Source: a virus. Taken from it: a stretch of DNA of 40,537 nucleotides. Shown one piece after another: positions 1 to 40,537 of this stretch. The notes under the pieces were generated by a model. The model did not search any database, was not told the DNA's origin, and worked only from the letters and a program-made list of their open reading frames with translations. The stretch is taken from the IMG/VR virus record IMGVR_UViG_3300031825_000412, positions 1 through 40,537 of that record. One strand, given 5' to 3'. Within the stretch, counting starts at the first letter, position 1, and each line of letters opens with the position of its first letter. Made by a program: the position numbers and the translations under genes.

Positions 1-630
1 TCACGCGGGGATGATCCAGGCGGCGAAATCGCCGAAGCGGAACACCTCCAGCGCGCCCGGACCGAGCTCCTCGATGTCGATCGGCCGCTGCACCCCCGAG
101 AGCGCGATCTCCTTCTCAACGATCTCCTCGGCGCTCACCCCGGCACGCACCTTGCCGGCTAGCGTCAGGCGGAGGTGGACGATCGCCTCATAGCCCGCCG
201 GCGGCATGCACTTGTCGACGACGATCAAGGCGCCGCCCGGCCGCAGGAGCCGCCTGAGGCGGGCGACCAGCGCCGCCCGCTCGGCGACCGGCAGGAACAT
301 CAGCGTCAGGAACAGGATCGAGACGTCGTGCGGGGCGAAGTCGAAGGCGAGCGCGTCGGCCTCGACGACGCTGCCCGGCGCCTGGTAGCGCCGCGCGAGG
401 TTGCGGCAGGGCTCGATGGCGACGAGCCGCGCCTCCCGCTCCTCGAGCGTCGCGCCGATCGCCCGGCCGACGTTGCCCGTCGAGGCGCCGATGTCGTAGA
501 CGAGCCCGCCCGGCGGGATGTAGTGGCGGGCGACCAGCGCCACTGCATCTGTCACCATGTCGTACCACGGCAGGTGTGCCCGGACGTGGCGATCGAAGTC
601 CGGCAGGGTCTCGAAGGTCCAGTCGCTCAC
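1..630 (-). CDS. CmoA-like class I SAM-dependent methyltransferase
   Basis: A 209-aa Rossmann-fold methyltransferase. Motif I is VYDIGASTGNVG (residues 44-55), the acidic residue closing strand 2 is E73 (VAIEP), and a motif II/III region follows at EADAL (90-94). The layout from the N-terminal FDRHV...PWYD to the C-terminal FRFGDFAAW resembles CmoA, the carboxy-SAM synthase of tRNA wobble-uridine modification. In my by-eye alignment the CmoA arginine that I recall holding the carboxylate falls on a glutamate, so ordinary SAM chemistry is also possible. The GTG start overlaps the stop of the ParB-methyltransferase gene as GTGA and has a GGGGTG upstream. It is the last gene of the Com-led cassette, so its substrate may be phage DNA or a cofactor used on it. 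The methyltransferase fold is secure; the role is inferred. Confidence 0.8.
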   Translation of the reverse strand: MSDWTFETLPDFDRHVRAHLPWYDMVTDAVALVARHYIPPGGLVYDIGASTGNVGRAIGATLEEREARLVAIEPCRNLARRYQAPGSVVEADALAFDFAPHDVSILFLTLMFLPVAERAALVARLRRLLRPGGALIVVDKCMPPAGYEAIVHLRLTLAGKVRAGVSAEEIVEKEIALSGVQRPIDIEELGPGALEVFRFGDFAAWIIPA

Positions 631-2111
631 AGCGTCACCCCGAGCTGGCGGGAGAAGGCCGCGATCGCCTCGCCGGCGAGGCCCATGCGCGAGCCGTCCG
701 GGTAAGGCAGGTCGAACTCGAAGACGAGCGCGTCGCGCAGCGCGCCGCGGTCGATCGGCCGCGGCCGCCGGCAGATCGCCGTCACGTTGTTGATGTGCCG
801 GCCGATCGTCACTTCCTCGAAGCGGGCTTCGAACAGCGCCTTGAACTCGTCGGGCGCATGGAACTTCTGGATCTTCGGCGCCGCCCGCAGGTCGCCGAGC
901 AGCGTCCCGGGCTCCTCGGCCGGGAACTGGATGCGGCCGCGCGAGGCGGCGGAGAGATGCCCGCCGCCGAGCACGCCGCGCCAGCCGGGATCGCCGTCGC
1001 CGCGCGCCGCCGCGAACACCGTCGTCGTCGGCCGGCAGAGGGCCGCGACGATCGCCACGAGGTGCGCCCGGTCCTCGGCGAACGGCACCGAGTTGAGCAC
1101 GCTCGACAGCACGACCGAGGAGAACGCCCGACCGTCGGCGGCGGCCCGCAGCAGCGCGCGGGCGGACGCCCGCCCGGCCGCCGGGTCGGGCGCGTCGCCG
1201 GCGATCGGGAACGGCTCGAAGGCGAGAACGTCGATGCCGCGCGCGGCGAGCATCGCCGCCTCGTCACCATGTCCCGCGCCGAAGTCGAGGACGCGGCCGC
1301 CATAGGCGGCGCGCCAGTCCGCGAGGCTCGCGTCGAGATCGAAGTCGGTGGCGCGCCCCTTCCACACCGGGAAGACGAAGCCCGAGCCGAGGTGCTTCCG
1401 GCGCAGCCGCGCCCGGCGGAAGGCGTTGTAGCGCAGGAGGTCGGCCGAGACGCCGGCGAAGGCGAAGTCCATCGACAGCGCGTTCAAGGCGAGCCGCGCC
1501 GCCGCCGCGCGCCGGCGGCCGGGCACCACCACGCACGACGCCGCCGCGGCGCCGTCGACGGCGAGCCGGCAGAGCCGACCGGCGCCGTTGAGGACGCGGA
1601 GGCCCTCGTCGACGACGAGCGGATAGGCGACGCCGGCGACGAGGAGCGACCCGGCGACGCTCGCCATGTAGTCGTCGAACGGCTCCGGATTGGCGGCGAG
1701 AAGGTCGCCGATCGGGCGATCCTCCGCCGCGAGGCACGGGAAGGGATCGCGCGTGTCCGGCAGGGCCGCGAGCCGGCGGGCGAGCGCCGGCGCGTCGATC
1801 TCGCCGTGCCGCACGTCGCGCCCCCGGAAATCGTTGGTGGCGCGATTGAGCAGGATGTTGAGGCCGCGGCGCCGGCCGTCATCGGCGACCGCCACCGTCA
1901 GAACCGGCGCCTGATCGAGCCCGATCCGGCGGGCCTCCCGCGCCCGCTGGTGGCCGGAGAGCAGAAGGCCGTCCGGCGTCGCCACCAGCGGCAGCAGGAA
2001 GCCGAGCTTGGCGAGCGACAGCCGGACGAGCGCCAGGCGCTCGGGCGAGGCCTCGCGCGGGTTGTCCGCATCGGGGCGGAGGTCGGCGAGCGGACGGAGC
2101 GAGAGGCTCAT
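627..2111 (-). CDS. ParB-like domain / SAM-methyltransferase fusion protein
   Basis: A 494-aa multidomain protein. Residues 1-95 form a ParB/sulfiredoxin-like domain with the signature LLLSGHQRAREARR (around 49-62). Residues about 155-215 look like a second, diverged ParB-like unit (YPLVVDEGLRVLNGAGRLCR). Residues 272-430 form a class I methyltransferase with motif I GGRVLDFGAGHGDE and an acidic E299 ending strand 2. ParB-like domains can bind DNA and bind or hydrolyse nucleotides, and they recur in phage and bacterial DNA-modification systems. Its place just after the Com-type regulator is where Mu carries mom. The start overlaps the preceding small ORF by ATGA, so the two are translationally coupled. 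I infer a DNA-modification enzyme. A partition role is unlikely, because there is no ParA and the phage integrates by transposition. Confidence 0.8.
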   Translation of the reverse strand: MSLSLRPLADLRPDADNPREASPERLALVRLSLAKLGFLLPLVATPDGLLLSGHQRAREARRIGLDQAPVLTVAVADDGRRRGLNILLNRATNDFRGRDVRHGEIDAPALARRLAALPDTRDPFPCLAAEDRPIGDLLAANPEPFDDYMASVAGSLLVAGVAYPLVVDEGLRVLNGAGRLCRLAVDGAAAASCVVVPGRRRAAAARLALNALSMDFAFAGVSADLLRYNAFRRARLRRKHLGSGFVFPVWKGRATDFDLDASLADWRAAYGGRVLDFGAGHGDEAAMLAARGIDVLAFEPFPIAGDAPDPAAGRASARALLRAAADGRAFSSVVLSSVLNSVPFAEDRAHLVAIVAALCRPTTTVFAAARGDGDPGWRGVLGGGHLSAASRGRIQFPAEEPGTLLGDLRAAPKIQKFHAPDEFKALFEARFEEVTIGRHINNVTAICRRPRPIDRGALRDALVFEFDLPYPDGSRMGLAGEAIAAFSRQLGVTL

Positions 2112-2308
2112 AGCGCGAGCCTCCGCCGGATCTCCGCGAGCAAGGCCTCGCGGCCGAAGCCCGCCGCGTTCTGCAGGCCGCGTTCCCAGCGCCGGAACGC
2201 CCGGTCGGAAACGAGGAAGCGGTAGGAGCCGACGCTGATCCGCACCTCGATCGCGGACGCGCGGGCGGCGCGGCTGACGGTGTCAGCCGCCTTGGTCTTC
2301 CGAGCCAT
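2108..2308 (-). CDS. Small basic protein of the Com cassette, unknown function
   Basis: A 66-aa basic protein that I do not recognise. Its ATG lies inside the end of the com-like gene in another frame (26-base overlap), and its stop overlaps the next gene as ATGA. This mirrors Mu, where the gene controlled by Com overlaps com. AGGAAAGG sits just upstream of the ATG as ribosome-binding site. The C-terminal half (FRRWERGLQNAAGFGREALL) looks helical and could be a small partner or DNA-binding subunit of the ParB-methyltransferase. The tight coupling on both sides supports a real gene; homologues were not checked. Confidence 0.6.
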   Translation of the reverse strand: MARKTKAADTVSRAARASAIEVRISVGSYRFLVSDRAFRRWERGLQNAAGFGREALLAEIRRRLAL

Positions 2309-2477
2309 GAACGGCCCTTTCCTGGGCGCGCTCGCGGCGCTCGGGTGTGGGCTCGGGGGGCCTCAGGATGGTCAGGGTGCCACAGCGGCGGCACTTGATC
2401 TCGATCGCGTCGGCGATCGCGTTGCGGGCCGCGCGAAACAGTAGGGCGCGGCAGCGACCGCATCGTACAGACTCCAC
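2283..2477 (-). CDS. com: Com-family zinc-finger translational regulator
   Basis: A 64-aa protein with two zinc knuckles, VRCGRC at residues 4-9 and IKCRRC about 20 residues later, followed by a basic polar tail. This is the pattern of Mu Com, which binds mom mRNA and exposes the mom ribosome-binding site. The only usable start is GTG at 2475-2477, because a TAA lies two codons upstream in frame. No strong Shine-Dalgarno is visible. In Mu, com is followed by mom; here the following genes are a 66-aa ORF, a ParB-methyltransferase fusion and a CmoA-like methyltransferase. It probably acts as a late, post-transcriptional gate so that the modification enzymes are made only at the end of the lytic cycle. 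Confidence 0.85.
   Translation of the reverse strand: MESVRCGRCRALLFRAARNAIADAIEIKCRRCGTLTILRPPEPTPERRERAQERAVHGSEDQGG
2314..2327 (-). promoter_or_regulatory. Small hairpin with the ribosome-binding site of the 66-aa ORF in its loop
   Basis: On the minus strand GCCC-AGGAAA-GGGC can fold with the Shine-Dalgarno AGGA in the loop, six bases before the ATG of the 66-aa ORF. It lies inside the com-like coding region, which is where Mu Com acts on its target. The stem is only 4 bp, so this is a candidate Com-responsive element and not a demonstrated one. Confidence 0.35.
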
Positions 2478-2615
2478 TTGTTAGGGTCCATCGTGCCAGT
2501 CTCCCCGCGCGGCCCTCGGGCCGTGGCGGGTCGACGCTGAGCACTCTTCCGTCGAGCGGGGTCTTGGCGCCAACCTCAGCCCCCGCGGCCGGCTCCCGCC
2601 GGCCCCCGTCTCCCC
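2478..2615. other. Leader/promoter region upstream of com
   Basis: 138 bases without a gene. They hold a perfect GGCCGGC-TCCC-GCCGGCC hairpin at 2587-2604 just after the preceding stop (no U-tract, so a weak terminator candidate), a TCGACG/CGTCGA inverted pair at 2531-2555, and a CGGCCC/GGGCCG hairpin at 2510-2523. No cluster of GATC sites like that of Mu Pmom is present. One GANTC site (GACTC, 2470-2474) overlaps the first codons of com and could be touched by host CcrM methylation. I see no copy of the TGAC-N3-GTCA dyad found before the other late operons. Confidence 0.4.
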
Positions 2616-3029
2616 TCAGACGATCATCACCAGGTTGCCGAATGGATAGGCCGAGCCGCCGAACAGCGGCTCGATGCGGAGCACCGCGTCGATCACCTCC
2701 GGCGCCTCGCGGCAGAGGAGCCCGAACGGCTCGCCCGCGACGGCCGCCGCCCGGTCGGTGGCGAGGCGGCATTCCTCGCGGTCGAGGAGGTCGGCATCCG
2801 GCCCGTCGGTGACGGTGATCATCCAGTGACCGTCGGCGACGATCGCCGGCGTGATCAGCGGCGCATCGCCCGTCTCCGGATCGGGCTCGCCGTAGACCGC
2901 GTTGGCGTAGACCACGACAACGGGCACGACCGGGGCGGTCCAAACGTCGCCGGCGCGCAGGTGCGCCAGCGCGGCGACGGCGGCCGCCTCGTCGTCGTAG
3001 CGCATGAGGTTGTCGATCCAGCGCGTCAC
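2616..3029 (-). CDS. Hypothetical late protein near the tail-fibre genes
   Basis: A 137-aa acidic protein that I do not recognise. It has no signal peptide or clear transmembrane helix; a hydrophobic beta-like patch (APVVPVVVVYANAVYG) lies around residues 32-47. The GTG start overlaps the stop of the preceding large fibre-like gene as GTGA, so it belongs to the same translational chain. Its place after the fibre and before com suggests a fibre accessory or virion-tip protein, by position only. Confidence 0.6.
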   Translation of the reverse strand: MTRWIDNLMRYDDEAAAVAALAHLRAGDVWTAPVVPVVVVYANAVYGEPDPETGDAPLITPAIVADGHWMITVTDGPDADLLDREECRLATDRAAAVAGEPFGLLCREAPEVIDAVLRIEPLFGGSAYPFGNLVMIV

Positions 3030-4456
3030 GGGTTCGCCTCCAGCCAGCTATGGGCCGCCTGGATCTCCGGGGTCGTCATGGCGCGCGGCACGTAGAACCA
3101 GCGGCGGAGCCAGCCCTCCATCGCGAACGTGCCGTCGGCGCGGCGGCCGAGCTGGAGCGTCGTGAGGCCGTCCGGAGCGACGACCGTGGTGTCCGGCACG
3201 CCGGCGACCGCGCCGGCGACGAGCCGCGCATCGCCGGCCTGCCACGCCATCGACTGCCGGACGATCTGGCCGGCGGTCACGGCGCCGGCGAGGTAGATGT
3301 TGGCTTCGAGCGCCCCCTCGCTCATGACGATGCCGGCAGCAGGGTTGCCGGCATAGCTGGCGAACAGGGCGACCTCGTTGTCGATCGTCCCGTCGGACAG
3401 CGAGGCGATAAAGGCGTTACCGAGCGCCGACGGCACGGCGGCCGGCAACAGGTACTCGCTCAAGAGCGTGCCGGCGGCGCCGAACCAATCGCCGAGCGCC
3501 GCGGAGGCGGTATCGGGGGCGCGGGTGAGCGCCGACGTGCCGACCAGGTACTCGGACGGCAGGTAGGAGGTCTGCGTCAGGGTTGGGCACTCGATGTCGA
3601 TCCAAAAGTCGCAAGGCGTGGCGGCGGCGATGATGCCGGTCGCGAACAGGAAGCGCAGGAACGCCGTGCCGGCGCCGACCGTGAGCGACTTCGACCGCCG
3701 AAGATGGGCGAGCGGCGCGACGCCGCCGAGGTTGCTCGATCGCAGGAGGGTGTTCGCGGCGTCCGTTTCCCAAACGGCGATGCTCAGCGAGCCCGCGTCG
3801 AGGCCGGTGCCCTGTCCCCCGAACCGCGCCGCGTGGGTCCAGATCTGGCCAGGCGCTGCGGCCACCGTCAGTGAGGGATGGAAGAAGCCGATGAACTGGA
3901 AGTTGCTCGTCGGCGCGCCGACGTAGTGGATGCGCAGGCGCGGCCGACCGCTCGACGTGTCGAGCGAGAGAGTGCGCGTCAGGCCGGCGGGCGCCGGGAT
4001 GCCCCATCCGGTCGGCGGCGTGCCGGGACTTCCCGTCACCAGCCCGGTCATCAGGCTGTTGACGCCCTGGTAGGTTACGAGGCGCTCGATCTGGAGACCG
4101 AGCGCGACGCCGGCGTCGTCATGATCGGTCGCGATCACGTCGGCCATAAGTGTCTGGTACTTGCCGGCCGCGTCCCGTCGCCCGCGCGTCCCCGCACGAG
4201 GGTGCGCCAGCTTCACGTCCGGCGTGGAGATCTCCCCGCCCTGGCCGGCACCGGCAGGCTCGCGGTAGGAGAGCCAGCGGGCGAAGTCGTCGCCGGCGGT
4301 GGCGTCGGGGAGCACCCACTCCGGCAGGTAGAGATCGCTCTCCGCCCACGCGCCGCCGAACGGCCCCCGCCGCGCCCGCGCCCGCACCGTCCGGTGTCCG
4401 CGGCCGAGGGGGCCGAGTGGCACGACGGCGGCGCCGTCGGCGGAGGGGGCGATCAT
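3026..4456 (-). CDS. Tail fibre / spike-like receptor-binding protein
   Basis: A 476-aa protein. The start is ATG 4454-4456, two bases after the TGA of the preceding gene; the reading frame stays open upstream but that part is antisense-like. The middle (about residues 150-330) is beta-rich and resembles phage head-spike/carbohydrate-binding domains. The C-terminal part (LQLGRRADGTFAMEGWLRRW) resembles the end of a LamG/concanavalin-type jelly roll. No chaperone-cleavage motif is obvious. Position after the gpH-like and beta-helix genes fits a receptor-binding or tip protein. The assignment rests on composition and position more than on a defined family. Confidence 0.6.
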   Translation of the reverse strand: MIAPSADGAAVVPLGPLGRGHRTVRARARRGPFGGAWAESDLYLPEWVLPDATAGDDFARWLSYREPAGAGQGGEISTPDVKLAHPRAGTRGRRDAAGKYQTLMADVIATDHDDAGVALGLQIERLVTYQGVNSLMTGLVTGSPGTPPTGWGIPAPAGLTRTLSLDTSSGRPRLRIHYVGAPTSNFQFIGFFHPSLTVAAAPGQIWTHAARFGGQGTGLDAGSLSIAVWETDAANTLLRSSNLGGVAPLAHLRRSKSLTVGAGTAFLRFLFATGIIAAATPCDFWIDIECPTLTQTSYLPSEYLVGTSALTRAPDTASAALGDWFGAAGTLLSEYLLPAAVPSALGNAFIASLSDGTIDNEVALFASYAGNPAAGIVMSEGALEANIYLAGAVTAGQIVRQSMAWQAGDARLVAGAVAGVPDTTVVAPDGLTTLQLGRRADGTFAMEGWLRRWFYVPRAMTTPEIQAAHSWLEANP

Positions 4457-4458
4457 GC

Positions 4459-5007
4459 TCACGGCGTGGTGTTGCCCGCCTCGATCGTCGCCAGCAGCGC
4501 CGCGGCCTCGGCCGCGAAGGCATCGAGCGCGCCGGCGAGCGCCGGCCCGTCCACGGCCTCCGCGATGGCCGCCAGCGTCTCCACCTCGAGCCCGTCGATC
4601 TCGCCCACGGCCGCCTCGGCGGCGGCCTCGCGCGTGAGGATCAGGGCGGCGAGCGCCGGCACGGTGAGGCCCCGCGCCGCCGCCTCGCGCGCGAGGACGG
4701 CGACGTCCTCCGGCGCCGGGCTCTCGCCGGCGTCGACGATCCGCTGGGCGACGATCGCCTTGGCGCGATAGGCGTAGAGCTTGCCCGCGTGCGCCGAGAG
4801 CGCGGCCGCCCTCAGCGCCTCGGTCCGCTCGCGCACATGGTCGGCGAGCGCCGCCGCGAGGGCGACGGGATCGTCTACGACGGCGCCGAGGCCGACCGGC
4901 GCTGCCAGCGTCAGCACCGGCACCGAATAGGCGTCCGGCGGAATGGTCTGCCAGTCCTCGTGCGTGGCGAGCACGAGGCCGGTGGAAAGGTCGATCGCGG
5001 CTTTCAT
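4459..5007 (-). CDS. Putative tail-fibre-associated protein
   Basis: A 182-aa protein starting MKAAIDLSTGLVLATHEDWQ at ATG 5005-5007. After a short N-terminal beta segment it becomes strongly alpha-helical and alanine-rich (residues 60-180), with alternating charged residues that suggest a coiled-coil bundle. The start resembles small fibre-assembly/DUF4376-type proteins found after phage fibres, but I cannot place it firmly. It lies between the beta-helix protein and the large fibre-like protein, so it may be a fibre chaperone or a connector. Confidence 0.55.
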   Translation of the reverse strand: MKAAIDLSTGLVLATHEDWQTIPPDAYSVPVLTLAAPVGLGAVVDDPVALAAALADHVRERTEALRAAALSAHAGKLYAYRAKAIVAQRIVDAGESPAPEDVAVLAREAAARGLTVPALAALILTREAAAEAAVGEIDGLEVETLAAIAEAVDGPALAGALDAFAAEAAALLATIEAGNTTP

Positions 5008-5015
5008 GGCGCTCC

Positions 5016-6113
5016 TCAGGCGATGCGGACGAAGCTGTTGGCGTTGCCGACGGTGTTGGCCGCCGGCGAGCAGACGAGCGAGCCGGTCGCGCCTTCCAGG
5101 TCGATGTAGCCGCCCTCGTTCGCGACGATCGAGTTCGCGGCGGACGGCGCGCCGAGGTGCGGCGCGAGCTTCCCGTCGATCCGCCCACCGTTCGCGCCGA
5201 GGTTCACGGTGTTGCCGCTCAACGTCACGCCGGCCTGGATGTCGATCGTGCCTTCGTTCTCGACCCAGAGGCCCCACAGGTTGCAGCTGGTGACGGTCGC
5301 CCCGCCGATGCGGATCGAGCCATTGCCGCGGGCGGCGACACCCCGCTTCGCATAGGCGAGCACGCGCTGGTTCGGGGCCGCGGAGCCGTCGAGCCAGATG
5401 CGGCCGCGGTTGTGGCTGCGGGCCAACTCGTCGCAGTGGGCGATGAAGAACTCCGGCCCGGCGTCGATCTGCCCCGTGATCTCGGCGGCGAGGCCGGCGC
5501 CGTTGCCGCCGGCGATCGCGCAGCCGATGGCGGCGACCCGGCCGAGCGTGACCCGGCCCTCGACGGCGACGACGCATCCGAGGTTGAGCCCTGCACCCGT
5601 GCCGTCGTGGTCGAACAGGATGTTGTCGACGAGGCCGAGCCCGCCACGCTCGACGATGATCCCCGACGCGCCGGAGATCGTGAGGATGGTCGCGAAGCGT
5701 GCCCGCACGAGGGCGCGGGTGGCGGCGATCGTTGCGGCGACGTCCGCGGCGATCGGAAAGGCGCCCGGCAGCGGCGCGCCGACGATCTTGATCCGAGGGC
5801 CGTCCGGGTGCCACACGCGCACGTTGGCGATCGCGTGGATGCCGGCGGCGATCTGGATCGTCACATAGACGTCGGGGGAGATCATCGCTCCATAGAGGCT
5901 GTCGTGGGCTTCCTGCAGCGTCGCGAAGTCGGCCGGCACGTTGATGGTCGTGTCCGCCGCAATGAGCCGCGCGCGGCCGTTGATCGCGAGGTTTTCGAGC
6001 GCCGTGAACCGCGCGTCGAAATCTGCGATCGCGTCGAGCAGCGCGTGCATCCGCGCCGCGGCGGCCTCGTGCGAGGCGGTCGCCGCCTCCAGGCGATCGG
6101 TGATCGTGCTCAC
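5016..6113 (-). CDS. Beta-helix tail spike/fibre protein
   Basis: A 365-aa protein with an N-terminal helical segment (residues 1-50, likely trimerisation or attachment) followed by a long right-handed beta-helix. Repeated short strands such as GSIRIGGATVTSCNLWGLWVEN and GTIDIQAGVTLSGNTVNL are typical of pectate-lyase-like spikes. The GTG at 6111-6113 is chosen because it overlaps the preceding stop as GTGA and has GGAG nine bases upstream; a GTG nine codons earlier lacks this. It probably binds, and may cleave, surface polysaccharide. No catalytic residues could be assigned by eye. Confidence 0.65.
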   Translation of the reverse strand: MSTITDRLEAATASHEAAAARMHALLDAIADFDARFTALENLAINGRARLIAADTTINVPADFATLQEAHDSLYGAMISPDVYVTIQIAAGIHAIANVRVWHPDGPRIKIVGAPLPGAFPIAADVAATIAATRALVRARFATILTISGASGIIVERGGLGLVDNILFDHDGTGAGLNLGCVVAVEGRVTLGRVAAIGCAIAGGNGAGLAAEITGQIDAGPEFFIAHCDELARSHNRGRIWLDGSAAPNQRVLAYAKRGVAARGNGSIRIGGATVTSCNLWGLWVENEGTIDIQAGVTLSGNTVNLGANGGRIDGKLAPHLGAPSAANSIVANEGGYIDLEGATGSLVCSPAANTVGNANSFVRIA

Positions 6114-6661
6114 AGCGCGGTCTCCATGTTGGCGGTCCACTTGCCTTCCAGCACGCGCAACCGGATTTCCTGGTCGATCTCGGCGACGACGCGCATCGCC
6201 ATCGCCTCGACGAGGACGGCGATCGGCGCCACGAAGGCGAGGTCGAGGTCGGGCGCACCGGCCTCGACGGTGACGCTCCCGGCCGGCAGCCCGACGAGTG
6301 ACAGCGTCAGCGCCATGGGCGCCGTCACGCCGGGCGAAAGCGCCAGGATGCCGTCGCCGCGCCAGGCGATCGCGACGAGCGTTCCATCCTCGGCCAGCCA
6401 GCCGATCTCGCGCACGGTGAAGGCCTCGGTCGGCTCGGCGACGGCGGTGACGGCGAGGCGCGCCGGCTCCAAGGCCGTGCCCGACAGGATGGCGATCGGC
6501 CCGAGGCGCGGGTTGTCGAGCGCCGTCGAGGCTTCGGTCGGCGCCGTCTCGCCGTCGCCGAGCACCACGTGGGTGAGCCGGAGCGTCAGGCCGAGGTTCG
6601 CGGCGTCGACCGCGCGCGCGAGGCCGGCCGTGGTGAGAAGGGTTTCGACCGCGAGCGCCAT
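6110..6661 (-). CDS. Tail fibre N-terminal protein (gpH-like collar domain)
   Basis: A 183-aa protein resembling the N-terminal phage tail-collar domain of P2 gpH-type fibres: LLTTAGLARAVDAANLGLTL near the start, then THVVLGDGETAPTEASTAL, and VREIGWLAEDGTLVAIAW around residues 90-107. This domain anchors fibres to the baseplate. The protein ends right after the collar and a short helix, so the receptor-binding part must be supplied by the downstream genes. The start ATG shares one base with the stop of gene I. Confidence 0.8.
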   Translation of the reverse strand: MALAVETLLTTAGLARAVDAANLGLTLRLTHVVLGDGETAPTEASTALDNPRLGPIAILSGTALEPARLAVTAVAEPTEAFTVREIGWLAEDGTLVAIAWRGDGILALSPGVTAPMALTLSLVGLPAGSVTVEAGAPDLDLAFVAPIAVLVEAMAMRVVAEIDQEIRLRVLEGKWTANMETAL

Positions 6662-7377
6662 CAGATCACCTCGATCTCGACCGCCTCGCCGACGATGCCC
6701 GTGACGGCGATCGACGGTGCCGCCGCCGAGGTGACGATCGCCGGTCCCGCGGTGATCGCCGGCGCCGGGATCATCTCCTCGGCCGCGAGGCAATCGACGG
6801 CGATGAGGAGCACCACCGTAACCGCGCCCGCGACGGCCAGCTCCGGCCGGGTCGCGATGCCGAACCGCGTCGGTCCGTCCTGCGACCAGCGCTTCATCGC
6901 GTCGACGATGCGGCGCGCCTGGCGCTGGGTGGCGTCGTTGACGAGCGGCCCGCCCTCCTCGGGGATCACCTGCCGCTCGGCCCACACCGTGATCTCGTAG
7001 GTGTTGGGCGCGCCCTTCGGCGTCGTCCGGTGCCACTGCACGACGTCGGCTTCGAGCCCGACGAGGGCGAGGCCGCGGCGGATGCCGGCGACGCGCCCGC
7101 GCGCCGCATTGATGGCGACCGCCTCGGCCAAGAGCGCCCGCGCCTCGGCCTCGGGCAAGCCCGGCTCGATCAGGTCGGAGATGCCGGCGGCGGCGATCTG
7201 CGCCGGCAGCGCGGCGGCGATGACGGTCGCCGGATCGGTGAGGAGAAAGCGCGTCAGCGGCCCCGCGCGCAGCAGGGCCGCCACGGTCTCGACGATCGCC
7301 CGGCCTCGCGGGTCGGCGACCGCCGGCGGCGTCAGACGCGCCGCGTCGAGGTCGCCCCATCGGACGGGCGCCGTCAT
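6661..7377 (-). CDS. I: Phage tail protein I (baseplate wedge)
   Basis: A 238-aa P2 gpI-family baseplate protein. Typical features are the N-terminal segment with RFLLTDPATVIAAALPAQ (place where gpI carries its LP..W box) and the central GRVAGIRRGLALVGLEADVVQW followed by PNTYEITVW. It joins gpJ at the baseplate rim and carries the fibre. The start at 7375-7377 overlaps the end of J by ATGA. Order W-J-I-fibre is exactly that of P2-like and Mu-like baseplate operons. Confidence 0.85.
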   Translation of the reverse strand: MTAPVRWGDLDAARLTPPAVADPRGRAIVETVAALLRAGPLTRFLLTDPATVIAAALPAQIAAAGISDLIEPGLPEAEARALLAEAVAINAARGRVAGIRRGLALVGLEADVVQWHRTTPKGAPNTYEITVWAERQVIPEEGGPLVNDATQRQARRIVDAMKRWSQDGPTRFGIATRPELAVAGAVTVVLLIAVDCLAAEEMIPAPAITAGPAIVTSAAAPSIAVTGIVGEAVEIEVI

Positions 7378-8519
7378 GCGGCCCCCACGAGGTGGACGTC
7401 GACGGCGATCGCGCCGCACCGGCGGACCTCGTGCGCCGCGAGCGCCTGGTATGCGAGGTCGGTCTCGCAGTCGACGACGCCGACGAGCGCCTTGACGGCG
7501 GCGAGGATCTCCGAGGGCGCGATCGATCCACCGAGCCGCTGCCCCCACCCGTCCGTCACCGCCCGCGCCGCGGCGGTGGCGGCGGCCGAGAGCGCGGCCG
7601 GCATGCGGTCGACGCGCACCGTCAGCGTCACGTCGAAGTCGACCGGCTCGGGCACGAGCACGAACACGTCGTCGCCCATCGGCCGCACGGTCTCGTCGTC
7701 GAGCGCGGCGAGGATTTCCGCCCGCTCGGGCTCGGTCGGCAGGCCGTGCGCCATCAAGGGATAGATCTCGATGACGCCGGGCGACGGGCGGATGACCGCG
7801 ACGTCGGCGATCGCCGCGTTCACGCCGAGCACCCGCGTGCGGTAGCCGCCGCGCGGGCCGGCGCCGGAAAGGAGCAGGTTCGCGGCCGCCGCCCGCGCCC
7901 GAAGACGCTCGTCGTCCTCGCGGTCGGCGCCGTCGCCGGTCGCCTCGACGTTGACGGCGGACGCGACGCCGGCGACGGGATCGAGGATCGAGGCGATGGC
8001 GCCGGCGCCCCAGCCGTTGCCGGCGCTGCCGGCGGTGGTCGCCCGCGCCACGGCCTCGCCCGCCGTCGCCCCGGCCGGGATCACGAGGTCGGCCTCGGTG
8101 GCGAACACGATCGCCCCGCCCTCGGCGCCGACGCGCGTTCCGGCCGGCACGGTGACGGCGACGGGCGAGACGGCGGCGAGCGTGAAGCGCAGCGTGCAAC
8201 GGGCGGCGGAGGGCAGCAGGCGATAGCTCGCGTTGTTGGCGGCCGCCACGTCGAGGAAGTCGCCCGCCGCGAAGGCGATCAGGCTCTGCTCGATCGCCGC
8301 CTGCTCCTCCTCGGCCCGGAGCGCCAGCATGTAGGCGATCGTTTCCAGGAGGAACATTTCCGCTTGGCCGTCATAGAGCGTGCGCCCGGTCAGCGCCTCG
8401 AACTTGGCGACGGCCGCCGCCAGCAGCGCCGTCGCCTCGGTCTCGAAGAACGCCGGCGGGCCAGCGGCCACGACCTCGGCGAGCGTGACGGACTCGACCA
8501 CGGCCTCAGGTGGCGACAT
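7374..8519 (-). CDS. J: Baseplate J-like protein
   Basis: A 381-aa baseplate J/gp47-family protein. It shows the helical N-terminal part (FEALTGRTLYDGQAEMFLLE), the central beta domain with VPAGTRV...ATEADLVIPAGAT, and the C-terminal ALVGVVDCETD region. J proteins form the main baseplate wedge of contractile tails. The start overlaps the end of W by 14 bases, which indicates coupled translation. Length matches the Mu gp47 class. Confidence 0.9.
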   Translation of the reverse strand: MSPPEAVVESVTLAEVVAAGPPAFFETEATALLAAAVAKFEALTGRTLYDGQAEMFLLETIAYMLALRAEEEQAAIEQSLIAFAAGDFLDVAAANNASYRLLPSAARCTLRFTLAAVSPVAVTVPAGTRVGAEGGAIVFATEADLVIPAGATAGEAVARATTAGSAGNGWGAGAIASILDPVAGVASAVNVEATGDGADREDDERLRARAAAANLLLSGAGPRGGYRTRVLGVNAAIADVAVIRPSPGVIEIYPLMAHGLPTEPERAEILAALDDETVRPMGDDVFVLVPEPVDFDVTLTVRVDRMPAALSAAATAAARAVTDGWGQRLGGSIAPSEILAAVKALVGVVDCETDLAYQALAAHEVRRCGAIAVDVHLVGAA

Positions 8520-8898
8520 AGTCGACCTCTGTGCGGCGAATCTCGTCGGCGATGCTCTCGACGGGCCGCCAGAAGACCGGGATCGAGAAATGGTGGAAGG
8601 CGACCATCGTCACCTGCACGTCCTCGACGACGATGCGCTTGCACCAGGTGGTGAGCGCCGTCCACACCTCGCGCGTCATCGCCGGCACGCCGACGGCCGG
8701 CGGCCGGTCGACGTAAGGCGCGAGGTCGCAGCCCTTCTCGGGGTTCAGCGGCACGCTGCCCTTCGGCGTCAGGATGAGCGAACGGATCTCCTGCTCGAGG
8801 TCGTCGAGCCCGACGACGACCTCACCCGACGCCAGCCGCGAGCGGTCGAGGGCGAGCTGCCAGTGCAGATGCGTGATGGACCGGCGATCGACGAGCAT
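8506..8898 (-). CDS. W: Baseplate assembly protein W (gp25-like)
   Basis: A 130-aa GPW/gp25-family protein of the inner baseplate. Diagnostic parts are LDDLEQEIRSLILTPKGSVPLNPEKGCDL (residues about 31-59) and the C-terminal VEDVQVTMV strand. It seeds the wedge with J. The ATG at 8896-8898 has no strong ribosome-binding site. It is the first gene of its block, since a plus-strand moron separates it from V, and it carries its own candidate activator site at 8928-8950. Confidence 0.85.
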   Translation of the reverse strand: MLVDRRSITHLHWQLALDRSRLASGEVVVGLDDLEQEIRSLILTPKGSVPLNPEKGCDLAPYVDRPPAVGVPAMTREVWTALTTWCKRIVVEDVQVTMVAFHHFSIPVFWRPVESIADEIRRTEVDYVAT

Positions 8899-8927
8899 GC
8901 GGCAAGGATGCGCGCGGGCGGCGGTGC

Positions 8928-8950
8928 GGTCCGCATGACGGGGTCAGCGG
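8928..8950 (-). promoter_or_regulatory. Candidate Mor/C-type activator site before the W-J-I operon
   Basis: A perfect TGAC-GGG-GTCA dyad (8936-8946) inside a longer block that on the minus strand begins CGCTGACC and ends GTCATGCGGACC. The same block occurs at 22723-22744 and 32379-32401, in each case 40-70 bases before the first gene of a late operon. The position corresponds to Mu PP, which drives the baseplate genes. Confidence 0.55.
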
Positions 8951-9039
8951 AAGCTATTGAAGCATCCGTTATATTGCCGAGTTGAGGCCTGCGATCGATC
9001 ATGCCGAATCAACTGGCGATCGCGTGAGTGGAGGTATCC

Positions 9040-9999
9040 GTGACGCTTTCACCAGAATTCGCGCAGGCGTTCTCGCTTTTGCATCCGACAGCTTGGCGGA
9101 AGGTGGACGCTTTAAAGCGAAAGCACGGTCGATTCGTGCATTACACCACAGCGGAAGCCGCTGCCAAGATGCTTCTTAGCAAGCAAGTATGGATGCGGCG
9201 TACGCTAATAATGAATGACTTTATGGAGACAGAATACGGACTTCAGTTGTTGTTGGAAGCATACAACAGAGACGTCGGAAAAGAGTTCCAGACCACCCTT
9301 AATGAGATTGCGCCGGATTTGGCAACTCAATGCGCGCAGTCGTTCGACGGATGGCTCCATATCTTTAAGCGCGAAACCTACATGTCGTGCATCTCTGAGC
9401 ACGACGATGATGAGGATGCGCTGGGGCGACTTTCAATGTGGCGAGCCTATGGAAATACGTCCGGCGTCGCAATTGTGTGCAACAATACTCCGTTTGTTGC
9501 GGACTCGGATGCGCTGAAAGCTTATTCAAGCCCGGTTGCGTACTTCACCTCGCATCAATTTAATGATGAATTCCGAGAAATAACCCATAATCTTCGGAAA
9601 AACATCTCGCTCTTTAGAGCCTTGCCCGAAGGCGCTCTGCGCGGAATGATCTTCAATGTGTATCGATTTGCCATGTTGAGCACAAAGCACCCAGGTTTTC
9701 ACGAGGAGCGCGAGTGGCGCATTATATATACACCGAGCTTCGATAAATCCCCACACATCAGCTCTTCCGTAGAAATATTAAACGGAATTCCTCAGCATGT
9801 TTGTAAAATTCCACTTAAGAATATACCGGAAGAACATTTTTTTGGAGCGGATCCATCTGAGATTGTCAGTCGAATCATAGTCGGCCCTACAAAGCATCCA
9901 TACGCATCTTATGCAGCGTTTGTCTCTATTCTTTCTGAAATAGGCGTTTCGGACGCAAGTAAGAAGGTAGTCGTATCAGAAATACCATTGCGGCAATAG
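9040..9999 (+). CDS. DUF2971-family protein (moron)
   Basis: A 319-aa soluble protein of the DUF2971 type: FVHYTTAEAAAKMLLSKQVWMRR near the N-terminus, NDFMETEYG, then MSCISEHDDDEDALGRLSMWRAYG, and EEREWRII further on. The biochemical role of this family is not settled; members recur in defence islands. GTG 9040 is chosen over GTG 9028 because GGAGG lies five bases upstream. The gene is visibly AT-richer than its surroundings, runs against the late operon, and sits between baseplate genes V and W. It looks like an independently expressed cargo gene. Only three bases separate its stop from the stop of V. Confidence 0.8.
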   Translation: MTLSPEFAQAFSLLHPTAWRKVDALKRKHGRFVHYTTAEAAAKMLLSKQVWMRRTLIMNDFMETEYGLQLLLEAYNRDVGKEFQTTLNEIAPDLATQCAQSFDGWLHIFKRETYMSCISEHDDDEDALGRLSMWRAYGNTSGVAIVCNNTPFVADSDALKAYSSPVAYFTSHQFNDEFREITHNLRKNISLFRALPEGALRGMIFNVYRFAMLSTKHPGFHEEREWRIIYTPSFDKSPHISSSVEILNGIPQHVCKIPLKNIPEEHFFGADPSEIVSRIIVGPTKHPYASYAAFVSILSEIGVSDASKKVVVSEIPLRQ

Positions 10000-10002
10000 C
10001 GT

Positions 10003-10542
10003 TTATAGAGCGAATACCTTTGCCGCCGAGCCAAGAGCGGCATCACCCCCACTGTCCAGGTCACCCCGCCGGTGTACCAGCTCGCCACCGTCGCCTCCGA
10101 GGTGCACATCGCCCTCGAGGACGATGGTCGCGGCCTTGATCCGCACCTCGCCGGCACTCTCGATCGTGATCGCGCCTTGGCTCGTGACGGAAACCGCCCC
10201 GGTCGCCGTGTTGATGGTGACGTCGAGGCCGGCGCTGACGATGCGCACCTCGTCGGCACTGCCGAGGGGCGACGGATCGCCGTCTGAGTGAACGCCGCCG
10301 ATGACCGCCCCATCCTCGCCACGCCAGTCGACGAGGCAATTGACCTGGCTGCCGACGGGCGGCATCGCTGAAATCGAAACCTTGCCGACCGAGGCCTGAT
10401 TGACGTTGAGCCAGAACGAGACGACGCCGTCCTCGTCGGCGAACTCGACACGGGCGCGGCCGCGGCCCGCGTCGACCTCGCGCACCAGGCCGCGCTTGTA
10501 GGGCGAGCTCGTCTCGCCGTCCGTCACCCGCGGTCGCGCCAT
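10003..10542 (-). CDS. V: Baseplate assembly protein V (spike)
   Basis: A 179-aa protein of the Mu gp45/P2 gpV class. An N-terminal OB-like domain (YKRGLVREVDAGRGRARVEFADEDGVVSFWLNV) is followed by SQVNCLVDWRGEDGAVIGG and a C-terminal beta-prism with repeating short strands (DVTINTATGAVSVTSQ, AITIESAGEVRIKA). The trimer makes the membrane-piercing tip. The last residues (AKVFAL, TAA stop) are encoded in AT-richer DNA next to the moron, so the native 3' end may have been altered by the insertion. I do not see the apical His-x-His iron motif. Confidence 0.85.
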   Translation of the reverse strand: MARPRVTDGETSSPYKRGLVREVDAGRGRARVEFADEDGVVSFWLNVNQASVGKVSISAMPPVGSQVNCLVDWRGEDGAVIGGVHSDGDPSPLGSADEVRIVSAGLDVTINTATGAVSVTSQGAITIESAGEVRIKAATIVLEGDVHLGGDGGELVHRRGDLDSGGDAALGSAAKVFAL

Positions 10543-10543
10543 C

Positions 10544-11542
10544 TCAAGCCCCCTTGATCTCGATCGCCGTCGTGTAGCCGCCGCGGCTCACCCGGTGGCG
10601 GGCCGAGGCGATCAGCCAGCGGCCGGCGTACTTGCCGAAGCCGGTCCCGAGCGCGATCACCTGACCGGACACCAGCAGCGGGTCGCCGACGAGGTCGAGC
10701 GAGCCGGTGCGCCCCTCGGCGTTCGCCGCGTCGAGCCGCGATTGCGCCAGCCGCCGCGCGTGCGCCTCGTCCTCGATCCGCTCGTCGATCGTCAGCGTGT
10801 CGCCGGTCTTCACCCTGAGATCATCGGCCTCGACCGTCACGAGCTGCTTGCGGTCCGGATCGAGGTACTGCACCCGCGCCTTTGAGAACGTCCGGTGCGT
10901 CGGCTCGGCGAGCCGCCAGCGGGTGATGCCCGTTCCTGCCGCCAGGCTGAAGGTCCGCACCGGCTCGGCGCCGGCGACGGAGGCACGCGAGGTGAACACG
11001 CAGTGCGCGCCCTTGGCCGTGAAGTAGTGCCCGGTGTCCTCGGCGAGCCGTGTCAGGAATTCGAGGTCGCGCTCGCGCCGCTGCGTCACCCGCTTGAAGC
11101 GGATGTCGTCGATCGTGCCGGAAACGCTCATGCCGTTGCGTGCCGCCACCTTGCCGGCGATGTCGGCGAGGCCCTGATCCTCATAGGCCTCGGTGCGCTT
11201 CGTCCGCAGCGCAGAGGAAGGCTTGGCGGAGAGCGCCCGGAAGGTCAGCACGTCTCCGCCGGCGCGGTCGCCGGAGGCTTCGGGCTCGTCGACCTCGAAC
11301 TGCCCGCACGGCATCATCGGGCCGCCGAGATAGCCGATCCAAGCCTCGCAAAGGTCGCCGTGCTCCGGCCGCCAGGCGCCGCGCCAGAGGCCGAGGTCGT
11401 CGCGCAGCGTCACCTCGATCTCGTCGGCCTCGCCGTGCAGCTTGTCCTCATAGGCGAAGTCGAGGACGTGCGGGTCGAGGTCGGCCGTCACGTCGCGGCC
11501 GTTGATCACCAGGCGGAGGACGGGTTTCGGGACGGTGACCAT
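10544..11542 (-). CDS. D: Tail hub protein D (late control D family)
   Basis: A 332-aa P2 gpD/Mu gp44-family protein. Typical parts are LVINGRDVTADLDPHVLDFAYED at the N-terminus, ADEIEVTLRDDLGLW, the central QRRERDLEFLTRLAEDTGHYFT and the C-terminal SRGGYTTAIEIKG. It forms the hub that connects the tube to the spike V, which lies directly downstream. The ribosome-binding site GGAAG nine bases before the ATG lies inside an inverted repeat (11548-11557) that can pair with 11595-11604. Confidence 0.88.
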   Translation of the reverse strand: MVTVPKPVLRLVINGRDVTADLDPHVLDFAYEDKLHGEADEIEVTLRDDLGLWRGAWRPEHGDLCEAWIGYLGGPMMPCGQFEVDEPEASGDRAGGDVLTFRALSAKPSSALRTKRTEAYEDQGLADIAGKVAARNGMSVSGTIDDIRFKRVTQRRERDLEFLTRLAEDTGHYFTAKGAHCVFTSRASVAGAEPVRTFSLAAGTGITRWRLAEPTHRTFSKARVQYLDPDRKQLVTVEADDLRVKTGDTLTIDERIEDEAHARRLAQSRLDAANAEGRTGSLDLVGDPLLVSGQVIALGTGFGKYAGRWLIASARHRVSRGGYTTAIEIKGA

Positions 11543-11547
11543 GTCAG

Positions 11548-11624
11548 CGCTTCCAGCCGATGTCGGGTGTTCCCGATGTCGGCCACTGGGAAGAGCTGGA
11601 AGCGGTGAGCATCACCGCTTCCAG
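11548..11624 (-). promoter_or_regulatory. Three-arm competing RNA hairpins between X and D
   Basis: On the minus strand a perfect 13-bp hairpin (arms 11612-11624 and 11596-11608, 3-base loop) starts at the stop codon of X. Part of its second arm (11595-11604) is also perfectly complementary over 10 bases to 11548-11557, which contains the ribosome-binding site of D. A small TCGGG/CCCGA hairpin lies between. The two folds exclude each other, so the arm can hide either itself or the D start. Confidence 0.55.
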
Positions 11625-11896
11625 GGCGGGAGTTGGTCCGGCGCGATCGACGGCTCCTCGATCACCGGAATGCGCAGCGTCGCCGGCCGGGTGAAGACGA
11701 GCGGCAAATGCGGCTCGGCCACCAAGTGCGGGTCGGCCGCCGTGCCGCGCCAGGCGTCGAACAGCGCGCCGAGCAGTGTCGCCCGGTTCGCCCGCACGAT
11801 CGGCCCCATGCGGCCGGCGTCGCCATAGTAGCGATAGGCCAGCAGGTCGAAGCGCTCGCCGGTCGCCGTCTTGTGGGTGAAGTACTCGGCCGCCAT
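11612..11896 (-). CDS. X: Tail protein X (LysM-like)
   Basis: A 94-aa P2 gpX-family protein: FTHKTATGERFDLLAYRYYGDAG is the LysM-like start, and the C-terminal part ends FTRPATLRIPVIEEP. gpX joins the tube terminator region and hub during tail assembly. The order U-X-D is canonical. The last codons and stop form one arm of the strong hairpin that extends toward D. Confidence 0.85.
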   Translation of the reverse strand: MAAEYFTHKTATGERFDLLAYRYYGDAGRMGPIVRANRATLLGALFDAWRGTAADPHLVAEPHLPLVFTRPATLRIPVIEEPSIAPDQLPPWKR

Positions 11897-11900
11897 CGCC

Positions 11901-12356
11901 TCACCTTTCGGTCAGCGGGTTGACGAGCGCGCGGGTGATCAGTGCCGGCGCCGTGCCGAAGGCGAGCCCGGCCGGGATCGGCGCCTCGGTCAGCGTCAAG
12001 GTCGCCTCGATCCGGGTCGGCTGCCCCGCGGCCGTCGTCTTCAGGTGCGTCACGTCGAGGGCGCGGGCGACGTAGGAGAGCGGCCGGCGGCCGCCGTTGC
12101 CGGCGACGAGCGGCATCGGCGTGCGCGCGGCGATCGCCGCCTCGAGCTTCGCCAGTTCGTCGGCCGGCTCGCACCACGCCTCGTCGAAGAAGAAGTCGAG
12201 CCGGCGCGCGCCGAGCGCATCGCCCATGTCCTGCAGCACCGGCGTCCCGCGCACCACGGGGTGCTCGGCATAGTCGACCGCCCGCCCGACGCCGGAGCCG
12301 GTCGGCGCCGTCAGCGGCGAGAGGCCGAGGGGAATATCGCCGAGGAGTGCGAACAT
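11901..12356 (-). CDS. U: Tail protein U
   Basis: A 151-aa gpU-family tail protein: MFALLGDIPLGL at the start, then VVRGTPVLQDMGDALGARRLDFFFDEAW (about 34-61) and the C-terminal ATLTLTEAPIP. gpU completes the tail tube or sheath end in P2-like tails. AGAGG precedes the ATG by seven bases. A plus-strand moron separates it from the tape measure gene that normally precedes it directly. Confidence 0.85.
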   Translation of the reverse strand: MFALLGDIPLGLSPLTAPTGSGVGRAVDYAEHPVVRGTPVLQDMGDALGARRLDFFFDEAWCEPADELAKLEAAIAARTPMPLVAGNGGRRPLSYVARALDVTHLKTTAAGQPTRIEATLTLTEAPIPAGLAFGTAPALITRALVNPLTER

Positions 12357-12388
12357 GGGCTAGCCTCTAGGAAACGTGGGAGGGGGCG

Positions 12389-13192
12389 ATGGCGGACGAC
12401 AGCGGCGGCAAGAAAAGTGGAGAGGCTGCGCACTCCAACGGGTGGGAAGGCCCTTGGTACCTATTACTTGGAGGGCTCATGCTAGCTCTCCTCTTAGTGT
12501 TTGCCATGGGAGCTCCTGATACGTTTTGTGACGGGGATCCAAAGATCTCTGGTGAGACGACGGCCGCCTGTGTAAGGGGTTGGCTTGAAGCATTGGGGCC
12601 CTGGATTGCGATTGCTGTCGCATGGCTAGCGCTTCGGCCCGCTTATTCTCAGCTATCTGTCCTGCTTCAACAGAGCGCCATTGGAGCTCTCGCCGTTATT
12701 GATCGAAATATCGATCAGATTGAGGAATTTAGAATATCCCTCGTAAGAATATCCGATATGGCCGTCGATTTCCGAAGTCGCTGGAGGCAGAGGATATCAA
12801 ACAATTTGGATCTAGATATCATTAGAACCCTTCAATCGTTGTCATCCGATATTTCTCTTAACGAGAAAATAAGGACATTTTCTAGAATGGGCCATGAGCT
12901 AAAGATATTCTCCTCGGAGAGCATCAAAGACGAAACACTCGCGCGGTTTATCAACTGCGTTACAATTCTGAGGGTGATTGCCCTTCATTGCACGAGTGAT
13001 CCCGGTAGAAATTACTTAATCTCTGAGAAATTCGGAACAGACAAGGTGGAGCTAAGAACGGCACGGGATATTGATCTATTGTTGATTAGTTTGCTGAAAT
13101 CGATTGAAGATTTGGTCGGAGAGTCATCGCCTGATCTCCACAAGATGGAAGATCGACGTTCTCTCCTCCAAGTGACGGCACTCGGCAATTAG
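12389..13192 (+). CDS. Two-helix membrane protein of unknown function (moron)
   Basis: A 267-aa protein with two transmembrane helices at about 23-42 (WYLLLGGLMLALLLVFAMG) and 68-85 (LGPWIAIAVAWLALRPAY), then a roughly 180-residue soluble, mostly helical domain. The short loop between the helices has two cysteines (FCDGD, AACVRG) and is probably periplasmic. I do not recognise the family. GGGAGGGGG precedes the ATG. AT-richer codon use, plus-strand orientation and position between tape measure and U mark it as cargo. The architecture, a small membrane anchor plus a cytoplasmic domain, would fit an exclusion or abortive protein; this is inference. Confidence 0.7.
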   Translation: MADDSGGKKSGEAAHSNGWEGPWYLLLGGLMLALLLVFAMGAPDTFCDGDPKISGETTAACVRGWLEALGPWIAIAVAWLALRPAYSQLSVLLQQSAIGALAVIDRNIDQIEEFRISLVRISDMAVDFRSRWRQRISNNLDLDIIRTLQSLSSDISLNEKIRTFSRMGHELKIFSSESIKDETLARFINCVTILRVIALHCTSDPGRNYLISEKFGTDKVELRTARDIDLLLISLLKSIEDLVGESSPDLHKMEDRRSLLQVTALGN

Positions 13193-13196
13193 GCGC

Positions 13197-15806
13197 TCAA
13201 TGCTCCCTTCTCTCCCTCCGGCCTCGCTCCCGCTCCAGAAGATCCGCCAGCGTCCTGACGTGCTCCCGTAGCGCCGCCTCGATCTCTGCCTTCACGTCCG
13301 CGCCGGCGTTGCCGTTGATGGTGATCGAGAGCGGCGCGTGAAGCGTCACGCCGCCGCCCGCCGGCGCGACGGCCGCCGGCGGCGCGCGGAAGCCGGGCGC
13401 GGCCGCGGCCGGCGCCAAAGGCCCGGCGATTGCCGCTGCCGCCATCGTCGCCGCCGCCGCCCGCCGCATCGCCTCGACCATCGGTGCGGCGCGGATCGAG
13501 GCGGCGATCGTCTCGCCGAACTTCAGCTTGTGGATGTCCGACAGCGGCCCGACCTTCGCCGGGCTCGACGGCAGATAGGCGCGCACCTCGGCCATCGCCG
13601 CCCGAACCGCCTCGACGACGACGGCGGCGCGGGCGCGGATGCCGGCCGCGAGCGTCTCCATCAGCCGGGCGCCGTGCATCGTGAGGTCGACGCCGGCGAC
13701 GGCCGCCACCACCTGCGCCATCGCCGCGGCCACGATGGCCGGCAGCCCCCGCGCCGCCGCCTCGATCCCGGCGAGCGCCGCCATAGCCGGCCCGGTGTCG
13801 ACGGCGGCGATCTTGTCCGCGTTCGCGGCGATGATGCCGGTGAGCCGGGCGCTCTCCTTCAAGGCGGCCGGATTGGCCGCATCGAGCGCCGCCGGCAGCC
13901 GCTCGGCCGCCGCGGCCGCCGCCTCGATCGGCGCGGCTGCCGCGCCGCTGCCGAACCACGCGCCGACGTCCGGCATCGACGGGATGATGGTCGACCAGTC
14001 CCAGTCCGGCAGCACGTCCGACCAGCGGAAGTCGCCGATCAGCGCCGCGAGATCGAGCCGCGGGACGATCGCCGACCAGTCGAGCGCCGGCAGGAGCGCC
14101 GACCAGTCGAGGGTGATGTCGCCGGCGGCGAGCGCGGTGAGCTTGTCGAGACCCGCGACGAGGAGCTCGACGCCGGCGACGACCGCGTCGAGCCCGAGCG
14201 CGGCGATGTCGGCGAGGACGCCGGCGACGCGCCCGAGGCCCTCCGCGAAGGCCGCGAGCTGCCCGCTGTCGGCGCCGCCGAAGAGCGTCCCGAGCCTTTC
14301 GAAGACGCGGCCGAGGCGCTCGCCGATCCGCCCGAAGGCCTCGCCGATCCGCCCGAACCGCTCGCCGATCGAGGAGACGCGCGCCCCGATCGGCTCGACG
14401 GAGGCCGCGAACCCGGACGTGATCGACGACCACACGCCGGAGAACCAGGTGCTCGCGCCGGCCCACGCCGATTGCACGCCCGCCCAGGCTTCCGACGCGG
14501 CGGCCGTGAAGGCGGCCGACCAGCCTTCCGGCGGCGTGATCGACGCCCAAACGTCGGCGAGCCAGCGGCCGGCTGCCTCGGCCGCCGCGACGACGCCGTC
14601 CCACGCCGACGACAGCCAGTCGAGCACCGGTTGCCAGTCGTCGACGAGGACATAGATCGCGGCGCCGACGGCGGCGATCGCCGCGACGACGAGGCCGATC
14701 GGCGCAAGCACCAGGGGCGCGATCATCGCGAGGCCGAACGCCACCTGCGCGATGCCGCTCGCGATCATGGCGAGCGCCGGCGCGAGCGCCAGGCCGGCAA
14801 CCACGGCCGCGAGGTGCTCCCAACCGCCGACGGCGTCGGCGAGCCACGCGAGGCCGGAGCCGACCTCCGCGAGCACGTTGACGACGCCGCGCGCGATCTC
14901 CCATGCGGCGGTGAGCGTGGTGACGATCGTGTCGGAGACCTGCCGCGCGAGCTCGGCGAGCGTCCCGTCGGCCGACATTCGGTTGACGACGTCGAGCACC
15001 TCCTTGAGCTTCGACTTCATGAAGTCGAAGAGGCCGGCCTTGTTGATGGCGAGTTCGAACTGCAGCCAGGCGTCGCCGATGTTGGCGAGGATGCCGTCGA
15101 AGGACTTCGACATCTCGGTCGATGCGCCGGCGTACTTCGATCCCATGGTCTCGATGAGCTTCTGGATAACGTCGCGGCCGAGCTTGCCGTCGGACGCCAT
15201 CTTCTGGAGCGCGGCGCCGGACTTGCCCGTCGCCTCCGAGAGCAGATCCCACACCGGCACGCCGCGCTCGAGGAGCTGCATCGCCTCTTCGCCCTGCAGC
15301 TTGCCCTTGGTCCAGGCCTGCCCCATGGCGAGCACGATGCCGGACAGGTGCTCGGCTCCCTTGCCGTTGGCGGCCATCGTGTCGAGCAGCGCCTGCATCG
15401 TCCCGTTGGTCGGGTCCATGCCGAAGGAGCGCAGCTGAACGTAGCTCTCGACCACCTGGTCGAGTTCGAGCGGCGTCCGCGTCGCGAAATCGGTGATCCA
15501 GTCGAGCGCGGCGGAGCCTCTCTCGGCCGAGCCCTCCAAGGCGGCGAGCTGCACGCCGTAGCGTTCGAACTGCCGGCCCGGTTCGATCAGCGCCTTCGCC
15601 GCCGCCACGGCCGAGGCGGCGACGCCGACCGTCGCCGCGCCGGCCACCGCGAGGCCCTTCGCCGCCCGCCCGGCGCCGGACGTGACGTGGCCCCAGCCGC
15701 GCGCCGCCAGCGCGTTCAGCTTCTCCTGCGCGCCGATGATGCCGCGGATGACCCGCGAGGCGCGGTCGACCGCCTCGAAGACCATCGCGACCTTCATGTC
15801 GGCCAT
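13197..15806 (-). CDS. Tail tape measure protein
   Basis: An 869-aa tape measure protein. The conserved domain covers residues 75-260 (ERYGVQLAALEGSAERGSAA, LEGSAER box; TPLELDQVVESYVQLRSFG; GKLQGEEAMQLLERGVPVWD). Hydrophobic segments lie near 50-72 and 330-390 and probably insert into the host membrane during ejection. The later part holds short-period repeats: a FGRIGE/LGRIGE heptad series, and several DWSxLLP/DWSxIIP units. Length sets the tail at roughly 130 nm by the usual 1.5 angstrom per residue rule. The stop lies five bases from the stop of the convergent moron. Confidence 0.9.
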   Translation of the reverse strand: MADMKVAMVFEAVDRASRVIRGIIGAQEKLNALAARGWGHVTSGAGRAAKGLAVAGAATVGVAASAVAAAKALIEPGRQFERYGVQLAALEGSAERGSAALDWITDFATRTPLELDQVVESYVQLRSFGMDPTNGTMQALLDTMAANGKGAEHLSGIVLAMGQAWTKGKLQGEEAMQLLERGVPVWDLLSEATGKSGAALQKMASDGKLGRDVIQKLIETMGSKYAGASTEMSKSFDGILANIGDAWLQFELAINKAGLFDFMKSKLKEVLDVVNRMSADGTLAELARQVSDTIVTTLTAAWEIARGVVNVLAEVGSGLAWLADAVGGWEHLAAVVAGLALAPALAMIASGIAQVAFGLAMIAPLVLAPIGLVVAAIAAVGAAIYVLVDDWQPVLDWLSSAWDGVVAAAEAAGRWLADVWASITPPEGWSAAFTAAASEAWAGVQSAWAGASTWFSGVWSSITSGFAASVEPIGARVSSIGERFGRIGEAFGRIGERLGRVFERLGTLFGGADSGQLAAFAEGLGRVAGVLADIAALGLDAVVAGVELLVAGLDKLTALAAGDITLDWSALLPALDWSAIVPRLDLAALIGDFRWSDVLPDWDWSTIIPSMPDVGAWFGSGAAAAPIEAAAAAAERLPAALDAANPAALKESARLTGIIAANADKIAAVDTGPAMAALAGIEAAARGLPAIVAAAMAQVVAAVAGVDLTMHGARLMETLAAGIRARAAVVVEAVRAAMAEVRAYLPSSPAKVGPLSDIHKLKFGETIAASIRAAPMVEAMRRAAAATMAAAAIAGPLAPAAAAPGFRAPPAAVAPAGGGVTLHAPLSITINGNAGADVKAEIEAALREHVRTLADLLERERGRRERREH
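14319..14374 (-). repeat. 21-bp tandem repeats in the tape measure gene
   Basis: Two identical 18-base cores (14319-14336 and 14340-14357) and a partial third copy (14361-14370) at 21-base period encode the heptads IGERFGR-IGEAFGR-IGERLGR. Such heptads make a long coiled coil, and unequal crossing-over in them can change tail length. Confidence 0.7.
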
Positions 15807-15822
15807 GGGTAGCGATCTCCCG

Positions 15823-16367
15823 TCAGCGGCCCCGCGCGCGGCGCTCGATCGCCTCGTCGACGAGCCGGTCGTAGTCGTGCTGCGCGGCGAGCCAGAAGGC
15901 GAACTCGTCTTCCGCCATCGCCATCAGCGCCCCGTGCTCCCAGCCGCGAACGACCATGTGGACATGGTCGAGAGGCGACGACGGCGCACGCGGCGGCGGC
16001 GCCTCGCCGTCGCCGCTCAGTCGTTTCCCGCGGCGTCCTCGTCGTCGCCGCCGACGAACAGGCGCTTGATCAGCGCCGCGCTGTCGTCGTCGGGCACGAG
16101 GTCCTCGATGTCGGAGAGGGTCAGCTTCTCGCCGTCGAACCGGACGTTCTGGGCGATGTAGACGACCTGCATCTTCTGCGCGTCGTTGCCGGCGACCTTG
16201 GCCGCCCGCATGATCAGCCCGTGCGGCCGGAAGGCCGGGAAGCTGGCGACGATGCCGGTCTTCGGCAGCGTCATGGTCTCCTGCCCGTCGTGCGCCGCCT
16301 TGTGCGCCTTCAGCCGGTCGATGACGGACGTGCGGTTGGCGATCGGCTCGGGGGTCTGGTCGTTCAT
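15823..16367 (-). CDS. Tail assembly chaperone long form (E+E'), made by -1 frameshift
   Basis: Joined product of about 181 aa: 115 residues of the short chaperone, then a switch at the GGGAAAC site (16023-16029) into the -1 frame ending at 15823. The extension contains WEHGALMAMAEDEFAFWL and ends in a basic tail, a GpE-like sequence that recruits or wraps tape measure. The tape measure gene starts 16 bases after its stop, as expected from lambda G/GT and P2 E/E'. No good independent start exists for the extension, since its frame before the slip site is antisense-like. Confidence 0.75.
16017..16367 (-). CDS. Tail assembly chaperone short form
   Basis: A 116-aa protein of the Mu gp41/P2 E type: TMTLPKTGIVASFPAFRPHGLIMRAAKVAGNDAQKM, then VRFDGEKLTLSDIEDLVPDD. 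The ATG at 16365-16367 has GGAG nine bases upstream; a TTG further upstream is not needed. It coats the tape measure during tail assembly. It stops two codons after the slippery heptamer, so most ribosomes release the short form. Confidence 0.8.
   Translation of the reverse strand: MNDQTPEPIANRTSVIDRLKAHKAAHDGQETMTLPKTGIVASFPAFRPHGLIMRAAKVAGNDAQKMQVVYIAQNVRFDGEKLTLSDIEDLVPDDDSAALIKRLFVGGDDEDAAGND
16023..16029 (-). promoter_or_regulatory. -1 ribosomal frameshift site GGGAAAC
   Basis: In the zero frame the codons read G GGA AAC, a canonical X-XXY-YYZ heptamer. A shift by one base opens the long form. A CGGCG-AGG-CGCCG stem-loop begins about 15 bases downstream on the minus strand and could stimulate slippage. 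Confidence 0.75.
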
Positions 16368-16415
16368 GTCTCGCTGCTCCTGCAAATCTGCTGTGGGTGT
16401 CAGGGGTTCGGGCGG

Positions 16416-16925
16416 TCAGCGCGGCCAGACGTTCTCGCCGGCGACCTTGTGGCGCTGGCGGAAGACGTCGATCTCGACGATCGGGCTGTTGGAGTTCGAG
16501 GCCCGCTGCCGCAGGTAGATGCAGGAGGCCGTGGCCTTGTGGCCGGCGAGGTCGCCGAGCTTCAGCCCGCCGTACTCGTGACCGATGAAGAGCAGCCGGA
16601 CGTGGGTGATCAGCCGGTGCGAGCGGTCGACGTCGAGGCCGTCGGCGCCCCAGACGTCCACCTTCTTGTGGAGCTGGAAGGCGAGCGCCTTCGTCGGGTT
16701 CAGCATCTGGAGCGAGAGGTCGGCGTCGATCGCCTGGAACTCGATCGCCGCCTCCATCGCCTGCACCGGCCGCGCCGGCGCCTTGAAGACGGCGACCATG
16801 CCGAGGGTCTCGTGCTCGATCGTCTGCATCTCGATCTTCGGGATCGAGAACTCCTTGACGATGCCGACCAGCGAGTTGTCCTCGAGATAGGCCTCGGCGT
16901 CGGTGATCTGGGCGTAGCTGTACAT
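16416..16925 (-). CDS. Major tail tube protein (FII family)
   Basis: A 169-aa P2 FII-like tube protein. It shows EAYLEDNSLVGIVKEFSIPKIEMQT near the N-terminus, then GMVAVFKAPARPVQAMEAAI and a C-terminal beta half ending VEIDVFRQRHKVAGENVW. The tube is the inner cylinder of the contractile tail. It follows the sheath gene directly, as in P2. Length equals the P2 homologue (about 170 aa). Confidence 0.88.
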   Translation of the reverse strand: MYSYAQITDAEAYLEDNSLVGIVKEFSIPKIEMQTIEHETLGMVAVFKAPARPVQAMEAAIEFQAIDADLSLQMLNPTKALAFQLHKKVDVWGADGLDVDRSHRLITHVRLLFIGHEYGGLKLGDLAGHKATASCIYLRQRASNSNSPIVEIDVFRQRHKVAGENVWPR

Positions 16926-16972
16926 CGGTGCCTCCTACGGGCGGAGCGTCGCGGGCGGTGCGTCTCGGCGCG

Positions 16973-18295
16973 TCAGAACGTGCCGCTGTCGGCGGTGGCG
17001 AGCCCGAGCGGATCGGCGATGAGGTCGATGTTGATCCCGCGCTCGACGGTGACCCGCTCCATGATCCCGATCGGCGCGTATTCGAGGCCGTAGTAGAACC
17101 AGCCGTCGGCGGCGGACGCGACGGTCGTGCGGGTGCGGTCGAACCAGAACCGGCCGTCATAGAGCGCCGGGTCCTGGCCCGACGACGGGTCCATCGCCGT
17201 CTTCGAGCGGATGAAGGCGTTGATCGTCTCCTCGACGCTTTCGAGCATCGCCGGCGAGGCGTTCCGGTCGACGATCTCGTCGAGGTAGTAGAGGATCGCC
17301 TCGTCGAGCATGTCCTCGATCAGCTGCACGTGCAGGAAGTTGCGGATGTCCGACGAGGTCGGATAGGCGGCCGAGCGGTTGCCCGCGGTGTGCGGCCCCT
17401 TGCCCCAGCGCTCCTGCGTGGTGACGATGCCGGCGGCGCGCAGGAGCTGCGCATCGGAGGTCGGATCGCCCGGCACGTAGAGCACCGGCGTCGCCGTGCC
17501 CTCGATCCCGTAGATCGGCCGGTTGCTCGGGCTGTGGTGGTAGCCGTACTCGAGGATCGACGACAGCCACACGCCGAGGAGGCGCGAGGAGTACGGGTCG
17601 GCGACGATCGCGCCGGCGGTGACCGGGTCGGCGATCATGACCTCCGGCCAGCACAGCACCATCCGGCGCGAGGCAGTCTGCCAGTCGAACTCGCCGTCGG
17701 CTCCGCGCGCCTCGATCACGTCCTGTCGCGTCGCGGCCGCCGGCGCGTCGAGGAAGGCGCGGGCGCGGATGCGGTTGCAGATCACCTCGAGCTCGGCGCG
17801 CACGCCCGCGAGCCCCGTGAAGCCCGGCGTATGGACGAACTTCGGGAACCACCCGAACTTCTGGAAGCAGCCATAGGCGCCCTTGAGGCCCGACGGCTTG
17901 CCGGCCGCGTCGAACGTCCCGTTGATGGTGAGGTTCGTGACCTTGGTGGGGTCGGGCGCGTCCTCGGCATCCTTGTGGACGGCCGGGTCGAAGACGTTGC
18001 GCACCACGATCGTGCCGACGCCCTTGGTCAGCCCCTGGTCGAAGATCGCGTCGAGCGCCCGCGGGATGGTGTAGCCCGCCGTCATCGGCCCGAAGAACGA
18101 CGCCGCCTCGGCCGCGGAACGGACGATCACGTCCGTCTCGACATAGTCCGCGCGCGCCTCCGGCGTCGCGTGCACGAGGTGGACCGGCGCCGTGCCGACG
18201 AGATAGGTCGTCGCCGCCTTGACCTCGCGGACGGTCGTCGCGCCGACCGGGCGGTCGACGATCTCGGGGCCGAAATAGGGATCGGTGCCGGCCAT
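16973..18295 (-). CDS. Tail sheath protein (FI family)
   Basis: A 440-aa sheath subunit of the P2 FI class. Seen are the N-terminal VREVKAATTYLVGTAP, SAAEAASFFGPMTAGYTIPRALDAIFDQG, the central VNRIRA-type segment ending DVIEARG, and the C-terminal domain GIMERVTVERGINIDLI near residues 415-432. Contraction of the sheath drives DNA delivery. It is followed by the tube gene, so the tail is a myovirus-type tail. Confidence 0.9.
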   Translation of the reverse strand: MAGTDPYFGPEIVDRPVGATTVREVKAATTYLVGTAPVHLVHATPEARADYVETDVIVRSAAEAASFFGPMTAGYTIPRALDAIFDQGLTKGVGTIVVRNVFDPAVHKDAEDAPDPTKVTNLTINGTFDAAGKPSGLKGAYGCFQKFGWFPKFVHTPGFTGLAGVRAELEVICNRIRARAFLDAPAAATRQDVIEARGADGEFDWQTASRRMVLCWPEVMIADPVTAGAIVADPYSSRLLGVWLSSILEYGYHHSPSNRPIYGIEGTATPVLYVPGDPTSDAQLLRAAGIVTTQERWGKGPHTAGNRSAAYPTSSDIRNFLHVQLIEDMLDEAILYYLDEIVDRNASPAMLESVEETINAFIRSKTAMDPSSGQDPALYDGRFWFDRTRTTVASAADGWFYYGLEYAPIGIMERVTVERGINIDLIADPLGLATADSGTF

Positions 18296-18298
18296 CGG

Positions 18299-18598
18299 CT
18301 ACTCCTTGGGTGCGCGGCGGCGCGTCGCGCGGGCCGCGGGCTTGCTGTCGGAAGGGTCGGCCGCCGCCGGCGCGGCCGCGGGCGCGACCGGCTCGACCGG
18401 CTCGACCGGCGCGGGCTCGGCCGCTGTCGCCGTCAGCCGGCGCGCCGCGACGAGGCGGGCGACGGTCGCGTGCGCCGGCATCGCGTAGGTGCGGCCGGGC
18501 ACGAGCACCTCGTCGAAGACGACGCGGCGGCCGCCGGTGCCGTCGGGCACCGCGAGCGTCAGCCCCATCACCGGCCCGGCGTAGCGGTAGCGCGTCAT
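18299..18598 (-). CDS. Small late protein before the sheath, unknown
   Basis: A 99-aa protein: a short beta-rich N-terminal half (MTRYRYAGPVMGLTLAV to VARLVAARRLT) and an A/P/E-rich, probably disordered C-terminal half with a basic end (ATRRRAPKE). It occupies the place of Mu gp38, a short protein between gp37 and the sheath, but I cannot show homology. The ATG overlaps the end of the gp37-like gene by ATGA, supporting translation. Confidence 0.6.
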   Translation of the reverse strand: MTRYRYAGPVMGLTLAVPDGTGGRRVVFDEVLVPGRTYAMPAHATVARLVAARRLTATAAEPAPVEPVEPVAPAAAPAAADPSDSKPAARATRRRAPKE

Positions 18599-19089
18599 GG
18601 CAGCCGACCCGCGCCGGCGAAGGTCGTCACGCGCGGCGGCGTCGGCCGCGGCACGGCGCGCACCAGCGCGCGCACCTCGACCAGCCAGTGCCAGACGCCG
18701 CCCGACTGCTCGACGAGTTCGTCGCGGGTGATTTCGAGGCCGACGCCGCCGGCGCCGGGCACCGCCGGTGCGCCTTCGAGTGCCAGGCGCACGTCCTCGA
18801 TCGCCCGATAGCTGCCGCCCTCGCCGCGGAGGTCGCGCAAGTAGAGGTGGACGGCGAAGACCGGCCGTCGCACCTGCCCACCGCCGCCGAGCCCCTCCGG
18901 CCGGTCGTAGCGGGAGCCGGTGTAGTGCACGAGCGCGATGTGCGCGGCCGAGGCGAGGTCGAAGGCCTCCGGCTCGGCCGGGAACGGCTCGATCCGCCAC
19001 GACGTGCCGAGGCCGGCCGCGAGCAGGGCGAGGATGCGCGTTTCGATGGCGCCGATGACGCCGGCCAGCTGATCGGTCGCCGCGGTCAT
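18595..19089 (-). CDS. Mu gp37-like head-tail joining protein
   Basis: A 164-aa protein resembling the Gp37 family of Mu-like phages: QLAGVIGAIETRILALLAAGL at the N-terminus, AHIALVHYTGSRY in the middle and FAVHLYLRDLRGE. These proteins act at the neck between head and tail, probably as tail terminators. The start overlaps the end of the DUF1320 gene as ATGA. The order gp36-gp37-sheath is that of Mu. Confidence 0.75.
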   Translation of the reverse strand: MTAATDQLAGVIGAIETRILALLAAGLGTSWRIEPFPAEPEAFDLASAAHIALVHYTGSRYDRPEGLGGGGQVRRPVFAVHLYLRDLRGEGGSYRAIEDVRLALEGAPAVPGAGGVGLEITRDELVEQSGGVWHWLVEVRALVRAVPRPTPPRVTTFAGAGRLP

Positions 19090-19571
19090 CGGACGGGCTC
19101 CCGCCAGCCGTCGAGCAGCGCCTCGGCGCGGCGCCGGCCGGGCGCGGCGAGCACCTGGCCGATCGGGCCGTCCGGTGCCGCCGCGGCGACCGAAGCCGGC
19201 GCCGGCAGGTCGAAGCGGCCGGCCTGGATGTCTTTGAGGCGAGCGATCGCGTCGGTGTAGCGGGCGCGGACGTCCTCGGAGACCTGGCTCTTGTTGCCGC
19301 CCTCGTCGCGCAGCCGGAAGCGGGCGAGGTCGAGCGCCGCGTCGACGAGCGTCGACGGCTGCTCGGCCGGGGTGAGGTCGGCCGCCCAGGGATGGCGCGC
19401 CAGCACGTAGCCGCTGACGATGTCGTCGGCCCAGGCGATCGCCGTCTCGATCCGCGCGGTGTCGAGCGCGCGGCCCTGCGGATGGTTCCACGAGCCGGTG
19501 CCGGCGATCTGGTGAAGCTCCTGCTCCCCCAGCCGCGCGACCATCATCTCGACCGTCAGAAAGCGCGCCAT
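19086..19571 (-). CDS. DUF1320 protein (Mu gp36-like neck protein)
   Basis: A 161-aa protein starting MARFLTVEMMVARLGEQEL at ATG 19569-19571; a TTG 24 bases upstream is not preferred. The pattern RIETAIAWADDIVSGYVLARH and LVDAALDLARFRLRDE, then SEDVRARYTDAIARLKDIQAG, is characteristic of DUF1320, the gp6/gp36-type connector adaptors. It likely closes the portal after packaging. Confidence 0.85.
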   Translation of the reverse strand: MARFLTVEMMVARLGEQELHQIAGTGSWNHPQGRALDTARIETAIAWADDIVSGYVLARHPWAADLTPAEQPSTLVDAALDLARFRLRDEGGNKSQVSEDVRARYTDAIARLKDIQAGRFDLPAPASVAAAAPDGPIGQVLAAPGRRRAEALLDGWREPVR

Positions 19572-19611
19572 GGTGTCCCCGTCACCCAGTCCCAAACAGG
19601 CTCTTGCGCCG

Positions 19612-20172
19612 TCAGGCTTCGCCGAGGACGCCGAGCGCGACGAGCGTCTCAGCCTCGGCCTCGGTCAAATCGATCGTCCCGCCGATCGCGTAGCGCCGGC
19701 CGTCGCGCTTCAGCGGCGAGCGGACCGGATAGGCGCGGATCTCTGGCGCATCGGGTGGTGACAGCGCGGCCGCCCCCGCATCCGCGCTGCCGTCGTCATT
19801 GGCTTCGGCCTCCGGCGCGGGCGGTTGTCCGGCCGGCGCCGGCGGGGCGCTCTCGGCATGGGTGGAGGGCGGCAGCGCGCCGCCCTCCGAGGCGTCGGGT
19901 GGTGACAGCGCGGCGGTCCCCGCATCCGCGCTGCCGTCGTCATTGGCTTCGGCCTCCGGCGCGGGCGGTTGTCCGGCCAGCGCCGGCGGGGCGCTCTCGG
20001 TATGGGTGGAGGGCGGCAGCGTGCCGCCCTCCGAGGCGGCGGCCGTGGCCACCGCGTCGACCGCAGCCGCCGGGACAGGCCCGGCCTGCAGCACGGAAGG
20101 AACGGCAGCCTTCGCCGCCGGCGCTGCCTTCGCCTTCGCCGGCCGCGCCGGCGCCGTCGGGCGCTTCGCCAT
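19612..20172 (-). CDS. Repeat-bearing disordered protein with C-terminal FluMu-like domain
   Basis: A 186-aa protein. The N-terminal 25 residues are K/A/P-rich; residues about 48-143 are two near-identical 48-aa units rich in A, P, S and D, probably disordered. The last 45 residues (IRAYPVRSPLKRDGRRYAIGGTIDLTEAEAETLVALGVL) form a small folded domain that I associate with short Mu-like late proteins placed near the capsid gene. ATG 20170-20172 is preferred over a TTG two codons upstream. Function unknown; the linker-like repeats could present the domain on the capsid surface. Confidence 0.65.
   Translation of the reverse strand: MAKRPTAPARPAKAKAAPAAKAAVPSVLQAGPVPAAAVDAVATAAASEGGTLPPSTHTESAPPALAGQPPAPEAEANDDGSADAGTAALSPPDASEGGALPPSTHAESAPPAPAGQPPAPEAEANDDGSADAGAAALSPPDAPEIRAYPVRSPLKRDGRRYAIGGTIDLTEAEAETLVALGVLGEA
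19747..20034 (-). repeat. Tandem 144-bp duplication inside the capsid-adjacent gene
   Basis: Two direct, in-frame copies, 19747-19890 and 19891-20034, that differ at only a few bases. Each encodes a 48-aa unit containing LPPSTH, APEAEANDDGSADAG and ALSPPDA. The high identity indicates a recent duplication. Confidence 0.9.
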
Positions 20173-20174
20173 GA

Positions 20175-21128
20175 TCAACCGGCCGCCGCGGCGGCCTGGA
20201 TCAGGAACCCGCCCTCGGCGCCGGTCACGTAGGGCCGGTATTCCTCGGTGACGGGGTAGATCCAGCTCTTGCGGTTGCGCTCGTAGTAGGGCTGCTCGAC
20301 CGCCGGATAGCCGGAGAGCCGGTAGGTGTAGCCGAACGCCGGGACGTTGAAGCTGCCGCCGCGCGGCACATAGGCGAGGATCGCGTCGTTGCCCCAGACG
20401 TCGTCGGCCGGATCGTCGTCCGACGCGCCTTCGGCGAGCGCCACCGCCTTGCCGACGATGACCTCGTCGAGGCTGAAGTACTTCGCGAGCATCGCTTCCG
20501 TGATGCTGTCGCTCGACGTGTACTTGAACTTCTCCATCAGCTTCGGATGATCGTCGAGCGCGTTGAAGGCCGCGGGGCCGATCACCATGACGTTCGGATA
20601 GCGGCCGATCATCCGGCGCACCGCCTCACGGGCTTCCTTCACGTCGGCCTTCGGGTTCGAGTCCGCGTGCGACCACTGGTCGGAACCGGCGAGCGTCATC
20701 TTGTTGCCGGCGCCGTAGGTCGCAGGCGCCCGCGCCATGGTCGCGATCTCGACCTCGCGGCCGAGGCCGACGATGTCCTGCACCTGGTTGATCGAGACGC
20801 TGGCGAGATCGATCCCCGGCACGGCCGCGGCGTCGGCGCCGATCTCGTCCGGCACCAGCGCCTCCAGCGCCTCCTGCTTCAGGGCGACCGGGTCGGCGGC
20901 ATAGCCGACCTGGATGCGCCGCGTCTCGGCGCCGGGCGCCCGGCGGGTGTCGATGTAGCGGCGGAACGCCTCCTTGCCGAACTTGATCACCTTCATCGAC
21001 CGGTTCGGGATGTCCGCCCACGGCAGCAGCCGGGTGCCGACGAACTCGGCGTTCGTATAGCCGCGCGCCTGCGTCGACAGGATCGGGTCGATCACCTGCG
21101 CCTGACGGGAGTTCATGGCCTGGGGCAT
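20175..21128 (-). CDS. Major capsid protein
   Basis: A 317-aa capsid subunit of the HK97-fold type used by alphaproteobacterial Mu-like phages. It begins MPQAMNSRQAQVIDPILSTQ, has the E-loop/spine region RRIQVGYAADPVALKQEALEALVP and a P/A-domain with NVMVIGPAAFNALDDHPKLMEKFKY. The C-terminal YPVTEEYRPYVTGAEGGFLI is typical of these proteins. It follows the cement protein gene. The capsid assignment is firm by context and sequence character. Confidence 0.8.
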   Translation of the reverse strand: MPQAMNSRQAQVIDPILSTQARGYTNAEFVGTRLLPWADIPNRSMKVIKFGKEAFRRYIDTRRAPGAETRRIQVGYAADPVALKQEALEALVPDEIGADAAAVPGIDLASVSINQVQDIVGLGREVEIATMARAPATYGAGNKMTLAGSDQWSHADSNPKADVKEAREAVRRMIGRYPNVMVIGPAAFNALDDHPKLMEKFKYTSSDSITEAMLAKYFSLDEVIVGKAVALAEGASDDDPADDVWGNDAILAYVPRGGSFNVPAFGYTYRLSGYPAVEQPYYERNRKSWIYPVTEEYRPYVTGAEGGFLIQAAAAAG

Positions 21129-21167
21129 TGCTGTTCCTCGAGAGGGGATCGCCGGGACGGCCGGCCG

Positions 21168-21515
21168 TCAGCGGATGAGAACGGAGACGCGCGCGCCGGC
21201 CGCCGTGGCGGCCGAGAGTGCGACGGCGAAGACGTTCGGGTTCGCCGTCGCCCCCTTCGGGATCGGCTTGCCGTTCGCGTCGGAGATGAGGTCGTCGCCG
21301 GCGGCGATCGCCGCGCCGGCCGGCAGGTCGACGAGGCCGATGGCGGTGAGCGCGACCGCGTCGCCGGTGGCGGCGTCGTTGGCGGCGGCGCCCTTGACCT
21401 TGCCGTTCAAGCCCGTCGGCTGGTCGTTGAAGCCGACGAGCTGGCGCTCGGCGATCGCCGCCGCGGCGATGGCGGTGAACTTGAGCGTGTCGATGGAGCC
21501 CATGAAGCCGGACAT
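21168..21515 (-). CDS. DUF2190 capsid cement/decoration protein
   Basis: A 115-aa protein with the DUF2190 pattern: ERQLVGFNDQP, then NDAATGDAVALTAIGLVDLPAGAAIAAGDDLISDANGK and a short beta end (VSVLIR). DUF2190 proteins bind the outer capsid surface and stabilise it. It lies between the protease/scaffold gene and the major capsid gene, its usual place. Confidence 0.8.
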   Translation of the reverse strand: MSGFMGSIDTLKFTAIAAAAIAERQLVGFNDQPTGLNGKVKGAAANDAATGDAVALTAIGLVDLPAGAAIAAGDDLISDANGKPIPKGATANPNVFAVALSAATAAGARVSVLIR

Positions 21516-21527
21516 GGCAGTTTCCTC

Positions 21528-22007
21528 TCAGGCGCTCGGGTCGACGGCCTTGACGGCGTCGAGGAAGCTGGTGCCGGGGTGCTGGCGCTGATAGGCGATC
21601 GCCTTGCCGTGGATGTCCGCACGCTCGCGATCGACCGTCTTGCCCTCCGGCGCCGCGAACTCGGCCGCGGCCGGCTGGCTGCCGCCCTCCTTCGGCACGA
21701 CGCCGCCATAGACGACGGCCTTCGGCATCGCGGCGAGAAGGTCGCGCAGCGCCTGGCGCTGTGGCGCCTTCGCCTCCTTCCCGCCCTCCGAGAACGAGAT
21801 CTCGGTCTCGGCGTCGAGCCCGTCGAGGAGGCCGACGACGCGGTCCTTCAGCGCCGGGATGAGCCGGCCCTCGGCGACGAGCGCCTCGGCGAAGCTCTCG
21901 TGCTCGCGGTGGTCGAGCGCGCGGGTGCGGGCGACGAGCGCCGTCTCGCGCGCGGCGAAGTCGGCGGCATCGGCGGCGGGATCGCCGCCGGCGGGCTTGG
22001 TCGGCAT
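21528..22007 (-). CDS. Nested scaffold protein (Mu Z-like, in frame within the protease gene)
   Basis: An internal ATG (22005-22007) in the protease frame, preceded by GAGG at five bases, would give a 159-aa helical scaffold starting MPTKPAGGDPAADAADFAAR. The break falls exactly at the proline-rich linker between protease and scaffold halves. Lambda Nu3 and Mu Z are made in the same way. Inference from position and ribosome-binding site. Confidence 0.6.
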   Translation of the reverse strand: MPTKPAGGDPAADAADFAARETALVARTRALDHREHESFAEALVAEGRLIPALKDRVVGLLDGLDAETEISFSEGGKEAKAPQRQALRDLLAAMPKAVVYGGVVPKEGGSQPAAAEFAAPEGKTVDRERADIHGKAIAYQRQHPGTSFLDAVKAVDPSA

Positions 22008-22670
22008 CGGAACCTCGGGGGTGGGTGTGGTCGGGTCGGCGGGCGCGGAGAACGCCGGCGAGGCGGGCGGCTCGCGGTCTGCGGCCTCGTCGAGCCAGCG
22101 GATCTGCCAGTCGGGCACGACGCGGTCTGCGGTCTCCAGCCCGAACTTTTCGATCATCCAGTCGCGGATGCCGCGGAAGAGGCTGGAGACGTCCTTGAGG
22201 GCCGGTTCGCCGAACTCGATGATGACGGCGCCGTCGTCTGCGGCCGCGAAGGTGACGGGCTTCAGGCCGGGCACGGCGGGCGCCGCACCGCCGAGAAAGC
22301 CGATGTGGCGCGGATACCAGCGGCCGGGCTTCGGGTTGGCGGCGCTGTCCGGGCGGAAGAGCGAGAGCGAGACCTTGCGATAGCGCCCGTCGGCGACGGC
22401 CGCGACGAACTCGGCGGCGAGATCGCCGATGTCGGCGAGGAGGCGGCCGGCCGTCTCGTCCCACCGGAAGGCGGCCGCCCAGCCGAACGCCGGGTCGTTG
22501 TCGTTCGGATGCCCGACGACGACCGGTGCCGGCGCCGCCTCCGGATCATAGTCCGCGGCGATCGCCGCGAGATCCTCGGCCGAGAACGCCAGCGCGCCGC
22601 CGCCCATCGGCACGAAGGTGCCCGGCCGGAAGACTTCGATCGTCCGCGTCTCTGACGTGCTGCCCGCCAC
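21528..22670 (-). CDS. I: Phage protease / scaffold precursor (Mu gpI-like)
   Basis: A 380-aa protein of the Mu prophage I family. The N-terminal protease half (1-185) has VVVGHPNDNDPAFGWA, the loop RYRKVSLSLFRPD and PRHIGFLGGAAPAVPGL. A proline-rich linker (205-225) leads to a helical scaffold half. It matures the head and is then removed. The start is GTG 22668-22670 with a weak GGGG upstream. An internal ATG at residue 222 with its own ribosome-binding site makes the scaffold alone, as Mu gene Z does. This I is the head protease, unrelated to the baseplate gene I in this window. Confidence 0.88.
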   Translation of the reverse strand: MAGSTSETRTIEVFRPGTFVPMGGGALAFSAEDLAAIAADYDPEAAPAPVVVGHPNDNDPAFGWAAAFRWDETAGRLLADIGDLAAEFVAAVADGRYRKVSLSLFRPDSAANPKPGRWYPRHIGFLGGAAPAVPGLKPVTFAAADDGAVIIEFGEPALKDVSSLFRGIRDWMIEKFGLETADRVVPDWQIRWLDEAADREPPASPAFSAPADPTTPTPEVPMPTKPAGGDPAADAADFAARETALVARTRALDHREHESFAEALVAEGRLIPALKDRVVGLLDGLDAETEISFSEGGKEAKAPQRQALRDLLAAMPKAVVYGGVVPKEGGSQPAAAEFAAPEGKTVDRERADIHGKAIAYQRQHPGTSFLDAVKAVDPSA

Positions 22671-22722
22671 CTGGCGCCCCGCAAGCTGATTGCAGGGCGA
22701 CGATGGGCCGAAGCGTCAACGG

Positions 22723-22744
22723 GGTCCGCATGACTGCGGCAGCG
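22723..22744 (-). promoter_or_regulatory. Candidate Mor/C-type activator site before the protease-capsid operon
   Basis: Second copy of the late block: TGAC-TGC-GGCA here (22731-22741), one arm imperfect, followed on the minus strand by the shared GTCATGCGGACCCC. It lies about 65 bases before the GTG of the protease gene, the position of Mu PI. Confidence 0.5.
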
Positions 22745-22746
22745 AC

Positions 22747-22777
22747 TTGACCATTCTTACCGAGTGATGAGCATACT
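22747..22777 (+). promoter_or_regulatory. Possible sigma70-type promoter of the secreted-protein moron
   Basis: TTGACC (22747-22752) and CATACT (22772-22777) are separated by 19 bases, longer than ideal. Transcription from it would begin downstream of the two ATGs at 22764/22767 and so supports the GTG start at 22830. Confidence 0.3.
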
Positions 22778-22829
22778 GACCCATGGCCGACGCGCGAAGC
22801 GTACATGGGAAAAATCGGAGAAACGAACC

Positions 22830-23387
22830 GTGGAAGGCACGATAAGGGTACGCAGACTATGGTGGTCTGTCTCGCTGGGTTTGATTATTGCGTGCCCGTC
22901 CGCTGCGTCGAGCGATCAAGTCAAGTTCTATGATCAGACCGGCAAGCATGCGGGAACCTATTTGTGTCTACCGGTTGCGATTGGCGGAGTTGCATGGGAC
23001 GACCATCTGCATGAATGGAATGGAACGCGATTTAGAGTTCCGAATCGGAAGTTAATAGTTGTTGTTAAGACAAACAAATTGCGGAAAATTGGCAAGGCAA
23101 TTGATGGAGATCCGGCAATGGGATATATTGTAACCTTGAGAGAATCTGAATCAAAAAGCGATAAAAGATGCGAAGGAGATTTTAGAGAGACGCACGATGG
23201 AGTTATGAATGACGTATTCATAAGTAGATTTGGAATTATGTCTTGTGCAGACCCTATAAATCAGATGACTATAAATTTCGAAACTGGAAGGTATATGTCG
23301 ATATACCCTATCGGATACATAGGTGGATCAAATAGTGGAGAGGATACTCCTAGTATAGAAATTGGAACGTGCACAGTTATTCAATGA
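22830..23387 (+). CDS. Secreted or lipoprotein-like protein of unknown function (moron)
   Basis: A 185-aa protein from GTG 22830 (GGAG nine bases upstream; ATGs at 22764/22767 would add 21-22 residues). The N-terminus is a signal sequence: basic RVRR, hydrophobic LWWSVSLGLIIAC, then PSAASSDQ. IIAC could be a lipobox; otherwise cleavage after ASS is likely. The mature part (about 155 aa) has three further cysteines and a conserved-looking GYIVTLRESESKSDKRCEGDF segment; I do not recognise it. It is strongly AT-rich and opposite to the late operon. A periplasmic or surface cargo protein could modify the lysogen envelope. Confidence 0.65.
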   Translation: MEGTIRVRRLWWSVSLGLIIACPSAASSDQVKFYDQTGKHAGTYLCLPVAIGGVAWDDHLHEWNGTRFRVPNRKLIVVVKTNKLRKIGKAIDGDPAMGYIVTLRESESKSDKRCEGDFRETHDGVMNDVFISRFGIMSCADPINQMTINFETGRYMSIYPIGYIGGSNSGEDTPSIEIGTCTVIQ

Positions 23388-23388
23388 C

Positions 23389-23556
23389 CTAGCAGGCTGC
23401 GGAAAAGGGGTTCTTTGGGTGACGGCCGCGCAAACTCGATCCTCTTCAGGCGGGTTCGGCGGAAATCTGATCCGGCGCGCTGCAGATTTCGCGTTGCGCT
23501 TTGCACGGTCGGCGGCGGCGATCTGGTCGAGCTCGACTTTTTCAACAGCCTGCTAG
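23389..23556. mobile_element. MITE-like element with CTAG target duplication
   Basis: Imperfect inverted ends: CAGGCTGCGGAAAA on the left (from 23393) and, on the opposite strand, CAGGCTGTTGAAAA on the right (to 23552). Both sides carry a CTAG tetranucleotide (23389-23392 and 23553-23556), consistent with a 4-base target duplication. The interior of about 160 bp has no convincing transposase. The ends resemble those I recall for IS1182/IS5-group elements of Proteobacteria; the parent was not identified. Confidence 0.7.
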
Positions 23557-23820
23557 AGGGCGCCCCCCTGTCTAATCACTCCAATATATGGCTCGTTTGA
23601 ATCGGCCTCGCATCCCGTTGCCGCTAACCCGTCATCCTGCCATTCTAACGCCCCACTAACGGCGGTTGCCGGAGGCGCCCGCTGGCGTGGTGCGGCGCGC
23701 CGAAAATTCGCACCCACGGGGCTCCTATTCAATGCTGAGTTACCCGACTGCCACTGGTCTATGGAGGCCTCGCTACTGAGCTTGCTGTAAGCTGGCGCGG
23801 GGCGTCGAGGAGAGGGCCGC
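23557..23820. other. Non-coding stretch before the Abi-alpha-like gene
   Basis: Together with the MITE-like element this is a 433-base gap. Apart from a GGAG ribosome-binding site just before 23821, I see no gene, RNA or convincing promoter; a minus-strand frame across it only mirrors the flanking gene. Confidence 0.5.
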
Positions 23821-24564
23821 ATGAGCGACTTGACAAATGAGGGCGCCGAGGCTGCTGGGGAGATTGCCAAGACGACAGGCAAGGCGGTCGATGCGGCAAG
23901 GGATTTGGGAGGGTGGCTGAATCGCATTTTTGGCGAAGCAGTCGAGCACACAGTTGGTATTATTTGGACAGATAAAGTTCGAGAGAGGCGCATAGCGAGC
24001 TCAATTTATTCATGGGCTCGCCTAAGAACCCTATTAGAGAAGACAGAGGCAGAGCTTGAGCGCAAGGGGATATCAAGATATAGGATTCCACCCGCGAAGA
24101 TTATGCTTCCATTACTCGAGAATGCAACATTGGAAGATGATGAATCACTTCAATTGCTTTGGGCGAAACTTCTGGCGACGGCCTTAGACGAGGCCGGAGA
24201 GGAGGTTCATCGAAAATTTGTGACGATATTGTCGGAGTTGACAAGAGGTGACGCTGAAACCCTCGAAAAGATATGGTTAAATTGGAGAATTATGGACAAG
24301 AAAACAACGAGAAGCCAAACTGTAACATATGGCCCGGGCGTCGATGGTGCATGCGCTCATAAGGAGTCATCCATAATCACCCTGAATCGTCTTGGAATAA
24401 TCGAGCCTGCATATCTAAAATTTAAAACATTCTCCTCTCCGCAGAATTATTCGGACCCAGATTTCTTTCCGCGTGAGGAGGAAGTAACTATTCCTGGAGA
24501 TCTTGACGTTGTTTCAATTACTAAACTTGGTGAAGAGTTCTGCTTATCTGTCTTGGGGACTTGA
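23821..24564 (+). CDS. Abi-alpha (DUF4393)-like abortive-infection protein (moron)
   Basis: A 247-aa protein. The N-terminal 45 residues are an amphipathic A/G-rich helix pair (AAGEIAKTTGKAVDAARDLG, LGGWLNRIFGEAVEHTVGII) that could touch membranes. The core motif IPPAKIMLPLLENATLEDDE and SLQLLWAKLLATALDE (around 88-125) is the signature of DUF4393/Abi-alpha. A C-terminal domain ends TKLGEEFCLSVL. Proteins of this family are linked to abortive infection; the mechanism is not known to me. GAGGAGAGG precedes the ATG. AT-rich, plus-strand and next to a mobile element, it fits a superinfection-defence cargo gene. Confidence 0.72.
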   Translation: MSDLTNEGAEAAGEIAKTTGKAVDAARDLGGWLNRIFGEAVEHTVGIIWTDKVRERRIASSIYSWARLRTLLEKTEAELERKGISRYRIPPAKIMLPLLENATLEDDESLQLLWAKLLATALDEAGEEVHRKFVTILSELTRGDAETLEKIWLNWRIMDKKTTRSQTVTYGPGVDGACAHKESSIITLNRLGIIEPAYLKFKTFSSPQNYSDPDFFPREEEVTIPGDLDVVSITKLGEEFCLSVLGT

Positions 24565-24627
24565 GAGTTGTATTGGTTTCGATTTTATGGGAATTTGATC
24601 GCTGATGAGTGAAGCAGCGTCATAGAG

Positions 24628-25092
24628 TTACGAATTGATCGACAGCCAATTCTCGAATATCTCGCCGATCGCCGTCCGCTCGGCCACGCCGAAGCCGAGA
24701 TAGGGGCGCGCCGGGATCGTCACCGCGAGGCCGCGGCCGGCCTGGCCACCGAACTGGTGGATGGCGCCATAGACGACGTTCGTTCCGACGGTCGCCGAGG
24801 TCGCGTCGGAGCGCGGGGCGATCGAGCCGATCAGCCGGCCGCTGGCGCGCAGGATGGTGACGCCGCCCTTGCCGCGGCGCCTGCGGGCGACGAGCGTCGC
24901 CGGCGAGAGGCGGCGCCAGCGGTTGCCGTCAGGGTCGGTTTCGCTCTCGAAGCGGTCGTGCACCGCATTGAGCATCACCTCCCGCACCTCGAGCATCGGT
25001 TCGGAGAGGTCGCCCAAGTGGCGCAAGAGCCGCGCCGCCTTACGGCGGAGGTCCGCGTCGTCGACGGTGACGGTGTACTCTACGCCGGCCAT
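24628..25092 (-). CDS. G: Virion morphogenesis protein (Mu gpG-like)
   Basis: A 154-aa member of the phage tail S/virion morphogenesis family: MLEVREVMLNAVHDRFESETDPDGNRWRRLSPATLVARR is the diagnostic segment, with ASGRLIGSI and GTNVVYGAIHQFGG after it and RPYLGFG near the end. In Mu it acts in head/tail completion. The last codons (LSINS, TAA stop) are AT-richer than the rest, next to the moron block, which suggests that the insertion touched its 3' end. Confidence 0.85.
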   Translation of the reverse strand: MAGVEYTVTVDDADLRRKAARLLRHLGDLSEPMLEVREVMLNAVHDRFESETDPDGNRWRRLSPATLVARRRRGKGGVTILRASGRLIGSIAPRSDATSATVGTNVVYGAIHQFGGQAGRGLAVTIPARPYLGFGVAERTAIGEIFENWLSINS

Positions 25093-25175
25093 GCTTCCAT
25101 CCCGGCGGCGCCGGCCCTATAGTCAGCGTGCACGTTCACCCCTTCCCGGCGGTCCGGGTCTCGGGGCGCGGCGCT

Positions 25176-25203
25176 GGGCGGCCCGACCGATGGCCGCCCT
25201 TTT
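25176..25203 (+). terminator. Plus-strand intrinsic-terminator-like hairpin
   Basis: Perfect 8-bp stem GGGCGGCC/GGCCGCCC with an 8-base loop followed by TTTTCATTTTCC on the plus strand. It would stop transcripts coming from the morons before they run antisense into the portal gene. On the minus strand it has no U-tract. Confidence 0.45.
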
Positions 25204-28127
25204 CATTTTCCCGGCCGGCGATAGAGCAGCGCGCCCGTGCGCTGGCGGTTGAGATAGTCGGCTTTCGCCGCTTCGCTCTTGCCGGCCTTCGGCGTGAACG
25301 AGGTGACGCCCGACCAGCCGGTGCGCGACCATTCGAACAGCGTCAGGCCGCCGGCGGCCGGATCGAACCTCAGATAGCGCCGGACGAGCCGGGGCGCGGT
25401 GCGCCCGACGTCCCACGCCCAATCGACCCAGATCTCGTCCGGGTCGCGGATCGCCTCGGCGAGCCGCAGCGCCTCCGGGCCGCGCGTGCCCTTGCGCACC
25501 TTCCATCCGCCGCTCGCCGCCTGGAACAGCTGGTCGGAGATCACCAGCGCCTGGCCGGCCTTGTCGCGCCAGACGACGCCCTGGCCGATGGCCGCGCCGA
25601 ACTCCCCGAGGAAGGCGGCGACGTAGTCCTCGGAGGCCTGCCCCTCCGGCAGCCGCGGCGCTTCGATCGGCCTGGCGATCGAAGCGAGCGGCGGCTCGGT
25701 GGTGATCATCCGCGGGCCGATCGCCTCGGCCGGCGCGAGCGGCGCCTGAAGCTCGGGCGGCACGAGACCGCGCTCCCAGGTGTCTCCCGGCTGGTAGCGC
25801 CATTCCGGCGGCACGGCCTCGGCGATCTCCGCGGCGGTCGGCGGCACATCGCCGCCGCTCTTGCCGAGCCGCGCCATGTCGCGGTCGGAGAGCGTGCGCA
25901 CGCCGCAGGTGCAGCCCCAGTCGTTCGGCGGATAGATGCGCGACCAGATCGGGTCGTCGTGCCGGTACACCTTACCGTCGAGCGCGACGTGGTCGGCGCG
26001 CGGGCTCTTCGGCTTGCGCAGCACGCCGTGGCGATACTGCCACCACGGCCGCCGGGCCGCGACCTCGCGCATCTGCTTCAGCCGCCCGGCCTGGTGCGAG
26101 GTGCGCAGGTTCGTCTCGATGATCGTCCGCGCCCGCCACGCACGGCTGGCGGCGGTGTCGGACCCGGTCCAGCCGGTCCATCCGTGCTCGCCGACGATGC
26201 GCTCGAAGTCGCGCCGGAAGTCGGCCGCCGTGCCGCCGGTATCGGCGATCTTGACCACGGCCGCCTGGAGATCCTCGACGAGCGCCGTCGCGGTGGCGCC
26301 GGCGACGATGAAGCCGCGGTCGTGCCCGGCGTGCATCAGGTCGGTGTAGCGGCGCGACGGCAGCGCCACCTTGCCGCGCAGGAATGCGACCTGCTCCTCG
26401 AACGGCCGGCCGCCCCACTCGACCGCGGCGGCGTCGACGGTGCCGGCCGCCTCGTCGACGACCTCCGCCCGGCCGGCGAGCTCGGCGAGCACCAGGCCGT
26501 CGCCGATCGCCGTGGCGAGCCCGTCGACCGGCAAGCCCGCTGCCACCGTCAGGAGCGCCTGGCTGACCGCGGCGAGGTCGTCCGAGGCGGCGATCGCCGT
26601 CTTAAGACGCGCGACGAGGGCCTCGATCTCCGGTGCGGCGGCGCGGTCGGCGGCATCGACGAGCCCCGCCGCCTCGCTGTCGGCGAAGCAGGCCGGGCAC
26701 GTCGCCGGCGCGGCGGCGAACAGCCTGTCGAAGGCCGAGAACGCGGGCTCGGGCTCCTCGTCGCCGTCGCCGTCGGCCACGCCGGCCGGCTCGGCCGCCG
26801 CCGGCGGCGTCTCCGGCTCGCGCAGGAGCGGCTGCCGATCGGCGCCGGCGGCGCGCAGCAGGTCGACGACGAGGCCGTCCGCGCCGGTGGCCGCCGCCTC
26901 CAGGAGCCGGAGCATGTAACCGGGCACCCGGATACGGTCGAGGAAGGCCGCCGCCCGCTCGGCCGCTTCGATCTCGGCGACGTCGGCCTCGGCCTTCTGC
27001 TTCCGCGCCGCCTGGATCTCAGCCTCGTTTGCCGGCCGCGGCCGCCAGACCCGCGGCGGCTTGGCGCCGGGCACGTTGTAGTCGGTCAGCCACGGGAGCA
27101 GGGTTTCGGCGAACGTCGCCGACTGAAGGTCGCCGTCGGCGTCGACGAGCTGGTCGAGGATCTCGGCGTGCGTCTCGCTCGCCGCGCGCGAGCCGCCGCC
27201 CTGGATGTTGGTCGTCAGCGTCTCGCCGAGCACGCACTCGGAGATCTGCTCGTCCCAATAGCGGCACCACGCCTCATAGCCCGCCTCGCCGGCGCGCTTC
27301 GCTTCGAGGTAGTCGAGTTCGGTTCCGATCGGCACCAGGATGGCGGCGCCCTCGGCGAGCTGCGCGAGCGAGGAGAGGAGCTTCGCCTGATCGTCCGGCA
27401 GCATCCCGACCGGGTGCTTGCCGACCGGCACGGGCGCCGCGAACCGCTCCAGGAAGTGCAGCCAGAAGCTCACGCCCTCGCGCTTGAACAGCACCGCCCA
27501 GAAAAGCCGCGTGCCGAGGCCGAGGCCATAGGGGTTGTTCCCGCGCACGCCGAAGCGGTGGACGATGAAGTTGCGGTCCGGCAGCGCGATCCCGTCCGCC
27601 ATCGCCTCGCGCGTGAGAAGGCGCGGCCGCCAGTCGGCATCGAAGACGAACCGGCGCGGGTCGTGCGCGACGATGCGCTCGGGCACGACGTGCGCGCCGT
27701 CGCGCATCCACACGATCTCGGCGACGGCGAAGCCCTTCAGCGTCGCATCGCCGAGGTCGGCCGTGATGCGGTCGAACGGCAGCGCCTTGAGCACCGCCTC
27801 GGTGAGGTCCGCGGCCTTCGCCGAGGCGGCGTCCGTGCCGCCCGCCTCGACCTCCCACGCCCGGCCGACCAGGTGCGTCTTGCGCTTCGTCAGCACCGCA
27901 TAGGCGTGCGGGTCGCGCTCGATCTCGTCATAGAGCGCGAGGCCCCTGCCGCCGGCCTTGCGCAGAAGCGTCTCGTCGAGTGGCCGGAGCGTCGTCGTGA
28001 AGCCCGGAATGGTGATGTCGTTGCGGACGTTGGCGATCAGCGCGCGCGACGCCGCCGGCAAATTCTTGCGCGAAGGCGGGTCCTTGCGCGAAGCCTCGAT
28101 CGCCCGCGCCTTCGGCTTCTTGCTCAT
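25203..28127 (-). CDS. Portal-MuF-nuclease-like fusion protein
   Basis: A single 974-aa chain. Residues 1-593 are a DUF935 portal (Mu gp29-like): TIPGFTTTLRPLDETLL, FLERFAAPVPVGKHPVGM, and the C-terminal LAELAGRAEV. Residues 594-770 are a MuF (gp30) domain: PFEEQVAFLRGKVALPS, GFIVAGA and the diagnostic WSRIYPPNDWGCTCGV around 735-750. Residues 855-974 resemble a PBECR2-type nuclease domain (LVISDQLF, RDPDEIWVDWAWD). Portal and MuF are usually separate genes; no stop or frameshift interrupts this frame. MuF proteins go into the virion and can deliver C-terminal effectors with the DNA. No immunity gene is evident. The first two domains are secure, the toxin call is moderate. Confidence 0.85.
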   Translation of the reverse strand: MSKKPKARAIEASRKDPPSRKNLPAASRALIANVRNDITIPGFTTTLRPLDETLLRKAGGRGLALYDEIERDPHAYAVLTKRKTHLVGRAWEVEAGGTDAASAKAADLTEAVLKALPFDRITADLGDATLKGFAVAEIVWMRDGAHVVPERIVAHDPRRFVFDADWRPRLLTREAMADGIALPDRNFIVHRFGVRGNNPYGLGLGTRLFWAVLFKREGVSFWLHFLERFAAPVPVGKHPVGMLPDDQAKLLSSLAQLAEGAAILVPIGTELDYLEAKRAGEAGYEAWCRYWDEQISECVLGETLTTNIQGGGSRAASETHAEILDQLVDADGDLQSATFAETLLPWLTDYNVPGAKPPRVWRPRPANEAEIQAARKQKAEADVAEIEAAERAAAFLDRIRVPGYMLRLLEAAATGADGLVVDLLRAAGADRQPLLREPETPPAAAEPAGVADGDGDEEPEPAFSAFDRLFAAAPATCPACFADSEAAGLVDAADRAAAPEIEALVARLKTAIAASDDLAAVSQALLTVAAGLPVDGLATAIGDGLVLAELAGRAEVVDEAAGTVDAAAVEWGGRPFEEQVAFLRGKVALPSRRYTDLMHAGHDRGFIVAGATATALVEDLQAAVVKIADTGGTAADFRRDFERIVGEHGWTGWTGSDTAASRAWRARTIIETNLRTSHQAGRLKQMREVAARRPWWQYRHGVLRKPKSPRADHVALDGKVYRHDDPIWSRIYPPNDWGCTCGVRTLSDRDMARLGKSGGDVPPTAAEIAEAVPPEWRYQPGDTWERGLVPPELQAPLAPAEAIGPRMITTEPPLASIARPIEAPRLPEGQASEDYVAAFLGEFGAAIGQGVVWRDKAGQALVISDQLFQAASGGWKVRKGTRGPEALRLAEAIRDPDEIWVDWAWDVGRTAPRLVRRYLRFDPAAGGLTLFEWSRTGWSGVTSFTPKAGKSEAAKADYLNRQRTGALLYRRPGK

Positions 28128-29809
28128 AGCCGGTAGCCTCCGGTCGGGCTCGCGCGGCGCGGCACGGTCTTGATCGCCGACGGGTCGAGCATGGTGGCGC
28201 CGTAGTGGATCGCCCCCGACCACAGCATTTCGAGCGCGTCCGGCCCGTCGTCGTGGTCGTCGGCGTGCTCGGGGTGCCAATGCCGAAGCTGCTCGAGGAG
28301 CGTCGCCTGGCTCTGGTGGAAGCGGATCGCGCCCATCGCCGTGTACGGCTGCAAGCGCTCGATGCGGAGCGTCTTGTCGGTCGACGGCGTGACCGGGACA
28401 GCGGGCAGCGCCACACCCTGTTGGAGCGCGCGCACCATCAGCTCGGTCCGCAGGAACTCCTGGAACTGGACGCTCTCAACGAACCACAGCTGGCAGGCGT
28501 ATTCCTTCTGCATGGCGATGATGTCGGCGATGATGGTGTCCGGCAGCCGCCGACGGATCGAGGCCTCGACCACGTCGAGCACCGGATGGCGCCCGGTGCG
28601 GTCGAGCCCGCCGACGAGGATCGCCGACGGGTCGCGGCCGCGCCCGCGCTTGCCGAGCGAGGGATCGACCGAGCCGAAGAAGATCCACTCCCGCCGCTTC
28701 ATCACCCAGAAGGTGAGCGCCTGGAACGGCGAGCCCTCGACGATCGGCTCGCCCTGCTGCTCGCTCGCGAAGGCGGACGAGCTCTCGGCCCGTTCCGTCA
28801 TCAGCTGCAGGAGCGTCTGCATCGCCGGCCAGTTGAGCACGGCGCCGTCGTCCATCCAGTCGCGGTTCTCGGCGTAGAACGCCTGCGCCGCCGCCTCGCC
28901 GTCGTTCGCCAGGATCTCGCCGAAGCGGTCCCATAGCGCGAGGTCGGACGGCAACGTCATGAGCGCGCGGAAGCGCGCCACCCGCCAGCCCGGCCGGCGT
29001 GCGTTGCGGATCAGCACCGCGTCGTGGTGCAGCACCGTGCCGATGTGCAGGAGGTCGATGGAGCCGTTCGCCGGCCCGAGCTTCACGACGCTCTTCAGCA
29101 CCCACGTTTCGAGCTTGTCGCGCTGCTTCGCCGAGGCGACGTTCTCGTCGTTCTCGATGTCGTCGAGGACAACCAGGTCGGGCCGGTGCGGCCCGTGCCG
29201 GCGGCCGCGCAGCTTCATGCCCGAGCCGGCGCCCTGGATGCGGACGTTGTTCGCGAGCACGATCTCGCCCTCGCGCCACACCCGGCCGGTGCCGGCGATC
29301 TCCGGAAAGTCCATCGCGAGGCGCGGGTTCACCTCGCACTCGACCTTGATCGCCTCGATCTGGAGGACGGCCTGTGCCCAGCTGTCCATCACGACGAGGG
29401 CGTACCGCGTCCGGCCGATGATCGACCGCCAGAGCGGATAGACGAGCGAGATGAGCGTCGACTTGGCCGAGCCGCGCGGCGCGATGATGACGTCGCGCGC
29501 GCCGCCGCCCGCCGCGGCGATCTCCGGCAGGCGGGCGAAGAGGTGCGCATGGAGGAGCGACGGCGCGGCCGTCAGGTAGTGCGGAAAGTAGGTCTCGGCG
29601 AAGAACTGGAACCCGGTCACCGGGTCCTGCACCTTCCGCCGGCGATCGGCCCGCGCGGCCGGGTCGGTGGGGAAGGCCTCGCAGTCGAGCTCGACGCGCA
29701 GCCGCAGCGCCGCGACGAGCTTCTCGACCTCGTCGCCGAAGCGGTCGGGGCCGATCTCCGGCTGAAGCCGCAGCCGGCCGGGCAGCGGGCTCATCGGCGG
29801 AGTGCTCAC
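28124..29809 (-). CDS. Terminase large subunit (Mu gp28-like)
   Basis: A 561-aa packaging motor. Walker A is APRGSAKST (residues 110-118), Walker B is LVVLDDIENDE (212-222). The nuclease domain begins FFGSVDPSLGKRGRGRD, and HDDGPDALEML near the C-terminus supplies further acidic metal ligands. The GTG at 29807-29809 overlaps the small terminase stop as GTGA; ATG 29792-29794 is a possible alternative giving 556 aa. Mu-type terminases package headful from an integrated copy and carry flanking host DNA. Confidence 0.9.
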   Translation of the reverse strand: MSTPPMSPLPGRLRLQPEIGPDRFGDEVEKLVAALRLRVELDCEAFPTDPAARADRRRKVQDPVTGFQFFAETYFPHYLTAAPSLLHAHLFARLPEIAAAGGGARDVIIAPRGSAKSTLISLVYPLWRSIIGRTRYALVVMDSWAQAVLQIEAIKVECEVNPRLAMDFPEIAGTGRVWREGEIVLANNVRIQGAGSGMKLRGRRHGPHRPDLVVLDDIENDENVASAKQRDKLETWVLKSVVKLGPANGSIDLLHIGTVLHHDAVLIRNARRPGWRVARFRALMTLPSDLALWDRFGEILANDGEAAAQAFYAENRDWMDDGAVLNWPAMQTLLQLMTERAESSSAFASEQQGEPIVEGSPFQALTFWVMKRREWIFFGSVDPSLGKRGRGRDPSAILVGGLDRTGRHPVLDVVEASIRRRLPDTIIADIIAMQKEYACQLWFVESVQFQEFLRTELMVRALQQGVALPAVPVTPSTDKTLRIERLQPYTAMGAIRFHQSQATLLEQLRHWHPEHADDHDDGPDALEMLWSGAIHYGATMLDPSAIKTVPRRASPTGGYRL

Positions 29810-30309
29810 CGGTAGGCTTCGGCGAGCACGTCGCCGAACGGCTCGAGCACTTCGAGAAGCGCCGGCGCGTGGCCGGGGAAGTCGCGCGCAACGAACTCGC
29901 CGAAGCGCTTCAGGACGTCCATCGCGACGCCGAGCTCGGAGATCTTCGGGCTCGCGCGGCCGGCGGCCTTGATCGTCTTGTTGAACGAGTCGGCGAGGCT
30001 GGCGAGCACCTTCGCGCGGTTGATCGGGTCGATGTCGGCGCCTTCTTTCAGGGCGTCGATCGTCGCCTGGTGCTGGATGACGTAGTCCTCGATCAGCGTC
30101 GCGATGAGCGCGTCGAGGCTCTCGCCCGAGGCGATCGCGGCCGCCCGCGCTGTGTCCCAATCGTCGCCCGCGAGCCGTGCCGCCGCCTTCCATCGCCGCA
30201 GCGTCGGCTCGGACACGCCGAGGCCGATGGCGATCGTCGGCAGCTGCTGGCGCTCGGACACGTAGCGCCGTCGCGCCTCGCGCAGCCGCTCGTCTCGCCC
30301 CTCCGCCAT
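29806..30309 (-). CDS. DUF1804 protein, probable terminase small subunit
   Basis: A 167-aa DUF1804-family protein: REARRRYVSERQQLPTIAIGLGVSEPTLRRWK is an N-terminal helix-turn-helix, followed by GDDWDTARAAAIASGE, and a helical oligomerisation part (IDPINRAKVLASLADSFNKTIKA). It would bind phage DNA and hand it to the large subunit encoded directly after it. It is close in role to Mu gp27-type small terminases. Confidence 0.82.
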   Translation of the reverse strand: MAEGRDERLREARRRYVSERQQLPTIAIGLGVSEPTLRRWKAAARLAGDDWDTARAAAIASGESLDALIATLIEDYVIQHQATIDALKEGADIDPINRAKVLASLADSFNKTIKAAGRASPKISELGVAMDVLKRFGEFVARDFPGHAPALLEVLEPFGDVLAEAYR

Positions 30310-30316
30310 GATGTCC

Positions 30317-30532
30317 TCAGGACCCGCCGCCCTTGAGCGAGTGGGTGATCAGCGCGACGCCGACCGAGACCACCGCGCCGGCGACGGTGCCGAGCGACAC
30401 GGCCCGCGCCTCGACATGGCGAAGCCGTCCGTCGATGCCGTCGACCTTGGTCTCGATCCGCTCCGAGCGCGCGTCGATCGCGTCGAGCCGGGCGACGATC
30501 TGCCCGAGCTGGTAGTCCGTGCTGCTGGTCAC
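30317..30532 (-). CDS. Small coiled-coil, tail-anchored membrane protein (XhlA/holin-like)
   Basis: A 71-aa protein: residues 8-42 form a heptad coiled coil (IVARLDAIDARSERIETKVD, RLRHVEARAV) and 45-66 one C-terminal transmembrane helix (LGTVAGAVVSVGVALITHSL). This layout matches XhlA-type haemolysin/holin accessory proteins and is the reverse of Mu gp25 (DUF2730). GTG 30530-30532 overlaps the preceding stop as GTGA. A lysis accessory role is inferred from the neighbouring membrane protein and endolysin. Confidence 0.6.
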   Translation of the reverse strand: MTSSTDYQLGQIVARLDAIDARSERIETKVDGIDGRLRHVEARAVSLGTVAGAVVSVGVALITHSLKGGGS

Positions 30533-31197
30533 GACATGCTCCCGATCGCCTTGCGGGCGGCCGCGGCGAAGTCCGGCGCGGCTGCCGTTCCTTCGAGATC
30601 GAGCCGCGCCCAGATCTTCGCGGCGATGCCCTCCGGCCCGCCCGCCCATCGCACCAGCGCCGGCGCCTGGTCGACCGCGTAGCGCAGCGCCTCGGCGAGC
30701 ACCGCGTTGCCGACGTCGACCCGCAGCACCCGGCCGCGCGCCGCGCCGGCCGCCGTGTTGATGCCGTAGCCGATGGCGCGATCGAGCAGCTGCTCGACGC
30801 GCAGCACCGCGAGCATGTTGGCGAGTTCGCCCGGCAGCCGCCGGAGCAGCGCCGCGACGGCCGCCGCCACCAGGATGCCGAGGTTGTCGCCGGCGAAGTG
30901 CAGCACCGCCGCGGTCCAGTCGCCCCAGGGCAGCGCGACGAGGCTGCCGGCGACAGCGGCGTCGTCGGCGAAGGCGGACGGGCCGACGAGGAGAACCGCG
31001 ACGGTGAGCGCGAGCGCCGCCGCCCCCCGGCCGAGATGGCGCCGCGCCAGCAGCGCCGCGACGGTCGCACAGGCGGCGATGCCGCCGATGACGAAGCCGG
31101 GCCGCGCGGCGCCGAGCTCGACGAGCACCGCGAGGCCAGCGAAGACGAGCGCCGATGCCATGCACGCGGCGACGAACCAGATGATCCCCTCACGCAT
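30529..31197 (-). CDS. Multi-helix membrane protein, possible holin-type
   Basis: A 222-aa protein with about four hydrophobic segments: 6-29, 35-52, 58-77 (ALALTVAVLLVGPSAFADDA, which also reads as an internal signal-like helix) and 100-118, followed by a roughly 100-residue soluble helical domain. I do not recognise the family. It lies in the lysis block between the anti-defence-like gene and the small tail-anchored protein, so a holin or lysis-control role is possible. It overlaps the preceding gene by eight bases. Confidence 0.55.
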   Translation of the reverse strand: MREGIIWFVAACMASALVFAGLAVLVELGAARPGFVIGGIAACATVAALLARRHLGRGAAALALTVAVLLVGPSAFADDAAVAGSLVALPWGDWTAAVLHFAGDNLGILVAAAVAALLRRLPGELANMLAVLRVEQLLDRAIGYGINTAAGAARGRVLRVDVGNAVLAEALRYAVDQAPALVRWAGGPEGIAAKIWARLDLEGTAAAPDFAAAARKAIGSMS

Positions 31198-31465
31198 CAG
31201 GACTTCCCCCGATCGCCGTGGCGGCCTTCGTCGCCCACATCACGGCTTCCTCGATCTTGGTGAGCGCGAGCGCCTGCTCGCGGGAGCGCGGCATCTCGGC
31301 GACGACGCCGTAAAGCAGCGTGCCGAGGCACTTGGCGGCGCCGATGGCGTCGACCGCCTCCGGCGACAGCGGCCGGGCGGCGATCCGCATGGGATCGCCG
31401 TGCTTGGCGGCGACGATGCCGGCTGCTTCGGCGAGGCCGCCATCGTCGGAGGTCGGGTCGATCAA
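31190..31465 (-). CDS. Acb2/Tad1-hairpin-like protein (candidate anti-CBASS/anti-Thoeris)
   Basis: A 91-aa protein whose C-terminal part (residues 33-83) has the pattern of the Acb2/Tad1 helical hairpin: LSPEAVDAIGAAKCLGTLL, then SREQALALTKIEEAVMWATK. Proteins of this class form oligomers that sequester cyclic nucleotide signals and so block CBASS or Thoeris. The start is an unusual TTG (31463-31465) supported by GGAG about nine bases upstream; the next in-frame ATG would remove 25 residues. It is placed between endolysin and holin-like genes. Family call by motif recall, not by search. Confidence 0.6.
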   Translation of the reverse strand: MIDPTSDDGGLAEAAGIVAAKHGDPMRIAARPLSPEAVDAIGAAKCLGTLLYGVVAEMPRSREQALALTKIEEAVMWATKAATAIGGSPDA

Positions 31466-31477
31466 GGGATGGTCTCC

Positions 31478-32332
31478 TCAGTCGAGATCGAGATAAGCGC
31501 CATGCACCCAGCCCTCGTCGCCGCCGGCGGCGACGAGGAACCAGCGGGCCGTGTCGCCGCCGTTGGTGTAGACGCCGGAGCGGATCACGCGGGCGCGGGC
31601 GCCCTTCGGCAACGTCTGGATGATGTTGTCGGCGAGCGACGGCCAGCGGCGCTGATTGACGCCGGTCGTCGCCGTTGCGTCGCAGCCGTCAGCCGCGGGC
31701 TCCTCCTCGCCGCTGCCGTCGAACAGCACGCGGTCGCGCAACTCCTCGAGGGGGAACTGCGGCCCGGTGTCGACCTTGCGGCCCGGCGAGATCTGCCAGT
31801 GTGTGGCGATGAAGCCGATCGTCGGATAGGCGGCCTTCAGCGCGAGGCAGAGCGCCGAGCCGGCGCCGATCTGCGCGTCGCTGTACTGAAGCCAAAGACC
31901 TTTGCCATGAACCTCGGACGAATACTCGTCGACGATCATCCCCGCTTCGAGGGTGAGCGCGTAGCCATCGCCATTGCGGTAGGTGCTGAGGCCGGTTCGC
32001 GTGAGCTTGCCGGGGCTGGCGAACTCGATCCCGAGGGTGAAGCCGTTGCAGCCCGAGCGGCCGCGCCACGACGACGTCCCCGCGTGCCACGTCACCACGT
32101 TGAACGGCGCGAGCTGGGTGATGCGCCCGTCGCGATGGACGACGACATGGGCCGAGGCCTTGGCGCGCTTGTCGCACAGCCAGCCGACAGAGCCCGCGCC
32201 GTCGACGTCGCCGGCGGTGTCGTGGACGATGATCCCCTCGGGCACCAGCGCACCGCCGTGGTTCGGCGTCGCTCGATAGGGCACGGTCGCGCCGTCGACG
32301 ATGAGCTTGTGCGACTTGATCGCGTAGGACAT
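31478..32332 (-). CDS. N-acetylmuramoyl-L-alanine amidase endolysin with SH3-like domain
   Basis: A 284-aa amidase_2-type endolysin. Zinc ligands fit H37 (GIIVHDTAG), H178 (ATHWQISPGRKVDTG) and D188; H83 (TWHAGTS) lines the site. Residues 221-284 form an SH3-like cell-wall-binding domain (RRWPSLADNIIQTLPKGARARVI). No signal peptide or anchor is present, so it needs a holin-type path. It is the first gene after the Mor/C-type activator and has a candidate activator site upstream, as Mu lys does. Confidence 0.88.
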   Translation of the reverse strand: MSYAIKSHKLIVDGATVPYRATPNHGGALVPEGIIVHDTAGDVDGAGSVGWLCDKRAKASAHVVVHRDGRITQLAPFNVVTWHAGTSSWRGRSGCNGFTLGIEFASPGKLTRTGLSTYRNGDGYALTLEAGMIVDEYSSEVHGKGLWLQYSDAQIGAGSALCLALKAAYPTIGFIATHWQISPGRKVDTGPQFPLEELRDRVLFDGSGEEEPAADGCDATATTGVNQRRWPSLADNIIQTLPKGARARVIRSGVYTNGGDTARWFLVAAGGDEGWVHGAYLDLD

Positions 32333-32378
32333 GGCGGCCCCCGGTTGCAGGAGCCACCGTGCGCGTCGTGCGCGCCGC

Positions 32379-32401
32379 CGTCCGCATGACCGCGTCAGCG
32401 G
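32379..32401 (-). promoter_or_regulatory. Candidate Mor/C-type activator site before the endolysin
   Basis: Perfect TGAC-CGC-GTCA dyad (32387-32397) in the same extended block as before protease and W. It overlaps the stop codon of the activator gene and lies about 60 bases before the endolysin ATG, the position of Mu Plys. Confidence 0.55.
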
Positions 32402-32775
32402 TCGGGCGATGCCGCCCCGCCGAAAAGGTCGATCTGGCGAGGGTCGACCCGCCGAGCCCGCGGCGCGCCCTTGATCAGCCGGTACACCGACCGCTCGGAG
32501 AGCCCGAGCTTGAGGGCGATCGCCTGCGTCGTCTCGCCCTCGGCCTTCAGCGTCCGCGCCGCGTCGCGGAGCGCCGGTCGCGGCGGGCCGGCCCGCGACA
32601 CGTAGATGTGCTGGCCGCCCATCGCCGCGATGAGACGATCGGCGATCGGCCGGTCGAGCTGCGCGACGAGGTGCCCCTCAGACCAACGGCTCGGGACCCA
32701 GAGATTGAGGCCCGGCAGCGTCGCCGCCAGTGCGTCCGCGACGTCCCGGCCGCAGATTGCCGCGACGTCGCCCAT
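32395..32775 (-). CDS. Mor/C-type middle or late transcription activator
   Basis: A 126-aa protein close in length to Mu Mor (129 aa) and C (140 aa). An N-terminal dimerisation part (AAICGRDVADALAATLPGLN, LWVPSRW) is followed by the glycine-rich GGQHIYVSRAG strand and a C-terminal helix-turn-helix (TTQAIALKLGLSERSVYRLI). ATG 32773-32775 is chosen by homologue length; the open frame continues upstream. Only one such gene is visible, so it may combine the roles of Mor and C. Probable targets are the TGAC-N3-GTCA dyads, one of which lies upstream of the gene itself. Confidence 0.82.
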   Translation of the reverse strand: MGDVAAICGRDVADALAATLPGLNLWVPSRWSEGHLVAQLDRPIADRLIAAMGGQHIYVSRAGPPRPALRDAARTLKAEGETTQAIALKLGLSERSVYRLIKGAPRARRVDPRQIDLFGGAASPDR

Positions 32776-32860
32776 GTCGCCGCTATAGCGCGCCTGGTTG
32801 TCCTTCGTCGTCAAGGCGCGCGCTCCGGCTTCGACAACAACGGACCGATGCGCCGCGGCG

Positions 32861-32880
32861 CCCGAAATGACCGCGTCATC
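32861..32880 (-). promoter_or_regulatory. Candidate autoregulatory activator site upstream of the Mor/C-type gene
   Basis: Perfect TGAC-CGC-GTCA dyad (32868-32878), without the flanking GCGGACC block of the three late sites. It lies about 100 bases before the activator ATG and overlaps the stop of the upstream gene. It would correspond to Mu Pm or to autoregulation. Confidence 0.45.
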
Positions 32881-33181
32881 CGTCGACCTCCCGATCGGCC
32901 GCAGGCTCGCGCCGTCCGGCAACGAGAGTGCGCCGCGTCGGATGGTGGCGAAGCGCCGTCACGACCGCGGTCGTCTCGATGCCGGCACGGAGAACCAGGC
33001 GCACGCCGTCGACGCGCACGGCCGAGGCTCCCGCCGCGGCGCCACGCTCGGCCGCCGCGGCGATCACCTCGCGCACCGCCTCGACGTCCACGCCGCGCGC
33101 TCGCCATGCGGAGAGGTCGTGGACGCGTGCGCCGGCCAGATAGCGAAGCACCGCGAGGTCGGTGACGACGAGCTTCTTCAT
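32876..33181 (-). CDS. Small early/middle protein, unknown
   Basis: A 101-aa protein starting MKKLVVTDLAVLRYLAGARV. The first 50 residues look like a compact helical domain (LSAWRARGVDVEAVREVIAAAAERG) and the next 30 like beta strands (AVRVDGVRLVLRAG), a winged-helix-like alternation; the C-terminus is basic. I do not recognise it. Its ATG overlaps the stop of gemA by four bases, so it is co-translated with gemA. Confidence 0.6.
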   Translation of the reverse strand: MKKLVVTDLAVLRYLAGARVHDLSAWRARGVDVEAVREVIAAAAERGAAAGASAVRVDGVRLVLRAGIETTAVVTALRHHPTRRTLVAGRREPAADREVDG

Positions 33182-33873
33182 CGTGCAGTCTCCCGTTGGC
33201 GGGCGAGCGCGCCGCGCAGCTTTCGGCCGAGTGCCCGGATCGTCTGGTCGAGTTCCCGCGCCGGGAAGGCGTGCCAATGGTCGAGGGGCTGCCCTTCGAA
33301 GCGCGGCGGCCGTCCGGCGACCTTGCAGACGTAGGGGCCGAGATCGTCCTCCGGCCGGTCGCGATCGAGGACGCGGATCGCGCCGAGGGCCGCGAGCCGC
33401 CGCCACTGCGCCTCGATCACGGCGACCCGGCCGGCGGTCGGTCCGGCATCGCGCGCCGGCCAGCGGACGCCGGCGTCCCGCGCCATCCAGCCCTTGAGGC
33501 CTTCGATCGCCCGGTTCGCCAGCGCGCCGTCCTCGCCCGTCAGAAACCGGGTGTGCGTCACGCCGGTCTGACGCTGCACGAACGCGATCAGCGCCCGGTC
33601 GTCTGCGCTCCGCGCGACGCCGAGGTTCCAGGCCGACAGCCAGAGCGCCCGCAGGATCGCGGCATACCGGCCGGAGGCGGTGGCAGCCGCCGAACGTCCG
33701 CCGGCGAGCGGCCGAAGCGCCTCGATCACCCGGCCGGCCTCGGCCTCGCTGAGAGTGCGAGACGAGCGCTTGCCGGTCTCTCGCTCGATGATCGCCCGCC
33801 GCGCCTCCTCGTCGAGGCCGGCGCGCTTGGCGATCGCGTGGATCGCGGCGATCTGGCGGGGTGTGGCGGTCAC
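33178..33873 (-). CDS. gemA: GemA-like regulatory protein (Mu gp16)
   Basis: A 231-aa protein of the GemA/DUF1018 family: ATPRQIAAIHAIAKRAGLDE, ARRAIIERETGKRSSRTLSEAEAGRVIEAL in the first 75 residues. Mu GemA affects host gene expression and DNA topology. GTG 33871-33873 is chosen for its GGAGG seven bases upstream and GTGA overlap with the previous stop; an upstream frame extension is unsupported. The C-terminal half has several aromatic and charged residues and is longer than in Mu (182 aa). Confidence 0.82.
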   Translation of the reverse strand: MTATPRQIAAIHAIAKRAGLDEEARRAIIERETGKRSSRTLSEAEAGRVIEALRPLAGGRSAAATASGRYAAILRALWLSAWNLGVARSADDRALIAFVQRQTGVTHTRFLTGEDGALANRAIEGLKGWMARDAGVRWPARDAGPTAGRVAVIEAQWRRLAALGAIRVLDRDRPEDDLGPYVCKVAGRPPRFEGQPLDHWHAFPARELDQTIRALGRKLRGALARQRETAR

Positions 33874-34214
33874 GATGCCACCTCCCCACGCGCCCAGGCA
33901 TCGGCGGCCGCCTTGGAGAAGGCTTCGTAGGAATGCCAAGCCCTCTCTCGGCGCTGCTCCGCTTGGAGATGCGCGCGCTCGGCCTCGTTCCGCCGCAGGG
34001 GTGACTTGGCGCCGAGCTTCTGCTCGAAGGCTGCGCTCGCCTCAGTCGCCGCCTGCCGATATCGCTCGAAGGCCGCATCGGCCTTCTGGTGCAGCCGCCG
34101 GCTGCGCACGAACCAGAGATCACGGGGCCGGATCAGGGCACGGATGTGGACGGCCTCGACCAGCGCGAGGAGCTCCTCGCGGTCGAGATCGGCGATGGCG
34201 AGGTCGGTACTCAC
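33870..34214 (-). CDS. Small helical early protein, unknown
   Basis: A 114-aa protein from GTG 34212-34214, overlapping its neighbours as GTGA on both sides. It begins STDLAIADLDREELLALVEAVHI and continues as one long helical region with many charged residues (residues 45-105), probably a coiled coil. No enzymatic motif is seen. Its constant place before gemA suggests an early accessory role, by position only. Confidence 0.6.
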   Translation of the reverse strand: MSTDLAIADLDREELLALVEAVHIRALIRPRDLWFVRSRRLHQKADAAFERYRQAATEASAAFEQKLGAKSPLRRNEAERAHLQAEQRRERAWHSYEAFSKAAADAWARGEVAS

Positions 34215-34480
34215 GACGCGTTCTCCGCGCAGTCGCCGCAGAGCGACATCTCCGGCCACGGCTTCGTGCCCATGCGCTCGAATCCGCCCGGCCGGTTGGC
34301 GCCACACCAGCGGCAGATGCCGATCCGGTCGCCGGGCGCGCCCTCCCGCCGCATCTGCATCCGTACGAGCGTGATCGCTCCCGGCGTCGCCTCCGGGCCG
34401 AGCGTCGCGACGATGTCCTTGTCGCTGTGCCGCGTCGCGACGAGCGACCGGATGGCGCTTTCGATCGCCGCGTCGATCAC
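34211..34480 (-). CDS. Small zinc-ribbon early protein
   Basis: An 89-aa protein from GTG 34478-34480 with GAGGGGGAA upstream and GTGA overlap. The N-terminal half (VIDAAIESAIRSLVATRHSD, KDIVATLGPEATPGAITLVR) looks like a helix-turn-helix with a recognition helix. The C-terminal half holds CRWCG and CGDC pairs separated by about 25 residues, a zinc ribbon. It is a probable DNA-binding regulator; target unknown. Confidence 0.6.
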   Translation of the reverse strand: MIDAAIESAIRSLVATRHSDKDIVATLGPEATPGAITLVRMQMRREGAPGDRIGICRWCGANRPGGFERMGTKPWPEMSLCGDCAENAS

Positions 34481-34836
34481 CGCCGTTCCCCCTCGATGAG
34501 CGCGAGGCGTGCTTGCGCGTCGCCTGCGGGGCGCGGCACGCGCTCGGCCACGTCGTTGCAGATCGCCGTGATCTCGTTCCAATCGAGCGCGCCGGTGCGC
34601 CGGGCGGTCTCGATCACCATGACGAGCGCGGTCCGCGCGCCTTCGCGCGAGCCGTCGAGGCCGGCCGCCGCCTCGGCGATGGCGAGCCGGCCGGCGGCGG
34701 CGCGCAGCTGCGCGGCGAGATGGAGCACGCGCACCCGCAGCCGACCGGCGCCGGCGCGCGCCAGCGGCGCCGTCGCCTGCTCGACGAGGCGGAGCGCCAC
34801 GTCGAGATCGAGCACCAGGGCGGCCACCGGGCGCAT
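34477..34836 (-). CDS. Alanine-rich helical early protein, unknown
   Basis: A 119-aa protein, almost entirely helical and rich in A, R and L. It has no motif that I recognise. The ATG abuts the TAG of gam without a gap and its end overlaps the zinc-ribbon gene as GTGA, so it is expressed in the same chain. Confidence 0.55.
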   Translation of the reverse strand: MRPVAALVLDLDVALRLVEQATAPLARAGAGRLRVRVLHLAAQLRAAAGRLAIAEAAAGLDGSREGARTALVMVIETARRTGALDWNEITAICNDVAERVPRPAGDAQARLALIEGERR

Positions 34837-35370
34837 CTAGCGTCCGGCCTCCGCCAGCTCGGCGGCGAACGGCTCGACGTAGAAGTCCTCGCCTTCGCTG
34901 CCGATCTTGATTCCCGGCACGCCGCGCGCGACCGCCGCCTCGGCGAGCATCGCCTCCTTGTTGGGCTCCTCCTTGGTGCGCACGAAGCGCTGCAGCCCGA
35001 GGCCCTTCAAGCGCTCGATCAGGCTCGCGACGTCCTTCGGCATCGAGACGCGCGGGTTGCGCAGACGCCAGCCGACCACGCCGGTGCCGAGGTCGGCCGA
35101 CTTCACCTTGCCACCGGCGGTCAGGGCGGCGCGGTTCGCCTCGCTCCAGATCCGAAGCCCTTCGGTCTTGGCGGCGAGCTCCTCGCGCAGCGGCTCGGCC
35201 AGCGCCTCGACCTCGGCCTTGATCCGGGCGAGCGCATCGCCGAGGTCGGCCTCTCGCCGGGCGAGCTCGCGGTTGATCTCGCCGATGCGGGCGACGGCGC
35301 CCGCCGCCTCTTCCTTCGTCTGCGGCACGGGCAGGTTCGCGCCGCGCGTCTTGGTTCTGGCCTTAGCCAT
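34837..35370 (-). CDS. gam: Gam-like host-nuclease inhibitor
   Basis: A 177-aa Mu Gam-family protein (Mu Gam is 174 aa). The long N-terminal coiled coil (EEAAGAVARIGEINRELARREADLGDALA) and the domain with TGVVGWRLRNPRVSMPKDV and YVEPF near the C-terminus are typical. Gam binds DNA ends as a Ku-like dimer and protects phage DNA from exonucleases. It is a standard early gene of Mu-like phages. Confidence 0.88.
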   Translation of the reverse strand: MAKARTKTRGANLPVPQTKEEAAGAVARIGEINRELARREADLGDALARIKAEVEALAEPLREELAAKTEGLRIWSEANRAALTAGGKVKSADLGTGVVGWRLRNPRVSMPKDVASLIERLKGLGLQRFVRTKEEPNKEAMLAEAAVARGVPGIKIGSEGEDFYVEPFAAELAEAGR

Positions 35371-35433
35371 GTTCGGTCTCCTCGTTGGGGACAGGCGTCA
35401 CCGGCGAGCCGGGGCGTTGGGCGGCGGACGGGC

Positions 35434-35769
35434 TCAAGCCGTATCTCCGCCGTCGTCGAAGGCCGGACGCCGCGGGAAGGCGACGACGTTCGCGCCGAGA
35501 TCGGCGCGCGGTGCCGCGGTGCGCGCCGACGGCGGCCCGCCCGTCCGTGCGAAATCGAACAGTTGGTCTCCCGCGCGGTCCGGCGAGGCCCGGCGACGAC
35601 GGGCGACCATCTCGAGCGTCACGCAGCGGTGCGCCGCCCGCATGCCGATCGCGAGGATCTCCACGTCCTCGGCTGCGATCGTCAGCGACGCGCCGCGGTG
35701 CTGCTGCAGAAGTTGCGAGCAGGCGCGCAAAAACGTCTCGAGGTCGCCGAGCGTGCCGATCGCGATCAT
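35434..35769 (-). CDS. Early protein of unknown function
   Basis: A 111-aa protein starting MIAIGTLGDLETFLRACSQL at ATG 35767-35769, which overlaps the previous stop as ATGA. The first 65 residues look like a small alpha/beta domain; the rest is polar and probably disordered, ending NVVAFPRRPAFDDGG. I do not recognise it. A 63-base gap without features separates it from gam. Confidence 0.55.
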   Translation of the reverse strand: MIAIGTLGDLETFLRACSQLLQQHRGASLTIAAEDVEILAIGMRAAHRCVTLEMVARRRRASPDRAGDQLFDFARTGGPPSARTAAPRADLGANVVAFPRRPAFDDGGDTA

Positions 35770-36128
35770 CGGCCGTCCTCTCGATTGGTGTTGTTCGGGC
35801 ACTGGCGGCACGCCTGCCAGTGCTTGAGCGCGTCCCGGCTCGCCGTCGGCATCGGCCGCGTGCGATGGGTCAGGCAGTCGGCGGGCGGGATGTCGCGACC
35901 GAGGTGCGGACACGCGACGAGGTCCGCGAACGTCTCCAGGATGCGGGCGCGCAGCTTGCCGACGTCGGCCGTGTAGCGGCCGGCGAGCGCGAGGCTCACG
36001 GAGGAGCGGGCGTAGCCGAGCCGTCGCGCGGTGGCCGTGATCGAGCCCTCACGGGCGACCGCATCGGCGAGCAGCGCGCGCGCCCGCTCGTCGAGCTGCG
36101 GATAGTCGTTCACCGGGCGGGGCGGCAC
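35766..36128 (-). CDS. Helix-turn-helix early regulator with C-terminal cysteine cluster
   Basis: A 120-aa protein from GTG 36126-36128 with GAGAGG seven bases upstream. Residues 28-50 (GSITATARRLGYARSSVSLA, LAGRYTA) form a lambda-repressor-like helix-turn-helix. A C-terminal part has CPHLGRD...CLTH and CRQC, a possible zinc site. It is placed after the winged-helix gene and overlaps it by 19 bases. A DNA-binding role is likely; its operator is not identified. Confidence 0.65.
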   Translation of the reverse strand: MPPRPVNDYPQLDERARALLADAVAREGSITATARRLGYARSSVSLALAGRYTADVGKLRARILETFADLVACPHLGRDIPPADCLTHRTRPMPTASRDALKHWQACRQCPNNTNREDGR

Positions 36129-36694
36129 GGCACCACCTCTCGGAGATTGTGGTCGTAAATCGCCCCGCCCTGGCGGATCGCCGGAGCGAGTGGGCCGGTG
36201 TCGCGCAGGAGGCGAAATACCTTGGTCCCGCGGCTGAACCGCCCGTGCGCGCCGGCGCGCGTCGACAGCGTCGCGACATACCCGGCCCGTTCGAGCGCGC
36301 CGAGCCAGCGGCGGAGGTTGCTGTCGGGGTCACTGTCGCCGTCACGCGCCGCGAGGGTGATGATATCGGCGAGGCCGAAGCGACGGCGGAGCCGCATGGC
36401 CGACCATGCGCGCTGCCGGAAACTCGACGACGGCGGCGGCCGCGGCCCGGTATGAGGGCCGCGCGGTCCCGAGCGCATCGCCTCGCCTCTGGAGAGGAAC
36501 GCGCGTCCCTCCTCGGTCAGTTGGAAAGTGCCGTCCTCGTGGCGGTCGATGAAGCGACGCGAGACGAGGCGGGCGACTGCTACGATGACACTGTGGCGGT
36601 CCATCGGCAGGTGTGCGGCGATCGCGTCCGCCGTCAGCACGCCCCGGCCGATCGCTCCGAGCACCGCAATCTGCCATGTCGCCGTGCCGGCCAT
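36110..36694 (-). CDS. Winged-helix DNA-binding early protein
   Basis: A 194-aa protein with two winged-helix-like units: residues 5-70 (VLGAIGRGVLTADAIAAHLP, RHSVIVAVARLVSRRFIDRH, LTEEGRAFL) and residues 105-165 (LRRWLGALERAGYVATLSTR). The linker is rich in proline and serine. It starts one base after the stop of the MuB-type gene. It may be a transposition or early-transcription accessory protein; no known Mu counterpart is clear. Confidence 0.65.
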   Translation of the reverse strand: MAGTATWQIAVLGAIGRGVLTADAIAAHLPMDRHSVIVAVARLVSRRFIDRHEDGTFQLTEEGRAFLSRGEAMRSGPRGPHTGPRPPPSSSFRQRAWSAMRLRRRFGLADIITLAARDGDSDPDSNLRRWLGALERAGYVATLSTRAGAHGRFSRGTKVFRLLRDTGPLAPAIRQGGAIYDHNLREVVPCRPAR

Positions 36695-36695
36695 G

Positions 36696-37460
36696 TCAGA
36701 TGCCCTCCGGGACGATGATCGGCTGCCCGGTGCGGCGGTCGTTGACGATCGCCACGCCGGCCATCGCCGCCAGCGTCACCAACTCGCCGCCGGCGTTGCG
36801 CTTCCCCCATCGCTCGATCGTCGCCAGCGCCTCGACGATCTCGCGGTTGAAGCCGTCCGTGACGCGGCAGACGAAGTCGGCGAGGCAGTCGGCGACCGGC
36901 ACCTCGCACAGCGTGTCGGCGAGCGCGCGCACGTCGGCGGCCGTCGCCGGCTCGAACCGGACGTACTGCGCGACCCGGGAGGCGACCTGCGGCAGCAGCA
37001 CCAAGTTCTCGCGGATGCGTCCCATCCCCACGAGGATGAAGACCACGTCTCCGAGGTCCGAGAAGTCGCGGATGCTCTCCATGATCCGCGAGTTGCGGCT
37101 GATGTGGTCGGCCTCGTCGATGACGACGGCGAACGTCTTCTTGGCGCGCGCCATCGCCGACTGGCGCGACAGCATCGCCTCCATGGCCTGCGCGAAACGC
37201 CGCTGATAGGAGTGCTGCGGCGTGATCCGGAACTCGTCGAGCAGATCGTTGAGGAACCAGCCGGGGGTCCATTCCTTCTTGGCGCGGAGATAGACGACCT
37301 CGTTCTCGACCGCCCAACGCTGCAGCGTCGTCGTCTTGCCGAGGCCGGGGCGGCCGTCGACCACCATCAGGCAGGCCTCGGCCGCGCCTCGCCGCTCCAG
37401 CGAGCCGAGCGCGGCGTGAAAGCGGGCGACGTTGGCGGTTTCCGCAAATCCGATCTTCAA
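36696..37460 (-). CDS. B: MuB-like AAA+ ATPase, target-site selector
   Basis: A 254-aa ATPase of the MuB/TniB class. Walker A is DGRPGLGKTTT (residues 35-45), Walker B is VVIDEADH (112-119), and a sensor-like VFILVGMGRI follows. It binds target DNA non-specifically, attracts the transposase and gives immunity to self-insertion. It is shorter than Mu B (312 aa), lacking the N-terminal helix-turn-helix domain. It directly follows the transposase gene. Confidence 0.9.
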   Translation of the reverse strand: MKIGFAETANVARFHAALGSLERRGAAEACLMVVDGRPGLGKTTTLQRWAVENEVVYLRAKKEWTPGWFLNDLLDEFRITPQHSYQRRFAQAMEAMLSRQSAMARAKKTFAVVIDEADHISRNSRIMESIRDFSDLGDVVFILVGMGRIRENLVLLPQVASRVAQYVRFEPATAADVRALADTLCEVPVADCLADFVCRVTDGFNREIVEALATIERWGKRNAGGELVTLAAMAGVAIVNDRRTGQPIIVPEGI

Positions 37461-37483
37461 GGCGATCCCCCTTGTCTAGGCAC

Positions 37484-39598
37484 TCAGGCGGCGTTCCGGG
37501 CGATCGCCCGCAGCGCGGTGACGTCCACCCCCTCGATCGCGAGAAGGCGTTGCATGGTCGGTTGCGTGGCGATCTCCGCCGCGAGCGCGCGGTCGCTCGC
37601 CGTGGCGGCGTCGGGATGGTCGATGATCCAGCGCGCCCACGAGACGTCGTCGTCGAAGCGAGGGCGACCGTCGGGCCGGATCGCGGCCGGGCGCGAGGCA
37701 GGAGCCGGCGCCGGCCGCTCGGTCGCGACGATCGGGGCGACCGGCGGGCTCGTCCGACCGTCGATGAGCGCGGCGGGCCGCAACTCCTGCCGCACGACGT
37801 CGAGCTTCTTTTCGAGGCGTTTGAGCCGGCCGCGGTTGCGCCGCTCCATCGCCGCCTGTTCGGCGGAGACGGGCACATAGCGGGTCCGGTGCCCGCCCCA
37901 CGCGGCGACCGCGATCAGCCGGCCGGGCTGGCGCTCGCCGTCGACGAGGTCGATCTCGCGGACCCAGACGCGGCCGGCGTCCTTGAGGTCGTAGCCGACG
38001 ATCACCTCGCGCCCGTGGAAGGGCTCCAGCTCGACCGCGAAATACTCGTTGCCGAGCCACTCGACGATGCAGCGCCGCGCCTTGCGCACCTCCCAGGGTC
38101 GGAACAGGTCGTCGGCCTCCTCAGCCGACACCGTCAGCGGCTCGAAGCCGGCCGAGCGGGCGGCGGCCCACATCTCGTCGGGGCTCGCGTGGCGAGGCTT
38201 GCCCGTCTCGGGGTCGCGGATGCGCGGCAGCCCGGTGTGCGGCCGCTCGTTGTAGCGGGCGATGGCGTCCTCGGCCGCCGCCAGGAAGTCCGCCCACGCC
38301 GGCAGCAGGGCCGACGCGCCGACGAGCGCCAGGTCGCGCCGCGTGCGCTTGTGGACGGCCGTCTTCGCCTCGCGGTCCATGTCGCGCGAGATGTAAGTCG
38401 GCACCTCGCGGGCGAGGGTCGACCACATCTGGTTGACGCGCTCCACGAGGCCCTTCGCCTGGCTGTTGTAGGGCAGCGCCCGCATCGGCGTGATGTCGAG
38501 CCGGCCGAGGAGGCCGGTCAGCGGCGCGTCCATCGCGGCGTTGCGGTAGCCCGAGCCGCGGTCGGTATAGAAGAGCGCCGGGATGCCGGCCGCGCAGCAG
38601 GCGGCGCGCAGCGCGTCGGTCACCGCCGAGGCGCTCTCGTCGAGCGCCGCCGACCAGCCGACGATGCGCCGGGTGTGCGCGTCGATGATGGTGGTGATTT
38701 CCGGCCGGAAGGGCTGGCCGTGGATCGGGTGCGCCACCTCGCCGTCGAAGGTCTTGCCGTCGGCGACGTAGACCGAGGTCGGCAGGAGGTCGGACGTGTC
38801 GCGCGACTTGTACGCCTGCAACGACTTCAGCGCCTGCGGCCCGAGCCGGCCGCGCGCCCGGTCGACGGCGCCGAGCTTGCCGAGCGCGATCTGCACCTGC
38901 CGATAGGTCGGCAGGTCCGCCGCCGGCGCCGAGCGCCGCCACATGTCGAGGGCGTGCGCCACGGTCCGCTTCTGCGGCGTCGCGTAGAAGCGAAGGAAGT
39001 CCCGGAGCCACGGCGCCGGCGCCTCGGCCGTGCGCGTCGGTTGCGGCGCGAGCGCCGTCACGCCGCCGTCGCCCTTCGCCGATCGCCAACGGTAGAGCGA
39101 CCGCTCGGAAAGCACGCCCGATCCGTCCGATCGGTCGTTCGCCCGTACCGCGGCTGCCGCGAGGTCGGCCGGTAGCTGACCCGCGACGCTGTCGGCGGCG
39201 AGCGATCGCACCGATGCCGTCACGGTCATCCCGTCGACGGCGACACGCCGCTCGACCTCGATAAGGATCGCCGCCCGTGCCTCCATCGCGCCCCGCTGCC
39301 GGCCTGTCAGAGCCGTCGCCGCCGCGGTTGCGATCTGTCGCCGGTCGGCCTCTGCCCTCTCGACGAGCGCGCCCGCGGCCAGTTGCCGCCGCGACCGGAC
39401 ATCGAACGCCTTGCGCGCGGCGACCGGGAGCGCTGACAGGGGGTACTCCCGGCCGCCGCCCCGCCCTTGCCTCTCCCGAGACGGCCAGGCCTCGCGCCGG
39501 GCTCGGATCTGAATTGCGCGCTCCGTCGAGGGCAGGCCCGGCAGGGTCTCGGCCGCCCATTCTCGGGCCGTCCGCCAGATCTCGGCCCCGTCGCTCAC
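37484..39598 (-). CDS. A: MuA-like DDE transposase
   Basis: A 704-aa transposase. The N-terminal winged helix (EIWRTAREWAAETLPGLPST, REAWPSRER, GGREYPLSALP) fits the MuA end/enhancer-binding domain. The catalytic RNase-H-like domain has D280 (YVADGKTFDG), D346 (FYTDRGSGYRN) and E386 (KGLVERVNQ). A C-terminal beta barrel and a basic/proline-rich tail (RRNRGRLKRLEKKLD) follow, the latter for MuB/ClpX contacts. GTG 39596-39598 is chosen by GTGA overlap with the upstream gene; Mu A is 663 aa. It integrates and replicates the phage by transposition. Confidence 0.93.
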   Translation of the reverse strand: MSDGAEIWRTAREWAAETLPGLPSTERAIQIRARREAWPSRERQGRGGGREYPLSALPVAARKAFDVRSRRQLAAGALVERAEADRRQIATAAATALTGRQRGAMEARAAILIEVERRVAVDGMTVTASVRSLAADSVAGQLPADLAAAAVRANDRSDGSGVLSERSLYRWRSAKGDGGVTALAPQPTRTAEAPAPWLRDFLRFYATPQKRTVAHALDMWRRSAPAADLPTYRQVQIALGKLGAVDRARGRLGPQALKSLQAYKSRDTSDLLPTSVYVADGKTFDGEVAHPIHGQPFRPEITTIIDAHTRRIVGWSAALDESASAVTDALRAACCAAGIPALFYTDRGSGYRNAAMDAPLTGLLGRLDITPMRALPYNSQAKGLVERVNQMWSTLAREVPTYISRDMDREAKTAVHKRTRRDLALVGASALLPAWADFLAAAEDAIARYNERPHTGLPRIRDPETGKPRHASPDEMWAAARSAGFEPLTVSAEEADDLFRPWEVRKARRCIVEWLGNEYFAVELEPFHGREVIVGYDLKDAGRVWVREIDLVDGERQPGRLIAVAAWGGHRTRYVPVSAEQAAMERRNRGRLKRLEKKLDVVRQELRPAALIDGRTSPPVAPIVATERPAPAPASRPAAIRPDGRPRFDDDVSWARWIIDHPDAATASDRALAAEIATQPTMQRLLAIEGVDVTALRAIARNAA

Positions 39599-40086
39599 CG
39601 CGCGGCCCTCCGCGCTGCTTCCCGCGCGGCCCAGTCGACCGCCTCCCGGCTGAGACCGCGCGCCAGCGCCTTCTTTCGCTCGCGCAGGCGCCGCTCCTGG
39701 ATTTCGAGCACCATCAATTCGCCGAGCGCCGCCGCCTCCGACGGCACCGCCTTGTGCTCGCAGCCCTCCGCGATCAGCATCACGAGGCGCGGATCCTCCG
39801 TGACGTGGAACAGGGCCGGCACCAGCTCGGCCGGTAGCCGCCACTCGGCCGCGGACGGTGCGCAGAAGCGGTCGAGCATGTGCTTCGAAACCTCGCGCTC
39901 GGGATCGAGGCGCGAGATCGCCGCCGCCACGTCGTGCCGGTCGAGGCCGAGCCGCTCCTTCGCCGAGGCGAGGACGTCGGTCAGGGTCTCGCGGACGGCG
40001 AGGCCGAAACCGGCGAGCGGCACGCGCGGCGGATCGAAGAAGCTGCGCTGAGCCGGATCGAACACGGTGCGGGACCGCCGGGTCAT
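39595..40086 (-). CDS. Early protein upstream of the transposase, unknown
   Basis: A 163-aa protein that I know only as a frequent neighbour of the transposase in alphaproteobacterial Mu-like phages. After a Pro/Phe-rich N-terminus it has DVLASAKERLGLDRHDVAAA, ISRLDPEREVSKHMLDRFC, APSAAEWRLPAELVPALFHV, the layout of a lambda-repressor-like helix-turn-helix domain, then a charged helix (LEIQERRLRERKKALARGLS). A DNA-binding transposition accessory or regulator is likely. Confidence 0.65.
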   Translation of the reverse strand: MTRRSRTVFDPAQRSFFDPPRVPLAGFGLAVRETLTDVLASAKERLGLDRHDVAAAISRLDPEREVSKHMLDRFCAPSAAEWRLPAELVPALFHVTEDPRLVMLIAEGCEHKAVPSEAAALGELMVLEIQERRLRERKKALARGLSREAVDWAAREAARRAAR

Positions 40087-40379
40087 GGCCGCCTCGCGCG
40101 GATTTCGACGAGGCGCACCATCCCGAGCGGCGTGATCGACGCCTTGATCGAGAGGCGGCGGAGCGCCGGGTTCGCGACGCGCAGCTCCTCGCGCGCCCGC
40201 CGCGCCGTGTACCGCTGATCCAGCTTGCGCAGCCGCCCGAGATCGTCGACCGCGGCCTCGCCGCCGGCGGCGAGAAGGTCGGCCATCACCATGTTGCAGG
40301 TCGGCCGTAGGCGGACGGCGCGACCGTCACGGATGATGACCGCCGAGACCGGATCGTGGGTGACGCCGGCGGGGATCAT
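40083..40379 (-). CDS. Small early protein, unknown
   Basis: A 98-aa basic protein. The first half looks beta-rich (VSAVIIRDGRAVRLRPTCNM), the second half helical with a possible helix-turn-helix (RYTARRAREELRVANPALRR). I do not recognise it. ATGA overlaps at both ends place it in the early translation chain. Confidence 0.6.
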   Translation of the reverse strand: MIPAGVTHDPVSAVIIRDGRAVRLRPTCNMVMADLLAAGGEAAVDDLGRLRKLDQRYTARRAREELRVANPALRRLSIKASITPLGMVRLVEIRARRP

Positions 40380-40537
40380 CGGTGCTCGCCCGCCCAGCCG
40401 GTCGCGGCATCGGCGACGATCTCGGCGACGCCGCCGGCCAGGGCTGCCGCTGCGATCGCGCCCATGAGCACCAGGGCGACCAGAGCGGACAGGCCGCCAC
40501 TGTCAGCCGGGGTGCGCGTCTTCACCCGCCGGCCCAT
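40376..40537 (-). CDS. Small single-helix membrane peptide at the window edge
   Basis: A 53-aa ORF read directly from the sequence: ATG is the last codon of the window on the minus strand and TGA (40376-40378) overlaps the next ATG as ATGA. The N-terminus is basic (GRRVKTRT), followed by one hydrophobic helix (LVALVLMGAIAAAALAGGVA). It could be the C-terminal part of a longer gene if an upstream in-frame start exists outside the window. Function unknown. Confidence 0.55.
   Translation of the reverse strand: MGRRVKTRTPADSGGLSALVALVLMGAIAAAALAGGVAEIVADAATGWAGEHR

Follow-up and report, generated by a model that had tools for sequence, protein, structure and literature searches.

The window is the whole stretch of DNA that was analysed, the 40,537 nt record IMGVR_UViG_3300031825_000412. 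It is a Mu-like prophage, in which MuA, MuB-like, Gam and GemA were found, along with terminase, portal, major head and tail sheath genes. One minus-strand operon (2477-1) lies at the prophage end and carries, in order, com, small, ParB-MTase and a CmoA-like gene, with successive overlaps of 26, 4 and 4 bases. Its features are as follows (Cx-SAM, carboxy-SAM):

2283..2477, minus strand: com, zinc-ribbon protein of Com type, 64 aa, probable activator of translation (Pfam Zn_ribbon_Com)
2108..2308, minus strand: small, 66 aa, C-terminal domain of a ParB-family partner as a free-standing protein (domain HMM)
627..2111, minus strand: ParB-MTase, 494 aa, candidate Cx-SAM-dependent DNA carboxymethyltransferase (phrog_5475, AlphaFold2 model, CmoA linkage)
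1839..2111, minus strand: ParB-MTase ParB_N-like domain 1, residues ~1-91, with the GHQR motif at 53-56 (PDB profile match)
1524..1739, minus strand: ParB-MTase ParB_N-like lobe 2, residues ~125-196, with a degenerate VLNGxGRL (model and sequence reading)
762..1325, minus strand: ParB-MTase class I methyltransferase domain, residues ~263-450 (Pfam Methyltransf_23, E=1.5e-6)
1..630, minus strand: CmoA-like, probable carboxy-SAM synthase, 209 aa (family profile to 4gek, tree)

A first-pass annotation of this DNA had described four overlapping left-end genes headed by a Com-type protein in the place of Mom, and both points hold. By its sequence the 64-aa product is a genuine Com-family member: it matches PF10122 (Zn_ribbon_Com, E=1.7e-11), has a CxxC-x19-CxxC pattern with all four Cys conserved, and is 36% identical to Mu Com. 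Mu Mom found nothing significant in the window with tblastn or full-sensitivity phmmer. The com-small-ParB-MTase-cmoA order, which the annotation proposed to look for elsewhere, is also found in L001 and L053 (Roseibium sediminis), and com-small-ParB-MTase is seen at a contig end in L079. The recurrence of the operon in these three loci is therefore not chance. The Coms that head it there are 49-52% identical to that of the window. By analogy with Mu (PMC6483171), we infer that Com is a translational activator of the cassette. No conserved inhibitory or Com-target hairpin was found in three com loci (z-scores -1.7, +0.65 and -0.04). The record starts at the cmoA stop codon, and genes past cmoA lie outside it. 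In L053 a 65-codon ORF directly follows cmoA and is itself followed by an apparent host gene; thus, no pathway gene is obviously missing there.

In Synechococcus phage S-B43 (Yang et al., December 2025, PMC12783734), CmoA makes carboxy-SAM and its neighbour CmoX places carboxymethyl groups on cytosine in DNA, after which the Asn-synthetase-like CmoY adds glycine; CmoX is a C5-MTase and has Arg350 in motif X. This is the first report of natural DNA carboxymethylation from carboxy-SAM, and it concerns a C5-cytosine enzyme only; a preliminary search in the same paper gave no N6- or N4-carboxymethyltransferase candidate (PMC12783734). The CmoA-like protein of the window belongs to PHROG 4752 (E=8e-40); it shares 40-59% identity with phage CmoAs whose loci carry CmoX or ParB-MTase, and only 22-23% with the two characterised CmoAs. 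Taken alone, the window sequence scores 57 bits with the TIGR00740 CmoA model, under the equivalog cut-off of 193; the family profile aligns to E. coli CmoA (4gek) over the full length (223 positions) with E=7e-55. Arg199 of E. coli CmoA binds the carboxylate through a salt bridge (PMC3663124). The corresponding position is Glu in the window protein and likewise in the proven S-B43 enzyme, and Arg199 was dropped as a criterion for Cx-SAM synthases because the latter lacks it. Among viral relatives of the window CmoA, most have a C5-MTase as neighbour, including many at 40-58% identity, and where these C5-MTases have a residue at the S-B43 Arg350 column it is Arg in 43 of 44 cases and Gly in one.

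A maximum-likelihood tree of 65 CmoAs (quick search, no bootstrap) was labelled by partner, co-location being the basis of the labels and several kb separating the genes in a few loci. In this tree 29 CmoX-partnered and 29 ParB-MTase-partnered rows interleave with eight partner changes, of which at least four are forced by starred (supported) branches; some rows are long-branched, and single placements in the tree are uncertain. The starred branch that holds the window CmoA comprises 11 CmoX and 7 ParB-MTase rows. Thus, CmoX and ParB-MTase probably use one and the same CmoA product. The last gene of the cassette, which the annotation had taken for a second methyltransferase, most likely encodes a carboxy-SAM synthase akin to S-B43 CmoA, judging by these comparisons.

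ParB-MTase matches PHROG 5475 over nearly its full length (E=8e-89). Its AlphaFold2 model (pLDDT 90.9, pTM 0.86) has two ParB_N-like lobes and a class I methyltransferase, in agreement with the double-ParB-like/SAM-methyltransferase fusion described at first pass. Domain 1 is matched by a Spo0J/ParB/Noc profile in PDB (E=6e-12) and by Foldseek to ParB-CDP 6sdk. Lobe 2 is recognized from a repeated secondary-structure pattern in the model; Pfam gives no separate match for it. The methyltransferase domain carries motif I (DFGAG, 276-280), E299-P300 and N340-SVPF, with NSVPF standing where DNA amino-MTases have DPPY. The DPPY motif is absent, and neither PF01555 nor PF02086 matches the protein. 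Top structural matches of the domain are small-molecule and other N-/C-methyltransferases (CcbJ, GSMT, PsmD, GNMT and METTL6, the last a tRNA enzyme), not DNA MTases. Several points count against the best reading given below: these structural matches, the missing DPPY, the low identity of the window CmoA to the two characterised CmoAs and its score below the TIGR00740 cut-off, the Com RNA target that was not recovered, the limitation of an amide ligase to HJ05, and the many other invariant columns that separate the clades as well as the four basic residues do. A phosphorothioation-associated reading (TIGR04096) was dropped, as the model matches 2 of 42 members with a best E of 0.03.

The gene between com and ParB-MTase, first annotated as a small basic protein, is present and its identity can be refined. 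A domain homologous to it was found by HMM upstream of ParB-MTase in 27 of 31 non-redundant loci. It is a separate protein in the com-type loci; elsewhere the upstream protein is larger, ends in this domain and usually begins with a ParB_N-like region. On this homology, small is a ParB-family partner reduced to its C-terminal domain.

To place the fusion, about 90 loci were surveyed, with homologues drawn from genome collections, viral collections and named phages. The window ParB-MTase as sole query gave no match in viral contigs; an alignment query found homologues there. Counting the window, the close family comprises 50 loci (31 non-redundant); the system is seen in phages or prophages of Pseudomonas, Aeromonas, Gordonia and Roseibium as well as in many metagenomes. 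A CmoA gene is present in 44/44 close-family loci with enough sequence, mostly just downstream of ParB-MTase and often overlapping it by a few bases; the loci outside these 44 are contig ends. A distant clade of ParB-MTase fusions (37 loci, 19 non-redundant; Streptomyces and other loci) has the same domain order and keeps the DFGAG and N340 motifs at ~18-24% identity to the window protein, whereas CmoA was found within the fetched flanks of 0/37 of its loci.

The survey bears on the possibility that both enzymes are conventional methyltransferases, ParB-MTase acting first, on DNA and with SAM, and the CmoA-like protein following as the second. This is unlikely, even though class I SAM-binding motifs are intact in both proteins and the CmoA-free clade presumably uses SAM: it leaves unexplained the constant presence of CmoA in the close family, the occurrence of CmoA relatives in CmoX systems as well and the partner changes on the tree, and the nearest characterised phage homologue of the CmoA-like protein makes Cx-SAM. 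It is quite improbable that CmoA serves mainly to deplete or remodel host SAM against SAM-dependent defences while ParB-MTase has a separate role, for example in packaging or partition. Such separate roles would fit the frequent position of ParB-MTase near terminase or other phage genes, and PMC12783734 mentions SAM depletion as a possibility. However, the two genes are paired almost without exception and often overlap, and the distant clade has no CmoA nearby, which argues for a shared pathway.

Other candidate users of the CmoA product were also sought. The window has no PF00145 match (C5-MTase, hence no CmoX) and no PF01555 match (N6_N4 MTase). C5-MTases are absent from 28 of the 31 close-family records, including the complete phages Evaa, PA_L9 and HJ05; of those in the other three, one carries Asp at motif X and two have no aligned residue there. 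A hidden CmoX in ParB-MTase records is unsupported, as none of the three shows the diagnostic Arg. N6_N4 and D12 MTases were not found in the 13 records checked, and Evaa, PA_L9 and HJ05 have neither. In these three phages ParB-MTase is therefore the sole recognised candidate user of the CmoA product among the C5, N6_N4 and D12 families.

Four basic residues are invariant in all 31 close-family ParB-MTases: R227 and R233, just upstream of the methyltransferase domain, and R348 and K413, inside it. In the CmoA-free clade no sequence (0/19) has a basic residue at the R227, R348 or K413 columns, where Q replaces R227, Q or E replaces R348 and mostly Q replaces K413; R233 behaves nearly so. Many other invariant columns also separate the two clades. 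The split at R227, R348 and K413 may hint, weakly, at Cx-SAM use by ParB-MTase. CmoB relies on the basic residue K91, 37 residues upstream of motif I (PMC4482062), and R227 of ParB-MTase lies 49 residues upstream of motif I. When the ParB-MTase profile was aligned with CmoB by hhalign, motif I alone aligned, and pocket residues are thus not transferable to ParB-MTase.

The modification of tRNA U34 is the role in which CmoA was originally known (PMC3663124, PMC4482062), and the cassette could accordingly be read as modifying tRNA or other RNA in a cmo5U-like manner, with ParB-MTase in the place of CmoB. METTL6, among the weak fold matches of the methyltransferase domain, would fit such a role. 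This reading is nevertheless highly improbable. ParB-MTase has no sequence relation to CmoB past motif I, its ParB_N-like lobes are DNA/CTP-associated modules, ParBc genes also accompany the CmoX DNA system (PMC12783734), and Com together with the terminal Mu position points to DNA protection. Furthermore, no CmoB above cut-off was found in four bacterial genomes carrying the system, and in Roseibium the prophage copy is the only CmoA-family match found. The lack of a CmoB pathway in the hosts argues against tRNA modification, and lowered our estimate for this alternative.

The preferred reading, to which we give a probability of about 0.62, is that the cassette is a two-enzyme, Cx-SAM-dependent, non-C5 DNA carboxymethyltransferase system standing in for Mom. 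In this scheme the role of Com would mirror that of Mu Com toward mom: late in infection it would switch on translation of the coupled genes. The CmoA-like enzyme would convert SAM and prephenate to carboxy-SAM, and ParB-MTase, docked on DNA through its two ParB_N-like lobes and small, would use Cx-SAM instead of SAM to transfer -CH2-COOH to bases of the phage DNA. The carboxymethylated DNA would then be protected from restriction. DNA is favoured as the substrate because of the ParB modules, the terminal Mu position under com and the analogy with CmoX. The annotation had suggested a different, possibly multi-step hypermodification. Hypermodification of DNA remains probable, and the chemistry, which had been left undefined, can now be narrowed to probable carboxymethyl transfer.

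The target is probably an exocyclic amine rather than cytosine C5, since the ParB-MTase domain does not have the C5-MTase fold. Mom modifies adenine N6, and for this reason adenine N6 is attractive as the modified base, by analogy and as a lead only; relative to the Mom base of Mu, N6-carboxymethyladenine would be the corresponding acid. It is possible, and is put forward tentatively, that ParB-MTases carboxymethylate an exocyclic amine, giving N6-carboxymethyladenine or N4-carboxymethylcytosine; they would be the first natural DNA transferases to do so. If the exocyclic-amine reading is true, Mu-like phages would reach a base disguise close to that of Mom by a separate carboxy-SAM route under the same Com regulator.

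Besides the CmoA-free ParB-MTase fusions, three known systems resemble the proposed one in part. The S-B43 CmoA-CmoX(-CmoY) system shares the phage CmoA lineage, the pairing of CmoA with a transferase and a frequent ParBc neighbour. However, the transferase of the window is of the Methyltransf_23 type and not a C5-MTase, with no SPPC and no motif-X Arg, and the window cassette has no Asn-synthetase-like ligase, is headed by Com and lies at a Mu-type end. Mu com-mom is similar in the Com homologue at its head, its overlapping genes, its terminal position and its presumed anti-restriction role, but in the window there is no Mom homologue, three genes rather than one follow com, and a Cx-SAM pathway is proposed. 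The E. coli CmoA-CmoB pathway for tRNA cmo5U34 shares the CmoA family and the logic of carboxymethyl transfer, and differs in that ParB-MTase has motif I only in common with CmoB and that the hosts are without CmoB.

The composition of the cassette had been thought to match no described system. This has to be revised for the pathway type, as phage CmoA with a DNA carboxymethyltransferase has been known since the CmoA/CmoX report of December 2025; it stands for the ParB-MTase branch and for Com control. In the open-access journal literature covered, no paper was found joining CmoA, ParB and phage (the CmoX paper writes ParBc). What appears to be new is the ParB-MTase family of transferases, together with the ParB partner and the placing of the cassette under Com control. 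If the preferred reading is true, ParB-MTase would be a second, separate enzyme type for DNA carboxymethylation, Mu-like phages would exchange the whole Mom chemistry yet keep the Com switch, and a further DNA handle for amide chemistry would become available. The CmoA-linked and CmoA-free relatives also form a clean set for asking how a methyltransferase comes to use Cx-SAM.

A CmoY-type gene with an Asn_synthase domain was not found in the window, and HJ05 is the sole ParB-MTase phage found to encode such an Asn-synthetase-like ligase. The hypermodification step of S-B43 is therefore not general in ParB-MTase phages. In favour of Cx-SAM as the product in play, HJ05 also carries, close to its CmoA, a gene for DAHP synthase; this enzyme opens the route to prephenate, the co-substrate of CmoA.

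Several genes accompany the pair formed by the ParB-methyltransferase and the probable carboxy-SAM (Cx-SAM) synthase CmoA, or CmoA homologues in other phages (coordinates within each surveyed locus unless stated):

L049 (Aeromonas phage HJ05), 6257-7420: DAHP synthase (PF00793, E=1e-49)
L049, 10737-11015 of the record: Asn-synthetase-like gene
L080, 2897-3310; L054, 9512-9931; L047, 2633-3115; about 20 similar loci: protein of 130-160 aa with a HAD-phosphatase-like start (LLDLNYT...)
L102, 14655-15248, and 10 other loci: 2OG-Fe(II) oxygenase, recurrent near the pair in related phages
L145 (Erwinia phage Y3), 6981-7619: 2OG-Fe(II) oxygenase near CmoA
L147 (Alcaligenes phage Afa-NA1), 5947-6699: CmoA homologue
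L147, 9172-10491: D12-type adenine methyltransferase

The HJ05 genome carries the ParB-methyltransferase/CmoA pair together with both the DAHP synthase, which would increase the prephenate available to CmoA, and the Asn-synthetase-like gene, whose product could amidate a carboxymethyl group. The 130-160 aa protein, which has no Pfam match, is frequently encoded between the ParB-methyltransferase and CmoA and is possibly an additional pathway member; com-type cassettes do not carry it. A distant clade of ParB-methyltransferases without CmoA makes up part of L058-L075 and L121-L143 (from Streptomyces, Lachnospiraceae and viral contigs), and its members are presumably SAM-dependent.

Jumbo phages of Erwinia also encode CmoA homologues, which are frequently annotated as tRNA methyltransferases; dozens of such phage records have one, 48 of them from a single homologue search. 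In Erwinia phage vB_EamM_Y3, an Asn-synthetase-like gene adjoins the CmoA homologue, and a C5-methyltransferase-like gene lies about 18 kb from it. No C5-methyltransferase was found in the Afa-NA1 record, which has a CmoA homologue; 2.5 kb separate this homologue from the D12-type adenine methyltransferase, which has a long N-terminal extension and may be a further Cx-SAM partner, with a classical N6-adenine fold.

Among locus enzymes with a residue at the motif-X column, the sole departure from the Arg signature of CmoX, the cytosine-carboxymethylating enzyme of phage S-B43, is that of L051 (Staphylococcus phage SPbeta-like, 3980-5679), a C5-methyltransferase adjoining CmoA in which Gly, neither Arg nor Asn, is aligned at this position.

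Follow-up and report, generated by a model that had tools for sequence, protein, structure and literature searches.

The Mu-like phage analysed here probably carries a moron (cargo) locus at its centre, in the gap that in other phages holds the strong gyrase site (SGS) or an acr-aca1 cassette, with cargo on both sides of a conserved core. The window, by which we mean the whole stretch of DNA that we analysed, is a virus record of 40,537 bp with a GC content of 70.5%, from a Mu-like phage with a contractile tail. The genes, the slot that they occupy, the retention of a tandem repeat in the gap and the variable cargo of relatives are established at the level of sequence. The kind of locus is known and the cargo of the window adds a new case to it; the surprise is the surrounding conserved element.

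Among the relatives that we found, the nearest is L003, an Ancylobacter gelatini prophage whose capsid protein is 77% identical. The late genes run on the minus strand in the order portal/MuF, gpG, protease, scaffold and capsid, and the features of the locus and of two further cargo junctions are as follows.

21528..22670, minus strand: head maturation protease, the right border (phrog_976, E 1.6e-99)
22671..22829: protease-proximal rest of the gap, with a CATCGTCGC stretch that by eye resembles the CATGGTCGC stretch of relatives
22830 (GTG)..23387, plus strand: gene 1, putative exported protein, 185 aa, GC 43%, with the export-type hydrophobic N-terminus LWWSVSLGLIIAC
23389..23556: MITE including its CTAG target duplications, an element of 160 bp whose inverted ends, CAGGCTGCGGAAAA / CAGGCTGTTGAAAA, are imperfect
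23557..23820: central element, non-coding, GC 63%, which separates gene 1 and the MITE from the Abi-alpha gene and contains the tandem repeat
23645..23661, minus strand (the late-gene strand): tandem repeat CGTTAG-TGGGG-CGTTAG, with the same motif in relatives
23821..24564, plus strand: Abi-alpha gene (gene 2), 247 aa, GC 47% (PF14337, E 6.3e-23; PADLOC candidate PDC-S47, E 2.2e-10)
24628..25092, minus strand: gpG, tail completion or Neck1 protein, the left border (Pfam Phage_tail_S, E 1e-33; phrog_26, E 6.5e-36)
9028..9999, plus strand: DUF2971 gene at the second cargo site, the gpV-gp46 junction, GC 48% (PF11185, E 4.8e-11)
12389..13192, plus strand: gene for a 267-aa protein with hydrophobic stretches, GC 48%, which follows the tape measure gene and marks the third cargo site

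The two AT-rich plus-strand genes and the MITE had been described in a sequence-only reading of the window, and all of them are present between gpG and the protease just where it placed them. The left part of the central element is also the upstream region of the Abi-alpha gene. Relatives show a correlated AT pattern in the central element (r 0.22, a value reached by 9 of 2000 shuffles), and in the protease-proximal rest of the gap the alignment with relatives is restricted to the part adjoining the protease start. At window positions 25203-28280 on the minus strand, a 1025-aa frame comprises the Mu portal, MuF and, at its C-terminus, PBECR2, a Barnase-EndoU-ColicinE5/D-RelE-like nuclease domain. 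Portal and F are two distinct genes in RR1-B and RcapMu and are fused in the window.

The protease and gpG had been taken to be normally adjacent. They are neighbours in relatives, but typically with a non-coding gap of about 250 bp between them, which is the gap that contains the SGS in Mu. In RcapMu, RcWaterboi, RR1-B, YPCBV-1, phiSHP3, Bhz63 and Lsp-JY19 this gap measures 214-284 bp and has no annotated gene. L003, RcapMu, RcWaterboi and RR1-B have the head module of the window and, within the gap, its tandem repeat but, unlike the window, are cargo-free, with gaps of 242-273 bp. Across the 86 junctions that we measured by profile search in the loci fetched, leaving out genomes that were matched by the protease model and had no detectable upstream gpG, 77 are shorter than 400 bp and nine are 615-1957 bp, and the 1.96 kb junction of the window is the longest.

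These nine long junctions differ in gene content. Two of them (L033 and L052) carry a 151-155 aa protein with RNELAHG that is HEPN-like but falls under the family cut-off, another (L049) a membrane-anchored 143-aa protein, and three (L053, L090 and L154) cargo without recognised identity. Among loci with no detectable gpG, L080 has PDC-S42, a PADLOC defence candidate (E 2e-94), L040 has a HamC/DUF3223 protein (E 3e-12), and L105 has a gene that matches RES weakly and adjoins a likely insertion-sequence gene. In this last locus (L105:4101-5927), the RES-like toxin-type gene and the likely insertion-sequence gene stand immediately before the protease. Constant content in all relatives would speak against a cargo site; we looked for it, and the content of the junction varies or is absent. 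Chance as the source of the cargo was rejected: the gene families and boundaries are clean, and in other phages other genes are found there.

The anti-CRISPR locus of Pseudomonas Mu-like phages is a low-GC region, RGP G (PMC4378225, PMC10155984), and in JBD30 both AcrF1 and Aca1 lie inside the gpG-protease gap. As in that region, the window cargo is flanked by gpG and the protease, is low in GC and is variable or absent in relatives. Both loci have the order gpG, cargo, protease, and in both there is cargo between gpG and the tandem repeat CGTTAG-N5-CGTTAG, a placement that applies to the Abi-alpha gene, whereas gene 1 and the MITE are on the opposite side. The window differs from the Pseudomonas locus in having Abi-alpha instead of acr-aca1, in carrying this cargo antisense to the late genes, and in having a second block of cargo, which includes a MITE, between the repeat and the protease.

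The motif of the gap is a direct repeat with 11-bp spacing, with the typical form CGTTAG-N5-CGTTAGAAATCG. An exact hexamer repeat at offset 11 is present in 45 of 68 non-redundant gaps, while shuffles average 7.8 with a maximum of 15; in the same 68 gaps there is a slight excess at offsets of 10, 12 and 20, and all others are at background. Nearby coding stretches of the same length, taken as a control, have a hexamer repeat at offset 11 in 2-5 of about 60. The alphaproteobacterial form is CGT[TC]AG-N5-CGT[TC]AG, about 75 bp past the gpG stop, and in JBD30 and Ab30 identical letters, CGTTAGAACCCCGTTAGAAATCG, are found between the acr-type cargo and the protease. Wherever the gap was called, the tandem repeat is confined to it, with one exception seen, L155. 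That locus (L155:7600-10400) is a rearranged Mu-like prophage in which the capsid gene precedes the protease, and its tandem repeat, with a Mor/C-like gene on one side and the capsid gene on the other, is on the opposite strand.

A gene-blind scan of all IMG/VR contigs for the exact motif, CGTTAG-N5-CGTTAGAAATCG, gave 38 matches, some of them in near-duplicate contigs, so the counts that follow are not counts of independent events. Nearly all (34/38) are 175-222 bp upstream of a protease and on the protease strand, and in two further matches the contig ends on the protease side and gpG precedes the motif. gpG is detectable with 30 of the matches, 62-81 bp before the motif in 18 and 257-1229 bp before it in 12. 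The inserts in these 12 are mostly acr-aca1 type cassettes. Among the contents that we read are AcrF1, further small genes, and Aca1-like proteins accompanied by an Aca1-type operator; one insert, of 257 bp, lacks any open frame of 45 codons. Given the 34 fixed spacings and the 12 inserts, we infer that the entry point of cargo in these exact matches is the stretch from gpG to the motif.

The anti-CRISPR cassettes, the HEPN-like gene and the Abi-alpha gene of the window all have gpG on one side and the tandem repeat on the other. Gene 1 and the MITE are on the protease side of the repeat, 88 bp away from it, a placement that the window shares with few loci (L049, L115, L080). The repeat was kept in 12 of the 14 cargo-bearing loci inspected, and in the other two, L084 and L105, we found no tandem repeat.

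We put it just short of an even chance that the tandem repeat is the wrapping core of an SGS that is conserved across many transposable phages and fixes where cargo lands. The central SGS of Mu is needed for fast replicative transposition and is best placed at the genome centre (PMC10052514). A link between the cargo locus and the gyrase site was suggested earlier as a personal communication in a paper which also states that it is unknown whether transposable phages in general have gyrase sites (PMC8705779). The Mu reference record annotates the gyrase cut at 17879-17880, between G (which ends at 17859) and I (which starts at 18056), the same gap as that of the window cargo locus, and a similar repeat, TTTAAAC-N5-TTTAACG, lies right of the annotated cut. 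The Mu repeat differs in having 12-bp spacing and no cargo, and gyrase cleavage was measured in Mu; the site would be a predicted one in the window and its relatives.

The tandem repeat is single in the gap, in the position of a Mu-type strong gyrase site. In the records of RR1-B, RcapMu, RcWaterboi, JBD30 and Ab30 its position, calculated by hand from the coordinates, is at about 51-57% of the length, and in the window phage it may likewise be central. The AT content around the repeat has a period of 10-10.5 bp over about 60 bp to the left and 110 bp to the right, with a periodicity above that of all 400 shuffles; there is also power at 8 and 13 bp, and because the phages are related these peaks are not independent. 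The position, the single copy and an AT period as expected of wrapped DNA support the gyrase reading.

For Ab30, a 37-bp insertion-free segment was proposed as the gyrase site (PMC5977238). We did not adopt this segment as the SGS; it lies just after gpG, about 900 bp from the tandem repeat. The segment (L172:1737-1773) falls on a GGCACATTGTGCC palindrome that resembles the operator of Aca1, and this makes Aca1 binding an alternative cause.

The region of the repeat also shows promoter-like and terminator-like stretches, and we give a sizeable minority chance to the repeat and its surroundings being a regulatory element, for example a late promoter equivalent to P_I of Mu with a direct-repeat activator site. 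Cargo would then avoid the repeat because late gene expression needs it. Both half-sites change in step (TTAG/TTAG, TCAG/TCAG, TTAA/TTAA), as for a dimeric protein, the spacing between the motif and the protease is fixed, and in several gaps a promoter-like TTGA-N17-CATNNT and terminator-like stretches follow the repeat. Such an activator site would resemble the TTAA-N7-TTAA boxes of the OmpR/CtrA type. However, the repeat is present in a single copy per phage and, in the loci searched, is absent from other late operons, which makes a general late-activator (C-type) site less likely; the AT periodicity on both sides suggests wrapping, and gyrase cuts Mu in the same gap.

The arrangement after the repeat can be followed in the gaps of L020, L022, L037, L043, L055 and others, where TTGA-N17-CATNNT is succeeded at a short distance by a CCGGAC...GTCCGG-TTTT hairpin. 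This stretch could yield a short phage RNA of roughly 50 nt.

Gene 2 had been called Abi-alpha-like from its translation and the call was right. Its match to Abi_alpha (PF14337) scores 82.2 bits, well above the cut-off of 29, and extends over profile positions 6-193 of 196. The frame is intact, the whole domain is kept and there is a good ribosome-binding site. The family has a published abortive-infection member, EF2833 of Enterococcus faecalis prophage 6, after which it is named; cloned alone with its own promoter, EF2833 blocked plaque formation by phage Idefix, with infected cells dying and lysis coming about 10 minutes early (PMC6356687). Like EF2833, gene 2 belongs to PF14337/DUF4393 and is a single prophage-borne gene, but EF2833 comes from an Enterococcus host and gene 2 from a proteobacterial Mu-like phage; the likeness is at the level of the family. 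By family membership, gene 2 may thus have an abortive-infection role.

Homologues of gene 2 are mobile. Relatives that are 49% identical are found on the conjugative plasmid pG20, beside methyltransferase, helicase and nuclease genes, and relatives that are 33% identical in Vibrio filamentous phages, and we counted this mobility in favour of a moron. The family is uncommon in the class (5/240 genomes). A search of viral contigs found no close relatives of the gene, so its pairing with the window phage may be recent or accidental.

The known phenotype of the family, earlier lysis of infected cells (PMC6356687), would also suit a gene that serves the phage's own lytic cycle, for example in the timing of lysis, and not defence. 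We consider such a role very improbable in view of the homologues in filamentous phages and on a plasmid and of the orientation of the gene, which opposes that of the late operon around it and makes a late lytic gene unlikely.

Gene 1 also has an intact reading frame, with a possible lipobox, IIAC, read by eye. It has no family match in Pfam, PHROGs or PADLOC, and the relatives that we found are solely Rhizobium / Agrobacterium plasmid proteins at 22-27% identity. A search of phages found no relatives, and a search of 297 genomes of the order, run without a positive control, found nothing. That the product changes the cell surface, as had been proposed, is a guess; the export signal is all that can be argued for a surface role. 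AlphaFold models of the gene 1 and Abi-alpha proteins, made without alignment, had pLDDT of 39 and 31 and were set aside.

The third piece of cargo begins one base past the stop codon of gene 1. It is short and non-coding and has terminal inverted repeats and a target duplication, as expected of a MITE; the inverted arms are 18 nt long and 89% complementary, and the 14-bp ends are imperfect. The same terminal inverted repeats occur in two viral contigs, in elements of about 109 bp (L133, with CTAG at both ends) and 140 bp (L137, with CTAG and CTGG). Apart from these short elements with the same ends, no parent transposase was found for the MITE, and a search of plasmids with its DNA gave no match.

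Gene 1 and Abi-alpha are on opposite sides of the core and do not form a single unit, and a shared operon was rejected for the two genes, with the MITE and the retained central element in between. A simple promoter scan found no convincing promoter for either gene. The cargo might instead be neutral, decaying AT-rich junk, acquired by illegitimate recombination and a MITE hop and of no benefit to phage or host, as would fit a gene 1 that is almost without relatives and is closely followed by a MITE, and relatives that are mostly cargo-free. We find this unlikely, as both frames are intact, the Abi-alpha gene retains its whole domain and its ribosome-binding site, and defence or counter-defence genes recur among the inserts of relatives.

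Three preferred cargo sites had been proposed for this phage. Two of the three junctions, gpG-protease and gpV-gp46, vary in relatives and so are recurrent cargo sites. At the gpV-gp46 junction, L164 has 262-aa and 160-aa frames on the opposite strand, L170 a DNA-methylase-like gene (by eye) and L168 a 325-aa membrane-type protein, where its sister phage L165 has only a PAAR-like gene (by eye); L166, L167 and L171 are cargo-free there. The proposal was not borne out for the tape-measure junction, where among the contractile relatives checked only the window has cargo, aside from a 207-bp gene nearby in YPCBV-1. The 267-aa protein encoded there has no family in Pfam, PHROGs or PADLOC.

Taking the locus as a moron locus, we propose the following. 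The Abi-alpha gene would have been inserted into the usual slot, from gpG to the tandem repeat, and the gene for the exported protein and the MITE on the protease side of the core, such cargo being tolerated here while the central element survives. Cargo may collect in the gap because the gap holds no gene and because a central insertion keeps the element central, as Mu replicative transposition needs of its SGS. In the lysogen, each of the two cargo genes would have its own promoter and be transcribed against a silent late operon. Abi-alpha may kill or prematurely lyse cells infected by another phage, as EF2833 does, and this early death of infected cells would protect the lysogen population. 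The exported product of gene 1 may block superinfection or be neutral.

The comparison extends the idea of a cargo locus in the gyrase gap from one phage group to dozens of phages, and it points to one particular conserved DNA element as the mark of the slot in different phage groups. The gpG-protease gap takes Abi-alpha and other defence-type genes too, and the stretch from gpG to the repeat is a place to seek new defence and counter-defence genes in Mu-like prophages. If the tandem repeat is indeed the core of an SGS, this would answer whether gyrase sites are general in transposable phages, and the anti-CRISPR and defence locus would be a by-product of genome topology.
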